The notes below the pieces were generated by a model. That model was not told the DNA's origin. It did not search any database and saw nothing but the letters and a program-made list of their open reading frames with translations. 64,000 nucleotides of DNA from Hydrogenophaga sp. PAMC20947 (GTDB lineage Bacteria; Pseudomonadota; Gammaproteobacteria; Burkholderiales; Burkholderiaceae_C). Shown piece by piece: positions 1 to 64,000 of the stretch. A program made the translations under genes and the position numbers. The first letter of the stretch is position 1, and each line of letters opens with the position of its first letter. Location: positions 2,356,001 through 2,420,000 of the forward strand of contig NZ_CP039252.1 in the NCBI RefSeq assembly GCF_004795855.1. The letters run 5' to 3'.

Positions 1-1
1 C

Positions 2-382
2 AAGTGGTTTGCCCTGCAGGCCGGTGCACCAGACCGCAACGGACACATCCTGCCCGCCGTGCGCCAGCTCATGAAGCATGCCGATTTCCAGATGAAGAAC
101 CCGAACCGCGCGCGCAGTGTGATCTTCAGTTACTGCAACGCCAACCCAGCCGCGTTCCACCGCGCCGATGCCGCAGGCTATGTGTTCTGGAGCGAACGCG
201 TGATGGAACTCGACGCCTTCAACCCGCAGGTGGCCGCGCGCCTGGCACGCGCACTGGACCGCTGGAAAAAGCTGGCCGAGCCTTACCGCAGCGCCGCCCG
301 TGAATCCATCGCCCGTGTCGCCGCCAAGCCCAACCTCAGCAACGACGTGCGTGAAGTGATCACGCGCGCCCTGGCCGACTGA
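2..382 (+). CDS. pepN: Aminopeptidase N, C-terminal end (partial)
   Basis: The open frame enters from the left edge and ends at the stop at 380-382. About 126 residues remain, beginning KWFALQAGAPDR and ending REVITRALAD, with the NPNRARSVIFSY and LARALDRWKKL segments typical of the helical C-terminal domain of bacterial PepN (M1 family). The zinc site (HEXXH) and catalytic domain lie outside the window. PepN is a cytoplasmic zinc aminopeptidase that removes N-terminal residues from peptides. It sits 39 bp upstream of fbp on the same strand and may be cotranscribed with it. The identification rests on family resemblance of the tail only. Confidence 0.85.
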   Translation, partial: KWFALQAGAPDRNGHILPAVRQLMKHADFQMKNPNRARSVIFSYCNANPAAFHRADAAGYVFWSERVMELDAFNPQVAARLARALDRWKKLAEPYRSAARESIARVAAKPNLSNDVREVITRALAD

Positions 383-421
383 GTCGGCTCGCTCACTGCA
401 TCATCTACACACAGGATTCCC

Positions 422-1429
422 ATGGGAAAAAAAATCTCTCTATCCCGGTACCTCGTTGAACAGCAACGGGTCGACGGCCACATCCCCGGCGACCTCCGCT
501 TGCTGCTTGAGGTGGTGGCCCGCGCTTCCAAAAGCATCGCACAGGCCGTCAACAAAGGCGAACTGGGCGATGTCATGGGGTCTGCCACCACAGAAAACGT
601 GCAAGGCGAGATGCAGAAAAAGCTCGACATCATCGCCAACGAGGTGCTGATCGAAGCCAATGAATGGGGTGGCCACCTGGCCGCCATGGCCAGCGAAGAG
701 ATGGAAGGCATCTACGTGGTGCCCAACCGTTACCCCCAGGGCGAATACCTGCTGCTGTTTGATCCCCTCGATGGCTCTTCCAACATCGATGTGAACGTCA
801 GCATCGGCATGATTTTCAGCGTGCTGAAAAAGCCCGAAGGCGCACGCGGTGTGACCGAAGGCGACTTCTTGCAGCAAGGCTGCAAGCAAGTGGCTGCTGG
901 CTACTGCGTGTTCGGCCCGCAGACCACCCTGGTGCTCACCGTGGGCGACGGCGTGGCGATGTTCACGCTGGACCGGGAACAAGGCTCCTTCGTGCTCATC
1001 AAGGAGCACGTGAAAATTCCGGCCGATACCCAGGAATTCGCCATCAACATGAGCAACATGCGCCACTGGGACACCCCCGTGAAGCGCTATATCGACGAAT
1101 GTCTTGCCGGCCAAGAAGGCCCGCGCGAGAAAGATTTCAACATGCGCTGGATCGCCAGCATGGTGGCCGATGTGCACCGCATCCTGACCCGCGGCGGCAT
1201 TTTCATGTACCCATGGGACAAGCGCGAACCCGGCAAGCCAGGCAAGCTTCGCTTGATGTACGAAGCCAACCCCATGAGCTGGCTGATCGAACAGGCCGGC
1301 GGCGCGGCAACCAACGGACGCGAACGCATCCTCGACATCCAGCCAACCAAGCTCCACGAGCGGGTCAGTGTGATTCTGGGTTCAAAAAACGAAGTCAACC
1401 GCCTCACGGGCTATCACACCGAGCTATAA
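422..1429 (+). CDS. fbp: Fructose-1,6-bisphosphatase class I
   Basis: This 335-residue protein hydrolyses fructose-1,6-bisphosphate to fructose-6-phosphate in the cytoplasm, for gluconeogenesis. The metal-binding motif [13 protein letters not shown] is at about residues 117-129, preceded by [15 protein letters not shown]. The C-terminal half holds [17 protein letters not shown] and a GGIFMYPWD segment of the active-site region. The start is supported by AGGA a few bases upstream of ATG. It is clearly related to, but distinct from, the second class I enzyme at 31945-33039 in the cbb operon (cbbF). This copy lies outside the Calvin cluster next to pepN and tRNA-Thr, so it is probably the housekeeping enzyme; that division of labour is inference. 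Confidence 0.95.
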
Positions 1430-1439
1430 TCGTAGGATT

Positions 1440-1515
1440 GCCGGTGTAGCTCAGTCGGTAGAGCAGCTCATTCGTAATGAGAAGGTCGGGTGTTCGATTC
1501 ATCTCTCCGGCACCA
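1440..1515 (+). tRNA. tRNA-Thr (anticodon CGU)
   Basis: A 76-nt cloverleaf with encoded CCA. The acceptor arm is GCCGGTG/CTCCGGC with one U-U mismatch, the D arm GCTC/GAGC, and the anticodon loop TTCGTAA gives anticodon CGU, which reads ACG. The anticodon stem starts with the same G-A pair seen in E. coli tRNA-Thr(CGU). The T arm carries TTCGATT. Its 3' half (1471 onward) is the left attachment site of an integrative element; an identical 3' fragment recurs at 6307-6352. The functional tRNA 3' end is therefore probably supplied by the element. Confidence 0.95.
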
Positions 1516-1516
1516 C
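1471..1516 (+). repeat. attL, 46-bp direct repeat in tRNA-Thr
   Basis: This is identical to 6307-6352. It starts in the anticodon loop (TTCGTAATG...) and ends one base past CCA (...GGCACCAC). This is the usual target of tyrosine integrases in tRNA genes. Confidence 0.9.
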
Positions 1517-1523
1517 TCTTAAA

Positions 1524-1556
1524 AGCCCCTCGCTGTCATGGTGAGGGGCTTTTTCT
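1524..1556 (+). terminator. Rho-independent terminator after tRNA-Thr
   Basis: An 8-bp stem AGCCCCTC/GAGGGGCT is followed by TTTTCTAT. A closely similar hairpin sharing the GCTGTCATGGT loop lies after the right attachment site (6357-6393). The element therefore appears to have brought, or duplicated, the tRNA terminator as well. Confidence 0.85.
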
Positions 1557-1675
1557 ATGTAGCTGACGTGTAACCATCGCGATTATTACCCCAAGCACTC
1601 GCTCTACACAAGCGCGATGCGAAGCTCACTTCAGTCTGGCGGACGCACGAAGGAGTAAGTTTGATTTGCCTACAC

Positions 1676-1876
1676 CTACTCTCTAGGCCCTCTTTTTTCC
1701 AAGGCGTTCTCGACCTCGGCTAAGCGCTCTAAAGTCAAACTGGGATCTTTGGCTGCAAGTTCGAGAAAAAGGTTTCCTTCCTTGAGGAAAAGCTTGGCAA
1801 AGAATCCTCTTCGTAGGCCTCTATTTGAATGTCTAAGTGTCGCATCCCGGATGATTGCATAGACTCCAGACGGTAC
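1676..1876 (-). pseudogene. Possible remnant of an element gene, cut by the IS481 fragment
   Basis: A minus-strand open frame ends at 1676 with a charged tail (LTLERLAEVENALEKRG). It shows coding-like composition up to about 1876, where sequence belonging to the IS481 remnant seems to begin. I do not recognise the product. It may be the C-terminal part of an element gene interrupted by transposition, or simply a chance frame. The IS481 left end could not be fixed by eye. Confidence 0.25.
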
Positions 1877-1947
1877 CCATTGTTCATGGCCAGGACGGCC
1901 ATGAGAGAGTTGGTACAAAGTCTGATGCAACCCACCGGAGAGCTTCC

Positions 1948-2282
1948 ATGATGATTGCCTTGCACAAGAACGCGCGAACAACGCCCGCCATCCGTGCCGA
2001 GATCGCTTCCAGCAGCGCCAGTGCGGCCAGCCTGGCTCAGCGCTTTGGCATCACCGAAGCCACGGTCTACAAGTGGAAGAAGCGCTCCACCTTTCAGGAC
2101 TGCTCGCACACGGCGCACCGCCTTCAAACCACCCTGACACCCGCCCAAGAGCGCGTGGTCGTGGAGCTGCGCCGCACCTTGCTGCTGCCGCTGGACGACT
2201 TGCTGGCGGTCACCCGCGAATTCATCTGCTCCAAGGCGACCCGTTCGGGCCTGGACCGGTGTTTGCGCCGCCATGGGCTGGG
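1948..2282 (+). pseudogene. IS481-family transposase, N-terminal fragment
   Basis: The ATG at 1948 follows GGAG with 7-nt spacing. About 111 residues remain: a helix-turn-helix region (SLAQRFGITEATVYKWKK), the TAHRLQTTLTPAQE segment and SGLDRCLRRHGLG, all typical of the N-terminal DNA-binding half of IS481-family transposases. The frame stops matching at 2282, where the IS3-family terminal repeat begins, and then reads a few IS-derived residues to 2322. The DDE catalytic domain is missing entirely. The rest of this IS was lost, together with the integrase 3' end, when the neighbouring IS3 element moved or recombined. Confidence 0.75.
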
Positions 2283-2340
2283 TGGGCTTCCCCCAGTTTC
2301 CCGGACACATCCAATGACATGATGTGTTCAGGAGATAGGT

Positions 2341-2637
2341 ATGACAAGAACCCGAAGGAGCTTCACGGACGAGTTCAAACGTGAGGCAGTGAAGCTGTGC
2401 AAGCAGCCAGGAGCCACGGTCACGAACATTGCGCGGGACTTGGGTATCCAGACCAGCGTGCTCAGGCGGTGGGTCACCCAGGAACGTGGCGGAGTGTTGG
2501 ACCTTAGGCCGAACCGGCCGCTTCGCAGTGAGGCCGCCACTGAGGTGGAGCGGCTGCAACGCGAACTACGCCGCGTGACCACGGAGCGCGACATCCTAAA
2601 AAAAGCGCTCGGCTACTTTGCAAAGGACCCGCAGTGA
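2341..2637 (+). CDS. IS3-family transposase OrfA
   Basis: A 98-residue protein with an N-terminal helix-turn-helix (FTDEFKREAVKL through SVLRRWVTQ) and a C-terminal leucine-zipper-like helix (EVERLQRELRRVTTERDILKKAL). The latter is the usual IS3 OrfA multimerisation segment. An A7G run (CCTAAAAAAAGCG, about 2594-2606) near the 3' end is a candidate -1 slippage site for making the OrfAB fusion. The stop overlaps the OrfB start by 4 bp. OrfA binds the IS ends and regulates transposition. Confidence 0.92.
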   Translation: MTRTRRSFTDEFKREAVKLCKQPGATVTNIARDLGIQTSVLRRWVTQERGGVLDLRPNRPLRSEAATEVERLQRELRRVTTERDILKKALGYFAKDPQ

Positions 2638-3497
2638 AGTACGGCTTCATCGCGCGGCATCGTAGTGTCTGGCCCACCCGCACCATGTGTCGGGTTCTGG
2701 CGGTCTCCCACAGCGGCTTCTACGAATGGATGGACAGAGCGCCGAGCCAGCGCAGCCAAGACGACGCCAGGCTCACCCGCCTCATCCGAGAGAGCTTCGA
2801 ACTCAGCGACCGAACCTACGGCAGTCCACGCGTCTGGCACGACCTTCGAGCGCTGGGGGAGACCTGTGGGATGAATCGGGTCATCCGGCTGATGCACCTG
2901 GCCAAGCTGCAAGCCCGCCACAAGCGACGCAGGCTACCTGGTGATACGGGCAGCAGGCTTGAGAACCATATCGCGCCCAACCATCTGCAGCGCGACTTCG
3001 AGGCCAGTGGTCCGAACCAAAAGTGGGTGGCTGACTTCACCTACATCTGGACGGCTGAGGGCTGGCTGTATGCGGCAGCGGTGATGGACCTGTACTCACG
3101 CCGCATCGTGGGGTGGTCGATGAGCGACACCATGCAGGCCAAGATGGTGAGCGACGCTTTGTTGATGGCCCTTTGGCGGCGCGGCAAACCCAGCTCGCTG
3201 ATGCATCACTCGGACCAGGGCAGCCAGTACACCAGCGACGACTTCCAGCGGTTGCTCAAGGCACAAGGCATCACCTGCAGCATGAGTCGTCGAGGTGAAT
3301 GCTGGGACAACGCTGCGATGGAGAGCTTCTTCTCGTCGATGAAGACCGAACGGCTCAGCCGCAAGGTCTACCGGACAAGGGAAGAAGCCAGGTCCGACGT
3401 GTTCGACTACATCGAGCGCTTCTACAACCCGGTGCGTAAACACTCAAAGCTAGACTTCCTCAGCCCAGTCAACTTTGAGCAAGGCTTAATGGGCTAA
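2634..3497 (+). CDS. IS3-family transposase OrfB (DDE integrase core)
   Basis: A 287-residue protein with a GTG start overlapping the orfA stop (GTGA). An HTH_21-like region (RESFELSDRTYGSPRVWHDL) precedes an rve-type catalytic core. The catalytic Asp is in WVADFTYIW, the second Asp in MHHSDQGSQYTS, and the Glu in CWDNAAMESFFSSMKTE, followed by YNPVRKHSKLDFLSP. All three acidic residues and the K/R seven residues after the Glu are present, so the enzyme looks intact. It cuts and joins the IS ends, probably as an OrfAB frameshift fusion. Confidence 0.93.
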   Translation: MKYGFIARHRSVWPTRTMCRVLAVSHSGFYEWMDRAPSQRSQDDARLTRLIRESFELSDRTYGSPRVWHDLRALGETCGMNRVIRLMHLAKLQARHKRRRLPGDTGSRLENHIAPNHLQRDFEASGPNQKWVADFTYIWTAEGWLYAAAVMDLYSRRIVGWSMSDTMQAKMVSDALLMALWRRGKPSSLMHHSDQGSQYTSDDFQRLLKAQGITCSMSRRGECWDNAAMESFFSSMKTERLSRKVYRTREEARSDVFDYIERFYNPVRKHSKLDFLSPVNFEQGLMG

Positions 3498-3528
3498 GCA
3501 AACCGTCCGGGAAACTGGGGGAAGCCCA

Positions 3529-4402
3529 CGGCTTCACGATGCCAAGTAGCAAAAGTATGCCGCAAGTCATGCCATCGAAAATCGACTATCTCTGCTCTCT
3601 TCAGCGCATTGCGCCACGCCTTTGTGTTGACCTGGACGATGGGACTGCCTTCGTAGGTGAACACATTAATTGAATGACCACCTTGCCGCTTGAGCAAGAC
3701 CGCCAGTGCCGCCTCATTCAATGGCACCGCGTGAGCACTGCCGTTTTTGTGCTGGTCCGCCCCCACCCATAAATGCCGCCGCTCCAAGCTGATTTGGCGC
3801 CATTGCAACCCGGCCACGTTCGCCTGCCTCAGACCAGTGGCAACAGAAAACTGTGCCATATCGGCTAGGTGCTCCGGCAACTCAGCCAGCAGCCTTGTGA
3901 ACTCTGCCCGAGTCAGTGAGCGCAAACGCCCCCCGTTGTCTCGCATCATGCCGACCTTGGGCACACGGTCCAGCCATTCCCATTCGATGCAGGCCCGCCT
4001 CAAGATGGTTCGCACCAAGGCCATGTAGCGATTGGCCGTGGCCGGAGCCATGCCGTTTGCTCGCACTGCGCGCACCTGATCCAACAATGCTCGGTTGATA
4101 TCTGCGAGGTCTTTCCCCCCTAGATGTGGGTGGAACCAGCGCAGCATGGACTTGTCCCATTCGTGGGTGCGCTTGTGACTCGTTTCCTCCAAGAACTTGG
4201 CCGCAGCTTCGTCCCATGTATGGCTAGGACGTACACCCAGCTTGTCTTGCTCCCAGCGCTCACCTTGCAGCTTGTCGTGGTACTGCTGCGCCTGCCTTTT
4301 GTTGGCCGTGGCCGTGCTTTGCATCAAGGGTTTCAGCTCACCCTTGATTGGTGAAAATTTGACCCAGTAATACGGCGAGTCTTTGCGTTTGTAGAGGGTC
4401 AT
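3529..4402 (-). pseudogene. Tyrosine integrase of the element, C-terminus lost
   Basis: About 291 residues remain of a phage-type tyrosine recombinase that would catalyse site-specific integration at tRNA-Thr. Visible parts are an N-terminal arm-binding region (residues 1-60), a SAM-like core-binding domain (THTWDE-like segment to about 160) and the catalytic domain with the first Arg in SVATGLRQANVAGLQW. The HDLRHTFATWH box is also present. The frame then crosses into the IS3 inverted repeat, and the distal HxxW box and catalytic Tyr are missing, so strand exchange should be impossible. It overlaps the rep gene by 4 bp (ATGA), indicating translational coupling. Confidence 0.88.
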
Positions 4403-5571
4403 GACGACGCCCTCCCCACAGCACGATCCAGCATCATCGGGTCTTGCCTGACGTGATAACTGAACGGCTCAATGCGCTTCGGAATGCCCGGTCGAACCAG
4501 TTGATTGACCACTTCGGCATAGTCGCCCCCGGCCACCGCCAGCATCAAATTGACCACCTTGCCGCAACTCACACTCGCATTTTCAACCGCCCGGTCATAG
4601 GCGATCTGTGCACCTTTGGAAACCGTCTTGATCGTGGATTGCACCTCGTCAAGAACGATCAAGCAAGGATAAGCACCGGCCAGATATTGACCAGGGCGTG
4701 TGAGCACGTCATAGGGAATATGCCGATCCTGCGCCCGCCATTCGACTTCGATGCGCGTCCATGGGCTGGTGGTGTCCCCGAGCTGCTTTCCCTTCTCGTA
4801 GCACCGCGCATATTTGCCGCTGGCCCGCGACCCAATGCCAATGGTTCGCCCCTTGGTTGAATCTTCGCCATCAAGCCAATCACCGAAGCATTCAGAACGA
4901 GGCTTGCGCCCGCCAGCGTTGAACCCCTCGGAACGGTACTGATCGACCGCCCATGCGATGCTGACCAGCTTGCCTTCGTAGTCGTCATAGGCAACATCGG
5001 CCCGTTTGATGGATGCGCGATGCGTCTCCATCCATGCCTGCAAAGCTGCCCAGTCGTTGACCATTGAGCAGCCCTGCCCCATCAACGAAAAGAACACCCG
5101 CCCGCGTTGACTCTCCCCTCCCCATGCGATGACGGCGACCCCATCACCAATGCGCGCAGAGTATCGAAACCCGAACAAGCCGCGGCGATTTTCAACGGTC
5201 TCAATGGGCAAGAATTGCTGCATCTGTTCGATGACCCAGACGTAGGATTTTTCGTCTGGAGGTACGACAGAAAACGCCAGCGCATCGAGGAACGCAACAT
5301 TGACAGGGACAGTTTCAACAGGGTCAAGATGGCGAACAACACGGACACCATCAGGCCCACCTGACCGAAGCTCGATCCGCTCGCCGGTACCGAAAATTTC
5401 ACCACTGTCTACCGGATGCCTCTCGGCTACATTCTTTCCCCCCGTGGTTACTACACGGGGTCGAGGCTGTTGCTCTGCTGCGCTCCCGCAGGTGCGGGCG
5501 TCCGCCTCGCCCGGCGTGACCGCAGCAGAGGACCTATCGAAAACTGAATTGGGTGCTTGGAAATGTTCCAT
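4399..5571 (-). CDS. Rep_trans/RstA-like replication initiation protein
   Basis: A 390-residue protein related to the phage replication initiators of filamentous phages (CTX RstA, Rep_trans family), which nick DNA for rolling-circle replication. The core runs from about residue 92 (FLDALAFSVVPP) through RYSARIGDGVAVIAWGG, SIKRADVAYDDYEGK, a GIGSRASGKYARCYEKGKQLG segment and WTRIEVEWRAQDR. The R-A-D-x-A-x-D and RxExxxR-like patterns are family hallmarks. The N-terminal 90 residues are low-complexity and may not all be translated. It is upstream of and overlaps the integrase by 4 bp, and is probably the driver of the excised circular form. It looks intact although the element is no longer excisable by its own integrase. 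Confidence 0.75.
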   Translation of the reverse strand: MEHFQAPNSVFDRSSAAVTPGEADARTCGSAAEQQPRPRVVTTGGKNVAERHPVDSGEIFGTGERIELRSGGPDGVRVVRHLDPVETVPVNVAFLDALAFSVVPPDEKSYVWVIEQMQQFLPIETVENRRGLFGFRYSARIGDGVAVIAWGGESQRGRVFFSLMGQGCSMVNDWAALQAWMETHRASIKRADVAYDDYEGKLVSIAWAVDQYRSEGFNAGGRKPRSECFGDWLDGEDSTKGRTIGIGSRASGKYARCYEKGKQLGDTTSPWTRIEVEWRAQDRHIPYDVLTRPGQYLAGAYPCLIVLDEVQSTIKTVSKGAQIAYDRAVENASVSCGKVVNLMLAVAGGDYAEVVNQLVRPGIPKRIEPFSYHVRQDPMMLDRAVGRASS

Positions 5572-5786
5572 GCGAACTCCTGAGAAGGGTTCGCTCTAGC
5601 CATGCAGCAGCGAACCCGGTTGAGGGATTCGCAAACGCATTCGTAGCTAGTTGCCGGCCTCAGACCATATAGGCCACACGAGGATTCTTTCGCGACAGAG
5701 CGTTTTGTGACCGGGACACCAGACCCGTTATTTGCTACGTGAATGCTACGCGAACCACTCGGTGGTGGTCAACAGGTGTTGCTAAT

Positions 5787-6005
5787 TCACGTCGGGACAG
5801 CATCCGAGTCGTTGGGGTCGAAGTCCTCAGGCGCACGAAACGAGTACGTCACGCGCCTAGCTTCCGCGTCGTAGTTGACAACCACTTTGAAGCGAGAGCC
5901 GATGAGACTGCGCAGCATCGGGTCGTCGGAAAGCTGATCCGCGATGCCCATCACGTAAGGCTGTGCATGATCAGGCGCTAGTGGAATCGTCGCCTTCTTC
6001 TTCAT
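5787..6005 (-). CDS. Small hypothetical protein of the integrative element
   Basis: A 72-residue product beginning MKKKATIPLAPDHAQPY and ending in an acidic tail (DFDPNDSDAV). A longer start 54 bp upstream (MINKTEH...) is possible but has no visible ribosome site. GGGG lies 7 nt before the chosen ATG. I recognise no domain. Its place upstream of rep, near the right attachment site, matches the small regulatory or single-strand-binding genes found in filamentous-phage-like replication modules, but the sequence does not show which. Confidence 0.5.
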   Translation of the reverse strand: MKKKATIPLAPDHAQPYVMGIADQLSDDPMLRSLIGSRFKVVVNYDAEARRVTYSFRAPEDFDPNDSDAVPT

Positions 6006-6225
6006 TGCGCACCCCATTGCCTTTGGCGGTATGACCTGGAGAGCATGCTCTGTTTTGTTGATCATGGCGCGCAACAGAAGCACACGCACGCCACCGCTGT
6101 ACTCCGCGCCATGCCTCTACACAGGCCACATCCGTAACAGCCGCAGCGCTTCGCTCCATGGGGGCCACAGCCCCCATACCCCCAATGAAACCGCGACTTC
6201 CAGCCTCGAAAATCCGTTCAGTCAT
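5971..6225 (-). CDS. Small hypothetical protein near attR
   Basis: The ATG at 6225 follows a textbook Shine-Dalgarno (AAGGAG, 6-nt spacing), which is the main support for expression. The product is 84 residues (MTERIFEAGSRGFIGG...), Ala/Arg-rich, with no recognised domain. It overlaps the start of the next small gene by 35 bp in another frame. It would be the first gene of the minus-strand element operon leading to rep and integrase. The C-terminal half may be read-through rather than a conserved protein. Confidence 0.35.
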   Translation of the reverse strand: MTERIFEAGSRGFIGGMGAVAPMERSAAAVTDVACVEAWRGVQRWRACASVARHDQQNRACSPGHTAKGNGVRNEEEGDDSTSA

Positions 6226-6306
6226 GCGTAACTCCTTCGTTGCCATTGACAGCAAAAAATGGGTTACGCGCCTGTGTCTCACTGGGGAGACCTACCGGGA
6301 GAGCCC

Positions 6307-6352
6307 TTCGTAATGAGAAGGTCGGGTGTTCGATTCATCTCTCCGGCACCAC
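6307..6352 (+). repeat. attR, 46-bp direct repeat of tRNA-Thr 3' half
   Basis: An exact copy of 1471-1516. Upstream of it the sequence is unrelated to a tRNA, so this is the displaced original 3' end and marks the right boundary of the element. Confidence 0.9.
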
Positions 6353-6356
6353 ATTG

Positions 6357-6393
6357 AAACCCCGCACGCTGTCATGGTGTGCGGGGTTTTTCT
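6357..6393 (+). terminator. Terminator following attR
   Basis: Stem AACCCCGCAC/GTGCGGGGTT with loop GCTGTCATG, then TTTCTATG. The loop and tail match the hairpin after the intact tRNA (1524-1556), while the stem differs by compensatory changes. It is probably the ancestral tRNA-Thr terminator. Confidence 0.8.
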
Positions 6394-6424
6394 ATGGGTG
6401 CGCGGGTGAACCACCAGGGCATCA

Positions 6425-6462
6425 AAAAAGCCCCACCACAGCCAGGCTGTGTTGGGGCTTTT
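6425..6462 (-). terminator. Bidirectional hairpin terminator after small lipoprotein gene
   Basis: A-run and AGCCCCA-CCACAG pair with CTGTGTTGGGGCT followed by TTTT. The symmetry suits termination from both sides. It lies 21 bp past the lipoprotein stop. Confidence 0.8.
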
Positions 6463-6482
6463 CGCCAGCAAGCGCTGCGCGC

Positions 6483-6713
6483 TCAACTCTGGTTGGCAAG
6501 CAGTCGGAACCCTTTGCCGCGCATGCAGTGTGCCACCAGCAGATCCTTGTCGGAATCGTCCACTTTGCTCACGCCCACTTTGAAGCGGCATTCGGACAAT
6601 TCGGTATAGGTATCGTCGGCTGAAATGTTGGGCTTGGCCCAGAATGGCTTGGAGGTGGCGCAACCCGCGATGAGCAAAGTCACCGCGATGAGCGCTCCTG
6701 CATGCTTGATCAT
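6483..6713 (-). CDS. Small putative lipoprotein
   Basis: A 76-residue protein starting MIKHAGALIAVTLLIAGC. The hydrophobic stretch ending in the lipobox LIAGC predicts a lipid-anchored mature protein of about 58 residues with two further Cys (SECRFKV and AHCMRGKGF). The start at 6713 is chosen over a longer frame because AAGGAA lies 6 nt upstream and the signal peptide begins there. No function is recognised. It is the first chromosomal gene right of the integrative element. Confidence 0.7.
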   Translation of the reverse strand: MIKHAGALIAVTLLIAGCATSKPFWAKPNISADDTYTELSECRFKVGVSKVDDSDKDLLVAHCMRGKGFRLLANQS

Positions 6714-6831
6714 TGAATTTCCTTGATTGGTGAACAGACAGAAAGAGCATATCAAACGCACTCTTTTCCCTTTTCTTCACCGGAAAAGACCCTCTTCATG
6801 CGGCCTTGCCGACAACACGGCCGTGTTGAGC

Positions 6832-6908
6832 TTGCGAGCGGCAATGGGCTTCTGGCTATTGAAGAAGGCGCCCGTCACATCTCAGATGGGCTCACCCCTG
6901 GCGACCAG
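6832..6908 (-). pseudogene. Decayed copy of the soxB 3' end
   Basis: About 77 bp match the 3' part of soxB (9458-9535, same strand) at roughly 84% by eye, including GTGTTGAGCTTGCGAG and CACATC-CAGAT-GGCTC blocks. Only a short stretch survives, without start or stop context. It indicates that a soxB end once lay here, either a duplication or the original end displaced when the 7-9 kb block arrived. Confidence 0.7.
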
Positions 6909-6930
6909 GACGCAAAAAGTCACAAAGTGT

Positions 6931-6956
6931 AGCTTTCATCCGCTAGGATGAAAGCT
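6931..6956. repeat. Perfect 11-bp hairpin, GCTA loop
   Basis: AGCTTTCATCC and GGATGAAAGCT flank a 4-nt loop. No T-run follows on either strand, so a protein-binding site or decayed terminator is as likely as an active terminator. Confidence 0.6.
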
Positions 6957-7293
6957 GGATGTATCCCCCCGCTGAAACACATACCCAAAGCGCCCCAGAT
7001 CCCGAGTTGCAACAGATTGCCCCCTAGAAACAGCGGAAGCGACCTGTTGCAACTCGACATTTGGACCATGAACATGCGCATGGCATTGCATCGCTTTCTG
7101 CGACCGCAGCAGCACCCACCACTGCAGGTTCGGCCTGAGGGTAGCCATCAACCGGTTTACAACCGCCTGAACCAGACATATACGTTCGCGCAAGCTCCCT
7201 TTGCTTACCGCTGGAAGCAGCACCGACATCGGAAACGGGTCCAACCTGAAATCATCTCCGGCTCCTTGCAATGTAAAACAGACTGAAGCCTGA
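6957..7293. other. Stretch without a confident gene
   Basis: A plus-strand frame ends at 7286, just ahead of the next gene, with Arg/His/Pro-rich content (RFLRPQQHPP, YRWKQHRHRKR). It has no recognisable start or family. It could be a gene remnant belonging to the block that carries the two paralogues downstream. Nothing else is evident. Confidence 0.3.
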
Positions 7294-8232
7294 ATGAATA
7301 TCCAACTCCTGCAGAACTGCATCTTCGAGCACCAATTCGAGCGCCCGATCCCTGGGTTCGAAATGCTGGATTTTCGTCAAAATCCCCATCCGGAATGGCG
7401 TGAGTTCCAGATTTTCGAGCAGCTGTATCGTGAAGGGCGGCACCAAACAGTTGATGTCCTTGGCGCAGTCTCAAGCCGTTTCTTGGCCAAAGGCCTGCTG
7501 GATGGTCATGAGGTACGACGCTGGATCGAGCAAACCCCGGGACGGGATGTCTATTTCGTCAATCCATTCCCACAAAGAGTCTATGACAGCTTCAACTCCA
7601 GCGCCCGGATGCCACTGAGCTTCGATGATCCAGACATGCTCAAACGGTTTCAACTGGTTCTAAACACGGCGCGGGTTCCATTGAGTTTTGAAGCGCTGGG
7701 GCGTCAACACCATGGCAATCATGGCATGAGCAGCTACTGGTTCGGTACTCCCCGGTTCTGGGAGAGGCTCATGACCGACCTCGTTCTTCCGGTGCTTCGA
7801 CTCAACGCAGGGGAATTGGGGTCAGAACTCCACGGCTTTCTTTACCAACCTGTCAACTATTACGGGCTGGCTGCGCACCGACCCGGCGCCTTGCCATTTC
7901 TGCTTGAGCTTGCCACCAATCTGTATATTCAGGCTGAATTTTCCGACCACGCGCTGTTCTACTCGCACACGCGCGCGCAGGTCTTGGAGCGCTGCATCTT
8001 TCCGTTTGACCGCGACTTGGTGAATCTCTTTGGTGACGAGGTGGATGCGATGGATGCATGCGGCATCTATGACAGCAAAGCCATGGCGTACTTCCAGTCG
8101 GCATCGCACCACAGCACCATGGGGGCGCTGGCCTACATGAATCGTCACGTGGTCAATTTTGACCATGGTGATCCTCGACCCCACCTTCCCTGGTTCCAGA
8201 CCAACAAAGTCAAAGACCCCCATGAGCACTGA
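7294..8232 (+). CDS. Uncharacterised protein, paralogue 1 of a tandem pair
   Basis: A 312-residue protein without signal peptide or membrane segments. It shares a block order with the next gene: HPEWREFQIFEQLYREGRHQ, then a GAVSSRFLAKGLLDGHEV stretch, DVYFVNPFPQ, a SFEALGRQHHGNHGMSSYWFGTPRFWERLM region and late aromatic segments. From memory, proteins of this type occur near glycosyltransferase genes in proteobacteria, but I cannot name a domain, and no glycosyltransferase is present here. Overlap with the next gene (11 bp) suggests coexpression. Codon use is less GC-rich than the sox genes, consistent with acquisition. Function unknown. Confidence 0.75.
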   Translation: MNIQLLQNCIFEHQFERPIPGFEMLDFRQNPHPEWREFQIFEQLYREGRHQTVDVLGAVSSRFLAKGLLDGHEVRRWIEQTPGRDVYFVNPFPQRVYDSFNSSARMPLSFDDPDMLKRFQLVLNTARVPLSFEALGRQHHGNHGMSSYWFGTPRFWERLMTDLVLPVLRLNAGELGSELHGFLYQPVNYYGLAAHRPGALPFLLELATNLYIQAEFSDHALFYSHTRAQVLERCIFPFDRDLVNLFGDEVDAMDACGIYDSKAMAYFQSASHHSTMGALAYMNRHVVNFDHGDPRPHLPWFQTNKVKDPHEH

Positions 8233-9103
8233 ACGCCGAGTCATCATTCACGAGCCCCTTTGGGAGCCAGGACAGGCACTGACCGATCCATGCTTCGCTC
8301 CCCTGAGGCTGCCCGACAACCGGCATGCGGACTGGCGCGAGTTTCGTATTTTTGTTGATTTTTTCCGCAAGGGAGGCCATCAGGGAGCCGATTTGACCGG
8401 GATCTTCTCGCCAAAATTCCGATTGAAATCTGGCTTGACAGGACAGGATTTTCTACAATTCTCCTCACGCCAACTCGATGCAGATGTGTGCTTCATCAAC
8501 GTTTTCCCGAGATTGCTTTACACCTCATACAACGTGTGGATGCAGGGCGAATCTGTCCACCCAGGATTGACCGAGCGCGCACAAGGCTTGCTCAATGCCG
8601 CGGGTATTGACTGGGATCTCTCAACCGTCCCTCGTCATGACAAAAGGACCCTCTGCTACGGCAACTTTTGGGTGGCTACGCCTGCATTCTGGGAAGCCTT
8701 TGTGGGCAAGGTGCTTGACCCTATCGCGCGATTCCTTGAAGAGACACCGGAGGCACCCATTGGCGTTTCCGTATTTGATCCCGCGAAATACATTGTCAAA
8801 GCACCGTATCTGCCTTTTATTGTCGAACGCCTGTTTTCAACATTTTTATCACTCAATCCGAGCTACCGAACCGCCCCGTATCCACTACCACCCGACGCCG
8901 CCATGATGTCATGTGTGAATGAGTTTCAACAGGTCAGCCTGCGCCACCTTCAACCAGCCGTTGACAGCGCAGACGCCAAGGGCTCTTTTGACGAAGATCT
9001 CATCAAGACACAAGCTGTACTGGGCCAATTGTCAACAATTTACAGCGACCTGTACTATCAAATACACCCGCACCCCCATCTCCCGGCGCCGCCGCGCAGC
9101 TGA
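8222..9103 (+). CDS. Uncharacterised protein, paralogue 2 of a tandem pair
   Basis: A 293-residue protein. The start at 8222 (MSTERRVIIHEPLW) is preferred over an upstream ATG at 8159 because it aligns with the paralogue N-terminus; it lies inside the last codons of the upstream gene, suggesting translational coupling. Shared blocks are HADWREFRIFVDFFRKGGHQ, TGIFSPKFRLKSGL, ADVCFINVFPRLLYTSYN and CYGNFWVATPAFWEAFV. Conservation of W-REF-IF, F-P-L/V-Y and the FW pair in both copies marks probable structural or active-site positions. No known fold is recognised and function is unknown. Confidence 0.75.
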   Translation: MSTERRVIIHEPLWEPGQALTDPCFAPLRLPDNRHADWREFRIFVDFFRKGGHQGADLTGIFSPKFRLKSGLTGQDFLQFSSRQLDADVCFINVFPRLLYTSYNVWMQGESVHPGLTERAQGLLNAAGIDWDLSTVPRHDKRTLCYGNFWVATPAFWEAFVGKVLDPIARFLEETPEAPIGVSVFDPAKYIVKAPYLPFIVERLFSTFLSLNPSYRTAPYPLPPDAAMMSCVNEFQQVSLRHLQPAVDSADAKGSFDEDLIKTQAVLGQLSTIYSDLYYQIHPHPHLPAPPRS

Positions 9104-9411
9104 GCGCCAGGGAGGCGCTGCATACCCCTCGGCGATGGGCGTTCAGATTCAAAACAGGATGGCTGGCGGTGCCTGCTAGGCGTGTCGTGTGCCGGGTGCA
9201 TACGCAAGCCAACAAGTGCGTCAGACGCCTTATTTAGGTCGCTCCCTTGCGGACCGTGGTTTTGCGGGCCTACACTCCGGATGCAGGTTTTGTTGCACAG
9301 CTAGGCTGACCTCGGAATGCACACCTCGTGCTTCATCCCGCAAAAACCACGCCGCGCACGTTGGGTTTATCCGGCGCTTCCCTAGCCGCAGCCCGCGCGC
9401 GACCTTTGGAC
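9104..9411. other. Intergenic region with long imperfect inverted repeat
   Basis: 308 bp between the second paralogue and soxB, which converge. GTGGTTTTGCGGG (9256-9268) pairs with CCCGCAAAAACCAC (9337-9350), one extra A on the right. AGGCGT (9179-9184) and ACGCCT (9225-9230) form a second smaller palindrome. There is no gene. It could act as a convergent terminator or be a remnant of the boundary of the inserted block. Confidence 0.45.
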
Positions 9412-11136
9412 TTAGCCAGCCATACCAGGATTGCCCCCCATGCCGATCAGCTTGGGCGTGTTGAGCTTGCGAGGGGCAATGGTCTTGTGGTTCTTGAAGA
9501 AAGCTTCCATCACATCCCAGATCGGCTCGCCCGTGGCGCCTTCGGCCACAGGCGCCCAGCCGGCGACCTTGTAGGTTTTGTCGGCGTCGATGGGCTTGCC
9601 TTTGAGCATCATGTTGCTGATGCGCTTGCCAGAGTCGGCCTTGGGGTCACAGGTGTAGGCCAGTCCGCCCACGCGCACCATGTCACCGCCCTGCTGGTAG
9701 TAAGGGTCGGGGTTGAAGAGGTTGTCGCAGACATCTTCCAGCACGGTCTTGATGGTTTCACCCGACATTTCATTGAGGGTGCTGGCGGGATAGGTGATCG
9801 CCACCTGGTCCATCATGAGCTCACGGGTAATCGCCTGACCCGGGAGGATGGTCGTGCCCCAGCGGAACCCGGGTGAAAACGCCAGGTCAGCGCCCTTCAC
9901 TTCCATCAAGGCATCGACGATGAGCTGGTCCCATGAACCGTTGAAGTTGCCGCGGCGGTAGAGCAGCCCTTCTGATACTGCAAGCGTTTCTTCCAGCTTG
10001 CCTTTGAAGGGCGCGCGGACTTTCTCGATGTAGGCCTGCATTTCGGTATCGGCCGGCAACAGATTGGCGAATACGGGCAGCAGCTTGTAGCGGAAGTCTT
10101 GTACCTTGCCACCGCGCACGTCAAAGTCGAGCACGCCCAAAAACTTGCTGTTGGAACCGGCGTTGGTGACCAGGGTCTGGCCGCTGGCGTTTTTGACCAC
10201 GATGGGCGCCGGCATGCCGTCATGGGTGTGCCCACCCAGAATGGCATCGATACCGGTCACGCGGGAGGCCATCTTGATGTCTACGTCCATGCCGTTGTGC
10301 GAGATCACAACGACGGCCTGGGCGCCTTTGGAGCGCGCCTCGTCGACCATCTTTTGCATGTTGTCGTCCTGGATGCCGAACGCCCAGTTCGACACCATGT
10401 GGCGGGGGTTGGCGATCGGGGTGTAGGGGAAAGCCTGGCCGATCACGGCCACAGGCACACCGTTCATTTCCTTGATCACATAGGGCTTGAACACCGGGTC
10501 GCCGAAATCGTTGGTCTTGACGTTTTGAGCCAGGAAATCGAGCTGCCCGCCGAAATCTTTTTCGATGATTTCCTTGACGCGTTTCTCACCCAGGGTGAAT
10601 TCCCAATGCGCGCTCATGGCGTTGACGCCCAACAACTTGCAGGCATCGACCATGTCCTGGCCGTTGGTCCAAAGGGCCGTCGCGCTGCCCTGCCAGGTGT
10701 CTCCGCCGTCGAGCAGCATCGCGTAGGGGCGGCTGGCCTTCATCTGCTTGACCAAGGTGGCCAGGTGAGCAAAACCACCCACCTTGCCGTAGGTTTTGGC
10801 GGCCTTCTCGAAGTTGAGGTAAGTGAATGCATGCGCTTCAGGTGTGCCCGGGCGGATCTTGAAATACTTGAGCAGCTCCTCACCCACCAGGTGGGGCGGG
10901 CGGCCAAGCGCTTCGGCCACACCCAGATTCATATTGGGCTCGCGGAAGTAGATCGGCATGAGCTGCGCGTGGCAGTCGGTGAAATGCAGGAAGCTCACAT
11001 TGCCAAATTTGGGCAGATCGTAAAGGGCTTGCCCTGCCCCGGGCTTGCCCGCCAGCACATCTTTGTGATCCAGGGCCATGCCACCGGCGCTGGCGACAGC
11101 CAGGACCTGCATGAATTCACGACGACTGAAGCTCAT
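9412..11136 (-). CDS. soxB: Thiosulfohydrolase SoxB
   Basis: A 574-residue periplasmic di-manganese enzyme that hydrolyses the sulfone sulfur from SoxY-bound cysteine S-thiosulfonate as sulfate. A twin-arginine signal (SRREFMQVLAVASAGG) opens the protein. Metallophosphatase motifs follow: LHFTDCHAQ (about residue 55), LLDGGDTWQGSAT, MSAHWEFTLG, SHNGMDVD and GGHTHDGMP. A C-terminal 5'-nucleotidase domain follows (about 380-540). The start at 11136 is chosen because AAGGAA is 7 nt upstream; an ATG 6 bp earlier sits too close to it. A hairpin and a putative operator upstream suggest it can be transcribed separately from soxX. Last gene of the sox cluster. Confidence 0.96.
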   Translation of the reverse strand: MSFSRREFMQVLAVASAGGMALDHKDVLAGKPGAGQALYDLPKFGNVSFLHFTDCHAQLMPIYFREPNMNLGVAEALGRPPHLVGEELLKYFKIRPGTPEAHAFTYLNFEKAAKTYGKVGGFAHLATLVKQMKASRPYAMLLDGGDTWQGSATALWTNGQDMVDACKLLGVNAMSAHWEFTLGEKRVKEIIEKDFGGQLDFLAQNVKTNDFGDPVFKPYVIKEMNGVPVAVIGQAFPYTPIANPRHMVSNWAFGIQDDNMQKMVDEARSKGAQAVVVISHNGMDVDIKMASRVTGIDAILGGHTHDGMPAPIVVKNASGQTLVTNAGSNSKFLGVLDFDVRGGKVQDFRYKLLPVFANLLPADTEMQAYIEKVRAPFKGKLEETLAVSEGLLYRRGNFNGSWDQLIVDALMEVKGADLAFSPGFRWGTTILPGQAITRELMMDQVAITYPASTLNEMSGETIKTVLEDVCDNLFNPDPYYQQGGDMVRVGGLAYTCDPKADSGKRISNMMLKGKPIDADKTYKVAGWAPVAEGATGEPIWDVMEAFFKNHKTIAPRKLNTPKLIGMGGNPGMAG

Positions 11137-11146
11137 AAACATTCCT

Positions 11147-11166
11147 TATCAATTGATTGCTGATAT
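11147..11166 (-). promoter_or_regulatory. Putative SoxR-type operator before soxB
   Basis: On the minus strand it reads ATATCAGCAATCAATTGATA, with TATCA/TGATA arms. It shares ATATNRGCAATCAAT with the site upstream of soxR (17003-17028) and partly with 14074-14088. It lies directly upstream of the soxB ribosome site. Confidence 0.5.
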
Positions 11167-11221
11167 TTGCGCCAAATTTTTTTGTGACGCCCTCCCCGAC
11201 CACCGCGGGTCTCGGGAGCAA

Positions 11222-11249
11222 TCGGTGCGGCGCCGCAGCGCCGCACCGA
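11222..11249 (-). terminator. Perfect 12-bp hairpin between soxX and soxB
   Basis: TCGGTGCGGCGC pairs fully with GCGCCGCACCGA around a CGCA loop. No T-run follows on the minus strand, so it may slow or stabilise transcripts rather than end them. It separates soxX from soxB. Confidence 0.55.
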
Positions 11250-11256
11250 CGGGACA

Positions 11257-11904
11257 TCACTTGTTCACAGGCGAGGCCGGATCCAGCAACAAGGCCATCA
11301 CGTCCTTGATCTGCTGCTCTTCCAGAATGTCGTTGTGACCAAAGCGGGGCATCAGGGAACACGCATTGGTTGCGCGGGCGTTCCACATCTTGGCCCAGGT
11401 GTACTTCACGATTTCCATGCCTGCGGGACTGTCGGGATTGGTGACACCTCGCAACTTGCCGTAGTTGTAGAGGCTGGGGCCAATCGTTCCAAAGGAAATT
11501 TCTTCCTTGGTGATCTGGTGGCAGTTGTAGCAGTTGCCACCGTTGTCGCGGTCGGCCTTGTCGCTCCAGCTCAAGCCTTTGCCGCTCTGGGCCACTTTTT
11601 CACCGGCCTTCCAGTCGCCGAGGTATTTGCCGTCAGCGGGCCACTTGATCGTTTTCATGCTGGTGTCTTCGACCACCTTGGTCATCTTCTCGTCCAGCGG
11701 CTTGCCAGCCACATCGGCTTCACTGCACAGGCGGTTGGCTTCGTCTTGGTTCAGGCGATCCAGCGTGGCAATGCCCTTGGCCTGGAATGAAGATTTCAAG
11801 ACATCAGCGGTCAGTTGATCGACGTTGCTGCCGGACGAAGAAGCCGAGCAAGCGGCGAGCACCGTCGTGGCAAGTGCGATCAGGGCAATGTTGGTTTTTT
11901 TCAT
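11257..11904 (-). CDS. soxX: Sulfur oxidation c-type cytochrome SoxX
   Basis: A 215-residue protein forming with SoxA the SoxAX complex, which couples thiosulfate oxidatively to the SoxY cysteine. The signal peptide ends in LAAC, a possible lipobox. A single haem site NCYNCHQ is at about residue 125, and the distal Met ligand in CSLMPRFGHN. It is longer than minimal SoxX because of an insertion before the haem site (residues 30-110), as in other beta-proteobacterial forms. It is 14 bp downstream of soxA in the same operon. Confidence 0.93.
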   Translation of the reverse strand: MKKTNIALIALATTVLAACSASSSGSNVDQLTADVLKSSFQAKGIATLDRLNQDEANRLCSEADVAGKPLDEKMTKVVEDTSMKTIKWPADGKYLGDWKAGEKVAQSGKGLSWSDKADRDNGGNCYNCHQITKEEISFGTIGPSLYNYGKLRGVTNPDSPAGMEIVKYTWAKMWNARATNACSLMPRFGHNDILEEQQIKDVMALLLDPASPVNK

Positions 11905-11918
11905 ATTCTGTCTCCTGT

Positions 11919-12734
11919 TCAGCGCTTGATGGCGGGCACGGCGGACTCAGAACCCTTGGAGTTCACGCCCATGTAGATCGACAGTGCCAAGGTGGCATCG
12001 CTGCCGAACTTGGGCTCGGGGAAGCGCTGCTGGCGGTAGCAATCGTTCAAGCGCTTCTGCATGGTCCAGAGCTGGGCGTTGGACACGCGGTAAGCAGGCC
12101 AGGCGGCAAAGCCCACGCCATCACCCGGATTCACCGTCAGGTTGGGCAGGTCTTGCAGACGGATGCGCTTGTTGTCCTGGCCGTGGCAGGTGGCGCATGC
12201 GAAATCGTGTGGGCCGCTGCGCATGAAGAACAGGCGCTTGCCCACTTCATACATGTTCTTTTCTTGATCGTGGGCTTGCGGCAGGTTGATACGCATGCCT
12301 TTGGACGCAGTGGCGACGTAGGTCGTCATGGCCACCATGTTCGCACTTTCACCTTTGCCGTAAGACGCGTTCACCAGGTCGTCGGCCTTGAACCCCTGCA
12401 AGGTTTCCATGCAGGTGATCAGGCGCATTTCCAGATCCTGGATACGACCGGTATCAGCGAAGTACCTGGGCATCTCAACAAACGCGCCTTTGATCACGCC
12501 CGGGCCTTTGCCCAGATCGCATTGTTCGAGCGTGGCGTTCTTCGGCCCGCGTTTGGTTTTCCAGAGCTCTTCGCCCTTCATCTCATACAGTTCGGCAGGG
12601 TTGCCGTCTTGCAGCATTTCGCGGTATTTCGCGATGGCATCAGCGGTTGCGTCTTGCCCCTGAGCCGAGCCGATGACCCCGGCGGTCATGACAGCCGCCG
12701 CAAGAATATGGCGAATAGCCTTGGTTTTTTTCAT
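11919..12734 (-). CDS. soxA: L-cysteine S-thiosulfotransferase subunit SoxA
   Basis: A 271-residue periplasmic cytochrome subunit of SoxAX. The signal peptide ends about AQG. Only one CxxCH is visible (FACATCHGQDN); the position of the second haem in dihaem SoxA instead has a lone Cys (LITCMETLQGF), so this is a monohaem-type SoxA. The active-site/ligand Cys is in NDCYRQQRFPEP, near the C-terminal GSDATLALSIYMG. Upstream of soxX and downstream of soxZ on the same strand. Confidence 0.93.
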   Translation of the reverse strand: MKKTKAIRHILAAAVMTAGVIGSAQGQDATADAIAKYREMLQDGNPAELYEMKGEELWKTKRGPKNATLEQCDLGKGPGVIKGAFVEMPRYFADTGRIQDLEMRLITCMETLQGFKADDLVNASYGKGESANMVAMTTYVATASKGMRINLPQAHDQEKNMYEVGKRLFFMRSGPHDFACATCHGQDNKRIRLQDLPNLTVNPGDGVGFAAWPAYRVSNAQLWTMQKRLNDCYRQQRFPEPKFGSDATLALSIYMGVNSKGSESAVPAIKR

Positions 12735-12819
12735 CTGGAGGTCTCCTGTTACTTATTGACAGTGAAAAGTCAAAAACGGCCAGCGACAAGAGTGGCTGGC
12801 CGTTTGCACCGGCGCCCGA

Positions 12820-13131
12820 TCAGGCGATGGTGGCTTCGTCAGAACGCGAGTCGCCCTTGTTGTCGCTCCACTTCACGGTCACTTTGTCGCCCTTGGCTGC
12901 ACCCTTGAACTTGAAAGACAAGAAGGGGTTCTGCGACACAGAGCCACTGAACATGGCCTTCAGAACAGACTTGCCGTTGTGGGTGGCTTCGACATCCTGG
13001 ATGAAGTGGGCCGGAATGAGCGCGCCGGCAGCGTCTTTGCGGGTGCCGGGCTCCATGATGTGTGCCATGAGCACGCGGACAGTGGTTTCGTCGCCTGCGA
13101 GAGCGGCGCGGATGCGCATCGGATCAGCCAT
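12820..13131 (-). CDS. soxZ: Thiosulfate oxidation carrier subunit SoxZ
   Basis: A 103-residue beta-sandwich protein without signal peptide, starting MADPMRIRAALAGDETTVRVLMAHIMEPG. It is typical SoxZ in length and sequence. It forms a heterodimer with SoxY and is exported with it by the Tat pathway through the SoxY signal. It lies directly after soxY (65-bp gap). Confidence 0.95.
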   Translation of the reverse strand: MADPMRIRAALAGDETTVRVLMAHIMEPGTRKDAAGALIPAHFIQDVEATHNGKSVLKAMFSGSVSQNPFLSFKFKGAAKGDKVTVKWSDNKGDSRSDEATIA

Positions 13132-13196
13132 GATGGACTCCTGAATCTATATAAGTGAATTGAAAACGAAACACTGGGGTTTTGATGGGGGGGCGA

Positions 13197-13652
13197 TCAG
13201 CCGCCACAACCGCCCAGGGTGACCTTGGTTTCCTTGACGGCAGAAAAAAGCTTGCCATCGGCGCGGACCACAGCGACCACGTTCGTGCTCTGGCCCATCT
13301 TCACGCGGGTCTGTATGTCAGCGGCGGTCCCAGCGGGGAGCATGAACGCGCACGACATGGGCGTGGGGTTCTTCTCAACGATCAGGTAAATGTCGGTGGT
13401 GTTGGGCAGCTTGGAGATGCAACCAACAGGCACCACAGCGCCGTTTTCAGCGATGTCTGGAGACACCACGGAAACCTGATCGCTGGTGGCCGGCGTGCCA
13501 CCGATGGCCTTGAGGGCCTCGTCAAGCGTTTTGACGGCAAATGCGGAACGGTCAACCGCAGCTTGAGCCTGGCTCTGGGTAATGATGCCCAGCGAAACCA
13601 GGGTGGCGAAAGCGCCCGTGGTCTTGATGGCGGTGCGGCGAGAATTGTTCAT
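13197..13652 (-). CDS. soxY: Sulfur carrier protein SoxY
   Basis: A 151-residue protein. The N-terminal RRTAIKTTGAFATLVSLG is a Tat-type signal. The protein ends in the swinging arm LGGCGG, whose Cys carries the covalently bound sulfur intermediates passed between SoxAX, SoxB and SoxCD. It is preceded by the small cytochrome gene and followed by soxZ. Confidence 0.96.
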   Translation of the reverse strand: MNNSRRTAIKTTGAFATLVSLGIITQSQAQAAVDRSAFAVKTLDEALKAIGGTPATSDQVSVVSPDIAENGAVVPVGCISKLPNTTDIYLIVEKNPTPMSCAFMLPAGTAADIQTRVKMGQSTNVVAVVRADGKLFSAVKETKVTLGGCGG

Positions 13653-13694
13653 GTCGAACTCCTTGTGAGTGAATGCAGTTGCTGTGAATGAAGT

Positions 13695-14033
13695 TTACTT
13701 GTCTGGAGCGCCGGCGAGTACCCAGGCGGCCAGCAATCTGAGCTCGTCGTCCTTCAGGCCGGGCTGCGGCGGCATGGGCACAGGGCCGTAAATACCAGAG
13801 CCACCCGACCGGATGCGTGCGGCGACTTTTTCCACCGCATCGGCTTGACCTTGGTGCTTGGCGGCCACATCTTTGTAGGCGGGTCCGACCAGTTTTTTAT
13901 CGACCGCATGGCATGCCAGGCAGGCGCTTTTGGACGCCAGTGCTTTTGCAGCAGCAGCGTCCAGCGCGAAGGCTCCCGTCGAAGCCAGCAAGGCCGACGT
14001 TGCCAGCACGATCTGTTTGAAATCCATGTTCAT
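13695..14033 (-). CDS. Monohaem class I cytochrome c in the sox operon
   Basis: A 112-residue periplasmic cytochrome with signal peptide ending in GAFA. The haem site is SACLACHAVD and the Met ligand lies in GPVPMPPQPGL, as in cytochrome c551-type proteins. It sits between soxD and soxY and closely resembles the C-terminal haem domain of SoxD (shared GSG-GPVPMP-QP-LKD pattern), suggesting origin by duplication. It is probably an electron acceptor of SoxCD or SoxAX (SoxE-like role); that is inference. A motif shared with the soxR upstream region lies at 14074-14088. Confidence 0.85.
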   Translation of the reverse strand: MNMDFKQIVLATSALLASTGAFALDAAAAKALASKSACLACHAVDKKLVGPAYKDVAAKHQGQADAVEKVAARIRSGGSGIYGPVPMPPQPGLKDDELRLLAAWVLAGAPDK

Positions 14034-14073
14034 AGCTTAGAAGCTCCTTTGGTAAAAATGTATGGGGTTAACG

Positions 14074-14088
14074 AGCAATTGCCCATAT
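14074..14088 (-). promoter_or_regulatory. Putative SoxR-type half site before the sox cytochrome
   Basis: On the minus strand it reads ATATGGGCAATTGCT, similar to ATATAGGCAATCAAT upstream of soxR. It lies in the 102-bp gap between soxD and the cytochrome, 41 bp before the start. Confidence 0.35.
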
Positions 14089-14135
14089 CAATGAATAAGC
14101 ACAAAGCGTTATTACCTATTTCCTGAGATGGGGCT

Positions 14136-15224
14136 TCAGGGCGCGCCGGCTGCGATCCACCGGGCGATGGCTTGGGCATCTTCGTCCTTCAGCTGGGGTT
14201 GCGCTGGCATGGGCACAGGTCCAAACACGCCTGAGCCACCGGCCTTGATCTTGCTCACCAGGTAGGCCTCCAGATCGGCCTTGCCTTTGTGCTTGGCAGC
14301 GATTTCGTTGAAGCCAGGCCCCACGATCTTGTTCTTCACGCCGTGGCAGGCGGTACACGCGTTGCTTGCGAGCAAAGCCTTGACATCGCCACCTTCGGCC
14401 GCGGATGCTGCGGCCAGGACAGCTTTGGGAGCCGGCACTGAACCGACGGAGCCTTTGGGCGGTGGCTGGGTGGTGTCGGCGCCGCGCACAGGGCCGATCA
14501 GGCGGTTTTGCTCGGCCACGTTGCCATGGGCATCGCGCGCAAAAGCTGGCAGCGAGGAGTGCACCGTGGGATCGACTTCGCAGTTCTTCATGCAAGCCAC
14601 GTTGTTCACATCGCCCTTGCCATTGACTTTCCACAACGGCTCATAGAACACCATGCCGTTGCGGTTAGGCATGCGCTGCTGCACCTCAGCCATGTTCTTG
14701 TCGCTTAGCGTGAAATCGGCTGGAACGATGGAAGCGAGGTTGAGCAGATAGGCGGTCACACCGTAGACCTCATCGGCTGTCAGCGACTTCGGCGCGTTCC
14801 AGGGCATGGCCCGGTTGATGTAGTCCCAGAGGGTGGACAGGGTCGCCACCTTCATGATGGTGGTTTTCTGGGGGACGATGCTCTTGCCCTCTGCCAGCCC
14901 TTTCACGTGACCGGTCTTGATGTCGTCGGCGGTGGTGCCACCGATGATGGGTGTGAACACTTCATTGGACTCCCCAAATATGCCGTGGCAAGAGGCACAT
15001 TTGTCTTCCCAGACATTGGTGCCCATGTTCACCGAGCCCGATCCCTTCGGCAAGCCTTTGAAGTCGGGGCGGACATCGATATCCCAGGCCTTCACTTCGG
15101 CTGGCGTGGCATCGCGGCCCAGGTTGTGCCAGGCAGGATCTGCGGCCGACGCCCAGCCAGACGCCAGCAAGGCGGTGGCCAGGACAATGGCTTGAGTGGT
15201 TTGTTGGAGTGGAGTTTTCATCAA
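14136..15224 (-). CDS. soxD: Sulfane dehydrogenase cytochrome subunit SoxD
   Basis: A 362-residue dihaem periplasmic cytochrome of the SoxCD sulfur dehydrogenase, which removes six electrons from the SoxY-bound sulfane sulfur. The signal peptide ends about SAAD. The first haem site is KCASCHGIFGE (about 75) and the second NACTACHGVKN (about 292), with GPVPMPAQPQLKDED supplying the second axial Met. A Pro/Ala linker separates the domains. The start overlaps the soxC stop by 4 bp (ATGA), indicating coupling. Confidence 0.94.
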   Translation of the reverse strand: MMKTPLQQTTQAIVLATALLASGWASAADPAWHNLGRDATPAEVKAWDIDVRPDFKGLPKGSGSVNMGTNVWEDKCASCHGIFGESNEVFTPIIGGTTADDIKTGHVKGLAEGKSIVPQKTTIMKVATLSTLWDYINRAMPWNAPKSLTADEVYGVTAYLLNLASIVPADFTLSDKNMAEVQQRMPNRNGMVFYEPLWKVNGKGDVNNVACMKNCEVDPTVHSSLPAFARDAHGNVAEQNRLIGPVRGADTTQPPPKGSVGSVPAPKAVLAAASAAEGGDVKALLASNACTACHGVKNKIVGPGFNEIAAKHKGKADLEAYLVSKIKAGGSGVFGPVPMPAQPQLKDEDAQAIARWIAAGAP

Positions 15225-16561
15225 TACACCTGCACGTTCGAGAGTTCGCCGTTTTCAGACACCAACCAGCTTTGCACGGCGTTCTGGTGGTAGACCGAGC
15301 GCGTGCCGCGCACGGCGCGCAACTGGTTGATCTTGGGCTGCACATACCCCGTGCTGTCGATGGCACGGCTTTGCAGGATGGCGGGCTTGCCGTCCCAGAC
15401 CCAATCGATGTTGAATCGGGCAAACGCCTTCGGCAACACAGGGCCTTCCAGCCGGGCGGTGCGCCAGTTTCGGCCGCCGTCCACGCTCACATCAACGCGC
15501 TTGACGGAGCCTCGCCCCGACCAGGCCAGGCCTGTGACGTTGTAGTAGCCCTTGTCGAGCAGGGTCTGGCCAGCGGACGGCGTGGTGATCACGCTCTTGC
15601 ATTCCTGGATACCGGAGTACTGGCGATGCGAGCCGTCGGGCATCTGGTCGATGTAGTGCACAGCCTCGTCTTTGGTGGCCCACTTCTGGTCGCCCACTTC
15701 GATGCGGCGCAGGTACTTGACCCAGCTCACACCCTGGATGCCCGGCACCACCAGCCGCAGCGGGTAGCCGTTTTCGGGGCGCAGCATTTCGCCGTTCATG
15801 GCCCAGGCCACGATGCAGTCGTCCATGGCGCGCTCGAAGTCGATGGTGCGGGTCATGGAAGAGCCATCAGCACCTTCGGCCAGCACGAACTTCGCGGCCT
15901 TCTTGTCAACGCCGCACATCTCCAGCAGGGTGGACAGCAGCACGCCGGTGAACTCGGAACAACTCACCATGCCGTGGGTGTACTGCACCGTGGGCACCGC
16001 GACATTGCCCCACTCGGTGGCACCATTGGCACCGCATTCAATGAAATGGATGCGCGAGACGCTGGGCAGGCGCATCAGATCGTCCATGGTGAAGACGCGC
16101 TCGCGCTTGACCAGGCCATTGACCATCAAGCGGTGTTTGGAGGGGTCGATGTCCCACCAGCCTTGGTGGTGGCGCTCGAAATGCAGGCCACTGGGGGTGA
16201 TGATGCCGAACAGACCCTGCAGCGGGGTGAAGCTGACCGAGGCCTGATTCACACGGGTCAGGCCAGGGCTCTGGCGGCGCTGCAAGTTGGCTTCCCACTT
16301 GCTGGGCTTGCCATAGCCATCGGTCGCCACCGATTGACCCAGACCCGTTGTGTGCTCGGGCAATTTGAGGATGGCGTCTTCCCCATCTGCCGCCAGCGCA
16401 CGGCCGGCAGAGGCGGTTGCCGCCACGCCAGCGCCCATGGCCAGTGCATTGCCCATGAAGCGGCGACGCGCCTTGCGGGCGGTCTCCAGCTTGTCGGGGC
16501 TCAGAAAATTTTCGGGCGCAGGCAAGACGCGTCCGATCACATCGCTCAGGTCTTTAGACAC
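15221..16561 (-). CDS. soxC: Sulfane dehydrogenase molybdopterin subunit SoxC
   Basis: A 446-residue molybdenum-cofactor protein of the sulfite oxidase family, catalytic half of SoxCD. An N-terminal RRRFMGNALAMGAG segment is a Tat signal placed after a short leader of about 35 residues. The molybdenum-binding Cys is in HFIECGANGATEW. A C-terminal dimerisation domain follows (KRVDVSVDGGRNWR). Its presence implies complete oxidation of thiosulfate to sulfate without sulfur globules. It overlaps soxR by 8 bp, so the regulator is cotranscribed. Confidence 0.95.
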   Translation of the reverse strand: MSKDLSDVIGRVLPAPENFLSPDKLETARKARRRFMGNALAMGAGVAATASAGRALAADGEDAILKLPEHTTGLGQSVATDGYGKPSKWEANLQRRQSPGLTRVNQASVSFTPLQGLFGIITPSGLHFERHHQGWWDIDPSKHRLMVNGLVKRERVFTMDDLMRLPSVSRIHFIECGANGATEWGNVAVPTVQYTHGMVSCSEFTGVLLSTLLEMCGVDKKAAKFVLAEGADGSSMTRTIDFERAMDDCIVAWAMNGEMLRPENGYPLRLVVPGIQGVSWVKYLRRIEVGDQKWATKDEAVHYIDQMPDGSHRQYSGIQECKSVITTPSAGQTLLDKGYYNVTGLAWSGRGSVKRVDVSVDGGRNWRTARLEGPVLPKAFARFNIDWVWDGKPAILQSRAIDSTGYVQPKINQLRAVRGTRSVYHQNAVQSWLVSENGELSNVQVY

Positions 16562-16949
16562 TTGCTTCTTCCTTCAGGTTGGCAGGGATAGGGATGGGGC
16601 CCGTGAAAACTTCAGCAGCGGGCTGCAGCTGGTGGTCACTGCTGGTGAAAACCGTGTCGATGCGCCCGATCAGCTGTACGGAAACCGTGCGGCACAAGTC
16701 GACATACAGGGGATCAGCCACCTTGTAGATGATCTGGGTGCCCTCACGGCGGCGCGACAACATGCCCGCCTGGTACATGAGCCCCAGGTGGCGCGAGACG
16801 TTGGCCTGGGCCAAGCCCGTTGCCTTGATGATCTCGTTCACGCACTGCTCTTCCTGGCACAGGGCATGGAGGATGCGAAGGCGCGTCGGCTCGCCGAGCA
16901 CGCTGAAATAGCGTGCAACCGACTCGAATACCTCTTGCATGTCATCCAC
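16554..16949 (-). CDS. soxR: ArsR-family repressor SoxR of the sox operon
   Basis: A 131-residue winged-helix regulator. GEPTRLRILHALCQEEQCVNEI and the recognition helix GLAQANVSRHLGLMYQAGML are typical of ArsR proteins. Cys residues at CQEEQC and LCRTV could sense persulfides, as in the SoxR/BigR/SqrR group. It is first in the sox operon and overlaps soxC by 8 bp. It probably represses the cluster and the divergent cytochrome/flavoprotein genes until reduced sulfur is present. The name follows sox-operon usage, not the redox SoxR of E. coli. Confidence 0.85.
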   Translation of the reverse strand: MDDMQEVFESVARYFSVLGEPTRLRILHALCQEEQCVNEIIKATGLAQANVSRHLGLMYQAGMLSRRREGTQIIYKVADPLYVDLCRTVSVQLIGRIDTVFTSSDHQLQPAAEVFTGPIPIPANLKEEASV

Positions 16950-17002
16950 GGCGTGTCTCCGGGCGTTGTTGAGGGGTGGGTGTTGAAGCCATCTCAGTTC
17001 AA

Positions 17003-17028
17003 CTATATGATTGATTGCCTATATATAG
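17003..17028 (-). promoter_or_regulatory. Putative operator/promoter upstream of soxR
   Basis: An AT-rich block in a GC-rich background. CTATAT and ATATAG arms flank a core that reads ATATAGGCAATCAAT on the minus strand. It is 54 bp upstream of the soxR start and shares its core with the sites before soxB and the sox cytochrome. Confidence 0.55.
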
Positions 17029-17040
17029 ATTAGTGTAAAC

Positions 17041-17482
17041 CCGTATGTCAGCCATTTTCTGACACCCTCTCCCCCCGGATCAGGCTGAGCACACCGGCCA
17101 GGATGCAGAAGCTTGCGGAAACTCTGCATAACCCGCGTCGAGCGCGGCGTGGTCTTTGCGGAATGAAGCGCCAGCGCGAAATCCAAGGTCGGCCTGGACA
17201 GCTGACCTTGGATTCGAAACGAAACCAATCGTCCGAACAACCAGTGCCCACAGGGGTTGGGCCCACCACGGGCGCCACGGGCGCCACGGGCGCCATGGGC
17301 GCCATGGGGGTTATGCAGGACTTCCCTAGGGTTTTCACGCTAGGGACCCCCGGAAAAGCGTTGGTAGCATCAAAACCAAAATAGGCGCAACCAACGAGAT
17401 AGCCGATAGCACCCACTTTTCCCCGGGCTATCGGTGGCTTTTAGACCTTTTCCCGACCCTGCATCACACCGGAGGCAACCTC
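17041..17482. other. Divergent intergenic region between soxR and the cytochrome/flavoprotein unit
   Basis: 440 bp with no gene I can support. It holds four tandem copies of a 9-bp unit at 17270-17305, then GGTTTTCACGCTAGGGACC about 140 bp before the cytochrome. Promoters for the plus-strand unit should lie between 17310 and 17470, where composition becomes more AT-rich. Confidence 0.5.
17270..17305 (+). repeat. Four tandem copies of a 9-bp GC-rich unit
   Basis: GGGCGCCAC, GGGCGCCAC, GGGCGCCAT, GGGCGCCAT in direct succession. Each unit contains the palindrome GGCGCC, so the array can fold back on itself. Probably slippage-prone. Confidence 0.9.
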
Positions 17483-17782
17483 ATGCAACTCAAACATTGG
17501 CTGGCTGTGGGCACGCTGAGCCTGACGATGGGGGGGGCGCAAGCCCAAGTGAACCAGATCAGGGTGTGGGCAGCCGCCTGTGCCACCTGCCATGGCACCC
17601 AGGGCAAGGCTGAGGCCGGCAATGAATCACTGGCCGGCAAGGACAAAGATGAAATGCTGCAAAAGCTCCTGGACTTCAAGTCGGGTCGCAAACCCGCCAC
17701 CTTGATGCATCAGCTCTCCAAGGGTTACACCGACGAGCAGCTGGCGCAATTGGCCGCCTATTTCGCCGCCCAGAAGAAATAA
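17483..17782 (+). CDS. Small monohaem cytochrome c, partner of the flavoprotein
   Basis: A 99-residue protein with signal peptide ending GGAQA. Haem site AACATCHGTQGK at about residue 33 and a late Met in ATLMHQLSKGY as probable axial ligand, followed by DEQLAQLAAYFA, the closing helix of cytochrome c4/c553 domains. It lies 12 bp upstream of the flavocytochrome flavoprotein, and so is probably its cytochrome subunit (FccA/SoxE-like), passing electrons from sulfide oxidation to the c-type pool. Monohaem rather than the dihaem FccA of purple sulfur bacteria. Confidence 0.85.
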   Translation: MQLKHWLAVGTLSLTMGGAQAQVNQIRVWAAACATCHGTQGKAEAGNESLAGKDKDEMLQKLLDFKSGRKPATLMHQLSKGYTDEQLAQLAAYFAAQKK

Positions 17783-17794
17783 GGGAGACCCCAC

Positions 17795-19078
17795 ATGAAA
17801 CGTCGTCAATTTGTACAAAGCATCGGAGCGGCCTCTGCCGCGGCGGGTTTGGGTCTGGCCTCGGGTTGCGCGTCTAACGCCGGAGGGGGCGGCGCCAAGG
17901 TGGTGGTGATCGGTGGGGGCTACGCGGGCGCCACGGCGGCCAAGTATGTGCGGCTGTTCTCAGAGGGCTCGATCCAGGTCACGCTGGTCGAGCCCAATGC
18001 CCAGTTCGTTTCTTGCCCGATCTCCAACCTCGTGCTCGGCGGCCACAAGACCATGGCCGACATCACCACGCCGTATGACAACCTGGAAAAGCGACACGGC
18101 ATCAAACTGGTGCGCGATACGGTGGCCAGCATCGACGCCGACAAGCGCACGGTCAAGCTGGCGAGCGGCGGCGAACTGCCATACGACCGTCTGATCGTGT
18201 CACCCGGTGTGGATTTCATGTTTGATACCCTGCCCGGCATGGCCAAACCTGGCGCCAAAGATGCGGTGCTCCACGCCTGGAAAGCAGGCCCGCAAACCAT
18301 TGCGCTGCGCCAACAGCTGGAAGCCATGCCCGACGGCGGTGTCTACGCCCTGTCCATTCCACTCGCACCGTTCCGTTGCCCACCCGGCCCCTACGAGCGC
18401 GCTTGCATGATCGCCAGCTATTTCAAGACCGCCAAGCCCAAGAGCAAGGTCGTGATCTTCGACGCCAACGACGACATCCAGTCAAAAAAGGGCCTGTTCA
18501 CCAAGGCCTGGGAAGAGCACTACAAGGGCATCATCGAATACAGGCCCAAACACCGGGTGGCCGATGTCGACGCCGCAACCAAAACCATGAAGTTCGAATT
18601 CAACGACGACTTCAAGGCCGATGTGCTCAACGTGATCCCCAACATGCGCGCGGGCGATATCGCACTCAAGTCGGGACTGGCCACGGCCAACAACCGCTGG
18701 TGTGAAGTCGACTTCCTCACCTTCGAATCGGTCGCCGCGAAAAACGTGCATGTGCTGGGTGACTCGATTCAGGGCGCGCCCGGCATGCCCAAGTCAGGCC
18801 ACATGGCCAACCAGCACGGCAAGACCTGCGCTGCCGCTGTAGTTTCGTTGTTGCAAGGCAAGGAGGTACCCGGCATGCCCATCTACGCCAACACCTGCTA
18901 CAGCTTTGTGGCGGCTGACGAGGCTGTGCACGTGGCCAGCGTACACCGCTACGACAGCGAGAAAAAGACCATGTTGGCCGTGCCAGGATCTGGAGGCATT
19001 TCGACTGCGGCCAGCGAACTGGAGAGCAAATTCGCGCTGGCGTGGGCGCGCAACATCTGGGCTGACACGTTGGCCTGA
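17795..19078 (+). CDS. soxF: Flavocytochrome c sulfide dehydrogenase flavoprotein (SoxF/FccB)
   Basis: A 427-residue periplasmic FAD enzyme. The twin-arginine leader is MKRRQFVQSIGAASAAAG, with a possible lipobox-like SGC. The FAD-binding site VVVIGGGYAGATAAKY is at about residues 35-50. Redox-active Cys candidates are in VSCPISNLVLGG and APFRCPPGPYERACM. A second dinucleotide region contains HVLGDSIQGAPGMPKSGHMANQHGK, and a C-terminal FCSD domain follows (ANTCYSFVA). It oxidises sulfide to sulfur or polysulfide and hands electrons to the adjacent cytochrome. It follows the cytochrome by 12 bp. Confidence 0.92.
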   Translation: MKRRQFVQSIGAASAAAGLGLASGCASNAGGGGAKVVVIGGGYAGATAAKYVRLFSEGSIQVTLVEPNAQFVSCPISNLVLGGHKTMADITTPYDNLEKRHGIKLVRDTVASIDADKRTVKLASGGELPYDRLIVSPGVDFMFDTLPGMAKPGAKDAVLHAWKAGPQTIALRQQLEAMPDGGVYALSIPLAPFRCPPGPYERACMIASYFKTAKPKSKVVIFDANDDIQSKKGLFTKAWEEHYKGIIEYRPKHRVADVDAATKTMKFEFNDDFKADVLNVIPNMRAGDIALKSGLATANNRWCEVDFLTFESVAAKNVHVLGDSIQGAPGMPKSGHMANQHGKTCAAAVVSLLQGKEVPGMPIYANTCYSFVAADEAVHVASVHRYDSEKKTMLAVPGSGGISTAASELESKFALAWARNIWADTLA

Positions 19079-19083
19079 ACATG

Positions 19084-19153
19084 CCCCCCCCGCGCCGCTT
19101 TCGGCGTCACCCCCTCAATCGGGCCGCATCTGCGGCCCGGCAAAACCGGTTCA
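19084..19153 (+). repeat. Dispersed 3'-end repeat, copy A (inverted relative to the others)
   Basis: Directly after the soxF stop. Reads CCCCCCGCGCCG...GGCGTCACCCC...GGGCCGCATCTGCGGCCCGGCAAAACCGG. This is the reverse complement of the family found beside minus-strand genes at 23724, 27946, 30869, 31866, 55664 and 57290. It forms strong hairpins and probably ends transcription. Confidence 0.75.
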
Positions 19154-19226
19154 ACGATGCTCTGGGTGCGGCCATCGCGCGCATCGTAGCCCCCTGTCGG
19201 CCAATCGAAGCAATTGAACAAGTCCT

Positions 19227-19835
19227 ATGACATTTTGTATTTCACGCACTGCCATCACTGTGGGTGCCTTGCTGCTGGGCGTCTCCTCGGCATGGGCCCA
19301 AGCCGACGAGGCGCGCGCCAAGAAAATCGCGGGAGGCTCGTGTTTTCTGTGCCACGGCGCCAAGGGTGAGTCCACCAGCGAGATCTTTCCACGTCTGGCC
19401 GGCCAGCATGCCGAGTACATCGCCAAACAGTTGCAGGCTTTCAAAAGCGGAGAACGCAAGAGCAGCACCATGGCGGACATGGTGGCCAAATTAACCCCCG
19501 ATGAAATGCAGGCGATGGGTCGGTACTACGAGAAGATGCCCACCCAGTCGACGGCGCCCAAGGAACCGCAGCTGGCCGCCATGGGCCAGTACATCTATCA
19601 GAACGGCAACAAGTTCAGCGGTGTACCTGCCTGCGCCAGCTGCCACGGCCCCGAAGCCCAAGGCACCGCCACCCTGCCCCGACTCGCATCCCAGATTCCG
19701 GGCTACATCCACACCCAGCTCAAGTCTTTCAACAAGCGCGATCGCACCAATGACAATGCGGTGATGCACGCGGTGGTGGAGAAGATGACGGAGCTGGAGA
19801 TGGTGGCCGTGGCGGAATACGTGAGCGGAAAATAG
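19227..19835 (+). CDS. Dihaem cytochrome c4
   Basis: A 202-residue periplasmic protein, signal peptide ending SAWA. Two homologous haem domains: SCFLCHGAKGE (about 38) and ACASCHGPEAQG (about 133), each followed by a Met in MADMVAKL and VMHAVVEKM-type contexts. Length and layout match cytochrome c4, an electron donor to terminal oxidases. It is 148 bp after soxF, with repeat A between, so it may have its own promoter. Likely carrier for electrons from the Sox and Fcc systems. Confidence 0.9.
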   Translation: MTFCISRTAITVGALLLGVSSAWAQADEARAKKIAGGSCFLCHGAKGESTSEIFPRLAGQHAEYIAKQLQAFKSGERKSSTMADMVAKLTPDEMQAMGRYYEKMPTQSTAPKEPQLAAMGQYIYQNGNKFSGVPACASCHGPEAQGTATLPRLASQIPGYIHTQLKSFNKRDRTNDNAVMHAVVEKMTELEMVAVAEYVSGK

Positions 19836-19960
19836 GGTTTTCGGATTGCGCGCGGCCTTGCTTTCCCGGGAGCTTCAAGGCTTTTCGAAACCTTCTCATC
19901 TCTGGGGCATGCACACGACGCACCCCGTTTGAAGACGTTCGCCTCAAGCCAATGGGCGCG

Positions 19961-20272
19961 TCAATCGTCGTCGCCCAACTCGGCGTTCCAGCCCCCTGCT
20001 TTGGCGCGTTGAATCGCTTCATCGTGGATACGGGCATGGCGCTCGGCCAACGCAGGCGGCAGGCGACTGGGCAAATGTCCGTAGGGCTCCCAGGCCTTGT
20101 GCACCTGCTCAAACAGGTTCTGCATGTCACCGGCTGTCTTGCCTGCGAATCCATCACCCTCCGGCAGAATGCCGAAAACCCAGGCGTCTCGAATGGAGCG
20201 CCCGGTCATGGTCATGCCATGGTTTTCTTCGTGCTCTACACCGGCGTAGGTTTGTGGTCGGGTCTGGATCAT
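19961..20272 (-). CDS. Small conserved hypothetical protein at the end of the cbbLSQO unit
   Basis: A 103-residue acidic-tailed protein (MIQTRPQTY..., GRSIRDAWVFGILPEGDGF, HKAWEPYGHLPSRLPPALAERHARIHDEA, ending NAELGDDD). No signal peptide, membrane segment or named domain. It begins 33 bp after the cbbO stop, suggesting cotranscription with cbbQ and cbbO. A shorter start at MTMTGRS (about residue 20) is possible. Function unknown; position suggests a CbbQO accessory. Confidence 0.65.
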   Translation of the reverse strand: MIQTRPQTYAGVEHEENHGMTMTGRSIRDAWVFGILPEGDGFAGKTAGDMQNLFEQVHKAWEPYGHLPSRLPPALAERHARIHDEAIQRAKAGGWNAELGDDD

Positions 20273-20305
20273 GGCTCGGGGTTCGATCGGTCGGTGGTTT
20301 GAAAT

Positions 20306-22690
20306 TCAGCGGGTCAGGCCAGCGTACAGCAGGGGTAGTTTTTCGGGCAAGCGTTCCACCTTGTCGACCACCACATAGTTGCGAGCCCCGAAGATGCGGC
20401 TCACATACTGATCGGCGCGTGGGTCAAGGCTCATGCAGTAGGTGAACACGCCGCTGCGTCCAGCTTCTTCCACCGCCTTCTTGGTGTCGTGGCGCAAATA
20501 CTGCGGATCGCGCACATCCACATCAGCCGGCTCACCGTCGGTGATCACGAGCAACAGTTTTTTGCTGGATCGCTGCTGCCGCAATGTCACTGTGGCGTGG
20601 CGAATGGCCGCCCCCATGCGGGTGGAAAGTTGTCCAGTCATGCCCGCGATGCGCGCCTTGGCAAGATCGTCGTAGGGCTGATCGAAATCCTTGAAGCGCC
20701 AATAGTTGACGTCGTGCCGGCCATCGCTGCAAAAACCGTGGATGCCAAACGGATCGCCCACCTTGTTCACAGCGTCGGCCAGCAGTACGCAGGCTTCCCG
20801 GGTCAGGTCGAGCACGGTGCGTTCCTGGCCAGCGCCCTTATCGCCGGGCTCTCCAGCACGCACCACATCGTTGGTCGAATGCGAAAGATCCAGCAGCACC
20901 AGGACCGATATATCGCGCACCTGGCGCACGCTGCGCATCATGATGCGCGGGTCGGGCTGCTGCCCCACGCGCATTTGGACCAAGGAATCCAGCGCAGCAT
21001 TGATGTCGATCTCGTCGCCATCTTCGAGCTTGCGCTGGCGCTGCACCCCTTGTGGCTGCATCGCATCAAGCATGACCTTCATGCGCCCGATCAAACGGCG
21101 GTGCTCGGTGGTGATGGCATCGACAACGGCCAGATCACCCACTTTGGCGCGGCGCTCCTGCACCGTGACCCAGGCCGGGCGCTCGAGCTGGATCAGATGA
21201 TCCCACTCCGGGTAGTGGCTGGGTGGCACCATCGGCTCGTGGCCCTCGCTCTGGTTGAACGACACCCCCCGATCTTCGTAGGGGAAAAACTCGGTGCCCA
21301 TGACCCAGATTTCCTGTGCGTCATCGCCCGCATTCTCCACCTCGATCTCGTTGGCCAGCTCCATCACGTTCACATGCTTGCGCACCTGCTGCTCCGGCTG
21401 GTAGCCCGCTGCGGCGGCTTCATCGGCATCGAAACCTTCAAACGCCCAGAAATAGCGGTTGTCATCGCGGTAGGGTGCGGCCTGCAAATCGGTACGCAGC
21501 TGAAACGCAGGGCCCTGGCACAAATCGCGATAGCTGTGGGCCAGCGCTACGCCGATGTCCCACGAGACGGTACTTTCAAAAGGCTGGGCCAGGATGCGCG
21601 GCAAGCCATCCGCCACGAGTGCACGGCCCTGAGCGATCCACGGGTGCTCATCCCGATGTTTTGGGTCGACCAGCGCGCGGGCAAGCCGGTTCAGATAATC
21701 GCCCGCCGTGTTCGCCTCATGACGGTCGATGGTGTGCAGGCTGGCCCAAAGCGCGCGCAAACCCGGGAATCGCGCCACGGCCAGCGCCTCTACGCGTGCA
21801 TCCTCTATGAGCCCGATCACCGCCATCTGCCAGGGGTTCAGCGATTCGGCCGAAATCGGCTCACGGGTGTAGACCACATGTGCCGCCGCATGCGCAGCGG
21901 CGGCGCGGTAGAGTTCGGTGGCATTGACCGTGCCGTTGTTGCCCTCCACGGCATCAAAGGCATCGGGCAAATGGATCAGCCAGTCTTCAATGAAGGGCTT
22001 GTGGCCTTCGCGGTTTTCAAAGTCGCCCGCCGTGGGCCGCATGAAAAAGTCTCGTCCCCAGAGCGCGCGCAAATACATGTTGATGCGCCGCTGCACATCG
22101 ACCAGCAGCGTGCCCTTGCGCTCTTGCTGCAGCATGGCCAGCGATTCTTTGGAGTTCAAGCCGAAGTAGGCGATCTGCTCCTCAAACTGGGTGCGGTGTG
22201 CGTGCGCGCCCCAAGTCGCCCAGCGCCGCAAGCCGCCCAGCGTGAGCTGGCCAAACAGCACATCCAGTTTGTCGAGCATCGGCCGCAAACCCCGGGGTGC
22301 CTGCGCCACCAGCGTGTTGAGAAACTGCAGGTATTGCAGAAACAGTTCTCCATCGGCCAGGCGACGCGCGGCGGTGGGCGCGGTGCCCAGCACCAGCTCG
22401 ATCACCGAGCCCGAGGTGCGCGAGGCGAGCGACAGCGCTGTGGTAGCGAGGTCGCCCACCACGTCTTCGCCCACTTCCCTAGCCACGGGCGGTGCCGCTT
22501 CGATCCATGCATTCACCAGCCCAGCCCCCCGACCCAGACCACCCAGGGCAGAAGCACCCTTCACGTAGTTGTCAAGCCCGCGTTCAGAAAACACCTTGGT
22601 GGCATCGGCCCAGGCGTGCGCCAGCAAGGCGCACGACGCTGGTTCCAGCGTGTCGGTCCATTCGGCATAGTCTTGGAGGTGCACTGACAT
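20306..22690 (-). CDS. cbbO: RuBisCO activation protein CbbO
   Basis: A 794-residue protein of the NorD/CbbO family. Residues 1-560 are largely helical without named motifs. The C-terminal von Willebrand A domain (about 590-794) has the MIDAS signature DLSHSTND, a distal Thr in STRMGAA and ITDGEPADVD. With the AAA+ protein CbbQ it forms a motor that removes inhibitory sugar phosphates from form I RuBisCO; the vWA domain docks on the large subunit. It follows cbbQ by 14 bp. A long antisense frame opposite it is a codon shadow. Confidence 0.93.
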   Translation of the reverse strand: MSVHLQDYAEWTDTLEPASCALLAHAWADATKVFSERGLDNYVKGASALGGLGRGAGLVNAWIEAAPPVAREVGEDVVGDLATTALSLASRTSGSVIELVLGTAPTAARRLADGELFLQYLQFLNTLVAQAPRGLRPMLDKLDVLFGQLTLGGLRRWATWGAHAHRTQFEEQIAYFGLNSKESLAMLQQERKGTLLVDVQRRINMYLRALWGRDFFMRPTAGDFENREGHKPFIEDWLIHLPDAFDAVEGNNGTVNATELYRAAAAHAAAHVVYTREPISAESLNPWQMAVIGLIEDARVEALAVARFPGLRALWASLHTIDRHEANTAGDYLNRLARALVDPKHRDEHPWIAQGRALVADGLPRILAQPFESTVSWDIGVALAHSYRDLCQGPAFQLRTDLQAAPYRDDNRYFWAFEGFDADEAAAAGYQPEQQVRKHVNVMELANEIEVENAGDDAQEIWVMGTEFFPYEDRGVSFNQSEGHEPMVPPSHYPEWDHLIQLERPAWVTVQERRAKVGDLAVVDAITTEHRRLIGRMKVMLDAMQPQGVQRQRKLEDGDEIDINAALDSLVQMRVGQQPDPRIMMRSVRQVRDISVLVLLDLSHSTNDVVRAGEPGDKGAGQERTVLDLTREACVLLADAVNKVGDPFGIHGFCSDGRHDVNYWRFKDFDQPYDDLAKARIAGMTGQLSTRMGAAIRHATVTLRQQRSSKKLLLVITDGEPADVDVRDPQYLRHDTKKAVEEAGRSGVFTYCMSLDPRADQYVSRIFGARNYVVVDKVERLPEKLPLLYAGLTR

Positions 22691-22704
22691 GCGTTATCCG
22701 GTCG

Positions 22705-23508
22705 TCAAAAGAACGCGGAGACTGCAGCATCCAGGGCGTCGCGCATGTCCGGGTCATCGGTAATGGGTCGAACCAGGGTCACACGGCAAGCGGCCTGCGC
22801 CACCACGCCCTGCTGAATCAGGCTGCCAGCGTAAATCAGCATGCGGGTGGAGATACCTTCATCAAGCCCATGACCTTTGAGGTTGCGTGCGCGCTCGGCG
22901 ATGCTCACCAGCTTGTTCGCCACTTCCGCATCGACGCCGGATTCGTGCGCCACGATCTCGGCTTCCACTGCGTGCTCGGGGTAGTTGAAATCGAGCGCCC
23001 CAAAGCGCTGCTTGGTGGACTGCTTCAGGTCTTTCATCAAACTCTGGTAGCCGGGGTTGTAGGAGATGACGATCTGGAAGTCAGCATGGGCGCGCACCAG
23101 TTCGCCCTTCTTCTCCAACGGCAGCACGCGCCGGTTGTCGGTCAGCGGGTGGATGACCACCGTGGTGTCCTGGCGCGCCTCGACCACCTCGTCGAGGTAA
23201 CAAATGGCACCATGGCGCGCAGCCACCGCCAGCGGGCCGTCTTGCCAACGCGTGCCATTGGCATCCAGCAAGAAGCGGCCGACCAGATCGGAAGCCGTCA
23301 TATCCTCGTTGCAGGCCACGGTAATCAGGGGCTTTTTCAGCCTCCAGGCCATGTGCTCAACGAACCGCGTTTTCCCACACCCGGTCGGGCCCTTGAGCAT
23401 CATGGGCATGCGCACCGAATAGGCGGCCTCATACAGCTCGACCTCGTCGGCCACCGGGCGGTAGTAGGGTTCTTTGCCGACGCGGTAGGCGTCGAGGTTG
23501 TCGCTCAT
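22705..23508 (-). CDS. cbbQ: RuBisCO activase AAA+ subunit CbbQ
   Basis: A 267-residue AAA+ ATPase of the MoxR/NorQ type. Walker A GPTGCGKTRFVEH is at about residue 43, Walker B AICYLDEVVEAR at about 100, and sensor-type YNPGYQSL at about 150. A C-terminal CbbQ/NirQ/NorQ domain follows. The start at 23508 (MSDNLDAYRVGKEPYY) is preferred because GGAG lies 7 nt upstream; a start 12 bp earlier has none. Acts with CbbO on RuBisCO. It lies downstream of cbbS, separated by repeat B. Confidence 0.94.
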   Translation of the reverse strand: MSDNLDAYRVGKEPYYRPVADEVELYEAAYSVRMPMMLKGPTGCGKTRFVEHMAWRLKKPLITVACNEDMTASDLVGRFLLDANGTRWQDGPLAVAARHGAICYLDEVVEARQDTTVVIHPLTDNRRVLPLEKKGELVRAHADFQIVISYNPGYQSLMKDLKQSTKQRFGALDFNYPEHAVEAEIVAHESGVDAEVANKLVSIAERARNLKGHGLDEGISTRMLIYAGSLIQQGVVAQAACRVTLVRPITDDPDMRDALDAAVSAFF

Positions 23509-23723
23509 GGTCGTCTCCACACTTGGGTTAGCGGCGCGTTTTCACTTTGCCTGCACCGCGCGAGCCGGGGTGAACGGATCCGTTCATGCCCCCCGCAGCC
23601 CTGCAGCCGGCTCCTCCTTGACTTCACTGCGCCGCTCACCCCGACTCACACTCGTAGGTTGCGCTGAGCCAAGGCACGCAGTTAGATCATCTTTCCGGAG
23701 CACGTGTCGATCCGAGGGCACCG

Positions 23724-23790
23724 CGGAACCGGCTTTGCCGGGCTGCCAGTGCCGCCCCCTGGGGGGTGACGCCACAGGCGGCGCGGGGGG
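23724..23790 (-). repeat. Dispersed 3'-end repeat, copy B
   Basis: Abuts the cbbS stop codon directly. Core pieces: GCGGAACCGGCTTTGCCGGG, CCAGTGCCGCCCCCTGGGGGG, TGACGCCACAGGCGGCGCGG. Contains two nested palindromes (CCGGC-TTT-GCCGG and CCCCCT-GGGGGG). It may attenuate between the highly expressed cbbLS and cbbQO. The rest of the 23509-23723 gap shows no gene. Confidence 0.8.
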
Positions 23791-24138
23791 CTACACCGTG
23801 TTTCCGCGAAAGATCACCATCGAGGTGCCTTGCGACTGGTTGAAGTTGTTGTAACCAATCAGGCGCACGTGGTTCTCCGGGTTGGCCTTGCGGCAGGCCT
23901 CGGCTTCGGCCAGCACCTTGTCCACATCGGTTTCACCGAACATGGGCAGCTTCCACATGTACCAGTAAGAGTCGCCCAGGTAACGCGGCTCGGTGTGTTC
24001 GATGGCCGGGTTCCAGCCCTTTTTGACCAGGTACTCCACCTGCTTGCGGATCTCTGCTTCGGTCATGGGGGGCAGGTACGAAAAGGTTTCGAACTTGCGG
24101 CTGGCGGGGTCTGAGAGACGGGATGTGTAGTCTTGCAT
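23791..24138 (-). CDS. cbbS: RuBisCO small subunit, form I
   Basis: A 115-residue protein starting [24 protein letters not shown], with the [32 protein letters not shown] and [15 protein letters not shown] segments of CbbS. The internal start at 24138 was chosen from these family boundaries; the frame is open for 33 more codons upstream without similarity. It assembles as L8S8 with CbbL, 138 bp downstream of it. Confidence 0.96.
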
Positions 24139-24276
24139 TTGGGGGGCCTCTGAATGTTGGAAACGAAGGGGTCGCTCTCTGTCAAGTTCGAGGCAAGAGG
24201 CGAAGCAGGGCTGCAGACAGTGCTGAAGGCACGGCAAAGTCCTGCGACAAAGTATTGGCTCGAAATCGACAGAGAT

Positions 24277-25698
24277 TTACTTGTGGGCGACGTCGAGCTT
24301 GTCGACGGTGTCGAACTCGAACTTGATCTCTTTCCAGGTCTCCATGGCGATCTTGAGTTCGGGCGAATGTTTGGCGGCATCCATCAATACGGTCTTGCCT
24401 TCCTTCTCGACTTCCACGCCCTCGTTGCGCGCCTTGACGCAGGCTTCCACGGCCACGCGGTTGGCGCAGGCGCCCGCCGCATTGCCCCAGGGGTGGCCCA
24501 GCGTGCCGCCGCCAAACTGCAGACAGGAGTCGTCACCAAAGATGTTGACCAGCGCGGGCATGTGCCACACGTGAATGCCGCCCGAGGCAACCGGGAAGAC
24601 GCCGGGCATGGAGCCGAAGTCCTGATCGAAAAAGATGCCTCGTGAACGGTCTTCCTTGATGAAACGTTCGCGCATCAGGTCGATCCAGCCCAGCGTGGCT
24701 TCGCGGTCGCCTTCCAGCTTGCCCACCACGGTGCCCGAGTGCAGGTGGTCACCTCCAGAGAGGCGCAGGCATTTGGTCAGCACGCGAAAGTGGATGCCGT
24801 GGTGCGGGTTGCGGTCGAGCACGGCGTGCATGGCGCGGTGGATGTGCAGCAGCATGCCGTTGTTGCGGCACCAGTTGGCCAGGCTCGTATTGGCGGTGAA
24901 ACCACCGGTGAGGAAGTCATGCATGATGATCGGCGCACCCAGTTCCTTGGCGAACTCGGCACGCTTGAACATCTCTTCCACGGTGGGCGAGGTCACATTC
25001 AGGTAGTGGCCCTTGCGCTCGCCGGTCTCGCGTTCTGCCTTCTGGCAGCCCTCCACCACGAACTCGAACCGGTCGCGCCAGCGCATGAAGGGCTGGCTGT
25101 TGACGTTCTCGTCGTCCTTGGTCAGGTCCAGGCCACCGCGCAGGCACTCATACACCGCGCGGCCGTAGTTCTTGGCGGACAGCCCCAGCTTGGGCTTGAT
25201 GGTGCAGCCCAGCAGCGGGCGGCCGTATTTGTTGAAGCGGTCGCGCTCCACCTGAATGCCGGCGGGCGGGCCACCGCAGGTTTTCACATATGCGATCGGG
25301 AAACGGATGTCTTCCAGGCGCAGGGCGCGCAGCGCCTTGAAACCGAACACGTTGCCGACCAGCGAGGTCAGCACGTTGACGATGGAGCCTTCTTCGAACA
25401 AATCAATCGGGTAGGCCACGAAGGCGTAAAAACAGGTGTCGTCGCCGGGCACGTCTTCGATGCGGTAGGCGCGGCCTTTGTAGAAGTCGAGATCGGTCAG
25501 CAGGTCGGTCCAGACCGTGGTCCAGGTGCCGGTGGACGATTCGGCGGCCACGGCGGCGGCGACTTCTTCGCGCGACACACCCGCCTGGGGCGTGATTTTG
25601 AAACACGCCAGGATGTCGGTGTCCTTGACGGTGTAGTGCGGTTCCCAGTAGGTGCTGCGGTATTCCTTGACACCGGCGTTGTAGGTTTTCGTGGCCAT
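24277..25698 (-). CDS. cbbL: RuBisCO large subunit, form IA
   Basis: A 473-residue carboxylase that fixes CO2 onto ribulose-1,5-bisphosphate. Start [18 protein letters not shown] with AGGA upstream. The substrate Lys is in [11 protein letters not shown], the carbamylated Lys and metal ligands in [12 protein letters not shown], later HIHRAMHAV, then [18 protein letters not shown]. Sequence style and linkage to cbbQ and cbbO indicate form IA. The residue two before the carbamylated Lys ([10 protein letters not shown]) is Leu where Phe is usual. Transcribed divergently from a cbbR. Promoter region described separately. Confidence 0.97.
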
Positions 25699-25804
25699 GA
25701 TTGTTCCTGGTGGATGGGTCTGAATGCTGTGGTGTTGGGCTCCTGCCTCCCCACCAACGGTGATCGGGCTCTGAACTGGCATTCATTGTTGATGGCTTAT
25801 AGAA

Positions 25805-25846
25805 TAAGTAAAAGTAAAATGTTTAAACGGTTATCTTTTACTTTTA
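25805..25846 (-). promoter_or_regulatory. Candidate CbbR operator in the cbbL-cbbR intergenic region
   Basis: An 11-bp perfect inverted repeat, TAAAAGTAAAA (25809-25819) and TTTTACTTTTA (25836-25846), with a 16-bp spacer that includes GTTTAAAC. The 181-bp region between cbbL and cbbR starts is strikingly AT-rich. LysR-type operators with T-N11-A symmetry fit, and such sites usually control both divergent genes. Confidence 0.65.
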
Positions 25847-25879
25847 TCTATCTATAGATTTTTCTGTTTTTGGAGACCC

Positions 25880-26773
25880 ATGAACCTGCGCCATGCCACC
25901 CTGCACCAGCTGCGCATCTTTCACGCCGTGGCCCAGCACAACAGTTTCGCGCGCGCCGCCGAAGCGCTGCACCTCTCGCCACCCACCCTGTCTTTGCAGG
26001 TCAAGCAACTCTCGGAAACCATCGGCCAGCCCCTCTTTGAACAGCTGGGCAAAAAGATTTTTCTGACCGCGGCGGGCGCCACACTGGCCCGGGCCTGCGC
26101 CGATATCGAAATCCGCATGGAACGGCTCTCGCAAGACCTTTCAGCCCTGCAAGGCGTGGAACGCGGCACCTTCAAGCTCGCCATCCTGACCACGGTCAAA
26201 TACACCGTGCCCAAGCTGCTGGGCGGCTTCTGCGCGGCCCATCCCGGGATTGAGGTGGCGATGGTGGTGGGCAACCGGGAAAACCTGTTGCAGCGCCTGG
26301 CCAACAACCAGGACGATCTCTACATCATGGGCCAGCCGCCCGACCACATGGACCTTGTGAGCGAGCCCTTTGCGGACAACCCCCTGGTGCTGGTGGCGCC
26401 GCCCGACCATCCCTTGGCTGGCAAGAAGCGCATTGCCCCCAAGCGCCTCGCCAGCGAGCCCTTCATCATGCGGGAACCGGGTTCGGGCACGCGTCTGACG
26501 GCTGAGAGGTTCTTTGCCGAACACGGCATCGCATTAAAGAACCGGCTGGAAGTGGGCAGCAACGAAGCCATCAAGCAGACCGTTGCCGGCGGGCTCGGAC
26601 TGGCCGTGTTGTCGGCGACCACGGTGGTGTCGGAGCTCGCCCTGGGTGAACTGGTTCAGCTCGACGTTCAAGGCTTCCCCTTGATCCGCCGCTGGCATGT
26701 GGTTTACCCGCGCGGCAAACACCTTTCAGCGGCCACGCTGGCCTTCAAACAGTGGTTGTTCGACCACCGTTGA
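25880..26773 (+). CDS. cbbR: LysR-type regulator CbbR (copy 1)
   Basis: A 297-residue protein. The N-terminal winged helix MNLRHATLHQLRIFHAVAQHNSFARAAEALHLSPPTLSLQVKQLSETIG-type region (split by residues 1-65) precedes an effector-binding domain from about residue 90. GSGTRLTAERFF and VGSNEAIKQTVAGGLGLAVLS are typical CbbR/CysB-like ligand-domain motifs. It is divergent from cbbL and converges with cbbA (18-bp gap). It most likely activates cbbLSQO in response to a metabolite such as RuBP or NADPH. Confidence 0.9.
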   Translation: MNLRHATLHQLRIFHAVAQHNSFARAAEALHLSPPTLSLQVKQLSETIGQPLFEQLGKKIFLTAAGATLARACADIEIRMERLSQDLSALQGVERGTFKLAILTTVKYTVPKLLGGFCAAHPGIEVAMVVGNRENLLQRLANNQDDLYIMGQPPDHMDLVSEPFADNPLVLVAPPDHPLAGKKRIAPKRLASEPFIMREPGSGTRLTAERFFAEHGIALKNRLEVGSNEAIKQTVAGGLGLAVLSATTVVSELALGELVQLDVQGFPLIRRWHVVYPRGKHLSAATLAFKQWLFDHR

Positions 26774-26791
26774 AATGGCACCTGCGGCCCT

Positions 26792-27853
26792 TCACATGGC
26801 AGCCAAAGTTCCGGCGTCGTACCGTTTTTGCATCGTTTCCAGGCTGTGCACCTGGCCCATCTTGCTGGCCATACCCGCTGAGCCAAACGCCTCGTAGCGC
26901 GCGACGCAAATCGCCTGCATCGCCTTGGTGGCTTCCTTGTAGAACTTGCGCGGGTCGAAGTTCTTGCGCTCTTCGGCCAGGTGCCGTCGAATTGCGCCAG
27001 TGCTGGCCATGCGCAGGTCGGTGTCAATGTTCACCTTGCGCACGCCATTCTTGATGCCTTCCACGATCTCCTCCACAGGCACGCCGTAGGTCACGCCCAT
27101 ATCACCACCGTACTGGTTGATGATGGCCAGCCAGTCTTCCGGCACGCTGCTGGAACCGTGCATCACCAGGTGCACGTTGGGAATGCGCTGGTGGATTTCT
27201 TTCACCCGGTCGATGCGCAGCACCTTGCCGCTGGGTTTGCTGCTGAACTTGTAAGCGCCGTGGCTGGTGCCGATGGCAATCGCCAGCGCATCCACCTGGG
27301 TTTTGCTCACAAAGTCGGCGGCTTCATCGGGATCGGTCAGCAAAGACGAATGGTCCAACACGCCTTCCGCACCGTGGCCGTCTTCTTCGCCAGCCTTGCC
27401 GGTTTCCAGCGAACCCAGGCAGCCGAGCTCACCTTCCACCGACACGCCGCAGGCGTGGGCCAGGTCCACCACCTGGCGGGTGGTGTTGACGTTGTACTCG
27501 TAGCTGGACGGCGTCTTGCCATCGGCCAGCAGGCTGCCGTCCATCATCACCGAGCTGAACCCCGACTGGATGGAGCGCGCGCAGATCGCAGGCGCTGCGC
27601 CGTGGTCCTGGTGCATGCAGACGGGAATGTGCGGGTACATCTCGATGGCGGCTGAAATCAGGTGGCGCAAAAACGGCTCGCCCGCGTAAGAACGCGCGCC
27701 CGCCGAACCTTGCAAGATCACCGGGCTGTTGACCGCATCGGCCGCCTGCATGATGGCCTGCACCTGCTCCATGTTGTTGACGTTGAAGGCGGGCAAGCCA
27801 TAGCCATGTTCCGCAGCGTGATCGAGCAATTGACGGAGGGTGATGAGTGCCAT
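26792..27853 (-). CDS. cbbA: Fructose-1,6-bisphosphate aldolase class II
   Basis: A 353-residue zinc aldolase. Start [23 protein letters not shown] with AAAGGA upstream; a 65-codon upstream extension of the frame has no similarity. Metal-binding and catalytic segments: [34 protein letters not shown], the [13 protein letters not shown] histidine and [11 protein letters not shown]. It condenses DHAP with glyceraldehyde-3-phosphate or erythrose-4-phosphate in the Calvin cycle. Last gene of the second cbb unit. Confidence 0.95.
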
Positions 27854-27945
27854 GGTGTTTCCTTTAACAAATCGAAAAAATGGAAAATCGATACATTTGC
27901 GACCCGGCCGACCATGAAGTGCGTCGTGCGCCAGAATGAGGTGGG

Positions 27946-28008
27946 TCCAGCTTTGCCGGGCTGCTCGCATCGCCCCAGGGGGGGTTGACGCCACAGGCGG
28001 CGCAGGGG
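27946..28008 (-). repeat. Dispersed 3'-end repeat, copy C
   Basis: Lies between cbbZ and cbbA. Pieces TCCAGCTTTGCCGGGCTG, CGCCCCAGGGGGGGTTGACG and CCACAGGCGGCGCAGGGG match the family. It ends 61 bp before the cbbZ stop (28069), less close than other copies. Confidence 0.7.
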
Positions 28009-28068
28009 TACTTTCCGCGCGGCACTCCAGCGCTTCAAACACCGGCAAGCACTTGCCCTCCAGAGCGT

Positions 28069-28785
28069 TCAGGGCGTTTGTTGTTCACGGTGGCCTGGTT
28101 CGAAGCCAGTCAACAGGGAGGTCAACGCCGAAAAATCGGGAATCACGCGGTCCGGCTGGCTGGCCGCTATGGGCTCGCCCATGTTGTAGCCATAGGGCAT
28201 GGCCCAGACAGCAAGGCCACCGTTGCGCGCAGTGGCGATATCGATGCTGGAGTCGCCCACAAACAACGTTCGATCGCGCGTGGCGCCAAACCGCTTCAGG
28301 CTTTCATCAATGCCCATGGGGTTGGGTTTTTTCACGGCAAAGGTATCGCCGCTGATCACCAGATCAAACAGCGGCGCCATCTGGTGCGCATTCAGCACGG
28401 TCTCGGTGTAGCGCCCCTCCTTGTTGGTCATCACAACCAGCTTCACCCCTGCGGAACGCAAGGCAACCAGCGCCTCGCGCACGTGGGGGTACAAGTGGCT
28501 TCGGGTGCCACAGCGTTTTTGGTAATGGCCACCAAACACCGCCTCCTTCTCGGCGAACCCAGGGTCTCGCCGAACCGTGTCCGCTGGTGTGTGGGTCACA
28601 AAGGCCAGCGCCTGGATCAGGAGCTCACGCGTGCCGTGGCCGATCCAGTGATTCACTTGCTGCTGGGTCACTGTTGGCAAACCCAGCTGCTTCAGCGTGT
28701 CATTGACCGCGTCGGCGATCTCCGGCGCGGTTTCGATCAGCGTGCCATCCAGATCGAACAGAATCAGGTCATAAGGGAAGCTCAT
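28069..28785 (-). CDS. cbbZ: Phosphoglycolate phosphatase
   Basis: A 238-residue HAD hydrolase that dephosphorylates the 2-phosphoglycolate made by RuBisCO oxygenation. Motif I is [18 protein letters not shown], motif [10 protein letters not shown], the motif III Lys is in VKKPNPMGI and motif IV is [14 protein letters not shown]. The cap between motifs I and II has the length of Gph. It overlaps cbbT by 4 bp, indicating coupling. Confidence 0.94.
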
Positions 28786-30794
28786 GCCAGTTGGCCTTTC
28801 ACAGCCTCAACCACCTTCTCGGCGGTGATGCCAAAGTGGACGTAGAGATCCTTGGCCGGTGCCGATTCGCCAAAGCTCGCGATGCCCACCACCGCCCCGG
28901 TGCGCCCCACGTACTTGCGCCAGAAATCGGGATGTGCGGCTTCCACCGCCACCGTGGGCAGGTTGATCGGCAAAACGGCTTCCTGCCAGGCACGGGGCTG
29001 GCGGTCGAAGACATTGCTACAAGGCATGGAGACCACACGGGTGCGCACACCTTCAGCCGCCAAGGCCTTTTGAGCCGCCAACGCGATTTGAATTTCCGAG
29101 CCGGTGGCCACGATGGCAACCTGTGGCCGTTCCATTTCCGAGAGGATGTAGCCGCCCTGGCGAATCTGGGCCGCCGCGATGTGCTCGGTGACGCGGGGCA
29201 GGTTCTGGCGCGACAGGCACAAGGCGCTGGGGCCATCGGGGCGTTCAACCGCGCAGACCCATGCCACGGCGGTTTCAAGTCCATCGGCCGGTCGCCACAC
29301 GTCCAGACCGGGAATGATGCGCAGGCTTGGCACATGCTCGACCGACTGGTGTGTGGGCCCGTCTTCACCGAGGCCAATGGAGTCGTGGGTGAACACATGG
29401 ATCACGCGTTGTTTCATCAGCGCGGCCATGCGGATCGCATTGCGGCTGTAATCGGAGAACGTGAGGAAGGTGCCGCCGTAAGGGATGTAGCCACCATGCA
29501 GCGTGATGCCGTTCATGATCGCGGCCATGCCAAACTCGCGCACACCGTAGCTCAGGTGATTGCCCCAGACATCGCGACCGGCTTTGACGCAGCCCTTGAA
29601 GTTGGTGAGGTTGGAGCCGGTCAGGTCGGCGCTGCCGCCGAAAAACTCCGGAATCAGAGGCGCCAGGACATCAAGTGTGTTCTGACTGGCTTTGCGGGTC
29701 GCAATGGCGTCGGGTTTACTCGAAATGGCGTGGAAGATGGCAGGCAGCCGGTCTGAAAAATCGGGCGACAAATCACCTGCCATCCGCCGCTCGAACTCGG
29801 CCGCATCTTGCGGGTACAAAGCGCGGAAGGCCTCAAAACGCTCGCGCCAGGCCGCCTCGGCCTGGGTACCACGGTCCACGGCATTCCATGCCATGGCCAC
29901 TTCAGAAGGGATAGCGAACGACTCTGCCGTCCAACCCAGGGCTTCTCGGGTGGCCTGCACTTCGGCCGCGCCCAAGGCGGCACCGTGCACATCGTGCGTA
30001 CCGGCCTTGTGGGGCGAGCCCATGCCGATCACGGTCTTGCAGCAGATCAAGGTCGGTTTGCCATGGGCCTGTCGACCCTGCTTTATGGCCTCAAGCAGCG
30101 CCGCCTCAACCGCGTCGGGATTGTGGCCATCCACATTGGGAATCACGTGCCAGCCGTAGGCCTCGAATCGCTGCGGCGTGTTGTCGGTGAACCAACCTTC
30201 CACATGGCCATCGATGGAAATACCGTTGTCGTCATAAAGTGCCACCAACTTGGACAGGCGAAGGGTACCGGCCAGGGAGCAGGCTTCGTGGCTGATGCCC
30301 TCCATCAGACATCCATCGCCGAGGAAAGCGTAGGTAAAGTGGTCAACGATGTGGTGTTCATCGCGGTTGAACTCCTGCGCCAGCAACTTCTCAGCCAGCG
30401 CCATGCCCACCGCATTGGTAATGCCCTGGCCCAGCGGCCCGGTGGTGGTTTCAACGCCTGGGGTGATGCCCACTTCTGGGTGGCCCGCCGTCTTGCTGTG
30501 CAGCTGGCGGAAGTTCTTCAACTCATCCATCGGGAGGTCGTAGCCCGTCAGGTGCAGCAGTGCATAGATCAGCATCGACCCATGCCCATTGGACAGCACA
30601 AAGCGGTCCCGGTCAGGCCAGTGGGGGTTGCCCGGGTTGTGCTTCAGGTGGCGGTTCCACAAGACCTCTGCAATGTCTGCCATGCCCATGGGCGCACCGG
30701 GATGACCCGACTGGGCTTTCTCAACAGCATCCACCGCCAGCATGCGAATAGCGTTCGCCATCTGGCGGGCAAGTTCAGGGGACGGGTTGTTCAT
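28782..30794 (-). CDS. cbbT: Transketolase
   Basis: A 670-residue thiamine-diphosphate enzyme that moves two-carbon units in the Calvin cycle and pentose phosphate pathway. N-terminal [26 protein letters not shown]. The TPP-binding motif starts [15 protein letters not shown] and runs to [10 protein letters not shown]; the pyrimidine-binding domain contains [21 protein letters not shown]. The C-terminal domain follows from about residue 540. Full family length. Upstream neighbour is cbbP, with repeat D between. Confidence 0.96.
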
Positions 30795-30868
30795 ATGAAA
30801 TCCTCAAGACGAAAAGAATGAAGGTGCGACCCACCCCGAGCCATCGGGGGGGCGCAATACCCAGTACG

Positions 30869-30922
30869 CCGCGGAACCGGCTTCGCCGGCCGCCTGCGTT
30901 GTCCCCAGAGGGGCGCGCGGCG
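30869..30922 (-). repeat. Dispersed 3'-end repeat, copy D
   Basis: CGCGGAACCGGCTTCGCCGG, CCCCAGAGGGGCGCGCGGCGTC, abutting the cbbP stop. The repeat's usual GC-rich end (CGCGGGGGGC) continues into the last codons of cbbP, so the final residues APRVG of the kinase are partly repeat-derived. Confidence 0.75.
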
Positions 30923-31807
30923 TCAGCCGACGCGGGGGGCGTTCTTCTTCCGCTCCACCATCCGCCAGATGAAGGGTGTGAAAATCAGCTGCATCGCGAG
31001 TTCCATCTTGCCGCCCGGCACCACGATGGTGTTGGCGCGACTCATCATGGAGCCATTGATCATGCTCAGCAGGTAGGCGAAGTCGATGCCCTTGGGCTTG
31101 GCGAAACGGATCACCACCATGCTCTCGTCGGCGGTTGGCACATCACGCGCCACAAAGGGATTGGAGGTGTCCACAATCGGCACACGCTGGAAGTTCACAT
31201 GGGTGTACTGAAACTGCGGGGTGATGTAGTGCACGTAGTCGGGCATGCGGCGCAGGATGGTATCGGTCACCGCGTCGGCGCTGTAGCCGCGCATGTTTTT
31301 GTCGCGCCAGAGCTTCTGGATCCACTCCAGGTTGATGACCGGCACCACGCCGATCAACAGATCGGGGTACTGCGCGATGTTGTGTTCGTCGGTGACCACG
31401 GCGCCATGCAAACCCTCGTAGAAGAGCATGTCTGTTTTCTCTGGCAGCGCCTCCCAGGGCGTGAAGGTGCCGGGGTCCTGTTTGTAGGGCGCAGCTTCTT
31501 CGGCGTTGTGGAGATACTTGCGGCTCTTGCCCTCCCCGGTCTCGCTGTAGATCTTGAACAGGCTTTCTATCTCGCCAAAGAGGTTGGCGCTCGCACCAAA
31601 GTGGCTGAAATTGTTGTTGCCGGCAGCTTCAGCCTCTGCCGCCCTGGCCTTCATTTCCGTGCGGTCGTAGCGGTGGTAGCTGTCGCCTTCGACGATGGCT
31701 GCAGTGACATTCTCGCGCCGGAAGATGTTCTGGAACGTGCGCGTCACAGTAGACGTACCGGCCCCGCTGGAACCGGTGATCGCGATGATGGGGTGGCGTT
31801 CAGACAT
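30923..31807 (-). CDS. cbbP: Phosphoribulokinase
   Basis: A 294-residue kinase that phosphorylates ribulose-5-phosphate to RuBP with ATP. Start MSERHPIIAITGSSGAGTST with GGAG upstream. The P-loop is GSSGAGTSTV (about residue 12); VEGDSYHRYDRTEM holds the catalytic Asp, followed by FGASANLFGEIE and MLFYEGLHGAV. Length fits the proteobacterial octameric type. The extreme C-terminus (NAPRVG) runs into a dispersed repeat. Confidence 0.95.
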   Translation of the reverse strand: MSERHPIIAITGSSGAGTSTVTRTFQNIFRRENVTAAIVEGDSYHRYDRTEMKARAAEAEAAGNNNFSHFGASANLFGEIESLFKIYSETGEGKSRKYLHNAEEAAPYKQDPGTFTPWEALPEKTDMLFYEGLHGAVVTDEHNIAQYPDLLIGVVPVINLEWIQKLWRDKNMRGYSADAVTDTILRRMPDYVHYITPQFQYTHVNFQRVPIVDTSNPFVARDVPTADESMVVIRFAKPKGIDFAYLLSMINGSMMSRANTIVVPGGKMELAMQLIFTPFIWRMVERKKNAPRVG

Positions 31808-31865
31808 CTGTTTCTCCAATAAGACACAATTGATTCGGTGGCAGGCAATCCCTGCCGAAGGCTTT

Positions 31866-31940
31866 TCGGAAGCGGCTTCGCTTGGCCACCATGGCCGCTC
31901 CCTAGTGGGGGTCACGGGCCCCCAGGGCGCGGCGCGGGGC
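31866..31940 (-). repeat. Dispersed 3'-end repeat, copy E (divergent)
   Basis: Between cbbF and cbbP. GGAAGCGGCTTCGCTTGGCC, GTGGGGGTCACGGGCCCCCA and GGGCGCGGCGCGGGGC echo the family with several changes. It ends 4 bp before the cbbF stop. Confidence 0.55.
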
Positions 31941-31944
31941 TGGG

Positions 31945-33039
31945 TCAATACATGAACAGTGAGCGCTCGGCAAACAGCGGGTTGCTGTCTTTGTAGGTGG
32001 CGGGCTCAGCGTGGTAACGCTCAATGCGCTCCACCTCGTTCCTGGAGCCGAATACCAGGCCAATGCGTTGATGCAAGCTGGTGGGTTGCACCGTCAACAT
32101 GGATTCGCGCCCCGTGCTGGCACGGCCACCCGCCTGCTCGATGATCATGCCCACGGGATTGGCCTCGTAGAGCAGGCGCAAGCGCCCTGGTTTGCTCGCG
32201 TCCTTCGTGTCACGCGGGTACATGAACACGCCGCCTCGCATCAGAATGCGGTGGGCTTCGGCCACCATGCTGGCAATCCAGCGCATGTTGAAATCCTTGC
32301 CGCGCGGACCGGTCTTGCCCGCGAGACATTCGTCCACATAGCGCTTCACGGGCGCTTCCCAGAAGCGGCTGTTGGAAGCGTTGATGGCGAACTCGCTGGA
32401 GTCTTCCGGCACCATCATGTTCGGGTGCGTCAGCATGAACTGTCCCAGGTTGGGATCCAGCGTGAAACCTGCCACACCATTGCCTACCGTGAGCACCAGC
32501 ATGGTGGTGGGGCCGTACAGCGCATAGCCGGCTGCCATCTGTTGCGTGCCGGGTTGCAAAAAGTCGGCTTCCACCACATCGCGCCCGCTGTCGATCACTT
32601 CTTGCGGCGCGCGCAGCACACTGAATATGCTGCCCACGGTGACGTTCACATCGATGTTGCTCGAGCCGTCGAGCGGATCAAACACCAGCAGGTATTTGCC
32701 GCGCTGCAAGCTCTTGGGGATCTGGTACGGCTCATCCATTTCCTCAGAGGCCATGCCCGCCAGATGGCCACCCCACTCGGTCATCTCGGTGAAGTAGATG
32801 TTGCTGATCACATCCAGACGCTTTTGCTCTTCCCCCTGCACATTGATGCTGGTCGCCACATCCAGCATCTCGCTGCCCGGCATGCCGCTGAGCTCACCAA
32901 AGGCGACCGAACGGGCGATCGCTTTGCAGGCCAGCGCCACGTCCAGCAACAAGGCATTGAAGTCACCGCTGGCTGAAGGAAAGCGGCGGCGCTGCTCGAT
33001 CAGATATTGGGTCAGGGTGAAGCGGCGGCGGGTGGTCAT
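31945..33039 (-). CDS. cbbF: Fructose-1,6-bisphosphatase class I, Calvin-cycle copy
   Basis: A 364-residue protein; [19 protein letters not shown] is the metal-binding motif, preceded by [15 protein letters not shown], and later [17 protein letters not shown] and [10 protein letters not shown]. About 29 residues longer than the chromosomal fbp at 422-1429, mostly a C-terminal extension ([12 protein letters not shown]). Some class I enzymes in cbb operons also act on sedoheptulose-1,7-bisphosphate, which would be needed here since no separate SBPase is visible; this is inference. Confidence 0.95.
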
Positions 33040-33076
33040 ATCGGGCTTTCGGTTTTCAAGAATGAGGTGGCACCGC

Positions 33077-33760
33077 TCAGCGGACTTCGCCGTTGTGGCG
33101 CAATTGCTGGATCACGCTGCGGTATCCGCCATCGCTGTCGGGCGCACCAAACACAGCACTGCCGGCCACCAGGGTGTCGGCGCCAGCCTCAACGATTCGG
33201 CCGATGTTGTCGAGCTTCACCCCGCCATCGACTTCGAGCCATATCGGCTGACCGCCTGCCGCCCGGTGGTTGTCAATGCGCTTGCGTGCGGCTTGCAGCT
33301 TGGCCAGGGTCGAGGGAATGAACGCCTGCCCGCCAAAACCGGGGTTCACACTCATGAGCAAGATGAGGTCCACCCGCTCCATCACATGGTCCAGCCACTC
33401 CAGCGGCGTGGCCGGGTTCAGTGCCACGCCGGCCTTGCAGCCGTGGTCACGGATGAGTTGCAGCGTCCGGTCCACATGCCGGCTGGCTTCGGGGTGAAAG
33501 CTGATGAGGTTGGCGCCCGCCTTGGCAAACAAGGGGATCAGGGCATCGACCGGCTCGACCATCAAATGCACGTCGATCGGAATCTGCACATGCGGGCGGA
33601 TGGCTTCACACACCAAGGGTCCGATGGTGAGGTTGGGCACGTAGTGGTTGTCCATCACATCAAAATGGACCAGGTCGGCGCCAGCGGATTCGATGGCACG
33701 CACCTCTTCGCCCAGCCGGGCAAAGTCGGCAGACAGGATGGAGGGTGCCAGGCGGATCAT
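33077..33760 (-). CDS. cbbE: Ribulose-phosphate 3-epimerase
   Basis: A 227-residue TIM-barrel enzyme interconverting ribulose-5-phosphate and xylulose-5-phosphate. Motifs: [35 protein letters not shown] with the catalytic Asp, [16 protein letters not shown] and [11 protein letters not shown], the last carrying the second catalytic Asp. Only 12 bp after cbbY. Housekeeping name rpe; the operon context supports cbbE. Confidence 0.95.
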
Positions 33761-33772
33761 GGGAGTGGCCCT

Positions 33773-34489
33773 TCAGTGTTGAGCGGCAGCGAACCATTCG
33801 CGCAGCTGGTCGAGCTTCACACCCGTGAGGTCGGGGACGACCCGCAATGCGCCACTGAAGTCATGGTGGGCTGTGAAAGCATTGGGGGTGATCACGGTCG
33901 CGAGCTGCGCAGCGCATGCCGCCCGAAGGCCATTGAACGAGTCTTCAAAAGCGAGGCACTCCCTTGCCGGCATGGCCATGTCGGCCAGCACCCTGAGGTA
34001 CACCTGCGGATGAGGCTTCTTGATCGGCACATTGCCCGCATCGGCCACGGCACTGAACAACATCCGCCATTGAGAACCCAGTGCACTGCGCAGCAACGCG
34101 GCAACATTCGCCGGTGAGGTGGTGGTGGCAATCCCCAGCTTCAGGCCGGCGGCACGGGCTTCTTCCATCAAGGTCAGCACACCGGGCCGAAAGGCCACAG
34201 CGCCGTCCTGAATGGCTGCATCATAGAAAGCGTTTTTCACGTCATGCAACCGGTCGATGGTGGCCTGCACAGCGCCCGCCCCCACCTCGGTCAGCTCGGG
34301 GTTGACCAGACGCCAATGGTGCAGCATGCGCTCTTTGCCACCGGAAATCGCCAGCAGCTCGGTGTATTGGGTCAAGGTCCAGTGCCAGCCCATGCCCTCT
34401 TGATCGAAAGCCTGGTTGAATGCGCGCCAGTGTGCGGCCTCTGTGTCGGCCAGCGTGCCATCAACATCAAAAATCAGCGCCTTCAACAT
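33773..34489 (-). CDS. cbbY: HAD-family phosphatase CbbY
   Basis: A 238-residue HAD hydrolase. Motif I ALIFDVDGTLADTEAAHW, cap region residues 15-95, motif II LGIATTTSP, motif III Lys in PIKKPHPQVYL, motif IV CLAFEDSFNGLRAA. CbbY proteins dephosphorylate xylulose-1,5-bisphosphate, a misfire inhibitor of RuBisCO. First gene of the second cbb unit, divergent from the second cbbR with a 113-bp intergenic region. Confidence 0.93.
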   Translation of the reverse strand: MLKALIFDVDGTLADTEAAHWRAFNQAFDQEGMGWHWTLTQYTELLAISGGKERMLHHWRLVNPELTEVGAGAVQATIDRLHDVKNAFYDAAIQDGAVAFRPGVLTLMEEARAAGLKLGIATTTSPANVAALLRSALGSQWRMLFSAVADAGNVPIKKPHPQVYLRVLADMAMPARECLAFEDSFNGLRAACAAQLATVITPNAFTAHHDFSGALRVVPDLTGVKLDQLREWFAAAQH

Positions 34490-34602
34490 GCGATTTCCCT
34501 TGAACTGCAGCCCGCCAGGATCGGTGGGCTGGAATCACTATAAGGAATCACTTAAATAAGGTAAATTCACAAAATACTCACTTCTAATTAAGGTTTTACT
34601 TA
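34490..34602. promoter_or_regulatory. Divergent cbbY-cbbR2 promoter region
   Basis: AT-rich 113 bp. Related blocks TTAAATAAGGTAAA (about 34552) and TTAATTAAGG-TTTTACTTAAT (about 34585-34604) look like paired LysR-type half sites. The right block overlaps the cbbR2 start, consistent with autoregulation. Confidence 0.5.
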
Positions 34603-35571
34603 ATGAAGAACGCCACCTTCCGACAGCTCAGGGTTTTCACCGAGGTCGCCAAACACCTCAGTTTTGCCCGTGCGGCCGAAGTCTTGCACCTCTCGCCACC
34701 GGCTGTGACCATGCAGGTCAAGGAACTGGAAGGCCATGTGGGATTGCCCCTGTTTGAACGCAGCGGGCGGCGGGTTGCGCTCACCACGGCGGGCGAATAC
34801 ATGCTGGTCTACGCGCGCAAAGTCATTGCCACGCTGAAGGATGCTGAAGATGCGGCCGCACGCCTGCAGCGGCTGGAAGTGGGCACCTTGACCATCGGCA
34901 TGGTCAGCACAGCCAAGTACTTCCTGCCCCGCTTGCTCGCCGATTTCCAGCGGGAGCACGAAGGCATTGAAATCCGCCTGGCGGTTGGCAACCGCGAACA
35001 GCTGGTCAAGATGCTGCACGGCAACGAGGTCGATATCGCCGTGATGGGACGCCCCCCCACCGAGCTCGCCACCCGGGCCGAGCCTTTCGCGGCCCACCCG
35101 CACGTGTTTGTGGCACCGATCGACCACCCACTCCTGAAAGTCGGCCATCCGACCATCGAAGCCCTCAAACCCTATGGATTTATCTTGCGCGAGCGCGGTT
35201 CAGGCACCCGGGCGGCGATGGAAAAACTGCTGGAACGGTCGCGCCTGGAGCCCCGTGTGGTCATGGAGATGGGCAGCAACGAAACCATCAAGCAAGCCGT
35301 GATGGCGGGCATGGGCATCAGTTTCCTGTCGTTGCACACGATTGGCCTGGAGCTGGAACACGGCCTGATCGCCAAGCTCGATGTAGAAGGCACGCCCATC
35401 ATTCGCGCCTGGAATGTGGTGCACACCCTGTCCAAACTGTTGTCGCCAGCCGCAGAGGCTTTTCGCTACTTCATGCTGGAGCAAGGTGAACAACATCTGG
35501 CCAAGCACTTTGGCCGTTACCAGGCGCTGGACGGGCGAGCTGGCGCACTGTCCTCACCACCCAGCTCATAA
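34603..35571 (+). CDS. cbbR: LysR-type regulator CbbR (copy 2)
   Basis: A 322-residue protein clearly homologous to the CbbR at 25880. DNA-binding domain MKNATFRQLRVFTEVAKHLSF and HLSPPAVTMQVKELEGHVG; effector domain with IRLAVGNREQLVKMLHGNEVD, RERGSGTRAAMEKLLE and MGSNETIKQAVMAGMGISFLS. Divergent from cbbY, so it presumably controls cbbYEFPTZA. Its presence beside a separate cbbLSQO-linked CbbR suggests the two carbon-fixation units were joined from different sources or respond to different cues. Confidence 0.9.
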   Translation: MKNATFRQLRVFTEVAKHLSFARAAEVLHLSPPAVTMQVKELEGHVGLPLFERSGRRVALTTAGEYMLVYARKVIATLKDAEDAAARLQRLEVGTLTIGMVSTAKYFLPRLLADFQREHEGIEIRLAVGNREQLVKMLHGNEVDIAVMGRPPTELATRAEPFAAHPHVFVAPIDHPLLKVGHPTIEALKPYGFILRERGSGTRAAMEKLLERSRLEPRVVMEMGSNETIKQAVMAGMGISFLSLHTIGLELEHGLIAKLDVEGTPIIRAWNVVHTLSKLLSPAAEAFRYFMLEQGEQHLAKHFGRYQALDGRAGALSSPPSS

Positions 35572-35600
35572 AAAAAGGCCGCCCCAAGGGCGGCCTCATG
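35570..35600. terminator. Bidirectional terminator between cbbR2 and outer membrane protein gene
   Basis: A-run, then GGCCGCCC-CAA-GGGCGGCC. The A-run on the left serves as the U-run for the minus-strand gene. The cbbR2 stop is at the A-run itself. Confidence 0.8.
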
Positions 35601-35630
35601 ATCACATCCGGCCCGCGAAGGGCTGGCGCA

Positions 35631-36164
35631 TCAGAAACGGTAGTTCAAGCCCACGCTGTAGCCATCGATCTTGGCATCGTCCTTCTTGTGGTAAATCATG
35701 TAATCCACATTGAGCGACAAGGCGGGTGTCATCTTGAAACTGCCACCCACACCATACGCCAGGGACCCTTCGCGATCGGATTCGCCATCCAGGGTCAGCT
35801 TGGTACTCACATAACCGGCCCGGCCAAACAGCTCAAACACATCGCCCACCGGCATCTTGGGCTTCACGAAAGCACCGATCATGTTGTCGATTTTGAGTCC
35901 CAGGCCAGAGCTGGCTCCCGCTACCCGCAGCGTTTCGCTGCCAGCACCGAAGGCCAACATGCCTTCAAACGCCAACATCGGACTGATTTCGTAGCCCACC
36001 AGACCACGCACGGCATTGGGCTTGGCGGACAAACCGACGCGGCTCACCGAGTCACTGAAATCGGTGGCCATATAACTCACCTCGCCATACACCGTCTGCG
36101 CCTGAGCCGCAGACGCGACCAAAGCCACCACGGCCATCGATGCGCACTTAAAAAACTGCTTCAT
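35631..36164 (-). CDS. Outer membrane beta-barrel protein
   Basis: A 177-residue protein, signal peptide ending SAAQAQ. The mature part alternates polar and hydrophobic residues in beta-strand fashion and ends GYSVGLNYRF, with the C-terminal aromatic residue recognised by the BAM machinery. Strand-like segments ALSLNVDYMIYH and GELSYM-type starts fit an 8-stranded OmpX/OmpA-like (outer membrane beta-barrel, OMP_b-brl) fold. Start at 36164 has AAGGGGG upstream. Function unknown. Confidence 0.8.
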   Translation of the reverse strand: MKQFFKCASMAVVALVASAAQAQTVYGEVSYMATDFSDSVSRVGLSAKPNAVRGLVGYEISPMLAFEGMLAFGAGSETLRVAGASSGLGLKIDNMIGAFVKPKMPVGDVFELFGRAGYVSTKLTLDGESDREGSLAYGVGGSFKMTPALSLNVDYMIYHKKDDAKIDGYSVGLNYRF

Positions 36165-36288
36165 ATATCCCCCTTCAGGTGAGAACCAACCATACAACCA
36201 AAATCCTGTACCCGTCCAGACCCATCTCTCAGGAAACGGGTTGAAAACATCTGCACCTCGCGGCTTTTTAAACACCCCCCGTTGGGCA

Positions 36289-37230
36289 CTAACCGGGCAA
36301 TCGCGCGCCCACATGCACTTCGCCGCGGGCTTCGGCCAGCTCCACCTGGCGCTGGCGTTCGGCCAAGCCAGCCTTTTCCTCGGGTGTGCGCTGGTCCACA
36401 CAATGCGCGCAGCTCACACCCTTGACGTAAGCCGGCGACGCCTTGTCAGCCTTGCTCAGCGGCCAGCGGCAGGACCGGCACAACTCGAACGGACCTGGCT
36501 TCAAACCGTGGCCAACGCTCACCCGCTCATCAAACACGAAACATTCACCCTCCCAGACACTCTCTTCGGGCGGCACTTCTTCAAGATACTTCAAGATGCC
36601 ACCTTCCAGGTGGTAAACCTCGTCAAACCCACGCATTTTCATCAGGGCGGTCGATTTTTCACAGCGAATGCCGCCCGTGCAGAACATCGCCACCTTGACC
36701 TTTTTTCCACCCTCGGCAACCAGACCCGGTTGGGCATCCAGCCACACGGGCAGCTCGGTGAACGTCTTGATCTCTGGATTGATGGCGCCCTTGAAAGTTC
36801 CAATCGCCACTTCGTAATCGTTTCGGGTGTCGATCACCACCACATCGGGATCGGCCAACAAAGCGTTCCAGTCTTGCGCTTTGACATACTGCCCTACGGT
36901 CTTGTTGGGATCCAGCTCGGGAACCCGCAGCGTCACGATTTCCTTTTTCAGCCTGACCTTCATGCGAAGAAACGGAGGCTTGTGCGACCAGGACTCTTTG
37001 TGGGCCAAGTTGCCCAGCCGCGCATCTGCCCGCAAAAAGGCCAGCACAGCGCGCACACCGGCCTCCGGCCCTGCGATCGTGCCGTTGATGCCCTCGCTGG
37101 CCAGCAGCAACGTGCCTTTGACCTGATTCGCCTCACAACAGGCGAGCAAGGGATCGTGCATGGCGACAAAGTCGGGCAGGTCTACAAATTTGTACAGGGC
37201 GGCAGTGAGGTAGCGGCGATCGGGTTCCAT
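36289..37230 (-). CDS. trhO: tRNA uridine(34) hydroxylase TrhO (rhodanese family)
   Basis: A 313-residue protein of the YceA/TrhO family, which makes 5-hydroxyuridine at position 34 of some tRNAs. An N-terminal YceA-type domain ([14 protein letters not shown]) precedes a rhodanese domain ([22 protein letters not shown]) with active-site Cys in [15 protein letters not shown]-terminal Cys cluster (CRSCR, CAHC) may bind zinc. Length normal for the family. Transcribed in the same direction as the neighbouring patatin gene. Confidence 0.93.
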
Positions 37231-37292
37231 GCCCCGATTATCCTACTGCCCGCAGGGATTCACCATCGCCCGGGAGGCTTTTACACGGACGG

Positions 37293-38381
37293 CTACAGGG
37301 GTTCGAGGCGGTCCAGATCGGGCTTGTGCAGCCATTCAGCGAATTCGTCCGCGAGCTGTCGCGCGGCGGAGGTTGAGCGGGTCCAGACCCGCATGCGGCC
37401 AGCCAGGTCTTGCCCGTAGCGGGTGAAATCGGATCGATCGGGCAAACGCCCTTCCGGCAAACGCCGTATCCACTCCAGGTCGGGGGCCAGAACCAACATA
37501 TGGTCCAGCGCAGAGGTGGCGGCATGGCGCCGTTTCCAGGCCTTGTCCAGCCAACCCGGTACAACCGAGCGCTGAAAATGGGGGTACAGCACCAGCGGCG
37601 ACGTTGCCGGCAGGCGGTACCTCAGGTGCAGGTGGTAGTCCGTGATGCCCCCATCCCAATAGGCGCCTTTGGGCGCGCCTTCGATGTCGTGGACTGGGCG
37701 CAGCACAAATGGAATGGAACAACTGGCCTGCAGGGCATCCATGAAATTGCGCGAAGACAAGCGCACCTGGTGCGACCTGAAATCGTCCGTGTCAAACGGC
37801 AACACCGATGGCCCTACCGGCGGGTCGCTGGAAAAGACCACGCGGTCCAGCCAGCCACCCAGCGCCCGGCGGTGCACGGCGTTGGCGGCGAAGGCGCCCA
37901 CATAGCCCAGAGGGGTTCGCATGCGCCCATCGCGAGCCAGCACACCGCGGCCACGTGAGGTCACGATGTGCAGCCGGTAGCGAGGGTGGTTCAGCACCTG
38001 ATCCACCCGTCCGCCATAAAAAACCTGCAGGTTGTGGCGGAACTGCCCACTGACCTGTGTTGCGGTCGGTCGTTTTTGGCCTGGCGGCAACTCGAAATGC
38101 TGGGCAATGTAGTTCCGCTCCAGCTGCTCAAGCGCCGGCACGTTGTCATCCAGACAAGCCGTGGCCATGCGCCAGGCGCCGATCGACGCACCAATCAGGT
38201 GAACCTGCTGCTCAGACCCACGCAGCCACTCACCGAAAACAAAGCGATCGATCGGGCCCAGAATCAGGCCTTTGGGTCCCCCGGCAGCAGCAGGAATAGC
38301 CCCCACATGTTGTGGGAGCAGACCTTGTTGCTTGATGTGGTTCAGGGCCGCTGGACCCGCATATAAACGAAGCGCTTGCAT
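37293..38381 (-). CDS. Patatin-like phospholipase family protein
   Basis: A 362-residue protein. The nucleophile elbow is LIGASIGAWRMA (GxSxG), an oxyanion-type glycine stretch GGPKGLILG precedes it, and the catalytic Asp is in YWDGGITDYHL (DGG). Together these form the patatin Ser-Asp dyad, so it is probably an acyl hydrolase. No signal peptide. Gap of 62 bp to trhO downstream. Confidence 0.85.
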   Translation of the reverse strand: MQALRLYAGPAALNHIKQQGLLPQHVGAIPAAAGGPKGLILGPIDRFVFGEWLRGSEQQVHLIGASIGAWRMATACLDDNVPALEQLERNYIAQHFELPPGQKRPTATQVSGQFRHNLQVFYGGRVDQVLNHPRYRLHIVTSRGRGVLARDGRMRTPLGYVGAFAANAVHRRALGGWLDRVVFSSDPPVGPSVLPFDTDDFRSHQVRLSSRNFMDALQASCSIPFVLRPVHDIEGAPKGAYWDGGITDYHLHLRYRLPATSPLVLYPHFQRSVVPGWLDKAWKRRHAATSALDHMLVLAPDLEWIRRLPEGRLPDRSDFTRYGQDLAGRMRVWTRSTSAARQLADEFAEWLHKPDLDRLEPL

Positions 38382-38435
38382 GGCTCCGATTGTCGCGCAG
38401 GGCCGTGAAGACCGATGCGCCCCTGCTCCAATCGA

Positions 38436-39266
38436 TCAGGCTGGCTCGGTTTCGGCCTCGGCGCTTGCGCTCGTAAGAGCCGGAATTTCTTCGCCGATGA
38501 GAATGTCGGGATCGATGCCCAGCGCCACGCCCACCGGATCGGGGTAGGTGTTGATCAGTCCTTCGCTGCCCAACGACAGCTCTTGCGCGCGGGCGCGCCA
38601 GGACGCTACGTGGATCACGCCGGCGATCGGCTCGTACACATCGTTGTCAAAAGGCGCTGTCTGGTGCAGGATGGCGTCCACCATTTTCTTGGGAAACTTC
38701 CATTCGCGGGCCAAAGCAGCCCCAACATCGGCGTAGCTGTAACCGAACAAGCCTTGCTCAGCCCGCGCCCGCTTGAGGTCCAGCATGGGAATGCTGCGGT
38801 CCAGATCCAGCATGGCCTCAGGCATGGCCACATGCATCATCAGCTCACCAATGCCATGCACCAAGCCGGCGGTGAATGCCGTGTTTTCGTCAATCTTGAT
38901 CGGCAGCGCGATGTAGCGAGAGAGGTTGGCGGCATTCATGCTGTAGCGCCAGAACTGGTTCAGGTTCACACTGCCCACGCGGTGAAAGCCTTCACCCAGC
39001 GAGGCACCGATGACCAGCGCACGCACCTTGATCAGGCCCATCACATTGATGGCGTCACGGGCATTGGACACCGAGCGGTGCAATCCAAAAAAAGCCGAAT
39101 TCGCCATCTTCAGCAACTTGGCAGTGAGCACCGGATCGTCTTCGATCAGCGACGCGACATACATGATGTCCACGTCTTCCTGATTGAAGGTGTCCATCAG
39201 TTTCCGAATCACCTTGGGCGCTGAGGGCAACGTGTTGGGCTGCTTGAGGAGTTTGTCGAGGTTCAT
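38436..39266 (-). CDS. HDOD domain protein (second of a pair)
   Basis: A 276-residue protein with a HDOD domain over residues 15-210 (LPSAPKVIRKLMDTF, ISEDPVLT-like LIEDDPVLTAKLLKMANSAFFG). HDOD proteins are HD-related domains lacking catalytic metal ligands, usually in signal transduction. About half of the residues align with the next gene, so the pair arose by duplication. No DNA-binding or receiver domain is present. Confidence 0.88.
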   Translation of the reverse strand: MNLDKLLKQPNTLPSAPKVIRKLMDTFNQEDVDIMYVASLIEDDPVLTAKLLKMANSAFFGLHRSVSNARDAINVMGLIKVRALVIGASLGEGFHRVGSVNLNQFWRYSMNAANLSRYIALPIKIDENTAFTAGLVHGIGELMMHVAMPEAMLDLDRSIPMLDLKRARAEQGLFGYSYADVGAALAREWKFPKKMVDAILHQTAPFDNDVYEPIAGVIHVASWRARAQELSLGSEGLINTYPDPVGVALGIDPDILIGEEIPALTSASAEAETEPA

Positions 39267-39380
39267 ATGCGCCTGCCGGTGGTGGTGAGGTTGATCGGAG
39301 TACCGTTCTTGTGTTCTGTATCGACCAGAAAGGGTGGTACTGGAATGGTTTTTGAGATATTTTTTTGAGTGGGTGCAACG

Positions 39381-40205
39381 TCAAACGAAGGCGCCCAGCG
39401 CCTGGCTGAACGACCACTCTGCAGGGTCTTTGTCCAGCACGCTGTCCAGATCAAGGCCGAGGGTCAGGCCCACCATATCGGGGAAGGTCGCCACCAGGCC
39501 CTGCGAGTCCAGCTGCAGTTCTTCTGCCCGGGCACGCCAGGAGGCCAGGTTGATCACGCCCGCCAGCGGGTCGTAGGCCTCCCCTTCGAATGGCGCGTTC
39601 TGGTTGCGCAGCGCAGCGACCATTTCGGCCGGGAATTGCCATTTCTCAGCCATGCCCGCGCCCACTTCGGCGTAGCTGTAGCCAAAGATCGACTGTTCAA
39701 CGTCGGCGCGCTTCAAATCCAGGGGGGGTGTCCCCATATCGATCGGAACCATCTCGTCGGGCATGGCGATGTGCATGACCAGAATGCCGATGGCGTGGAT
39801 CAGCCCTGCCGTGAAGGCGTTGCCCTGGTTCTGCTGCAAGACACCCGCCAACGAACGGGCGATCTCGGCAGAGCGCAAGCTGTAGCGCCAGAATTGCTTG
39901 AGATCGATACCGGGAACGCTCTTGAAGCTGGCGCCCAGCGCCGCGGCCATCACCAGCGACCGCACATGGGTCAGGCCCAGCAAGGCCACCGCTTCATCGG
40001 CATTGCCAATTTTTCGGCTCACTCGAAAGAAGGCCGAATTGGACAAACGCAAGACGCGTGTGGTGAGCGCGGGATCGCGACCGATGAGCTCCCCGATCCG
40101 CTTGGGACTGGGCTCCTCCCGGTTCATCTCGCTCAGCAGATCGGTCACCGCTCGCGGCATCGCTGGGAGAGCGCGGGGGTAGTTGAGCAGGGCTTCGAGT
40201 TCCAT
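39381..40205 (-). CDS. HDOD domain protein (first of a pair)
   Basis: A 274-residue protein starting MELEALLNYPRALPAMPRAV; a 27-codon upstream extension has no similarity and the paralogue begins at this point. The HDOD core ELIGRDPALTTRVLRLSNSAFFR, MAAALGASFK, and GLIHAIGILVMHIAMPDEM parallels the next gene. The two genes are 114 bp apart in the same orientation. Role unknown. Confidence 0.88.
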   Translation of the reverse strand: MELEALLNYPRALPAMPRAVTDLLSEMNREEPSPKRIGELIGRDPALTTRVLRLSNSAFFRVSRKIGNADEAVALLGLTHVRSLVMAAALGASFKSVPGIDLKQFWRYSLRSAEIARSLAGVLQQNQGNAFTAGLIHAIGILVMHIAMPDEMVPIDMGTPPLDLKRADVEQSIFGYSYAEVGAGMAEKWQFPAEMVAALRNQNAPFEGEAYDPLAGVINLASWRARAEELQLDSQGLVATFPDMVGLTLGLDLDSVLDKDPAEWSFSQALGAFV

Positions 40206-40379
40206 GGCTACCAAGGTGTAGATGAAGAAGAAAGTGTGTCGAGATACTCTCTCTATCGTCCAGACCCCCGCCAACTTGAGCCTCAAAACACGCTTGGGGA
40301 TGACCGCAGCAACCTTGGCCCAGTGCCCACCCGTGCGACCCAGCGCTCCCCAAAAAGGAGCAGACCCCGGCCGCTGCGC

Positions 40380-42770
40380 TCAGTGTTTGTCTTTTTGCAG
40401 CTTGGCGAAGGCAGAGGCCATGGCGGAAGCCGGTTGGGCTTGTGGCGCTCCGCCACCCCGTTGACCTCCGTGCCCTTGCCTTGTGGGCTCAAAGCGGTTG
40501 TCCCTTGGTTGCCCAGCATCGCGCTTCGGCGCAGTCGCATCCAGCTTCATGGACAGGCCAATGCGCTTGCGCGCCACATCAACCTCCATCACCTTGACCT
40601 TGACGATATCGCCCGTCTTGACGATTTCCCGAGCATCGGTGACAAACTTGTGCGCAAGCTGGCTCACATGCACCAGTCCGTCCTGGTGCACGCCCAGGTC
40701 AATAAAGGCGCCGAATTGAGCCACGTTGCTCACCGTGCCCTCCAGGATCATCCCTTCGCGCAAATCGCTGATGTCGTCCACGCCGTCGTTGAAGCGCGCC
40801 ACCTGAAAATCAGGTCGCGGGTCGCGGCCGGGCTTCTCGAGCTCGGTCAGGATGTCCTTGACCGTGATCACGCCAAACTTGTCGTTGGCAAACAGCTCGG
40901 GCCTCAGCGTTTTCAGCATGTCAGCGCGGCCCATGAGCGCCGCAACAGGCTGGCCCGTGCTGGCCATGATTTGCTCCACCACCGAATAGGTTTCAGGGTG
41001 AACACCGGTCATGTCGAGCGCGTTGTCGCCATCGCGGATGCGCAAGAAGCCAGCGCTTTGTTCGAAGGTCTTGGCGCCCAGGCCAGAAACCTCCATGAGT
41101 TGCTGGCGGCTCTTGAACGCACCATGCGCCTCGCGCCAGCGCACCACAGCCTTCGCCACACTGGCGGACAAACCCGACACCCGGGCGAGCAACGGCACGC
41201 TGGCGGTGTTGAGGTCCACGCCAACGCCGTTCACGCAGTCTTCCACCACGGCTTCCAGCGTGCGGGCCAGTTCACTCTGATTCACATCGTGCTGGTACTG
41301 ACCCACCCCGATGCTCTTGGGGTCGATCTTGACCAGCTCGGCCAGAGGGTCTTGCAGGCGGCGCGCGATGCTGGCGGCGCCGCGCAGGCTCACGTCCACG
41401 TCGGGCATTTCTTGCGAGGCAAACTCGCTGGCCGAATAGACCGAAGCACCCGCCTCGCTGACCACAACTTTCAGCACATCGGTCTGCCCGGCCTTGTCCA
41501 GCATCTTGATCAGATCACCCGCCAGCTTGTCGGTCTCGCGGCTCGCCGTTCCATTGCCGATGGCAATCAGGTTCACCCCATGTTTGCGTGCCAGCAAGCC
41601 CAGGGTGTGCAATGAGCCGTCCCAGTCGCGGCGCGGCTCGTGTGGGTAAACCGTTGACGTGTCCACCAGCTTGCCGGTGGCATCCACCACCGCAACCTTC
41701 ACCCCGGTCCGGATGCCGGGGTCCAGCCCCATGACCACTTTGGGGCCAGCAGGCGCGGCCAGCAACAAATCGCGCAAATTGTCGGCGAACACCTTGATGG
41801 CCACGTTTTCGGCGCTTTCGCGCAACCGCGCAAACAAATCACGCTCACCGGAGAGGCTCAGCTTCACGCGCCAGGTCCAGGACACGCACTTGCGCAACAG
41901 ATCGTCTGCCGCCCTGCCCTTGTGGCTCCAACCCAGGTGAATGGCAATGCGGCCTTCGGCCAGCGACACCACAGGCGCGGGTTTGCCACTGGCGGTCAGC
42001 ACCGCATCAGGCTCTGGCAGCACCAGCTTGGCATCCAGGATTTCCAGCGTGCGCCCCCGGAACACGGCGAGTGCCCGGTGCGAAGGCACACGGCTGATGG
42101 GCTCGTCGTATTCAAAATAGTCACGAAATTTCGCCACATCGGGGTTGTTTTGATCTTTTCCCTTGACCAACGTGCTCTTGAAGAGGCCTTCGGTCCACAG
42201 CCATTCGCGCAGGTTTTGCAACAAGCCTGCGTCTTCGGCCCAGCGCTCGCTCAGGATGTCGCGCACACCGTCCAGCACAGCCGGCACCGTCGAAAAATCG
42301 GCCCCTGGCTTGCCGTCATCCAGGACTTCGGGCGGGCGGGTGAATGCCCCGGCTTCTGCGGCCGGGTCCAGCGTTGGATCAGCCCAGAGCTTGTCGGCCA
42401 GCGGCTCAATCCCGAACTCGCGCGCGATCTGGCCCTTGGTTCGCCGCTTGAGCTTGTACGGCAAATAAAGGTCTTCCAGCTCCTGCTTGGTGGGCGCAGT
42501 CGAAATGGCCAGGCGCAAGGCGTCGGTGAGCTTGCCCTGCTCGTCGATGCTCTTCAGCACAGCAGTGCGCCGGTCCTCCAGCTCGCGAAGGTAGGTCAGC
42601 CGGTATTCGAGCTCTCGCAGCTGGATATCGTCCAGCCCGTCGGTGGCTTCTTTGCGGTAGCGGGCCACGAAGGGCACGGTCGCGCCCCCGTCAAGCAACT
42701 CGACAGCGGCCAATACCTGGTGGGCACCGACCCGGATTTCTTGCGCAATCTGCGCGATGATTTTCTGCAT
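40380..42770 (-). CDS. tex: Tex-family RNA-binding protein
   Basis: A 796-residue cytoplasmic protein. Starts MQKIIAQIAQEIRVGAHQV. Tex N-terminal helical domain, then a YqgF-like RNase H fold with VVMGLDPGIRTGVKVAVVD (about 330-360). A helix-hairpin-helix region (LARVSGLSASVAKAVV, VSGLGAKTFEQSAGFLRI) and a C-terminal S1 domain (GMILEGTVSNVAQFGAFIDLGVHQDGLVHVSQLA) follow. It is linked to transcription and RNA metabolism. Its start lies inside the U-run of the terminator that follows the kinase gene. Confidence 0.95.
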   Translation of the reverse strand: MQKIIAQIAQEIRVGAHQVLAAVELLDGGATVPFVARYRKEATDGLDDIQLRELEYRLTYLRELEDRRTAVLKSIDEQGKLTDALRLAISTAPTKQELEDLYLPYKLKRRTKGQIAREFGIEPLADKLWADPTLDPAAEAGAFTRPPEVLDDGKPGADFSTVPAVLDGVRDILSERWAEDAGLLQNLREWLWTEGLFKSTLVKGKDQNNPDVAKFRDYFEYDEPISRVPSHRALAVFRGRTLEILDAKLVLPEPDAVLTASGKPAPVVSLAEGRIAIHLGWSHKGRAADDLLRKCVSWTWRVKLSLSGERDLFARLRESAENVAIKVFADNLRDLLLAAPAGPKVVMGLDPGIRTGVKVAVVDATGKLVDTSTVYPHEPRRDWDGSLHTLGLLARKHGVNLIAIGNGTASRETDKLAGDLIKMLDKAGQTDVLKVVVSEAGASVYSASEFASQEMPDVDVSLRGAASIARRLQDPLAELVKIDPKSIGVGQYQHDVNQSELARTLEAVVEDCVNGVGVDLNTASVPLLARVSGLSASVAKAVVRWREAHGAFKSRQQLMEVSGLGAKTFEQSAGFLRIRDGDNALDMTGVHPETYSVVEQIMASTGQPVAALMGRADMLKTLRPELFANDKFGVITVKDILTELEKPGRDPRPDFQVARFNDGVDDISDLREGMILEGTVSNVAQFGAFIDLGVHQDGLVHVSQLAHKFVTDAREIVKTGDIVKVKVMEVDVARKRIGLSMKLDATAPKRDAGQPRDNRFEPTRQGHGGQRGGGAPQAQPASAMASAFAKLQKDKH

Positions 42771-42772
42771 GA

Positions 42773-42800
42773 CAAAAAAAAGGGCACCGTTTGGTGCCAT
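42773..42800 (-). terminator. Terminator of the kinase gene, directly ahead of tex
   Basis: On the minus strand GGCACC-AAAC-GGTGCC followed by CTTTTTTTT. It lies 33 bp after the kinase stop, with the U-run ending 2 bases before the tex ATG. No Shine-Dalgarno is visible between the hairpin and tex. Confidence 0.8.
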
Positions 42801-42833
42801 CAACACAACAACCGCAAGAGTTTGCCACAGCCC

Positions 42834-44300
42834 CTACAAAGGCAATGTCATCCGCACCAAGGTTCCGCAGCCAGGTTCGCTCAGGATCACGAGTTGGCCG
42901 CCAACGGCGACCGCACGCCGGCGCATGCTTGTCAGGCCTTTTCCGCCAGATTGCCCCGGCTCGGGGACATCAAAGCCTGCGCCATCGTCGTGAACCTCCA
43001 GCAACAAGGCTTCTCCCGGTGGTGGCGCATGACAACGCACCGTCACCCGAGTTGCTCCCGAATGGCGCATGACATTGGCCAATGCTTCCTGTGCAACGTG
43101 CAGCACTTGGCGGCTGCGGTCATCGTTCAGTTGTAACAGAGGTCCATCGTAGGCGACCTCCCAGGTCAGTTCGATGCCTTGCCGATCAAGCGAATGTTGC
43201 ACCCGATAGCGCAGACGCCCCAGGGCGTCGAGCACGTTTTCATGCGTCTCCTCGATGTCATCGACGAGGATCTTCACATCCAGCAGGCATTGTTCCAGAG
43301 CCGACGCGACCACCCGTTGCTGGGAATCGGCGGGATCAAGCGACGAGATGATGCTCACGATTTGTGAACCCACCCCGTCGTGAAGGTCCTGGGCAATCCG
43401 CCGACGGGCCAGCTGGGTCTTTGCGTCCGGCCCAGATACCGACCCGCCCGTTTCGCCCTCTCCTCCTGTGCCACCCACCAGCGTCTTCATGGGGGGCGGC
43501 AGGGTTTCTCCCGCAAAGAATGAGCTTTCAAACGGGTTCTCGTTGGAAGCGTTGGCTCCGCCACGGCTGGGGATGCGCTGCGAGACCAGGAGCCAGAGCA
43601 TTAACAGATAAGCCGCAAACATGTAGTGCACGGGCGACGCCTCCGAGACGCCCCGGTCAGCCGCCGACATGTTGGTCAGCATGATGCCAAAACCCATCAG
43701 GCTGGCCCCCAGAATCAGCCAGGCCCGGGCCTCGCCATTCACCAGCAGCTCGCGGCCCAGCATCAGGAACAGCAGGGTGCCGCCCAGCACATTCAGGATG
43801 CGCCAGGCCTGGAATGCTGGCTCGATCCAGCTGCCGGTGACACAGGCAGCCAGCAACACCAGCAAAGCCACCACCAAATGCCCCCAAGCCAACGCCCTTA
43901 AACGGTGCGTTTCGAAAGGTGCGCTCCACAAAAGAAACTGGCACGCTGAGAAGGCGGTCAGCTGGTAGGTCACGTGGATCAGGCAGGCGGCGGCCAGCTC
44001 CGTGGGGGCGAGCTCTTCCCAACCATGACTGAGCATGACCATGAGCCAGCTCAAAACAGTCAACAAGAACCAATGATCAATTTTGGGCGGTGTATTGGAT
44101 TCAACCCGCAGGCCAATGGAGACCGAGGTCAGGAGGGCCAGCAAGGCCGCCAACAGGCCCAGCACCCAACCCGCATGCACCATCAACGAGCTCATCCAGA
44201 CCTCGGCAGGGGCAGCGATTTCGATCAAGGAAGCCACGGCCAGCGCAACGATCAACAACGCCCAGATCAAACGCCCCGGGGCCAGCAGTCGGCTCAACAT
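42834..44300 (-). CDS. NarX/DegS-type sensor histidine kinase
   Basis: A 488-residue membrane kinase. The first 230 residues hold about seven hydrophobic segments and no large periplasmic sensor. A Gly-rich linker leads to a HisKA_3 dimerisation domain with the phosphorylated His in RIAQDLHDGVGSQI (about 305) and an HATPase_c domain (VAQEALANVMRHSGA, DDGAGFDVPEPGQSGGKGLTSMRRRA). This type pairs with NarL/FixJ regulators, and such a gene lies 180 bp upstream. The signal it senses is not evident. Confidence 0.88.
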   Translation of the reverse strand: MLSRLLAPGRLIWALLIVALAVASLIEIAAPAEVWMSSLMVHAGWVLGLLAALLALLTSVSIGLRVESNTPPKIDHWFLLTVLSWLMVMLSHGWEELAPTELAAACLIHVTYQLTAFSACQFLLWSAPFETHRLRALAWGHLVVALLVLLAACVTGSWIEPAFQAWRILNVLGGTLLFLMLGRELLVNGEARAWLILGASLMGFGIMLTNMSAADRGVSEASPVHYMFAAYLLMLWLLVSQRIPSRGGANASNENPFESSFFAGETLPPPMKTLVGGTGGEGETGGSVSGPDAKTQLARRRIAQDLHDGVGSQIVSIISSLDPADSQQRVVASALEQCLLDVKILVDDIEETHENVLDALGRLRYRVQHSLDRQGIELTWEVAYDGPLLQLNDDRSRQVLHVAQEALANVMRHSGATRVTVRCHAPPPGEALLLEVHDDGAGFDVPEPGQSGGKGLTSMRRRAVAVGGQLVILSEPGCGTLVRMTLPL

Positions 44301-44480
44301 GGCGCGGCACCCTGTGAGCCCGTGTGTGTCAGCACCGCGTTCTCCGTCGCGATCGGGTCACTGCCACTGTGAGCCGGCGAAAACAGGAAGGGGCTTTTCC
44401 GCAGTTCATTCCATATGCCGTGGGCACTTTCGATGTGGCCATGATGAAGTCCAACGCATGTCAAAGCGTGCCGATCCCGG

Positions 44481-45272
44481 TTAGAGCAACCCCCGCTCCG
44501 TCGCACAACTGACCGCCTGAGCACGCGTGCGCACCTGCAGCTTGTGGTAAATATTGCGGATGTGTGTGTTGACCGTTTGTCCGCTGATCACCAGCCGTGT
44601 TCCGATCTCTGGGCTGGTGTAGCCGCAGGCCACCATCTTCAACACTTCTTTCTCACGGTCGGAGAGGCGTTCTCGCTGGTTGGGTCGCGTGGACGGAGCG
44701 GCCTGACGGGTATCGAGACGGTTGAGGAGGCGGCGCGCCAGGTTGGGGGTGATTGAGGCGCCGCCATTGACGACCTGCAGCACAGCCTGGGGGAAGTTGC
44801 CAAACCAGGAATTTTTGATGAGGTATCCCGTTGCGCCCAGCTCAAAAGCGCGCAACGCGTGTTCCTCGTCTTCAATCGCCGAGATCACGACCACCTCGGT
44901 CATGGGGGCCAAGGTCTTCACCTGCTCGATCAGGTCAAAACCACACCCGTCGCCCAGGTTCAGGTCAACGAGCATCACGTCGAAATCGTGGTGCCCCACC
45001 TTGCGACGCCCATCCCGCAGGCAACCGGCCTGGCCCACCAGATGAATGCGCTTGTCGCCGAGCAATTCCTGGGCAATGACGTGGCTCACATGGGGGTCGT
45101 CGTCCACCAGCAGTACCCGCACCGGCTGCTCTTCTTGCCCCACCAGGAAGTCTGGCCAGACCGACGGGGGATTGCTGTGCATGGCGAACTGCCGGCCCCC
45201 ACGCTGCGGCTCACTCCAGGGCGCGTGCGCTGCAACGGCATGTGTCCCCGTGGATTCAAATGCTTTGTTCAT
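44481..45272 (-). CDS. NarL/LuxR-family response regulator, divergent from the fibre operon
   Basis: A 263-residue protein with an extra N-terminal region of about 50 residues before the receiver (VRVLLVDDDPHVSHVIAQ). The phospho-acceptor Asp is in VMLVDLNLGDGCG, and the closing Lys in TGYLIKNSWFG. The C-terminal LuxR HTH is LSDREKEVLKMVACGYTSPEIGTRL through VNTHIRNIYHKLQVRTRAQAV. The divergent position next to a CsgG-like operon mirrors CsgD, the LuxR-type regulator of curli, although CsgD lacks a cognate kinase here. Confidence 0.88.
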   Translation of the reverse strand: MNKAFESTGTHAVAAHAPWSEPQRGGRQFAMHSNPPSVWPDFLVGQEEQPVRVLLVDDDPHVSHVIAQELLGDKRIHLVGQAGCLRDGRRKVGHHDFDVMLVDLNLGDGCGFDLIEQVKTLAPMTEVVVISAIEDEEHALRAFELGATGYLIKNSWFGNFPQAVLQVVNGGASITPNLARRLLNRLDTRQAAPSTRPNQRERLSDREKEVLKMVACGYTSPEIGTRLVISGQTVNTHIRNIYHKLQVRTRAQAVSCATERGLL

Positions 45273-45758
45273 AAGGCCTCCTGCAACCAGTTCATGTCAA
45301 CCCTCTTCAATCCACTTTGCGCCTGCAGCTGAAAGCATGAGAGGCTGAATGACCTCTATACCCGGCTTTGCAGTGGACTTTTTGTCACTCTAAGTGGTTA
45401 TTTGATACAGGTGACGTAACCATTTCACGAATAACACGCTTTGTTACCTTTGTTGCATTATGAATCTGATCACTTTATTTTCCATGTGCTAGCTTTTTTT
45501 GTAGCACGTATGTGCTGCGTATTCAGCTCCCCCGCCAACATGTCACCCGATTTACCTCATTTGAAGTCACATCTTTTAACTAACGTTTACACGCGATTGG
45601 TTACCCCTCCTCAAACCGTGACACTGAACCCAGACAAAGCGAAAAGCAATGCGCAGCCCCTCCAGGCCCAGCAAAGCCCACCGCCGAGTCACTAGGCTGG
45701 TGGCGCCGGAAACCTCCGACCCGCCGGGAAATGGGAATCAACTTTTTGGGGAAACATC
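45273..45758. promoter_or_regulatory. Divergent regulatory region of the fibre operon
   Basis: 486 AT-rich bp with no gene I believe. GGTGACGTAACC (45410-45421) is nearly palindromic; GTTACC (45443-45448) and GGTTAC (45599-45604) repeat its half. GTGCTA (45486-45491) and TAGCAC (45502-45507) flank a T-run, and AGCAC-GTAT-GTGCT overlaps it. These are candidate sites for the neighbouring response regulator. The fibre gene has GGGGA 7 nt before its ATG. Confidence 0.5.
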
Positions 45759-46205
45759 ATGAAAAAGCTTGTCATCATTGCATCAGCAGCTCTTGCATCT
45801 CTCGCCTTCGCTGGCGGTTCTGACCCAGAGATCGTCATCGACGGCAACTCGCTGCAAGTCGTAGCAGCAACATCTTCGGTCTTCCTGAACGCAGCAACAG
45901 GCGACGACGCCTATGCACAACAAAACGTGTCCAGCAACTCCGGAAACGTTGAAATTGACGGGACCTCGATTCAACTGACCGCAGCCCGCGGTTCGCTTGT
46001 GGCCAACCTCGCCTTGGGCGAAGACGCTTACGCCAGCCAGAACATTTCGTCGAACATCGGCAAAGTCAGCGTCGATGGCCTGTCAGTGCAGCTCACCGCG
46101 CTGAACAACTCGGGCGTGGTCAACGTGGCAGGCGAAGACACCCGGGCTATTCAAAACGTGGCCAGCAACAACGGTTGCGTGTCTTGCCAGCCCGGCCATC
46201 ACTAA
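45759..46205 (+). CDS. Secreted repeat protein, candidate curli-like fibre subunit
   Basis: A 148-residue exported protein. Signal peptide MKKLVIIASAALASLAFAGG. Three repeats of about 39 residues follow (25-63, 64-102, 103-139), consensus V-x-I-D-G-x-S-x-Q-L-x-A, then S-x-V-x-N-x-A, and G-E-D-A-Y-A-x-Q-N-V-S-S-N. Regular spacing of Asn, Gln, Ser and Ala with hydrophobic positions resembles the strand-turn-strand repeats of curli and Fap amyloids but is not the same motif. The tail NGCVSCQPGHH has a CxxC and two His. No catalytic domain. It is first in an operon with a CsgG-like channel, so I infer a surface fibre or coat subunit. Not named in any family I know. Confidence 0.75.
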   Translation: MKKLVIIASAALASLAFAGGSDPEIVIDGNSLQVVAATSSVFLNAATGDDAYAQQNVSSNSGNVEIDGTSIQLTAARGSLVANLALGEDAYASQNISSNIGKVSVDGLSVQLTALNNSGVVNVAGEDTRAIQNVASNNGCVSCQPGHH

Positions 46206-46211
46206 AGGGTA

Positions 46212-46248
46212 GCAGCGCTTCTCGGCCCTTCGGGGCTTGAAGCGTTGC
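46212..46248 (+). terminator. UUCG-capped hairpin after the fibre gene
   Basis: Outer arms GCAGCGCTTC/GAAGCGTTGC (one G-U pair) enclose GCCC-TTCG-GGGC, a stable UUCG tetraloop. There is no U-run, so it more likely stabilises the upstream mRNA end or causes partial termination than acts as a full stop. It lies 7 bp after the fibre stop and 32 bp before the next gene. Confidence 0.7.
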
Positions 46249-46279
46249 CAATCGATCACTTCACCGTCGAAGGTTTGCC

Positions 46280-46720
46280 ATGAAAACAGCTCAAGTTCTT
46301 TCAGGCGCCTTCGCCACGGTGGTTGCCCTCATGGGTGCGCTCACATGGCTCCCAGCGTTCGCTGCCCCTGGCGAAGACCCCATTCAACTCAACGGCCCGG
46401 TGCAATACCGGCTGATGCCCACTGCGCCACAAAACCGATCTGGCGACATGGACAGCGCCACCGACATTCCCGCCTGGATGCGCGCACGAATGACGCGTTA
46501 TGTGGCGAAAGCCTATTCGGCCACCGCCGACGATGGCTCGATTTACACCGACAACGACGTGGTAACCACCGTTCAGACCGAAGGCCTGAGAAAAACCTGC
46601 GTGCAAGAAGTCGGCTCCAACACCGTACCCGCTGGCGGCACCCTGGGCACGCGCTACGGACCACAAACACAGGACCAAGTGGTCGTCTTGCGAGGAGACC
46701 TCGTCAACGTTTGCCGATAG
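46280..46720 (+). CDS. Small secreted protein of the fibre operon
   Basis: A 146-residue protein, signal peptide to about residue 28 (WLPAFA-APGED). GAAGG precedes the ATG. The mature part has two Cys only (RKTCVQEV and the last-but-one residue, VNVCR), likely a disulfide, and the VVVLRGDLVNVCR tail is beta-strand-like. No family recognised. Placed between the fibre gene and the channel, like CsgE/CsgF or HfaD-type accessories, but shows no visible sequence similarity to them. Confidence 0.65.
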   Translation: MKTAQVLSGAFATVVALMGALTWLPAFAAPGEDPIQLNGPVQYRLMPTAPQNRSGDMDSATDIPAWMRARMTRYVAKAYSATADDGSIYTDNDVVTTVQTEGLRKTCVQEVGSNTVPAGGTLGTRYGPQTQDQVVVLRGDLVNVCR

Positions 46721-46757
46721 ACGATAGAACGAACAACAACCGAAGGTCGAGGTCATC

Positions 46758-48446
46758 ATGAACAAGCAGCAGCCCTTTGCCACCCCAATGGCACACCACA
46801 CACATAAACCCCTGTCCGTCTCCTTGGTGGCTGCCGCCTTGTTCATCAGTGGGTGTTCGACGCCTCTGGATGCCCGAAAAGACACGGGATTCCAATCGAA
46901 CGCTCATGCCATGGACCGGCCAGCGAACCGCCCGGTGCGCTCGTTGTCGAGCTTTTCGGACTCGCTCATGTGCATGGACCACATGTTCCGTGACGCCGAG
47001 GTTCCCACGACCTTGATCACCAGCAAACAAATCCCGGATTACTCTGGCCGTGTGCCCGTCGCCACCAAAGACATGATCATCACCGCGTTGTCTCAAATGT
47101 CACGGCTGAGCAACGCGTTCCGGTATGTGGATTTCGAAGTGGACATTGCGCGCCAGGACACGGTGCAAAACCTCACCACCATTCTGCTCAACAACAACCA
47201 GATCAAGTTGCAGCGCCCGGCGCTGTATGTTTCAGGGGCTGTGGCGTTTGTGGATCAAAACGTGATCAACAACCGCTTTGATGTCGGAACTTCGGCCTCG
47301 CGTCTGGAGACCGGGTTCAGCAAAGATAACAAGGCCACCATCATTGGCATGGACCTTCAGCTGGGCGACTTCCGCTCGCGCACCCTGATCCCTGGCCTAG
47401 ACTCGGCAAACGAGGTCATCGTCGGTTCAGGAGGGCAGGGTCTTGACCTTGCCGGGCGCATCGGCGACTACGGTTGGCAATTCAATGTCGGTCGCGACTA
47501 CACACAGGGATCGGGCGCAGCCGTTCGCACACTGGTCGACCTGGCCATGATCGAGCTGACCGGCAAATGGACCCGCCTGCCCTACTGGCAATGCCTCACG
47601 CTGGAGCAGGCCCACCCCTACTTTCAGCGTCAATTGCGCGATTGGTACGAGGAAGGCAGCACAGCCGTGCGTGGGGCTCTCGTGAAAAACTCCCTGGTGA
47701 GTGCAGGCTACCTGCCCGCCAACATCCAGGGCTTGCCTCTCAACCACCCCCAGATGCGCGACGCCATTTCCAGGTACCAGGCCGACCAAGGGATGGTGGT
47801 CACCGGGGTCGTGGATTTCATGACCTACGAACGCGCGCTGCGCCAGTATGTAGCTTTGGGCGACAAGGGGGAGTTGATTCGTGTTGGGTGGACGCCCACC
47901 GTGGATACACCCACGCAACCCAACATCAACGATGGCACGGTCACCGCAGCGCCCACAGGTGCACCCTACGGATCGCCACCCAACCCACTGGGCTTGAACC
48001 TGCAAATGGAAAACCTGGTGGCCGACAAGTCGAAATTCGAACAAGGCACACAAATATTCCTGTCAGCAACCGTGTCGCGGGCCGCACACCTCTACTGCTA
48101 CCTGCAGGCCTCGAACGGAAAGGTGCAGCGCATCTTGCCGAACCCCACCAACCGTGCGTCGCTCGTTTCAGCCAATCAAACCGTTCGCATTCCTGACTGG
48201 ATGGCGCCCAACCCAGGCTTCATACTGGACGCAGGCTTGCCCGGCAATGAAGCGGCCGCTTGCTTCGCCACCGGCGACGATGTCTTTGCGATGCTGCCAG
48301 CACCCATGCAAATTGATGGCTTGCAGCTGATAGAAGGATTTGAAGGCATGGACAGCATCCAAAAGGCTTTCGAACAAGCCGCTGTCGGCACCGAACTGAC
48401 CACCCAGCGCATGCAGTGGACATCGCTTCCACGCAACAGCCGCTGA
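46758..48446 (+). CDS. CsgG/HfaB-like lipoprotein channel with peptidoglycan-binding and DUF4384-like domains
   Basis: A 562-residue lipoprotein; lipobox FISGC puts the lipidated Cys at 33. Residues 62-282 follow CsgG order: ATKDMIITALSQM for the helix, RYVDFEV, then ALYVSGAVAFVDQNV for the strand after the membrane-facing region, IIGMDLQLGDFRSR for the second strand and AAVRTLVDLAMIELTGKW for the helix before the conserved aromatic-Cys end. Residues 305-365 are a PG-binding-1-type three-helix module (AISRYQADQGMVVTGVVDFMT). Residues 412-545 look like DUF4384 (IFLSATVSRAAHLYCYLQ, ILPNPTNRASLV, VRIPDW). CsgG forms a 9-fold outer membrane pore for curlin; the fused wall-binding domain is unusual. 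Assignment is by eye, needs profile confirmation. Confidence 0.75.
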   Translation: MNKQQPFATPMAHHTHKPLSVSLVAAALFISGCSTPLDARKDTGFQSNAHAMDRPANRPVRSLSSFSDSLMCMDHMFRDAEVPTTLITSKQIPDYSGRVPVATKDMIITALSQMSRLSNAFRYVDFEVDIARQDTVQNLTTILLNNNQIKLQRPALYVSGAVAFVDQNVINNRFDVGTSASRLETGFSKDNKATIIGMDLQLGDFRSRTLIPGLDSANEVIVGSGGQGLDLAGRIGDYGWQFNVGRDYTQGSGAAVRTLVDLAMIELTGKWTRLPYWQCLTLEQAHPYFQRQLRDWYEEGSTAVRGALVKNSLVSAGYLPANIQGLPLNHPQMRDAISRYQADQGMVVTGVVDFMTYERALRQYVALGDKGELIRVGWTPTVDTPTQPNINDGTVTAAPTGAPYGSPPNPLGLNLQMENLVADKSKFEQGTQIFLSATVSRAAHLYCYLQASNGKVQRILPNPTNRASLVSANQTVRIPDWMAPNPGFILDAGLPGNEAAACFATGDDVFAMLPAPMQIDGLQLIEGFEGMDSIQKAFEQAAVGTELTTQRMQWTSLPRNSR

Positions 48447-48483
48447 CCGGCAAGCTCGCCATCCGTTGCCACCAGGGGTTGCC

Positions 48484-49671
48484 ATGCGCCAGACTTTTTC
48501 GCTCAGTTGGCATGTGCAACTCCCTGTTCATGCTGTTGTGGTTGCGATCTGGGCGCTAACGCTGGTCACACCGGTTCAGGCGGGCACCCAGATTGCGCCC
48601 ACCGAAAGCCCAGACATTGGTGCACCCATTGAGCCATCCCCATGGCCATCATCGGACATGGCCCTGGACCCGATTGAGCCACGCCCTCTTCAACGCTTTG
48701 ATCCGCAAGATCTCGACACCACCAGCGAGCTCGCTGCATTGACTCGAATCGCAGATTCGCCCGCCGTCCGGGCACAATTGAAAAGCAAGCGGCGTCCCAG
48801 AAGCAGCGCTTACCTGTCCGCAGGCAACGCCGCTTGGACTCTGGGGCTGATCTATTTGCACGGGGCTGGCGTTCCACAGGATCTGAGCCAAGCCCACCTG
48901 TGGTTTGAACGGGCCTTGGCGTTGGGCGCTCGACAAGCGCTGGCGGGCATGGCCTGGTGCGCCATCGAAGGTTGTGCGGGCCTGCCGGAACCCTCCAAGG
49001 CCGAGCAATGGATTCGACCGCTTCGCGCCATCAACCGCCCCTTGGCACTCTATTTGCAATGGCTGGCGCTGGATCGCCTGAGGCCACTGCACACCGCGAC
49101 ACCCGACCTCCAGAACAACGATCTAGAACCACCACTCATCGCGCCGGAATTGCTGATCAGTGCAGCGCGCGCTGGCAACATCCACGCTTTGATCGAGCTG
49201 GGTTTGAATGCTGTGGCCAAGCAGCAGCCAGACAAAGCATTGAAGTACTTTCAACAGGCAGCAGGCGATTCGGCGATTGCTGCTGCCAATGCCGCCATCG
49301 TGGCGCAAGGCGAGCAGCCCCGGAACGACCCCAGAAGCGACGCCAGCAAAGTCGCCGCGGAACTGCTGAACCAGGCTCAGCGCTTTCACCGGGGCTCCGG
49401 CGTTTCCGTCAACTACTCCGAGGCCATCCGCCTCTACCGACTGGCTGACGCCAAAGGCAGCAAAGAAGCAGGGCGCATGCTGGCCCTGATCTATTCACGG
49501 CCATTGGTGGGGGGGAACGTGGATTTTTCCTGGTTCAGCCAGCTCAGCGAGCTGGACCTGACTCAATCGACCCCGGGCCTGCGGATCAAAACTGCGCCAC
49601 GCCAGCTGCAGCGCGAACGCACCCCCCTGATCGATCTGCTGCCTGAAAAGTGGCGGACCCGCATCTACTGA
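48484..49671 (+). CDS. Secreted Sel1-repeat protein of the fibre operon
   Basis: A 395-residue protein starting MRQTFSLSWHVQLP (AGGGG precedes) with signal peptide ending TPVQAG. Sel1-like repeats: NAAWTLGLIYLHGAGVPQD and AHLWFERALALGARQAL (about residues 120-160), then ALIELGLNAVAKQQPDKALKYFQQAAGD and FHRGSGVSVNYSEAIRLYRLADAKGSKEAGRMLALIY. Sel1 proteins scaffold protein complexes in the envelope; its place after the channel suggests an assembly or anchoring partner. Ends 37 bp before the convergent transporter gene on the other strand. Confidence 0.8.
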   Translation: MRQTFSLSWHVQLPVHAVVVAIWALTLVTPVQAGTQIAPTESPDIGAPIEPSPWPSSDMALDPIEPRPLQRFDPQDLDTTSELAALTRIADSPAVRAQLKSKRRPRSSAYLSAGNAAWTLGLIYLHGAGVPQDLSQAHLWFERALALGARQALAGMAWCAIEGCAGLPEPSKAEQWIRPLRAINRPLALYLQWLALDRLRPLHTATPDLQNNDLEPPLIAPELLISAARAGNIHALIELGLNAVAKQQPDKALKYFQQAAGDSAIAAANAAIVAQGEQPRNDPRSDASKVAAELLNQAQRFHRGSGVSVNYSEAIRLYRLADAKGSKEAGRMLALIYSRPLVGGNVDFSWFSQLSELDLTQSTPGLRIKTAPRQLQRERTPLIDLLPEKWRTRIY

Positions 49672-49713
49672 CGACCGCCGTCTGCAGCCCTTCGGTAGAG
49701 TGGCTGAAGGCAT

Positions 49714-50928
49714 TCAACTGCTGCGCACCGGCGCCGCCGTATGTGGCGCTTGCCCGCGCAAGGTGATCCAAGTGAGGGCCACGCCCGTCAAGGCTCCTGC
49801 GGCCATGCCCGCCACCATGGGCAGAGGCTTGCCATTGGCAAACAGGCTCACGATGCCCATGGCCGCAGCACCGCCCAGCATCTGCAGGGTACCCATCAAA
49901 GCCGAGGCCGTCCCGGCGATGGCGCCATGCCGGTCCAGCGCCAGCACCGATGCGGTCGGAATCACCAGGCCCATGAAGCCGCTGGCCACGAAGTAAAGGC
50001 TCATCAACACCAGCAGGCTGTCGCCGCCGGCCAGGTAAAACGCCAGCAGGCTCACCATGAACACGCCCGATGCGCTGGCCGCGAACTTCACCAGGCGCAC
50101 CAGACCGAAACGTTTGCCGAGCGCGGCCGTGAACTGCGACGCACCGATGAAAGAAATGGCGTTCAGCGAAAACGCAAGGCTGTATTGCACGGGTGTGAGC
50201 CCGTAATGGTTGATCAATACAAAAGGTGACCCGGCCAGAAAAACAAAAAAGCCTGCCATCGCACTGGCGCTGATGCCCACCAGGCCCAGGAAATAGCGGT
50301 CCCGCAGCAAGACACCATAGGCACCTACGGCACTGCCCAGGCTGCTCGCCACCCGCTGTTCAGGCCCTCGGGTCTCTTTGAGCAGGTAGTGGATCAGGAA
50401 CATGCCCGCCAAGGCTGCCAGCGCCACACACCAGAAAACGCCACGCCAGCCCGCCACCGCAATCACGCCGCTGCCAGCCAAGGGCGCCAATATGGGTGAC
50501 ACACTGAACACCAGCATCAGCAACGACATCATGCGCGCGGCCTCGGTGCCGGTGTGCAGATCGCGCACCACCGCGCGCGGAATCACCATCCCCGCAGCGG
50601 CCCCCAAACCCTGAACAAACCGCAAGGCGATCAACGTCTGCACATCGGTGGTGAACGCGCAGCCGATGCTCGCCAGCGTAAAAATGCCGAGCCCAAAGTA
50701 CAGTGGAGGCTTGCGCCCCACCATGTCGGAGATGGGGCCGTACAACAGTTGGCCAGAACCCAGCGCCAAGAAGAACACGGTGAGCGTGAGCTGCACTTGC
50801 CCCACCTCGGCCCCCAAGCTCTGGCCGATATCGGGCAAAGCGGGCAAGTACATGTCGATCGCAAACGGACCGATGGCGGAAATCAAGCCCAGTATCAGGG
50901 CCATTTTCAAGTAACGAGAGACGGGCAT
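49714..50928 (-). CDS. Bcr/CflA-family drug efflux transporter
   Basis: A 404-residue major facilitator protein with 12 predicted segments. Start MPVSRYLKMALILGLISAIGPFAID, followed by MYLPALPDIGQSLG; then FFLALGSGQLLYGPISDMVGRKPPL, the MFS motif A, and GLGAAAGMVIPRAVVRDLH of the Bcr subfamily. Probably exports bicyclomycin- or chloramphenicol-like compounds or sulfonamides. Intergenic region to the upstream gene is 61 bp. Confidence 0.9.
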   Translation of the reverse strand: MPVSRYLKMALILGLISAIGPFAIDMYLPALPDIGQSLGAEVGQVQLTLTVFFLALGSGQLLYGPISDMVGRKPPLYFGLGIFTLASIGCAFTTDVQTLIALRFVQGLGAAAGMVIPRAVVRDLHTGTEAARMMSLLMLVFSVSPILAPLAGSGVIAVAGWRGVFWCVALAALAGMFLIHYLLKETRGPEQRVASSLGSAVGAYGVLLRDRYFLGLVGISASAMAGFFVFLAGSPFVLINHYGLTPVQYSLAFSLNAISFIGASQFTAALGKRFGLVRLVKFAASASGVFMVSLLAFYLAGGDSLLVLMSLYFVASGFMGLVIPTASVLALDRHGAIAGTASALMGTLQMLGGAAAMGIVSLFANGKPLPMVAGMAAGALTGVALTWITLRGQAPHTAAPVRSS

Positions 50929-50989
50929 GGCGCCGATTGTGCGTCATGGGTGGAAACCCTGGACTTGGCCGGCTACCGGGCGGCTTGAA

Positions 50990-51535
50990 TCAGCGAAACA
51001 GCGGCAGGGTCTCGCTCCGCATGGCGCCTTCAATGGCCAGCATGCGCAGTTTGGTGGCCGCGCCGCCGGTGGCTGAAAAGCCCCCGGGCCGATTCCCTGC
51101 CGCCAGCACACGGTGGCAAGGCACCACAGGTGCGAACGGATTGTGTCCCATGGCCTGGCCCACCGCTCTCGCCAGTTTCACATCACCCAACCCACGCGCC
51201 ACCTCGCCATAGGTGCGGGTGCTGCCTGGCGGAATGGCGCGTGCGAAGGCATAAACCCTGCTCTGAAAATCGGTGAGCAGCGACATGTCCAAAGGCAACT
51301 CAAGCAGGTTCCGGGGCTCACCCCGCAAAAGGGCTTGAATGCCTTGCACCGCCTGCGGAACCAAAGAGGGAACATCGGACAGCGTCGGACAATCGCCGGC
51401 GCTTTTCAACAATCGCCGCTTCGTGGCGTCATCGTCCGCTTCCGGCAGCTGAACCCCCAGGAGACCTTGCGGTCCCCATGCCAGCCCGCAACGGCCGATG
51501 GCCGTGTCGAACAGGATGTGGCCGCACCCAGCCAT
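50990..51535 (-). CDS. ogt: Methylated-DNA--protein-cysteine methyltransferase
   Basis: A 181-residue suicide enzyme that moves alkyl groups from O6-alkylguanine to its own Cys. Active site NPFAPVVPCHRVLAAGNRPGG, preceded by PPGSTRTYGEVARGLGD of the recognition helix. N-terminal part is Ogt-like and there is no Ada regulatory domain. The upstream neighbour ends 6 bp away, suggesting an operon. Confidence 0.92.
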   Translation of the reverse strand: MAGCGHILFDTAIGRCGLAWGPQGLLGVQLPEADDDATKRRLLKSAGDCPTLSDVPSLVPQAVQGIQALLRGEPRNLLELPLDMSLLTDFQSRVYAFARAIPPGSTRTYGEVARGLGDVKLARAVGQAMGHNPFAPVVPCHRVLAAGNRPGGFSATGGAATKLRMLAIEGAMRSETLPLFR

Positions 51536-51541
51536 CGCCGG

Positions 51542-52447
51542 TCAGCTCGCGCGCAACTGAGCGCGCAGTTTCTCGCCAATGTCTGGCCGGGCGGTGAAAG
51601 GGTCGACCGGGTTGGTGCCGGCCACGATGGCGTCGAAGCGTTGCTGGGCATTGCCCAGTGCCTGTGGATGGCTGTAAATGTAGAACTGGTCGGTGCCCAT
51701 GGCGTTGAACACCATCTCGGCCACTTCCGACGCCGACACCTTGCCCGAGCTCACCGCTTTTTCGCCCATGGCCTGACCGATCAACTGGCTTTGGGTCGCT
51801 TTCTCGTCGGCCATTTCGGTGGGGCGGTTGCGGTGGCTCTGGCTGATGCCGGTGGGCACAAAATACGGACACAGCACACTGGCGCTCACCTGATCGGTGA
51901 CCAGCTTCAAATCCTGGTACAGCGTTTCGGTGAGGCTCACCACGGCGTGCTTGCTCACGTTGTAAATGCCCATGTTGGGCGCCGTCAACAAGCCTGCCAT
52001 GCTGGCGGTGTTGACAATATGACCCCGGTAGGCTGGATCGGCCTTGGCTGCGGCCAGCATCATGGGGGTGAACAGGCGCACGCCATGCACCACACCCCAG
52101 ACGTTCACGCCCAAGACCCATTCCCAATCTTTGACCGAGTTCTCCCAGATCAGGCCACCCGAGCCCACGCCCGCGTTGTTGAACACGAAATGGGGGGCGC
52201 CAAAGGTCTTTTCAACTTCATCGGCCAAAGCGGCCATCTGGTCGGCATCGGACACGTCCACACGCCGCGCCAACACCTTCACGCCGGTGGCCTTGATTTC
52301 GGCCTCGGCTTTGTCGAGCGCATCCTGCTGCACGTCCACCAGCACGAGATTCATGCCATGGGCCGCACCAATGCGGGCGCACTCCAGGCCGAAGCCGGAA
52401 CCCGCACCGGTGAGCACGGCGGTTTTGTTCTTGAAATTTTGAATCAT
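51542..52447 (-). CDS. Short-chain dehydrogenase/reductase
   Basis: A 301-residue SDR. Cofactor site KTAVLTGAGSGFGLECARIG, NNAGVG, catalytic triad Ser in NTASMAGLL and YNVSKHAVV, with a C-terminal extension of about 50 residues after the usual end (QFYIYSHPQALGNAQQRFD). Substrate unknown. Downstream ogt starts 6 bp after the stop and the GNAT gene is 29 bp upstream. Confidence 0.88.
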   Translation of the reverse strand: MIQNFKNKTAVLTGAGSGFGLECARIGAAHGMNLVLVDVQQDALDKAEAEIKATGVKVLARRVDVSDADQMAALADEVEKTFGAPHFVFNNAGVGSGGLIWENSVKDWEWVLGVNVWGVVHGVRLFTPMMLAAAKADPAYRGHIVNTASMAGLLTAPNMGIYNVSKHAVVSLTETLYQDLKLVTDQVSASVLCPYFVPTGISQSHRNRPTEMADEKATQSQLIGQAMGEKAVSSGKVSASEVAEMVFNAMGTDQFYIYSHPQALGNAQQRFDAIVAGTNPVDPFTARPDIGEKLRAQLRAS

Positions 52448-52475
52448 GAAAAATGTCTCCTGGGTAAAAAGGGAA

Positions 52476-52973
52476 TCAGGGCCGAATCATCTCGATGTGC
52501 GCGATGCCATCTTCGATATAGGGCTTGTTGTCCGACACGAAGCCGTGCCGGTTGTAGAAATTTTCCAGATGGGCCTGGGCACCGATGCGCACTGGCTGCT
52601 GGCCCCAAAGGATCGTGAGTTGTTGCAGCGACTCGGCCATGAGCGCGTGACCGAGACCGCCGCTGCGCGCTTCGGGCGCCGTGACCACGCGGCCAATGCT
52701 GGCTTCGCCGAAGGCCACCCCCGCGGGAACCAGGCGCGTGGACGCCACCAGCTTGCGTTCGCCTGCGTCACCCACGGTTTCACCCAAGACGTGCAAACAG
52801 GCGGCATCCATGCCGTCCATGTCCAGAAAAATGCATTGCTGCTCCACCACAAACACCCGCGAGCGCAGGCGCAAGAGTTCGTACAGCGCCTCACCCGATA
52901 ATTCGGCAAATGGCAAACAGCGCCATTGCACCACCGCAGGTATGGTCACCGGTGCACTTGGCATGGCGCTCAA
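52476..52973 (-). CDS. ElaA-like GNAT N-acetyltransferase
   Basis: A 165-residue protein of the ElaA type. RLRSRVFVVEQQCIFLDMDGMDAACLHVL is the ElaA N-terminal half. Acetyl-CoA binding follows in VVTAPEARSGGLGHALM and a conserved H-N-x-Y-N pattern in LENFYNRHGFVSDNKPYIEDGI. Substrate unknown. Overlaps the next gene by 4 bp. Confidence 0.88.
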   Translation of the reverse strand: MSAMPSAPVTIPAVVQWRCLPFAELSGEALYELLRLRSRVFVVEQQCIFLDMDGMDAACLHVLGETVGDAGERKLVASTRLVPAGVAFGEASIGRVVTAPEARSGGLGHALMAESLQQLTILWGQQPVRIGAQAHLENFYNRHGFVSDNKPYIEDGIAHIEMIRP

Positions 52974-53905
52974 TTGCGAACCTCTTTCAGCACGAAGCCA
53001 ATGCGGGGGAAGTGCACATGCACGGTGCCCACCCGGTCATCTGTGCGTTCCAGCGTGTAACGGGTCCGGGTCGCTGCGCGCAGCACACCTTCGGTGGCCT
53101 CTGTGCCGAAAGTTTCAGCCGAAATGGTGACGCGGCTGCCCAGCGCGATGTCGTGCTCATCCTGGAAAACGGCCTCGCTCAACGGCGCAGGCTCGGCTGC
53201 GGCAGCCACGCCGATGGCGTCGGCAGCGCTGAACTTCTCCATTTGGCCGTGGCCCAGCGCGTGCATGCGATCCATCCACTCGATCACGTTGGGCGTGGCG
53301 TCCAGAACACCTGCCATGGCGGGGTTCACCACCCGGCTGAACCACAGTGGATGGTAGGCAGCAAAGTCGGCCACACAAGGCCTTTCTCCGAGCAAAAAAT
53401 CTTGCCCGTCGAGCATGTTGGCGAGACGGCGCAGGTAACTCTTGTAGGCAGCCGTTGCATCGCCTGCACGCGGTGTGGTCATGCCCTCGCGCATGGCACC
53501 ACGGTCTGCGGCAAATGCCTTGGCCTCTTCGGGTGGTCGCCCCATGAACATGGCGGCAGCGCCGGCAGGACTCAGGTTGTAGCCCATCGCGGCCCAGAAC
53601 AGGGTGCCGTCGGCCCACTGCGCCAAGACCCGCGCCAAGCCTTTGTTGTGTAGCGGGAAGAGTGGGGGTTCTGGTTGACGGTCCTCAAGCACGTCGCAGA
53701 TGAGTGCTGTGTCGCAGTAGATGTCGGCCCCGACCTGCAGAATCGGCGTGCGGCGGTAGCCGCCGGTCAGGGTGAGCACATCGGGCTTGGGCATGATGCG
53801 CGGAATCAACACACTCTTCCAGGCCAGCTGCTTGTAGCCCAGGACCAGTCGCACTTTCTCCGAGAAGGGGGACGAGGGGTAGTGGTGAAAGATCAGGTCG
53901 CTCAT
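52970..53905 (-). CDS. Glutathione S-transferase family protein
   Basis: A 311-residue protein. N-terminal thioredoxin-like domain (LIFHHYPSSPFSEKVRLVLGYKQLAWKSV, with YPSSPFS as the glutathione-binding start), then an all-alpha C-terminal domain (LGERPCVADFAAYHPLWF). The last 80 residues (ISAETFGTEATEGVL, YTLERTDDRVGTVHVHFPRIGF) are an extension not found in minimal GSTs. Substrate unknown. Confidence 0.85.
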   Translation of the reverse strand: MSDLIFHHYPSSPFSEKVRLVLGYKQLAWKSVLIPRIMPKPDVLTLTGGYRRTPILQVGADIYCDTALICDVLEDRQPEPPLFPLHNKGLARVLAQWADGTLFWAAMGYNLSPAGAAAMFMGRPPEEAKAFAADRGAMREGMTTPRAGDATAAYKSYLRRLANMLDGQDFLLGERPCVADFAAYHPLWFSRVVNPAMAGVLDATPNVIEWMDRMHALGHGQMEKFSAADAIGVAAAAEPAPLSEAVFQDEHDIALGSRVTISAETFGTEATEGVLRAATRTRYTLERTDDRVGTVHVHFPRIGFVLKEVRN

Positions 53906-53939
53906 GGCATGTCTCCGTGGGTTTTTGGTGGATCAGATT

Positions 53940-55592
53940 TCAGCGTGGCATGGCACGCGCAAGGATGGCGTCGAAGTCGGTCCCGACACCCAAGCTGCCA
54001 AAACTGTGACCCCAGTGGCCATCCAGCCGGGAATCGCAGAACGCAGCAAACACGGCCGCTGGCGCGGTCTGCGCGAGCAAAGCGGCCTGTACCGCCAAGG
54101 CAACGTCTTGGGTGAGGCGACGGGCCTCGGTTTCCGAGGCCATCGCCGCCACCCGCGTGGGCAGAGATTCGGCCAAGTGGTCCAGGGCCGGATGCATGCC
54201 GCGGGCTGGCGCCAGTTCTTGCGCCAGGGCCTCCCCCGCGTCTGCCTTGCGCAGGGCACGCAGCAGATCCAGCGCCATGATGTTGCCCGCGCCCTCCCAG
54301 ATGCTGTTGAGCGGCATCTCACGGTAAATGCGCGCCATGACGCCTTCACCGCCCTCTTCCACATAGCCATTGCCTCCCAGGCATTCCATGGCCTCTTGCG
54401 CGAACAGACTCCCTCGCTTGCAGATCCAGAATTTGGAGACCGGTGTCAGCAAGCGGTTCATCACCAGCTCATGGGGATCGGAAGACCGGTCAATGCTGCG
54501 GGCCAGGCGAACCGCCAAAGCCGTTGCGGCCTCGGACTCCAGGGCCAGATCGGCCAGCACATTGCGCATCAAGGGCTGATCGATCAGCAGCTTGCCAAAC
54601 GCCTTGCGTTGGGAGGTGTGGTTCAGTGCCAGCGACAGCGCCTGGCGCATCAGGCCACTGGTTCCCAATGCGCAGTCCAGGCGTGTCATGTTGCCCATGG
54701 CGAGAATCTGCGGCACGCCACGCCCTTCTTCCCCCACCAGCCAGGCGGTCGCGTTCACGAACTCCACTTCGGAGCTCGCATTCGCCTTGTTGCCCAGTTT
54801 GTCTTTCAGGCGCTGAATGAACAGCGCATTGAGCGAGCCGTCGGGCAACACGCGGGGCAGGAACAGGCAACTCAAGCCCGACGCCGTTTGCGCCAGGACC
54901 AAGAACGCATCGCACATCGGTGCGGAAAAAAACCACTTGTGCCCCGTCACGAAAAAGCGCTGTCCCCACCCGTCCTGACCATCGGCCACGGCCTGCGTGG
55001 TGTTGGCACGCACATCAGAGCCGCCTTGCTTTTCCGTCATGCCCATGCCCATGGTCACGCCGGGTTTGTCTTTCCAGAGTTTCAATTCAGGGTCGTAGGC
55101 GCGGCTGGTGAGTTGCGGCGACCAGTCGCCGTAGATCGCGGCGTTGCCTTTGAGCGCCGGTGTGACCGCGTAGGTCATGGAGACCGGACAGAGCACGGAA
55201 GGCTCAAGCTCCGTGAAGAGCATGAAACCGGCGGCTCGCTTGACATGGGCGTGGCCCGTGGCCTGCTCGGTCTCGCCGAACGCCGACCCATGCAATCCCG
55301 CCTCAATGGCGGCCGACATCAGCGCGTGGTAACTCGGATGAAACTCGACCTGATCGAGCCGCCGCCCAAAACGGTCATGGGATTTGAGCTGCGGCGCAAA
55401 CACATTGGCCAGCCTCGCATGGGTCTGCATCTCGGCGCTGCCCACCTGCGCACCCAGCGCCTGCAAAGGCGCGACGTCCAGCAAAGGTGCATTGAAGGCC
55501 AACGCGGCTTGCAAGGCCTGATTGCCCGCAAACAGGTTCACGTCCACCAACGGCTCAGGCTGGTTGAAAACTTCGTGCGTGAGGTTATTCAT
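53940..55592 (-). CDS. AidB-like acyl-CoA dehydrogenase
   Basis: A 550-residue flavoprotein starting MNNLTHEVFNQPEPL with GGAG 6 nt upstream. The core ACAD fold has VTMGMGMTEKQGGSDVRANTTQA, FFSAPMCDAFLVLAQ and the C-terminal GGNGYVEEGGEGVMARIYR. Length and N-terminal extension match AidB (DNA alkylation response) rather than metabolic acyl-CoA dehydrogenases. Clustering four genes from ogt supports alkylation-stress context, though AidB's role is not settled. Confidence 0.85.
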   Translation of the reverse strand: MNNLTHEVFNQPEPLVDVNLFAGNQALQAALAFNAPLLDVAPLQALGAQVGSAEMQTHARLANVFAPQLKSHDRFGRRLDQVEFHPSYHALMSAAIEAGLHGSAFGETEQATGHAHVKRAAGFMLFTELEPSVLCPVSMTYAVTPALKGNAAIYGDWSPQLTSRAYDPELKLWKDKPGVTMGMGMTEKQGGSDVRANTTQAVADGQDGWGQRFFVTGHKWFFSAPMCDAFLVLAQTASGLSCLFLPRVLPDGSLNALFIQRLKDKLGNKANASSEVEFVNATAWLVGEEGRGVPQILAMGNMTRLDCALGTSGLMRQALSLALNHTSQRKAFGKLLIDQPLMRNVLADLALESEAATALAVRLARSIDRSSDPHELVMNRLLTPVSKFWICKRGSLFAQEAMECLGGNGYVEEGGEGVMARIYREMPLNSIWEGAGNIMALDLLRALRKADAGEALAQELAPARGMHPALDHLAESLPTRVAAMASETEARRLTQDVALAVQAALLAQTAPAAVFAAFCDSRLDGHWGHSFGSLGVGTDFDAILARAMPR

Positions 55593-55663
55593 TGGCGCTC
55601 CCAATGTCCGACAGCCAAAAGAGCGGCCCAAAAAGCGAGAGCGAAGGCATGCTCAAACCCAGG

Positions 55664-55738
55664 CCACCGCGGAACCGGCTCTGCCGGGCCGCCAGTGGCG
55701 CCCCCCTGGGGGTAACGCCAACGGCGGCGCGGGGGGGA
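55664..55738 (-). repeat. Dispersed 3'-end repeat, copy F
   Basis: Abuts the stop of the MDR gene. GCGGAACCGGCTCTGCCGGG, CCGCCAGTGGCGCCCCCCTGG and ACGGCGGCGCGGGGGGG match copies B and G closely. Confidence 0.8.
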
Positions 55739-56752
55739 TTACACCTTCACCAGCTGCTTGCCGAAGTTCTTGCCCTTGAGCAAGCCAATGAAAGCTTCGG
55801 GTGCAGCGGCCAAACCATCGGCAACGGATTCGCGGGGACGCAGTTTGCCGGTGCCCACCAGAGTGCCCAGTTCGGCCAGGGCTTCGGGCCACACTTCCAT
55901 GTGCTCGCTCACGATGAAACCTTCGACCTTGAGTCGGTTCACCAGAATGAGCTGGGGGTAGGTCAGGGGCACGGGCTCACCGTTGTAGCCGGCGATCATG
56001 CCGCACATGGCGATACGGCCAAAGGCGTTCATGCGCGTCAGCACGGCGTCGAGCACCATGCCGCCCACGTTTTCGAAGTAACCATCAATGCCCTTGGGGC
56101 AAGCTTCCTTCAGTGCTTTGCCCAGCGAGGCGGAGTCCTTGTGCAGCTTGTAGTCGATGCAGGCATCAAAGCCCAGTTCTTTTTCCGCGTACTGGCATTT
56201 CTCTGGGCCGCCGGCAATGCCGACCACGCGGCAACCACGCGCCTTGGCAAGTGCACCGAAGGCGCTGCCTACGGCGCCGGTGGCGGCGCTGATGACGAGG
56301 GTGTCGCCCGCCTTGGGGTTGATGATTTTGACCAGACCGTACCAGGCGGTCACGCCTGGCATGCCCACCGCACCGAGGTAATGGGACAGTGGCACATGGG
56401 TGGTGTCGACCTTGCGCAGCGCGCCCGGCTGATTGGCATCGACCACGCTGTAGGTCTGCCAGCCACCCATGCCGACCACCTTGTCGCCGGCGGCGAACTT
56501 GGGGTTTTTCGACTCCACCACTTCGCCCACGGTACCGCCGCCCATGACTTCACCCAGCGCTTGAGGCTGTGCGTAGCTCTTGGCATCGTTCATGCGGCCG
56601 CGCATGTAGGGATCGAGGCTGAGGAAATGGTGCTTGACCAGCACCTGGCCATCGGCCAAAGCGGGTGTCTCGCTGCTGACGAGTTTGAAGTTGTCTGCGG
56701 CGGCTTCGCCTTGGGGACGGTTGTCGAGAACAATTTGCTGATTGGTAGGCAT
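55739..56752 (-). CDS. NADP-dependent MDR oxidoreductase (LTB4DH/CurA type)
   Basis: A 337-residue medium-chain reductase. Starts MPTNQQIVLDNRPQGEA. SLDPYMRGRMND and GVTAWYGLVKIINPKAGDTLVISAATGAVGSA are typical of the leukotriene-B4-dehydrogenase-like subfamily; IAGGPEKCQYAEKELGFDACIDYK is the NADP-binding region. Zinc ligands are absent. Reduces alkenal or alkenone double bonds; the precise substrate is unknown. Confidence 0.9.
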   Translation of the reverse strand: MPTNQQIVLDNRPQGEAAADNFKLVSSETPALADGQVLVKHHFLSLDPYMRGRMNDAKSYAQPQALGEVMGGGTVGEVVESKNPKFAAGDKVVGMGGWQTYSVVDANQPGALRKVDTTHVPLSHYLGAVGMPGVTAWYGLVKIINPKAGDTLVISAATGAVGSAFGALAKARGCRVVGIAGGPEKCQYAEKELGFDACIDYKLHKDSASLGKALKEACPKGIDGYFENVGGMVLDAVLTRMNAFGRIAMCGMIAGYNGEPVPLTYPQLILVNRLKVEGFIVSEHMEVWPEALAELGTLVGTGKLRPRESVADGLAAAPEAFIGLLKGKNFGKQLVKV

Positions 56753-56778
56753 GGTGTTTTCCTTGAAGGGACTGGTGA

Positions 56779-57207
56779 TCAGTCGGTTGAAATGCGATTG
56801 AGACTTTGTGTGCTGCCCGAGCCAACGGGCAGGCGGGCCACAAACTTGAAGGTACCGGTTGCGTGGCTGCAGAGCTTGCCAGCGGCGTCAAAAACGCTGG
56901 CTTCGGTGAAAGCCATGGTCGCGGTGCGGTGCAAGAGCTTGCCCTTGGCCACCAACGGCCCTTTGGCGGCGCGCATGAAACTGGTTTTCATCTCAATGGT
57001 GACGCAACCCATGGTGGGTTCGACCGAGCGCGCCGCATGGGCCATCACCACATCGATCAGCGTCATGCTCGCGCCCCCGTGCACCACATCAAATGAATTG
57101 AGGTGGTCGCCTGTGGGCTTGAAAGCGATCTCCGCATGACCGTCGGCCATGCTCAACAGCTCGAAACCCAACAGCTCGACAAAAGGGATATGAACAGAAA
57201 ATTCCAT
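56779..57207 (-). CDS. PaaI-family hotdog thioesterase
   Basis: A 142-residue protein starting MEFSVHIPFVELLGFELLSM. NSFDVVHGGASMTLIDVVMAHAA holds the HGG-containing active-site helix of the PaaI/4HBT family, and MKTSFMRAA the following strand. Start chosen at the family boundary; a 26-codon extension upstream has no similarity. It likely hydrolyses an acyl-CoA; substrate unknown. Confidence 0.88.
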   Translation of the reverse strand: MEFSVHIPFVELLGFELLSMADGHAEIAFKPTGDHLNSFDVVHGGASMTLIDVVMAHAARSVEPTMGCVTIEMKTSFMRAAKGPLVAKGKLLHRTATMAFTEASVFDAAGKLCSHATGTFKFVARLPVGSGSTQSLNRISTD

Positions 57208-57289
57208 GGACACAGTGTGCAGCAGTCTCGAAGGGTAGGGGTCGGCAGAACTCGGAAGCCCGCCGGAGCGAAGTGCATTTCCCAAGGAT

Positions 57290-57366
57290 GCCGTGGAACT
57301 GGCTTTGCCAGGCCACCAGCATCGCCCCCTGGAGGGGGTGACGCGCCGCCGGCGCGGCGCAGGGGT
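57290..57366 (-). repeat. Dispersed 3'-end repeat, copy G
   Basis: GCCGTGGAACTGGCTTTGCC, CATCGCCCCCTGGAGGGGG, then TGACGCGCCGCCGGCGCGGCGC. Ends 9 bp before the SDR stop at 57376. Confidence 0.75.
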
Positions 57367-57375
57367 GGGTCAAAT

Positions 57376-58167
57376 TCAGCCGCCGGTCACCACGGACACG
57401 CCGCCGTCAACGGCCAGCCATTGGCCGGTGATGTGCTTGCCTGCATCGGACGCGTACAACACGGTCAGACCCTTCAAGTCTTCGTCATCGCCCAGACGGC
57501 GCAGAGGGGCCGCGGCAGCCAGCTTCTCTTCGCCCAGCGCCTTGAGCGTGCCCTGGGTCATCTTGCTGGGGAACATGCCAGGGCAGATGGCGTTCACCGT
57601 GATGCCGTATTTGCCCCACTCGGCGGCCAGCGTTCGGGTGAAGTTGATCACAGCGCCCTTGGATGTGTTGTAAGCAATGGTCTGCATCTCGGGCGGATTT
57701 CCGCCCAGGCCGGCGATGGAGGCGGTGTTGATGATGCGACCGCTTTTGCGGTTGATCATGCTGCGCTTGGCCACGATCTGGCTCAGGATGAAATAGCTGC
57801 GCACGTTGAGGTTCATCACCTTGTCCCACGCATCGATCGGGTGGTCTTCGGCGGGGGCACCCCAGGCGGCGCCCGCGTTGTTGACCAGAATGTCTATCTC
57901 ACCGAGGCGTTCCAGCGCTTCTGTGGCGAGACGCTGGATTTCTTCTTCCTTGGAACAATCGGCGGCGATCCAGCTGGCGTCAATGCCGGCGGCTTTCAGC
58001 TCTGCCGTGGCTTCTTCAAGATCGGCGGCCTTGCGTGAGCTGATCACCACGCGGGCGCCCTGCTCACCCAACCCGTGGGCCATTTGCAAGCCCAGGCCGC
58101 GCGAGCCGCCAGTGATGAGGGCGGTCTTGCCCTTGAGGTCAAACAGTTGGGGTACGGTGCGGGTCAT
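57376..58167 (-). CDS. Short-chain dehydrogenase (beta-oxidation/PHB-type SDR)
   Basis: A 263-residue SDR. GKTALITGGSRGLGLQMAHG, NNAGAAWG, NTASIAGLGG with Ser and YNTSKGAVINFTRTLAAEWG are the family motifs; C-terminal VDGGVSVVTGG. It is near thiolase and acyl-CoA dehydrogenase genes, so it may act on 3-hydroxyacyl or similar substrates; that is inference. Confidence 0.9.
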   Translation of the reverse strand: MTRTVPQLFDLKGKTALITGGSRGLGLQMAHGLGEQGARVVISSRKAADLEEATAELKAAGIDASWIAADCSKEEEIQRLATEALERLGEIDILVNNAGAAWGAPAEDHPIDAWDKVMNLNVRSYFILSQIVAKRSMINRKSGRIINTASIAGLGGNPPEMQTIAYNTSKGAVINFTRTLAAEWGKYGITVNAICPGMFPSKMTQGTLKALGEEKLAAAAPLRRLGDDEDLKGLTVLYASDAGKHITGQWLAVDGGVSVVTGG

Positions 58168-58255
58168 GGGTTGTCTCCTGTAGGGGTTTTGTCGGAAGAA
58201 ATCGAATCGCTCACACTAGCGTATCGGGGAAGGCAAAAAAGCGTTGTCGCTTAGG

Positions 58256-58326
58256 TTTACCGCTGGGCCGCCCCAAGGCGAAACAGCCCCTCGGGGCAGC
58301 GACCCGTGCAACGGCGGAGCGTGGGG
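58256..58326 (-). repeat. 71-bp tandem repeat unit 1
   Basis: Identical to 58337-58407 with an 81-bp period. It contains GCCGCCCCAAGGCG and CAGCCCCTCGGGGCAGC palindromes. The end near the Dabb stop reads GGAGCGTGGGG, similar in position to the 3'-end repeat family. Confidence 0.9.
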
Positions 58327-58336
58327 GCAACATCGT

Positions 58337-58407
58337 TTTACCGCTGGGCCGCCCCAAGGCGAAACAGCCCCTCGGGGCAGCGACCCGTGCAACGGCGGAG
58401 CGTGGGG
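58337..58407 (-). repeat. 71-bp tandem repeat unit 2
   Basis: An exact copy of unit 1, six bases from the Dabb stop codon at 58414. A recent local duplication. Confidence 0.9.
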
Positions 58408-58413
58408 CCCTCA

Positions 58414-58707
58414 TCAGGTCTCGTAGTCCATGCACTGCCGAGAAGCCACCACCGATTTCATAAACGGCTTGATGGCCACATGGTCCGGGTGCGCCTGGTA
58501 GGCGGCCAGCGCTGCACCGTCGTCGAAAGTGCTGTTGAGCACCACGTCATAGGTGCATTCCAGCCCTGGCTGGGCGGCAGCGACTTCAAAGCGCACGATG
58601 CCCGGCACAATGGCCGCGCAGCCCTGCAGCAAACGCACGGCTTGCGCCACATTGCCTGCTTTGTCTTCATCGTGGAGCTTCCACATCACGGTGTGGTGCA
58701 ACATCAA
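58414..58707 (-). CDS. Dabb (stress-responsive alpha/beta barrel) protein
   Basis: A 97-residue Dabb-family protein: MMLHHTVMWKLHDEDKAGNV and TYDVVLNSTFDDGAALAAYQAHPDHVA are typical. It forms a dimeric ferredoxin-like barrel; function of this branch is unclear. Overlaps the acyl-CoA dehydrogenase gene by 4 bp and so is coupled to it. Confidence 0.88.
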   Translation of the reverse strand: MMLHHTVMWKLHDEDKAGNVAQAVRLLQGCAAIVPGIVRFEVAAAQPGLECTYDVVLNSTFDDGAALAAYQAHPDHVAIKPFMKSVVASRQCMDYET

Positions 58708-60527
58708 AATGCGTCCTCTGGCAATTCAGCACAGGTCTGGTCGCGGCTGCTCACCACATTCAGCCAGGCACCAATTTTCGGCAATTCATAGTGGAAGAAA
58801 TACGTCATTGCAGCGAGGCGTCCCGTGCGCGCTGGTGAGGCAGCGCCGGGTTGCACCGTCAAGGCAATATCCAGCCATATCCACGCCAAGATCATGTGCC
58901 CAAACCCCTGCAGATAGGGCACTGCATTGGCCAGGGCATCGGTTGGATTACCCGTGGCCCACGCCGATTTGGTGGCCGCCCCCACTTGCGCCAATGCCTG
59001 CCCAAGCGCGTTGGCATGGGCCGCCAGTTCGGGCACCTGGGTCGCACGCTGCATCGTGTCATTCATGCGGTTTGCCAACAGCTTCAAACCTTTGCCCTCT
59101 TCCATCAATACCTTGCGGCCCAGCAAATCCATGCCCTGGATACCGTGTGTGCCCTCGTGGATCATGTTGAGCCGGTTGTCGCGCCAATACTGCTCCACGG
59201 GGAAATCCCGCGTGTAGCCATAGCCACCATGCACCTGGATCGCCAGCGAGTTGGCTTCCAGACACCATTCGCTGGGCCAGCTCTTGGCGATAGGCGTGAG
59301 CACTTCCAGCAGCAAGCGTGCATCGTCAGCGGCTTCGGCCGCCGCCGTGTGCTGTTCGTCAACCAGGCGAGCACAGTACAGCTCCAATGCCAATGCACCT
59401 TCGGCGTAGGATTTCTGCGCCAACAACATGCGCTTCACGTCGGCATGCTCGATGATGCGTGTTTGGGGTTGCGCGGGATCCTTTCCGGCTGGGCCCATCG
59501 GGCGGCCTTGAGGGCGGTTCTTGGCGTAGTCCAACGAGGCCTCATAGCCTGCCATGCCCAACATGGTGGCCGCCAAGCCCACACCAATGCGCGCTTCGTT
59601 CATCATGTGGAACATACAGGCCAAGCCTTTTCCGGCCTGCCCCACCAGGTAGCCCACCGCACCGGCTTCACCACCGACCGGGTACTTGCCCTCGCCAAAA
59701 TTGAGCAGCGTGTTGGTCGTGCCGCGCCAGCCGCACTTGTGATTCAAACCGGCCAGCGCCACATCGTTGCGCTCACCCGTCAGCTCGCCGTCCACGTTCA
59801 CCATTTTCTTGGGCACGATGAACAAGGAAATGCCGCGCGTGCCCGGCACCAGCTTGCCGTTTTCGTCCGGGATCTTCGCCAACACCAGGTGAACAATGTT
59901 TTCGGTCAGCTCGTGTTCGCCAGACGAAATCCACATCTTGTTGCCTTTGAGCCTGAAGCGTGGCCCCAAGGGATCGCTCTCGCTGCCATGGCCATCGGGC
60001 AAGGCGCGGGTTGCCACATCGCTCAAAGACGAGCCGGCCTGCGGTTCGCTCAGACACATGGTGCCTGACCATCGCCCGGAGAACTCGTTCAACGCGAACA
60101 CCTTCTTTTGCAGTGGATTGCCATGCTTCATCAGCAAATTGGCATTGCCCACGGTCAGCAGACCCGAGCCGATGCTCACCGAAGCCATGGCGAAGAAAGC
60201 GTTCGCCGCAGCCTCCACGGTATAGGGCAGCTGCATGCCGCCGATGTCGTAGTCTTGCGAGGCGCTCAACATGCCGCTTTCAGCGTAGGCCTTGTGGGCG
60301 TCGTGTGTGGCCTGTGGCAGGATCACTTTTTCGCCGTCGAACTGCGGCTCCTGCGTGTCAACCAGGCGATTGAAAGGCGCATATTTTTCGCGGGCAATGC
60401 GCTCGCACGTGTCCAGCACCGCATCAAAGGTTTCGCGGGTGTGGTCGGAAAAACGCTCTCGCTCATTCAGCGAGGTGGCGGCCAGCCAGTCGTACAAAAG
60501 AAAATCCAGTGTCGTGCGCAAGTTCAT
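58704..60527 (-). CDS. Acyl-CoA dehydrogenase (long form)
   Basis: A 607-residue FAD enzyme starting MNLRTTLDFLLYDWL. Core motifs: GTMCLSEPQAGSSLSD (FAD-binding), KMWISSGEHELTENIVHLV, a catalytic-Glu region near VHGGYGYTRDFPVEQYWRDNRLNMIHEGT, GIQGMDLLGRK. C-terminal domain (540-607) follows as in the DMSP/FadE-like long form. First step of beta-oxidation; chain-length preference unknown. Last of the fad genes with the Dabb gene after it. Confidence 0.92.
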   Translation of the reverse strand: MNLRTTLDFLLYDWLAATSLNERERFSDHTRETFDAVLDTCERIAREKYAPFNRLVDTQEPQFDGEKVILPQATHDAHKAYAESGMLSASQDYDIGGMQLPYTVEAAANAFFAMASVSIGSGLLTVGNANLLMKHGNPLQKKVFALNEFSGRWSGTMCLSEPQAGSSLSDVATRALPDGHGSESDPLGPRFRLKGNKMWISSGEHELTENIVHLVLAKIPDENGKLVPGTRGISLFIVPKKMVNVDGELTGERNDVALAGLNHKCGWRGTTNTLLNFGEGKYPVGGEAGAVGYLVGQAGKGLACMFHMMNEARIGVGLAATMLGMAGYEASLDYAKNRPQGRPMGPAGKDPAQPQTRIIEHADVKRMLLAQKSYAEGALALELYCARLVDEQHTAAAEAADDARLLLEVLTPIAKSWPSEWCLEANSLAIQVHGGYGYTRDFPVEQYWRDNRLNMIHEGTHGIQGMDLLGRKVLMEEGKGLKLLANRMNDTMQRATQVPELAAHANALGQALAQVGAATKSAWATGNPTDALANAVPYLQGFGHMILAWIWLDIALTVQPGAASPARTGRLAAMTYFFHYELPKIGAWLNVVSSRDQTCAELPEDAF

Positions 60528-60573
60528 ATCTATCTCTTTCTTCAGTTTGTTCTGCTGTCAACCCTACAAACAG

Positions 60574-60624
60574 CTGTGGCGTCAGCGCTTCACTCGGGAG
60601 GGAGTGAAGCGGATGACGCCACAG
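60574..60624 (-). terminator. Long hairpin between thiolase and acyl-CoA dehydrogenase genes
   Basis: CTGTGGCGTCA-GCGCTTCACT pairs with AGTGAAGCG-GATGACGCCACAG: 11 + 9 bp with a small internal bulge and an 8-nt loop. No T-run follows. It probably divides the fadAB pair from the dehydrogenase transcript. Confidence 0.65.
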
Positions 60625-60654
60625 CGGTGGTTTTGAGCGTGTTATGCGGCGCGT

Positions 60655-61830
60655 TTACAGCACTTCAAAGACACCCGCCGCACCCATGCCGCCACCGATA
60701 CACATGGTCACGCAAACGCGCTTGGCGCCACGGCGCTTGCCTTCGATCAGGGCGTGGCCCGTCAGGCGTTGGCCCGACACACCGTAGGGGTGCCCCACAG
60801 CAATGGCGCCACCGTTGACGTTGAGCTTGTCGGCCGGAATACCCAGCTTGTCGCGGCAGTAGAGCACCTGCACAGCAAAAGCTTCGTTCAACTCCCACAA
60901 GTCGATATCGCTGACCTTCAAGCCCAAACGCGCGAGCACTTTTGGAATGGCGAACACAGGGCCGATGCCCATTTCGTCGGGCTCGCAACCGGCCACGGCA
61001 AAGCCGAGGAATCGACCCAGCGGCTTCAGACCACGCTTTTCAGCCAGGGTCTCGTCCATCAGCACGCATGCACCTGCGCCGTCTGAGAACTGGCTGGCGT
61101 TGCCGGCAGAAATCAAGCCACCTGGCAACGCGGAACGCAAGCCGTGGATGCCATCAAACGTGGTGCCGGCGCGGATGCCTTCGTCGTTTTCAACGGTGAC
61201 TTCTTTGGTGATCAGACCCAGGGCCTTGTCGGCGATACCTGCCGTGACCGTGATCGGTGCGATCTCGTCCTTGAAGAGGCCGGCTTCCAGGGCTGCGGTT
61301 GCGCGCTGTTGGCTGGCGGCACCGTACTCGTCCATGGCATCGCGACCGATGTTGTAGCGCTTGGCCACCTGTTCGGCGGTCTGCAGCATGTTCCAGTAAA
61401 CCTCTGGCTTGGACTTCATCAACGCGGGATCGGCCAGGAAATGGGTGTTCATTTCTTGCTGCACGCAGGAAATGCTCTCCACTCCTCCCGCCACATAGAT
61501 ACTGCCTTCACCGGCAATGATGCGCTGTGCGGCCAGAGCGATGGTCTGCAAGCCAGACGAACAAAAGCGATTCACCGTCATGCCGGACACGGTGACGGGC
61601 ATGCCGGCGCGCAGAGCGATCTGGCGTGCGATGTTGGCGCCGGTGGCGCCCTCGGGGTTGGCACAACCCATGATGACGTCTTCGACTTCAGCGGCGTCGA
61701 TACCAGCGCGCTGCACAGCGTGCTGCACGGCGTGGCCGCCGAGCGTGGCCCCGTGGGTCATGTTGAAGGAGCCCTTCCAGCTTTTGGCCAGAGGGGTGCG
61801 GGCGGTGGAAACGATGACGGCGTTGGTCAT
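60655..61830 (-). CDS. fadA: Acetyl-CoA C-acyltransferase (thiolase)
   Basis: A 391-residue thiolase. Nucleophile Cys in [17 protein letters not shown], then [51 protein letters not shown] with the catalytic His, and [17 protein letters not shown] with the second Cys. Cleaves 3-ketoacyl-CoA in beta-oxidation. Follows the FadB-like gene by 56 bp. The symbol reflects context; 3-ketothiolase for PHB is less likely. Confidence 0.9.
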
Positions 61831-61886
61831 GAATATTCTCCTGAAAGGTTGAGCTGTAGGGGCTTGTTGTGGCTGTGGTGTTCAGC

Positions 61887-64000
61887 TCAACCGTTGAATG
61901 TTTTGCCTTCGGCGACCAGACGGGCCAGCAAAGGCGCCGGCTCCCAGAACTTGCCGTCGTCCAGCGGGTTCTTGGCGAAGCGCTTCATGGCTTGTGTCAC
62001 GTTGAACAGGCCCACCTCATCGGCGTACTGCAACGGGCCGCCACGGTGGATCGGGAAACCATAGCCGAAGATGTAGACCACATCGATGTCGCTGGCCTTG
62101 TTGGCAATGCCCTCTTCCAGAATGTGGGCAGCTTCGTTGACCAGTGCAAACACCAGGCGTTGCACGATTTCTTCGTCGGAAATCTTGCGTGGCGTGATGC
62201 CTTGTGACTTGCGATAGTCTTCGATCATCGTCACCACTTCGGCGTTCGGGATCGCATCGCGCTTGCCCGGCACATAGTCGTACCAGCCTGCACCGGTCTT
62301 TTGACCGAAGCGGCCTTTTTCGCACAACAGGTCAGCGGTCTTGCTGTATTTCATGTCGGCCTGCTCGGTGGAGCGGCGCTTGCGGATTGCCCAGCCGATG
62401 TCGTTGCCGGCCAGATCGCCCATGCGGAACGGACCCATGGCCATGCCAAACTTCTCCATGGCTTTGTCGACCTGCGCAGGCGTGCAGCCTTCGTCGAGCA
62501 AGAACCCCCCTTGACGACCGTATTGCTCGATCATGCGGTTGCCGATAAAACCATCGCAAACACCTGAGACCACAGCGGTCTTGCGGATTTTCTTGGCCAC
62601 GGTCATGACCGTGGCCATCACGTCTTTGGCGGTTTCCTTGCCGCGCACGACTTCCAGCAGCTTCATGACGTTGGCCGGACTGAAGAAGTGCAGACCCACC
62701 ACGTCTTGTGGACGCTTGGTGAAAGAGGCAATCTTGTCCACGTCCAGCGTGGATGTGTTGGATGCCAGGATCGCACCGGGCTTCATGACACGGTCGAGCT
62801 CTTTGAACACAGCTTCTTTCACGCCGATTTCTTCGAACACCGCCTCGATCACCATATCGGCGTCTTTCAGATCGTCGTAGCTCAGCGTGGTCGTGAGCAG
62901 GCTCATGCGCTGGTCGTACTTGTCCTGCTTGAGCTTGCCTTTCTTGACCTGGGATTCGTAGTTTTTCTTGATGATGGCCAAGCCCTTGTCGATGGCTTCC
63001 TGCTTCATCTCCAGAATCTTCACCGGAATGCCGGCGTTCAGGAAGTTCATGGAAATGCCGCCACCCATGGTGCCAGCACCGATCACGGCCACCGACTTGA
63101 TTTCGCGCTGCTTGGTGTCCGCAGGCACATCAGGGATCTTGGAGGCTGCGCGCTCGGCCATGAACAAATGGCGCAATGAACGGCTCTCGGACGTGAACAT
63201 GAGATTGGTAAAAATCTCACGTTCGGTCGCCATGCCCTGATTGAACTTCTGCTTGGTGGCGGCTTCCACTGCGTCCACACACTTGGCGGGCGCCGGGAAA
63301 TTCTTGGCCATGCCTTTGACCATGTTGCGCGCGAACTGGAAGTACGCGTCGCCCATGGGATGCTTGCATGGCAGGTTGCGCACCAGTGGCAGCGCAGAAC
63401 CGTCGGCGTGCTTGGCGGCAACTTCCTTGGCAAATGCCAGAGCCTCTTCAGCGAGCGACTCAGGCGCCTTGGCCAGCTTGTCGAACAACTTCTGGCCAGG
63501 GACGCTGGCGAGCAATTCGCTCTTGACCGGCTCGCCCGACACAATCATGTTGAGCGCAGCCTCCACACCGATCACGCGCGGCAGGCGCTGCGTACCACCG
63601 GCACCTGGAATGAGTCCCAGCTTCACTTCGGGCAAAGCCACGCTGCAGCCTGGGGCTGTGATGCGGTAATGGCAGCCCAGGGCGAGTTCAAGCCCACCGC
63701 CCATGCAAACACTGTGAACAGCAGCAACCACGGGCTTGGAAGCGGCTTCAATGGCCAGAATCACACTCAGCAGGTTGGGCTCAACGAGGGCCTCTGGCTT
63801 GCCAAATTCGCGGATGTCTGCACCACCCGAAAACGCCTTGCCGGCGCCGGTGATCACGATGGATTTCACGGCTGCATCAGCCTCGGCCTTGGCCAGACCG
63901 TCGGTGATGCCGCGGCGGGTCGACAAACCCAGACCGTTGACCGGGGGGTTGTTCAGTGTGATGACGGCCACATCGCCGTGGACCTGGTACTCAGCGGTCA
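61887..64000 (-). CDS. fadB: FadB-like enoyl-CoA hydratase / 3-hydroxyacyl-CoA dehydrogenase (start cut by window edge)
   Basis: The 694-residue open frame from an internal GTG continues upstream without stop; ten further codons read TAEYQVHGD plus the GTG codon, preceded by TG at 63999-64000, so the ATG is split by the window edge with only its first base missing. Full length would be about 705. N-terminal crotonase domain has GAGKAFSGGADIREFGK and GGGLELALGCHY; the dehydrogenase starts VAVIGAGTMGGGISMNFLNAGIPV. VFEEIGVKEAVFKELD and ASNTSTLDVDKIA follow. C-terminal dehydrogenase domains complete it. Works with the thiolase. Confidence 0.9.
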   Translation of the reverse strand, partial: TAEYQVHGDVAVITLNNPPVNGLGLSTRRGITDGLAKAEADAAVKSIVITGAGKAFSGGADIREFGKPEALVEPNLLSVILAIEAASKPVVAAVHSVCMGGGLELALGCHYRITAPGCSVALPEVKLGLIPGAGGTQRLPRVIGVEAALNMIVSGEPVKSELLASVPGQKLFDKLAKAPESLAEEALAFAKEVAAKHADGSALPLVRNLPCKHPMGDAYFQFARNMVKGMAKNFPAPAKCVDAVEAATKQKFNQGMATEREIFTNLMFTSESRSLRHLFMAERAASKIPDVPADTKQREIKSVAVIGAGTMGGGISMNFLNAGIPVKILEMKQEAIDKGLAIIKKNYESQVKKGKLKQDKYDQRMSLLTTTLSYDDLKDADMVIEAVFEEIGVKEAVFKELDRVMKPGAILASNTSTLDVDKIASFTKRPQDVVGLHFFSPANVMKLLEVVRGKETAKDVMATVMTVAKKIRKTAVVSGVCDGFIGNRMIEQYGRQGGFLLDEGCTPAQVDKAMEKFGMAMGPFRMGDLAGNDIGWAIRKRRSTEQADMKYSKTADLLCEKGRFGQKTGAGWYDYVPGKRDAIPNAEVVTMIEDYRKSQGITPRKISDEEIVQRLVFALVNEAAHILEEGIANKASDIDVVYIFGYGFPIHRGGPLQYADEVGLFNVTQAMKRFAKNPLDDGKFWEPAPLLARLVAEGKTFNG

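Follow-up and report, generated by a model that had tools for sequence, protein, structure and literature searches.

Does the gene cluster next to a LuxR-type regulator of Hydrogenophaga sp. PAMC20947 encode an export system for surface fibres, and how does it relate to curli, the Fap amyloids and the holdfast anchor? The cluster lies at positions 45273-49671 of the window (the whole stretch of 64,000 nucleotides analysed here, from a complete genome of 4.85 Mb), where a preliminary description had proposed an undescribed curli-like system. ORF translation and domain searches bear out the four reading frames that it listed, a repeat protein (SUB), a small secreted protein (SML), a lipoprotein (CSGG) and a Sel1-repeat protein (SEL1), which are all encoded on the same strand with gaps of 74, 37 and 37 nt, the last one measured up to the ATG of SEL1 (Table 1). 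The genes located 3′ of SEL1 run in the opposite direction and are apparently unrelated to the cluster; the nearest ones presumably encode a protein resembling drug transporters and another resembling DNA methyltransferases. A scan for terminator-like sites returned 11, versus 6.2 ± 3.0 expected.

Table 1. Features of the cluster and of its divergent regulatory genes (positions in the window).
Feature	Position	Strand	Basis
Histidine kinase, 488 aa, HATPase_c	42834..44300	-	Pfam; HisKA_3 just under cut-off
NarL/LuxR-type response regulator, 263 aa, Response_reg + GerE	44481..45272	-	Pfam
Divergent intergenic region, 486 nt	45273..45758	.	coordinates
SUB, repeat protein, putative exported subunit, 148 aa	45759..46205	+	ORF, repeats
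SUB repeat 1, residues 25-63	45831..45947	+	lag analysis
SUB repeat 2, residues 64-102	45948..46064	+	lag analysis
SUB repeat 3, residues 103-141	46065..46181	+	lag analysis
SUB C-terminal CxxC, Cys140 + Cys143	46176..46187	+	SUB alignment
SML, small secreted accessory, 146 aa, conserved Cys107 + Cys145	46280..46720	+	alignment A8, 20 rows
CSGG, outer-membrane lipoprotein, putative export channel, 562 aa	46758..48446	+	profiles, fold
CSGG CsgG/HfaB-type domain, residues 63-282	46944..47603	+	
CSGG PG_binding_1, residues 309-358	47682..47831	+	Pfam
CSGG DUF4384 / Ig-like C-terminal domain, residues 410-558	47985..48431	+	
SEL1, Sel1/TPR-repeat protein, 395 aa from ATG	48484..49671	+	Pfam

A relative of CSGG is present in 34 of 150 genomes of the family, and 19 of these 34 (own genome counted) reach about 50% identity or more. 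All 18 other loci at this level contain SUB, SML, CSGG and SEL1 in order (tblastn), and two loci at 38-41% CSGG identity keep most of the gene set; no partner gene was detected by tblastn in 18 more distant loci (CSGG identity of 30% or less). In one of these distant loci, L052, a weak match to the SML profile (E 0.002) lies beside the CSGG relative. Among 80 named loci, the four genes are found together on one strand in 69 of the 70 testable ones, and in 60/60 once 10 loci identical to those used for building the profiles are removed, which is more than chance and agrees with the conserved co-occurrence expected from the preliminary description. Three of the 80 are near-duplicates from Ottowia beijingensis, and each count excludes the loci that do not extend far enough on one side (5/80 for SUB and SML, 5/80 for SEL1, 10/80 for all four genes, 10/80 for the regulator and 16/80 for the kinase). 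Taken singly, SML is present in 75/75 testable loci and SEL1 in 74/75; the sole locus scored without SEL1 (L224) is identical to L039, in which tblastn finds the gene, so that this miss is probably an artefact of the position rule. Since the gene caller is crude, these counts were taken from tblastn and profile HMMs. The carriers belong to Hydrogenophaga, Acidovorax, Polaromonas, Delftia, Comamonas, Limnohabitans and other genera, and the recurring clusters beyond the four genes and the two regulatory ones correspond mostly to antisense reading frames or lie far out.

By eye, residues 1-18 or so of SUB form a signal peptide, which is followed by three 39-residue repeats rich in N, Q, A and S. 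Its self-identity at lag 39 is 42%, a value reached by none of 20000 residue shuffles, even with the best lag chosen freely between 12 and 59. The number of repeats varies from 2 to 7 between the named loci (HMM domains), and the C-terminal CxxC is nearly invariant in a 26-row alignment (A2) and located inside the last 45 residues of 61 of the 79 SUB proteins from the named loci. The structure model of SUB is a predicted β-solenoid, with pLDDT of 74-93 over 10-residue blocks from residue 21 to 140. SUB has nothing convincing in Pfam, and PDB sequence searches with the protein and its profile gave no relevant match; in the SUB-profile protein search, hardly any of the 120 matches listed (of 171) has a name other than 'hypothetical', and one label is stray. 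We compared SUB by hhalign with the subunits of known systems, using 60 column-shuffled profiles as controls. Shuffles were as good for CsgA in 28/60 (single repeats) and 31/60 cases (A2), with at most the first 120 windows on the CsgA side, for FapB/C in 12/60 (single repeats) and 6/60 (A2), for HfaA, represented by one sequence, in 25/60 and 20/60, and for HfaD (three sequences) in 3/60 (single repeats) and 8/60; the best results were thus those of HfaD with single repeats and of Fap with A2. Judged by these profiles, the repeats of SUB form a family that matches none of CsgA, FapB/C, HfaA and HfaD significantly in sequence.

Some loci present variations of the subunit. Two Polaromonas loci, L210 (identical to L040) and L219, contain two tandem SUB genes, resembling a major plus minor subunit arrangement. 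In L049, a two-repeat SUB is preceded upstream by another SUB-like protein (5462-6163), which is longer (233 aa), has simplified repeats and represents a minimal form of the subunit. The two most divergent loci (L049:8718-9470 and L050:9294-10076) encode near the cluster a protein with a single SUB-like half-repeat, I-N-x-A-x-G-x-x-A-x-A-x-Q-N; these proteins, which presumably resemble DUF2807, could be a nucleator or a cap.

CSGG is predicted to be a lipoprotein of the outer-membrane type: its lipobox Cys33 is invariant in a 39-row alignment (A5), and a lipobox-like motif is present in CSGG of 68 of the 80 named loci. The CsgG profile PF03783, a match to which the preliminary description had taken as decisive for the class, gives no match to CSGG above the Pfam cut-off and detects only one of 55 CSGG relatives (E 0.072). 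This miss does not sink the CsgG class, as it is overridden by the fold comparison, in which chains of CsgG or curli complexes occupy PDB ranks 1-25 of the Foldseek search with the CSGG model. The CSGG profile also matches HfaB (E 2e-10) and is closer to it than to CsgG; with the HfaB model NF037935, CSGG scores 21.2 bits (E 1.3e-4), below the curated cut-off of 300 bits. PDB sequence searches with CSGG and its profile retrieved only peptidoglycan-binding domains (E 0.1 or worse). Modelling predicts a CsgG-type α/β fold, and the assignment of CSGG to the CsgG/HfaB channel class, already made in the preliminary description, is well supported by the HfaB profile and the fold comparison. In the structure model, the membrane-hairpin stretch is present and strand-rich, its tips having pLDDT under 50. 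Of the two additional domains, PG_binding_1 occurs in 42 of 55 aligned relatives (E up to 0.1), and the Pfam match to DUF4384 covers residues 427-505; by title, none of the open-licence papers retrieved for DUF4384 concerns secretion.

SML has no convincing family in Pfam. SEL1 contains three Sel1 stretches (Pfam) and a signal peptide (by eye); an alternative TTG start at 48466 would give 401 aa, the ATG being the more likely start. The divergent regulator combines a receiver domain with the LuxR-type HTH noted in the preliminary description, which identifies it as a NarL-type response regulator, and the histidine kinase gene behind it adds to the first reading of the locus. Of the testable named loci, 59 of 70 have the regulator in divergent orientation and 50 of 64 a profile match to the kinase. 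A promoter consensus scan of the intergenic region stayed at chance level (2 found versus 1.5 expected), and an Rfam scan gave no match in it. In 11 of the 70 loci, three from Limnohabitans and eight others (L180, L209, L212, L214 and L221 are among the 11), there is no divergent response regulator within 4 kb; these loci still contain SUB and SML, which suggests that the regulation of the cluster may be replaceable.

The locus shares with curli the CsgG fold predicted for CSGG, a repeat subunit bearing a signal peptide and a divergent regulator with a LuxR-type HTH. Unlike in curli, the unit of SUB is 39 residues without half-repeat periodicity, versus about 20 residues for the curli repeat, and the predicted pore loop of CSGG is shorter than that of CsgG. 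The layout, previously said to mirror that of curli, does so only loosely, because the gene for the pore belongs to the subunit operon (an arrangement found in hfaAB) and a response regulator with its kinase forms a two-component pair here. Two other points of the preliminary description hold: the subunit repeat differs from the CsgA motif, hhalign being no better than shuffles, and models of CsgE and CsgF each detected no homologue in 20 carrier genomes, with a positive E. coli control for both. The 2012 curli survey lists two betaproteobacterial systems, both from Burkholderiales, and a term search of its text found no mention of Delftia, Acidovorax, Comamonadaceae or HfaB.

Like Fap subunits, SUB has N/Q-rich repeats of 38-39 residues, usually three. 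The same features, together with a CxxC, are reported for FapC (PMC12392863; PMC6173800), and FapC amyloid is the top Foldseek match of the SUB solenoid model, although a weak one (E 1.7e-4). That SUB and FapC agree in the length of the repeat (39), its usual copy number (three) and the CxxC is suggestive only: the copy number of SUB ranges from 2 to 7, and none of the repeat-bearing Fap rows listed has a CxxC in the last 60 residues (4 of 12 loci gave no row). Unlike FapC, SUB has no long linkers, and the repeat HMMs of Fap (built with 55 of 56 Fap repeats) and SUB did not cross-match in either direction. A five-row FapF profile, run without a Fap-positive control genome, detected nothing in 20 carriers at E 0.001 or better. 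The C39-type FapD profile, which recognizes two Fap-positive genomes with E 1e-86 or better, gave only partial matches in 5/20 carriers (E 1e-8 to 1e-11), located on other contigs or at a large distance from the locus.

The locus probably specifies an outer-membrane system of the CsgG/HfaB class that is dedicated to export and assembly, with SUB as a cargo that assembles outside the cell; that SUB is the cargo of CSGG we infer from the linkage of their genes. Three other readings have to be weighed. CSGG could display SUB and SML as a small exopolysaccharide anchor, without long fibre, in an adhesion complex of the HfaABD type. Like Caulobacter HfaABD, the locus encodes a CsgG-class outer-membrane lipoprotein beside small secreted proteins, and one operon carries a small secreted protein gene followed by the pore gene, as in hfaAB (L168); besides, CSGG resembles HfaB more than CsgG in its pore domain, and SML aligned with one HfaA sequence better than 50/50 shuffles. 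We discount the latter likeness, which is limited to 7 columns with E 0.04. According to PMC6707917, extended oligomers on the surface are the likely form of HfaA and HfaD, whose targeting depends on HfaB, described as a putative translocon. Unlike HfaB, CSGG carries PG_binding_1 and DUF4384 and, unlike HfaABD, the locus includes a Sel1 accessory and a two-component pair, while SUB lacks a convincing profile match to HfaA or HfaD. An anchor of this type seems unlikely. HfaB is the nearest precedent for the proposed export of SUB.

The solenoid of SUB would also suit a soluble, non-polymerising secreted protein of the adhesin or ice/ligand-binding type. The E value of the FapC amyloid match, about 230-fold lower than that of the next one, the variable repeat number and the linkage to a pore of the CsgG/HfaB class argue against this explanation, which we regard as rather improbable. 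More improbable still would be a periplasmic lipoprotein ring like PelC, LptE or FlgT, in which CSGG would lack membrane hairpins and SUB would be a periplasmic or separately exported solenoid: CsgG and curli-complex chains fill the first Foldseek ranks, CSGG aligns with CsgG over 187 residues versus 118 for PelC, and the hairpin stretch exhibits an amphipathic strand pattern, weak and only suggestive (amphipathic index).

The export and assembly system that we favour is the simplest, curli-like scheme; it builds on what the computation shows, namely the gene set with its linkage and conservation, the CsgG/HfaB fold and the predicted solenoid. In this scheme, all four products would be exported by Sec, and lipidated CSGG would oligomerise to form a channel in the outer membrane, which its extra PG-binding domain would tether to peptidoglycan. 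Unfolded SUB would pass this channel and stack outside as a β-solenoid fibre or coat, with four strands per 39-residue repeat. SML could act as a secreted nucleator, anchor or gate, SEL1 could replace CsgE as a periplasmic adaptor or chaperone, and the two-component pair would turn the operon on. More tentatively, SUB may form amyloid fibres, and the locus could then represent a further class of functional amyloids, with FapC-like four-strand repeats of 39 residues, a peptidoglycan-tethered pore of the CsgG/HfaB class without long constriction loop, and a Sel1 protein and SML instead of CsgE, CsgF, FapD and FapF.

As far as these searches go, only the class of the pore has been described before, and not the family of the subunit, the set of helpers or the architecture of the pore; no description of such a system appeared among the best-matching titles of the open-licence literature, in line with the earlier view that it is undescribed. 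A published amyloid census would miss a system like this one, since it looked for repeats of CsgA or FapBC that have other csg/fap genes at a distance of up to 5000 bp (PMC12822426). If our reading is true, many common environmental genera would possess an undescribed fibre-export system, which would illustrate how pores of the CsgG class function in the absence of CsgE/CsgF and supply a small, sequence-distinct repeat for comparison with CsgA and FapC.

L059 and L061-L067 contain another family of CsgG/HfaB-like proteins, about 390 aa long, which matches CSGG by profile with E 1.9e-18. In the two loci read closely (L059:7375-12811 and L061:3021-8311), its gene adjoins one for a secreted protein of 1170-1214 aa with N-rich repeats. 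In 8/8 loci, a gene for a related small secreted protein (about 150 aa) comes before it; we rejected a kinship of this protein with SML, since 11/50 shuffles scored equally well. We also take a protein encoded near the CsgG/HfaB-like gene in L064 and L067 to be of the OmpA type. The 390-aa family and its giant subunit look like another export system.
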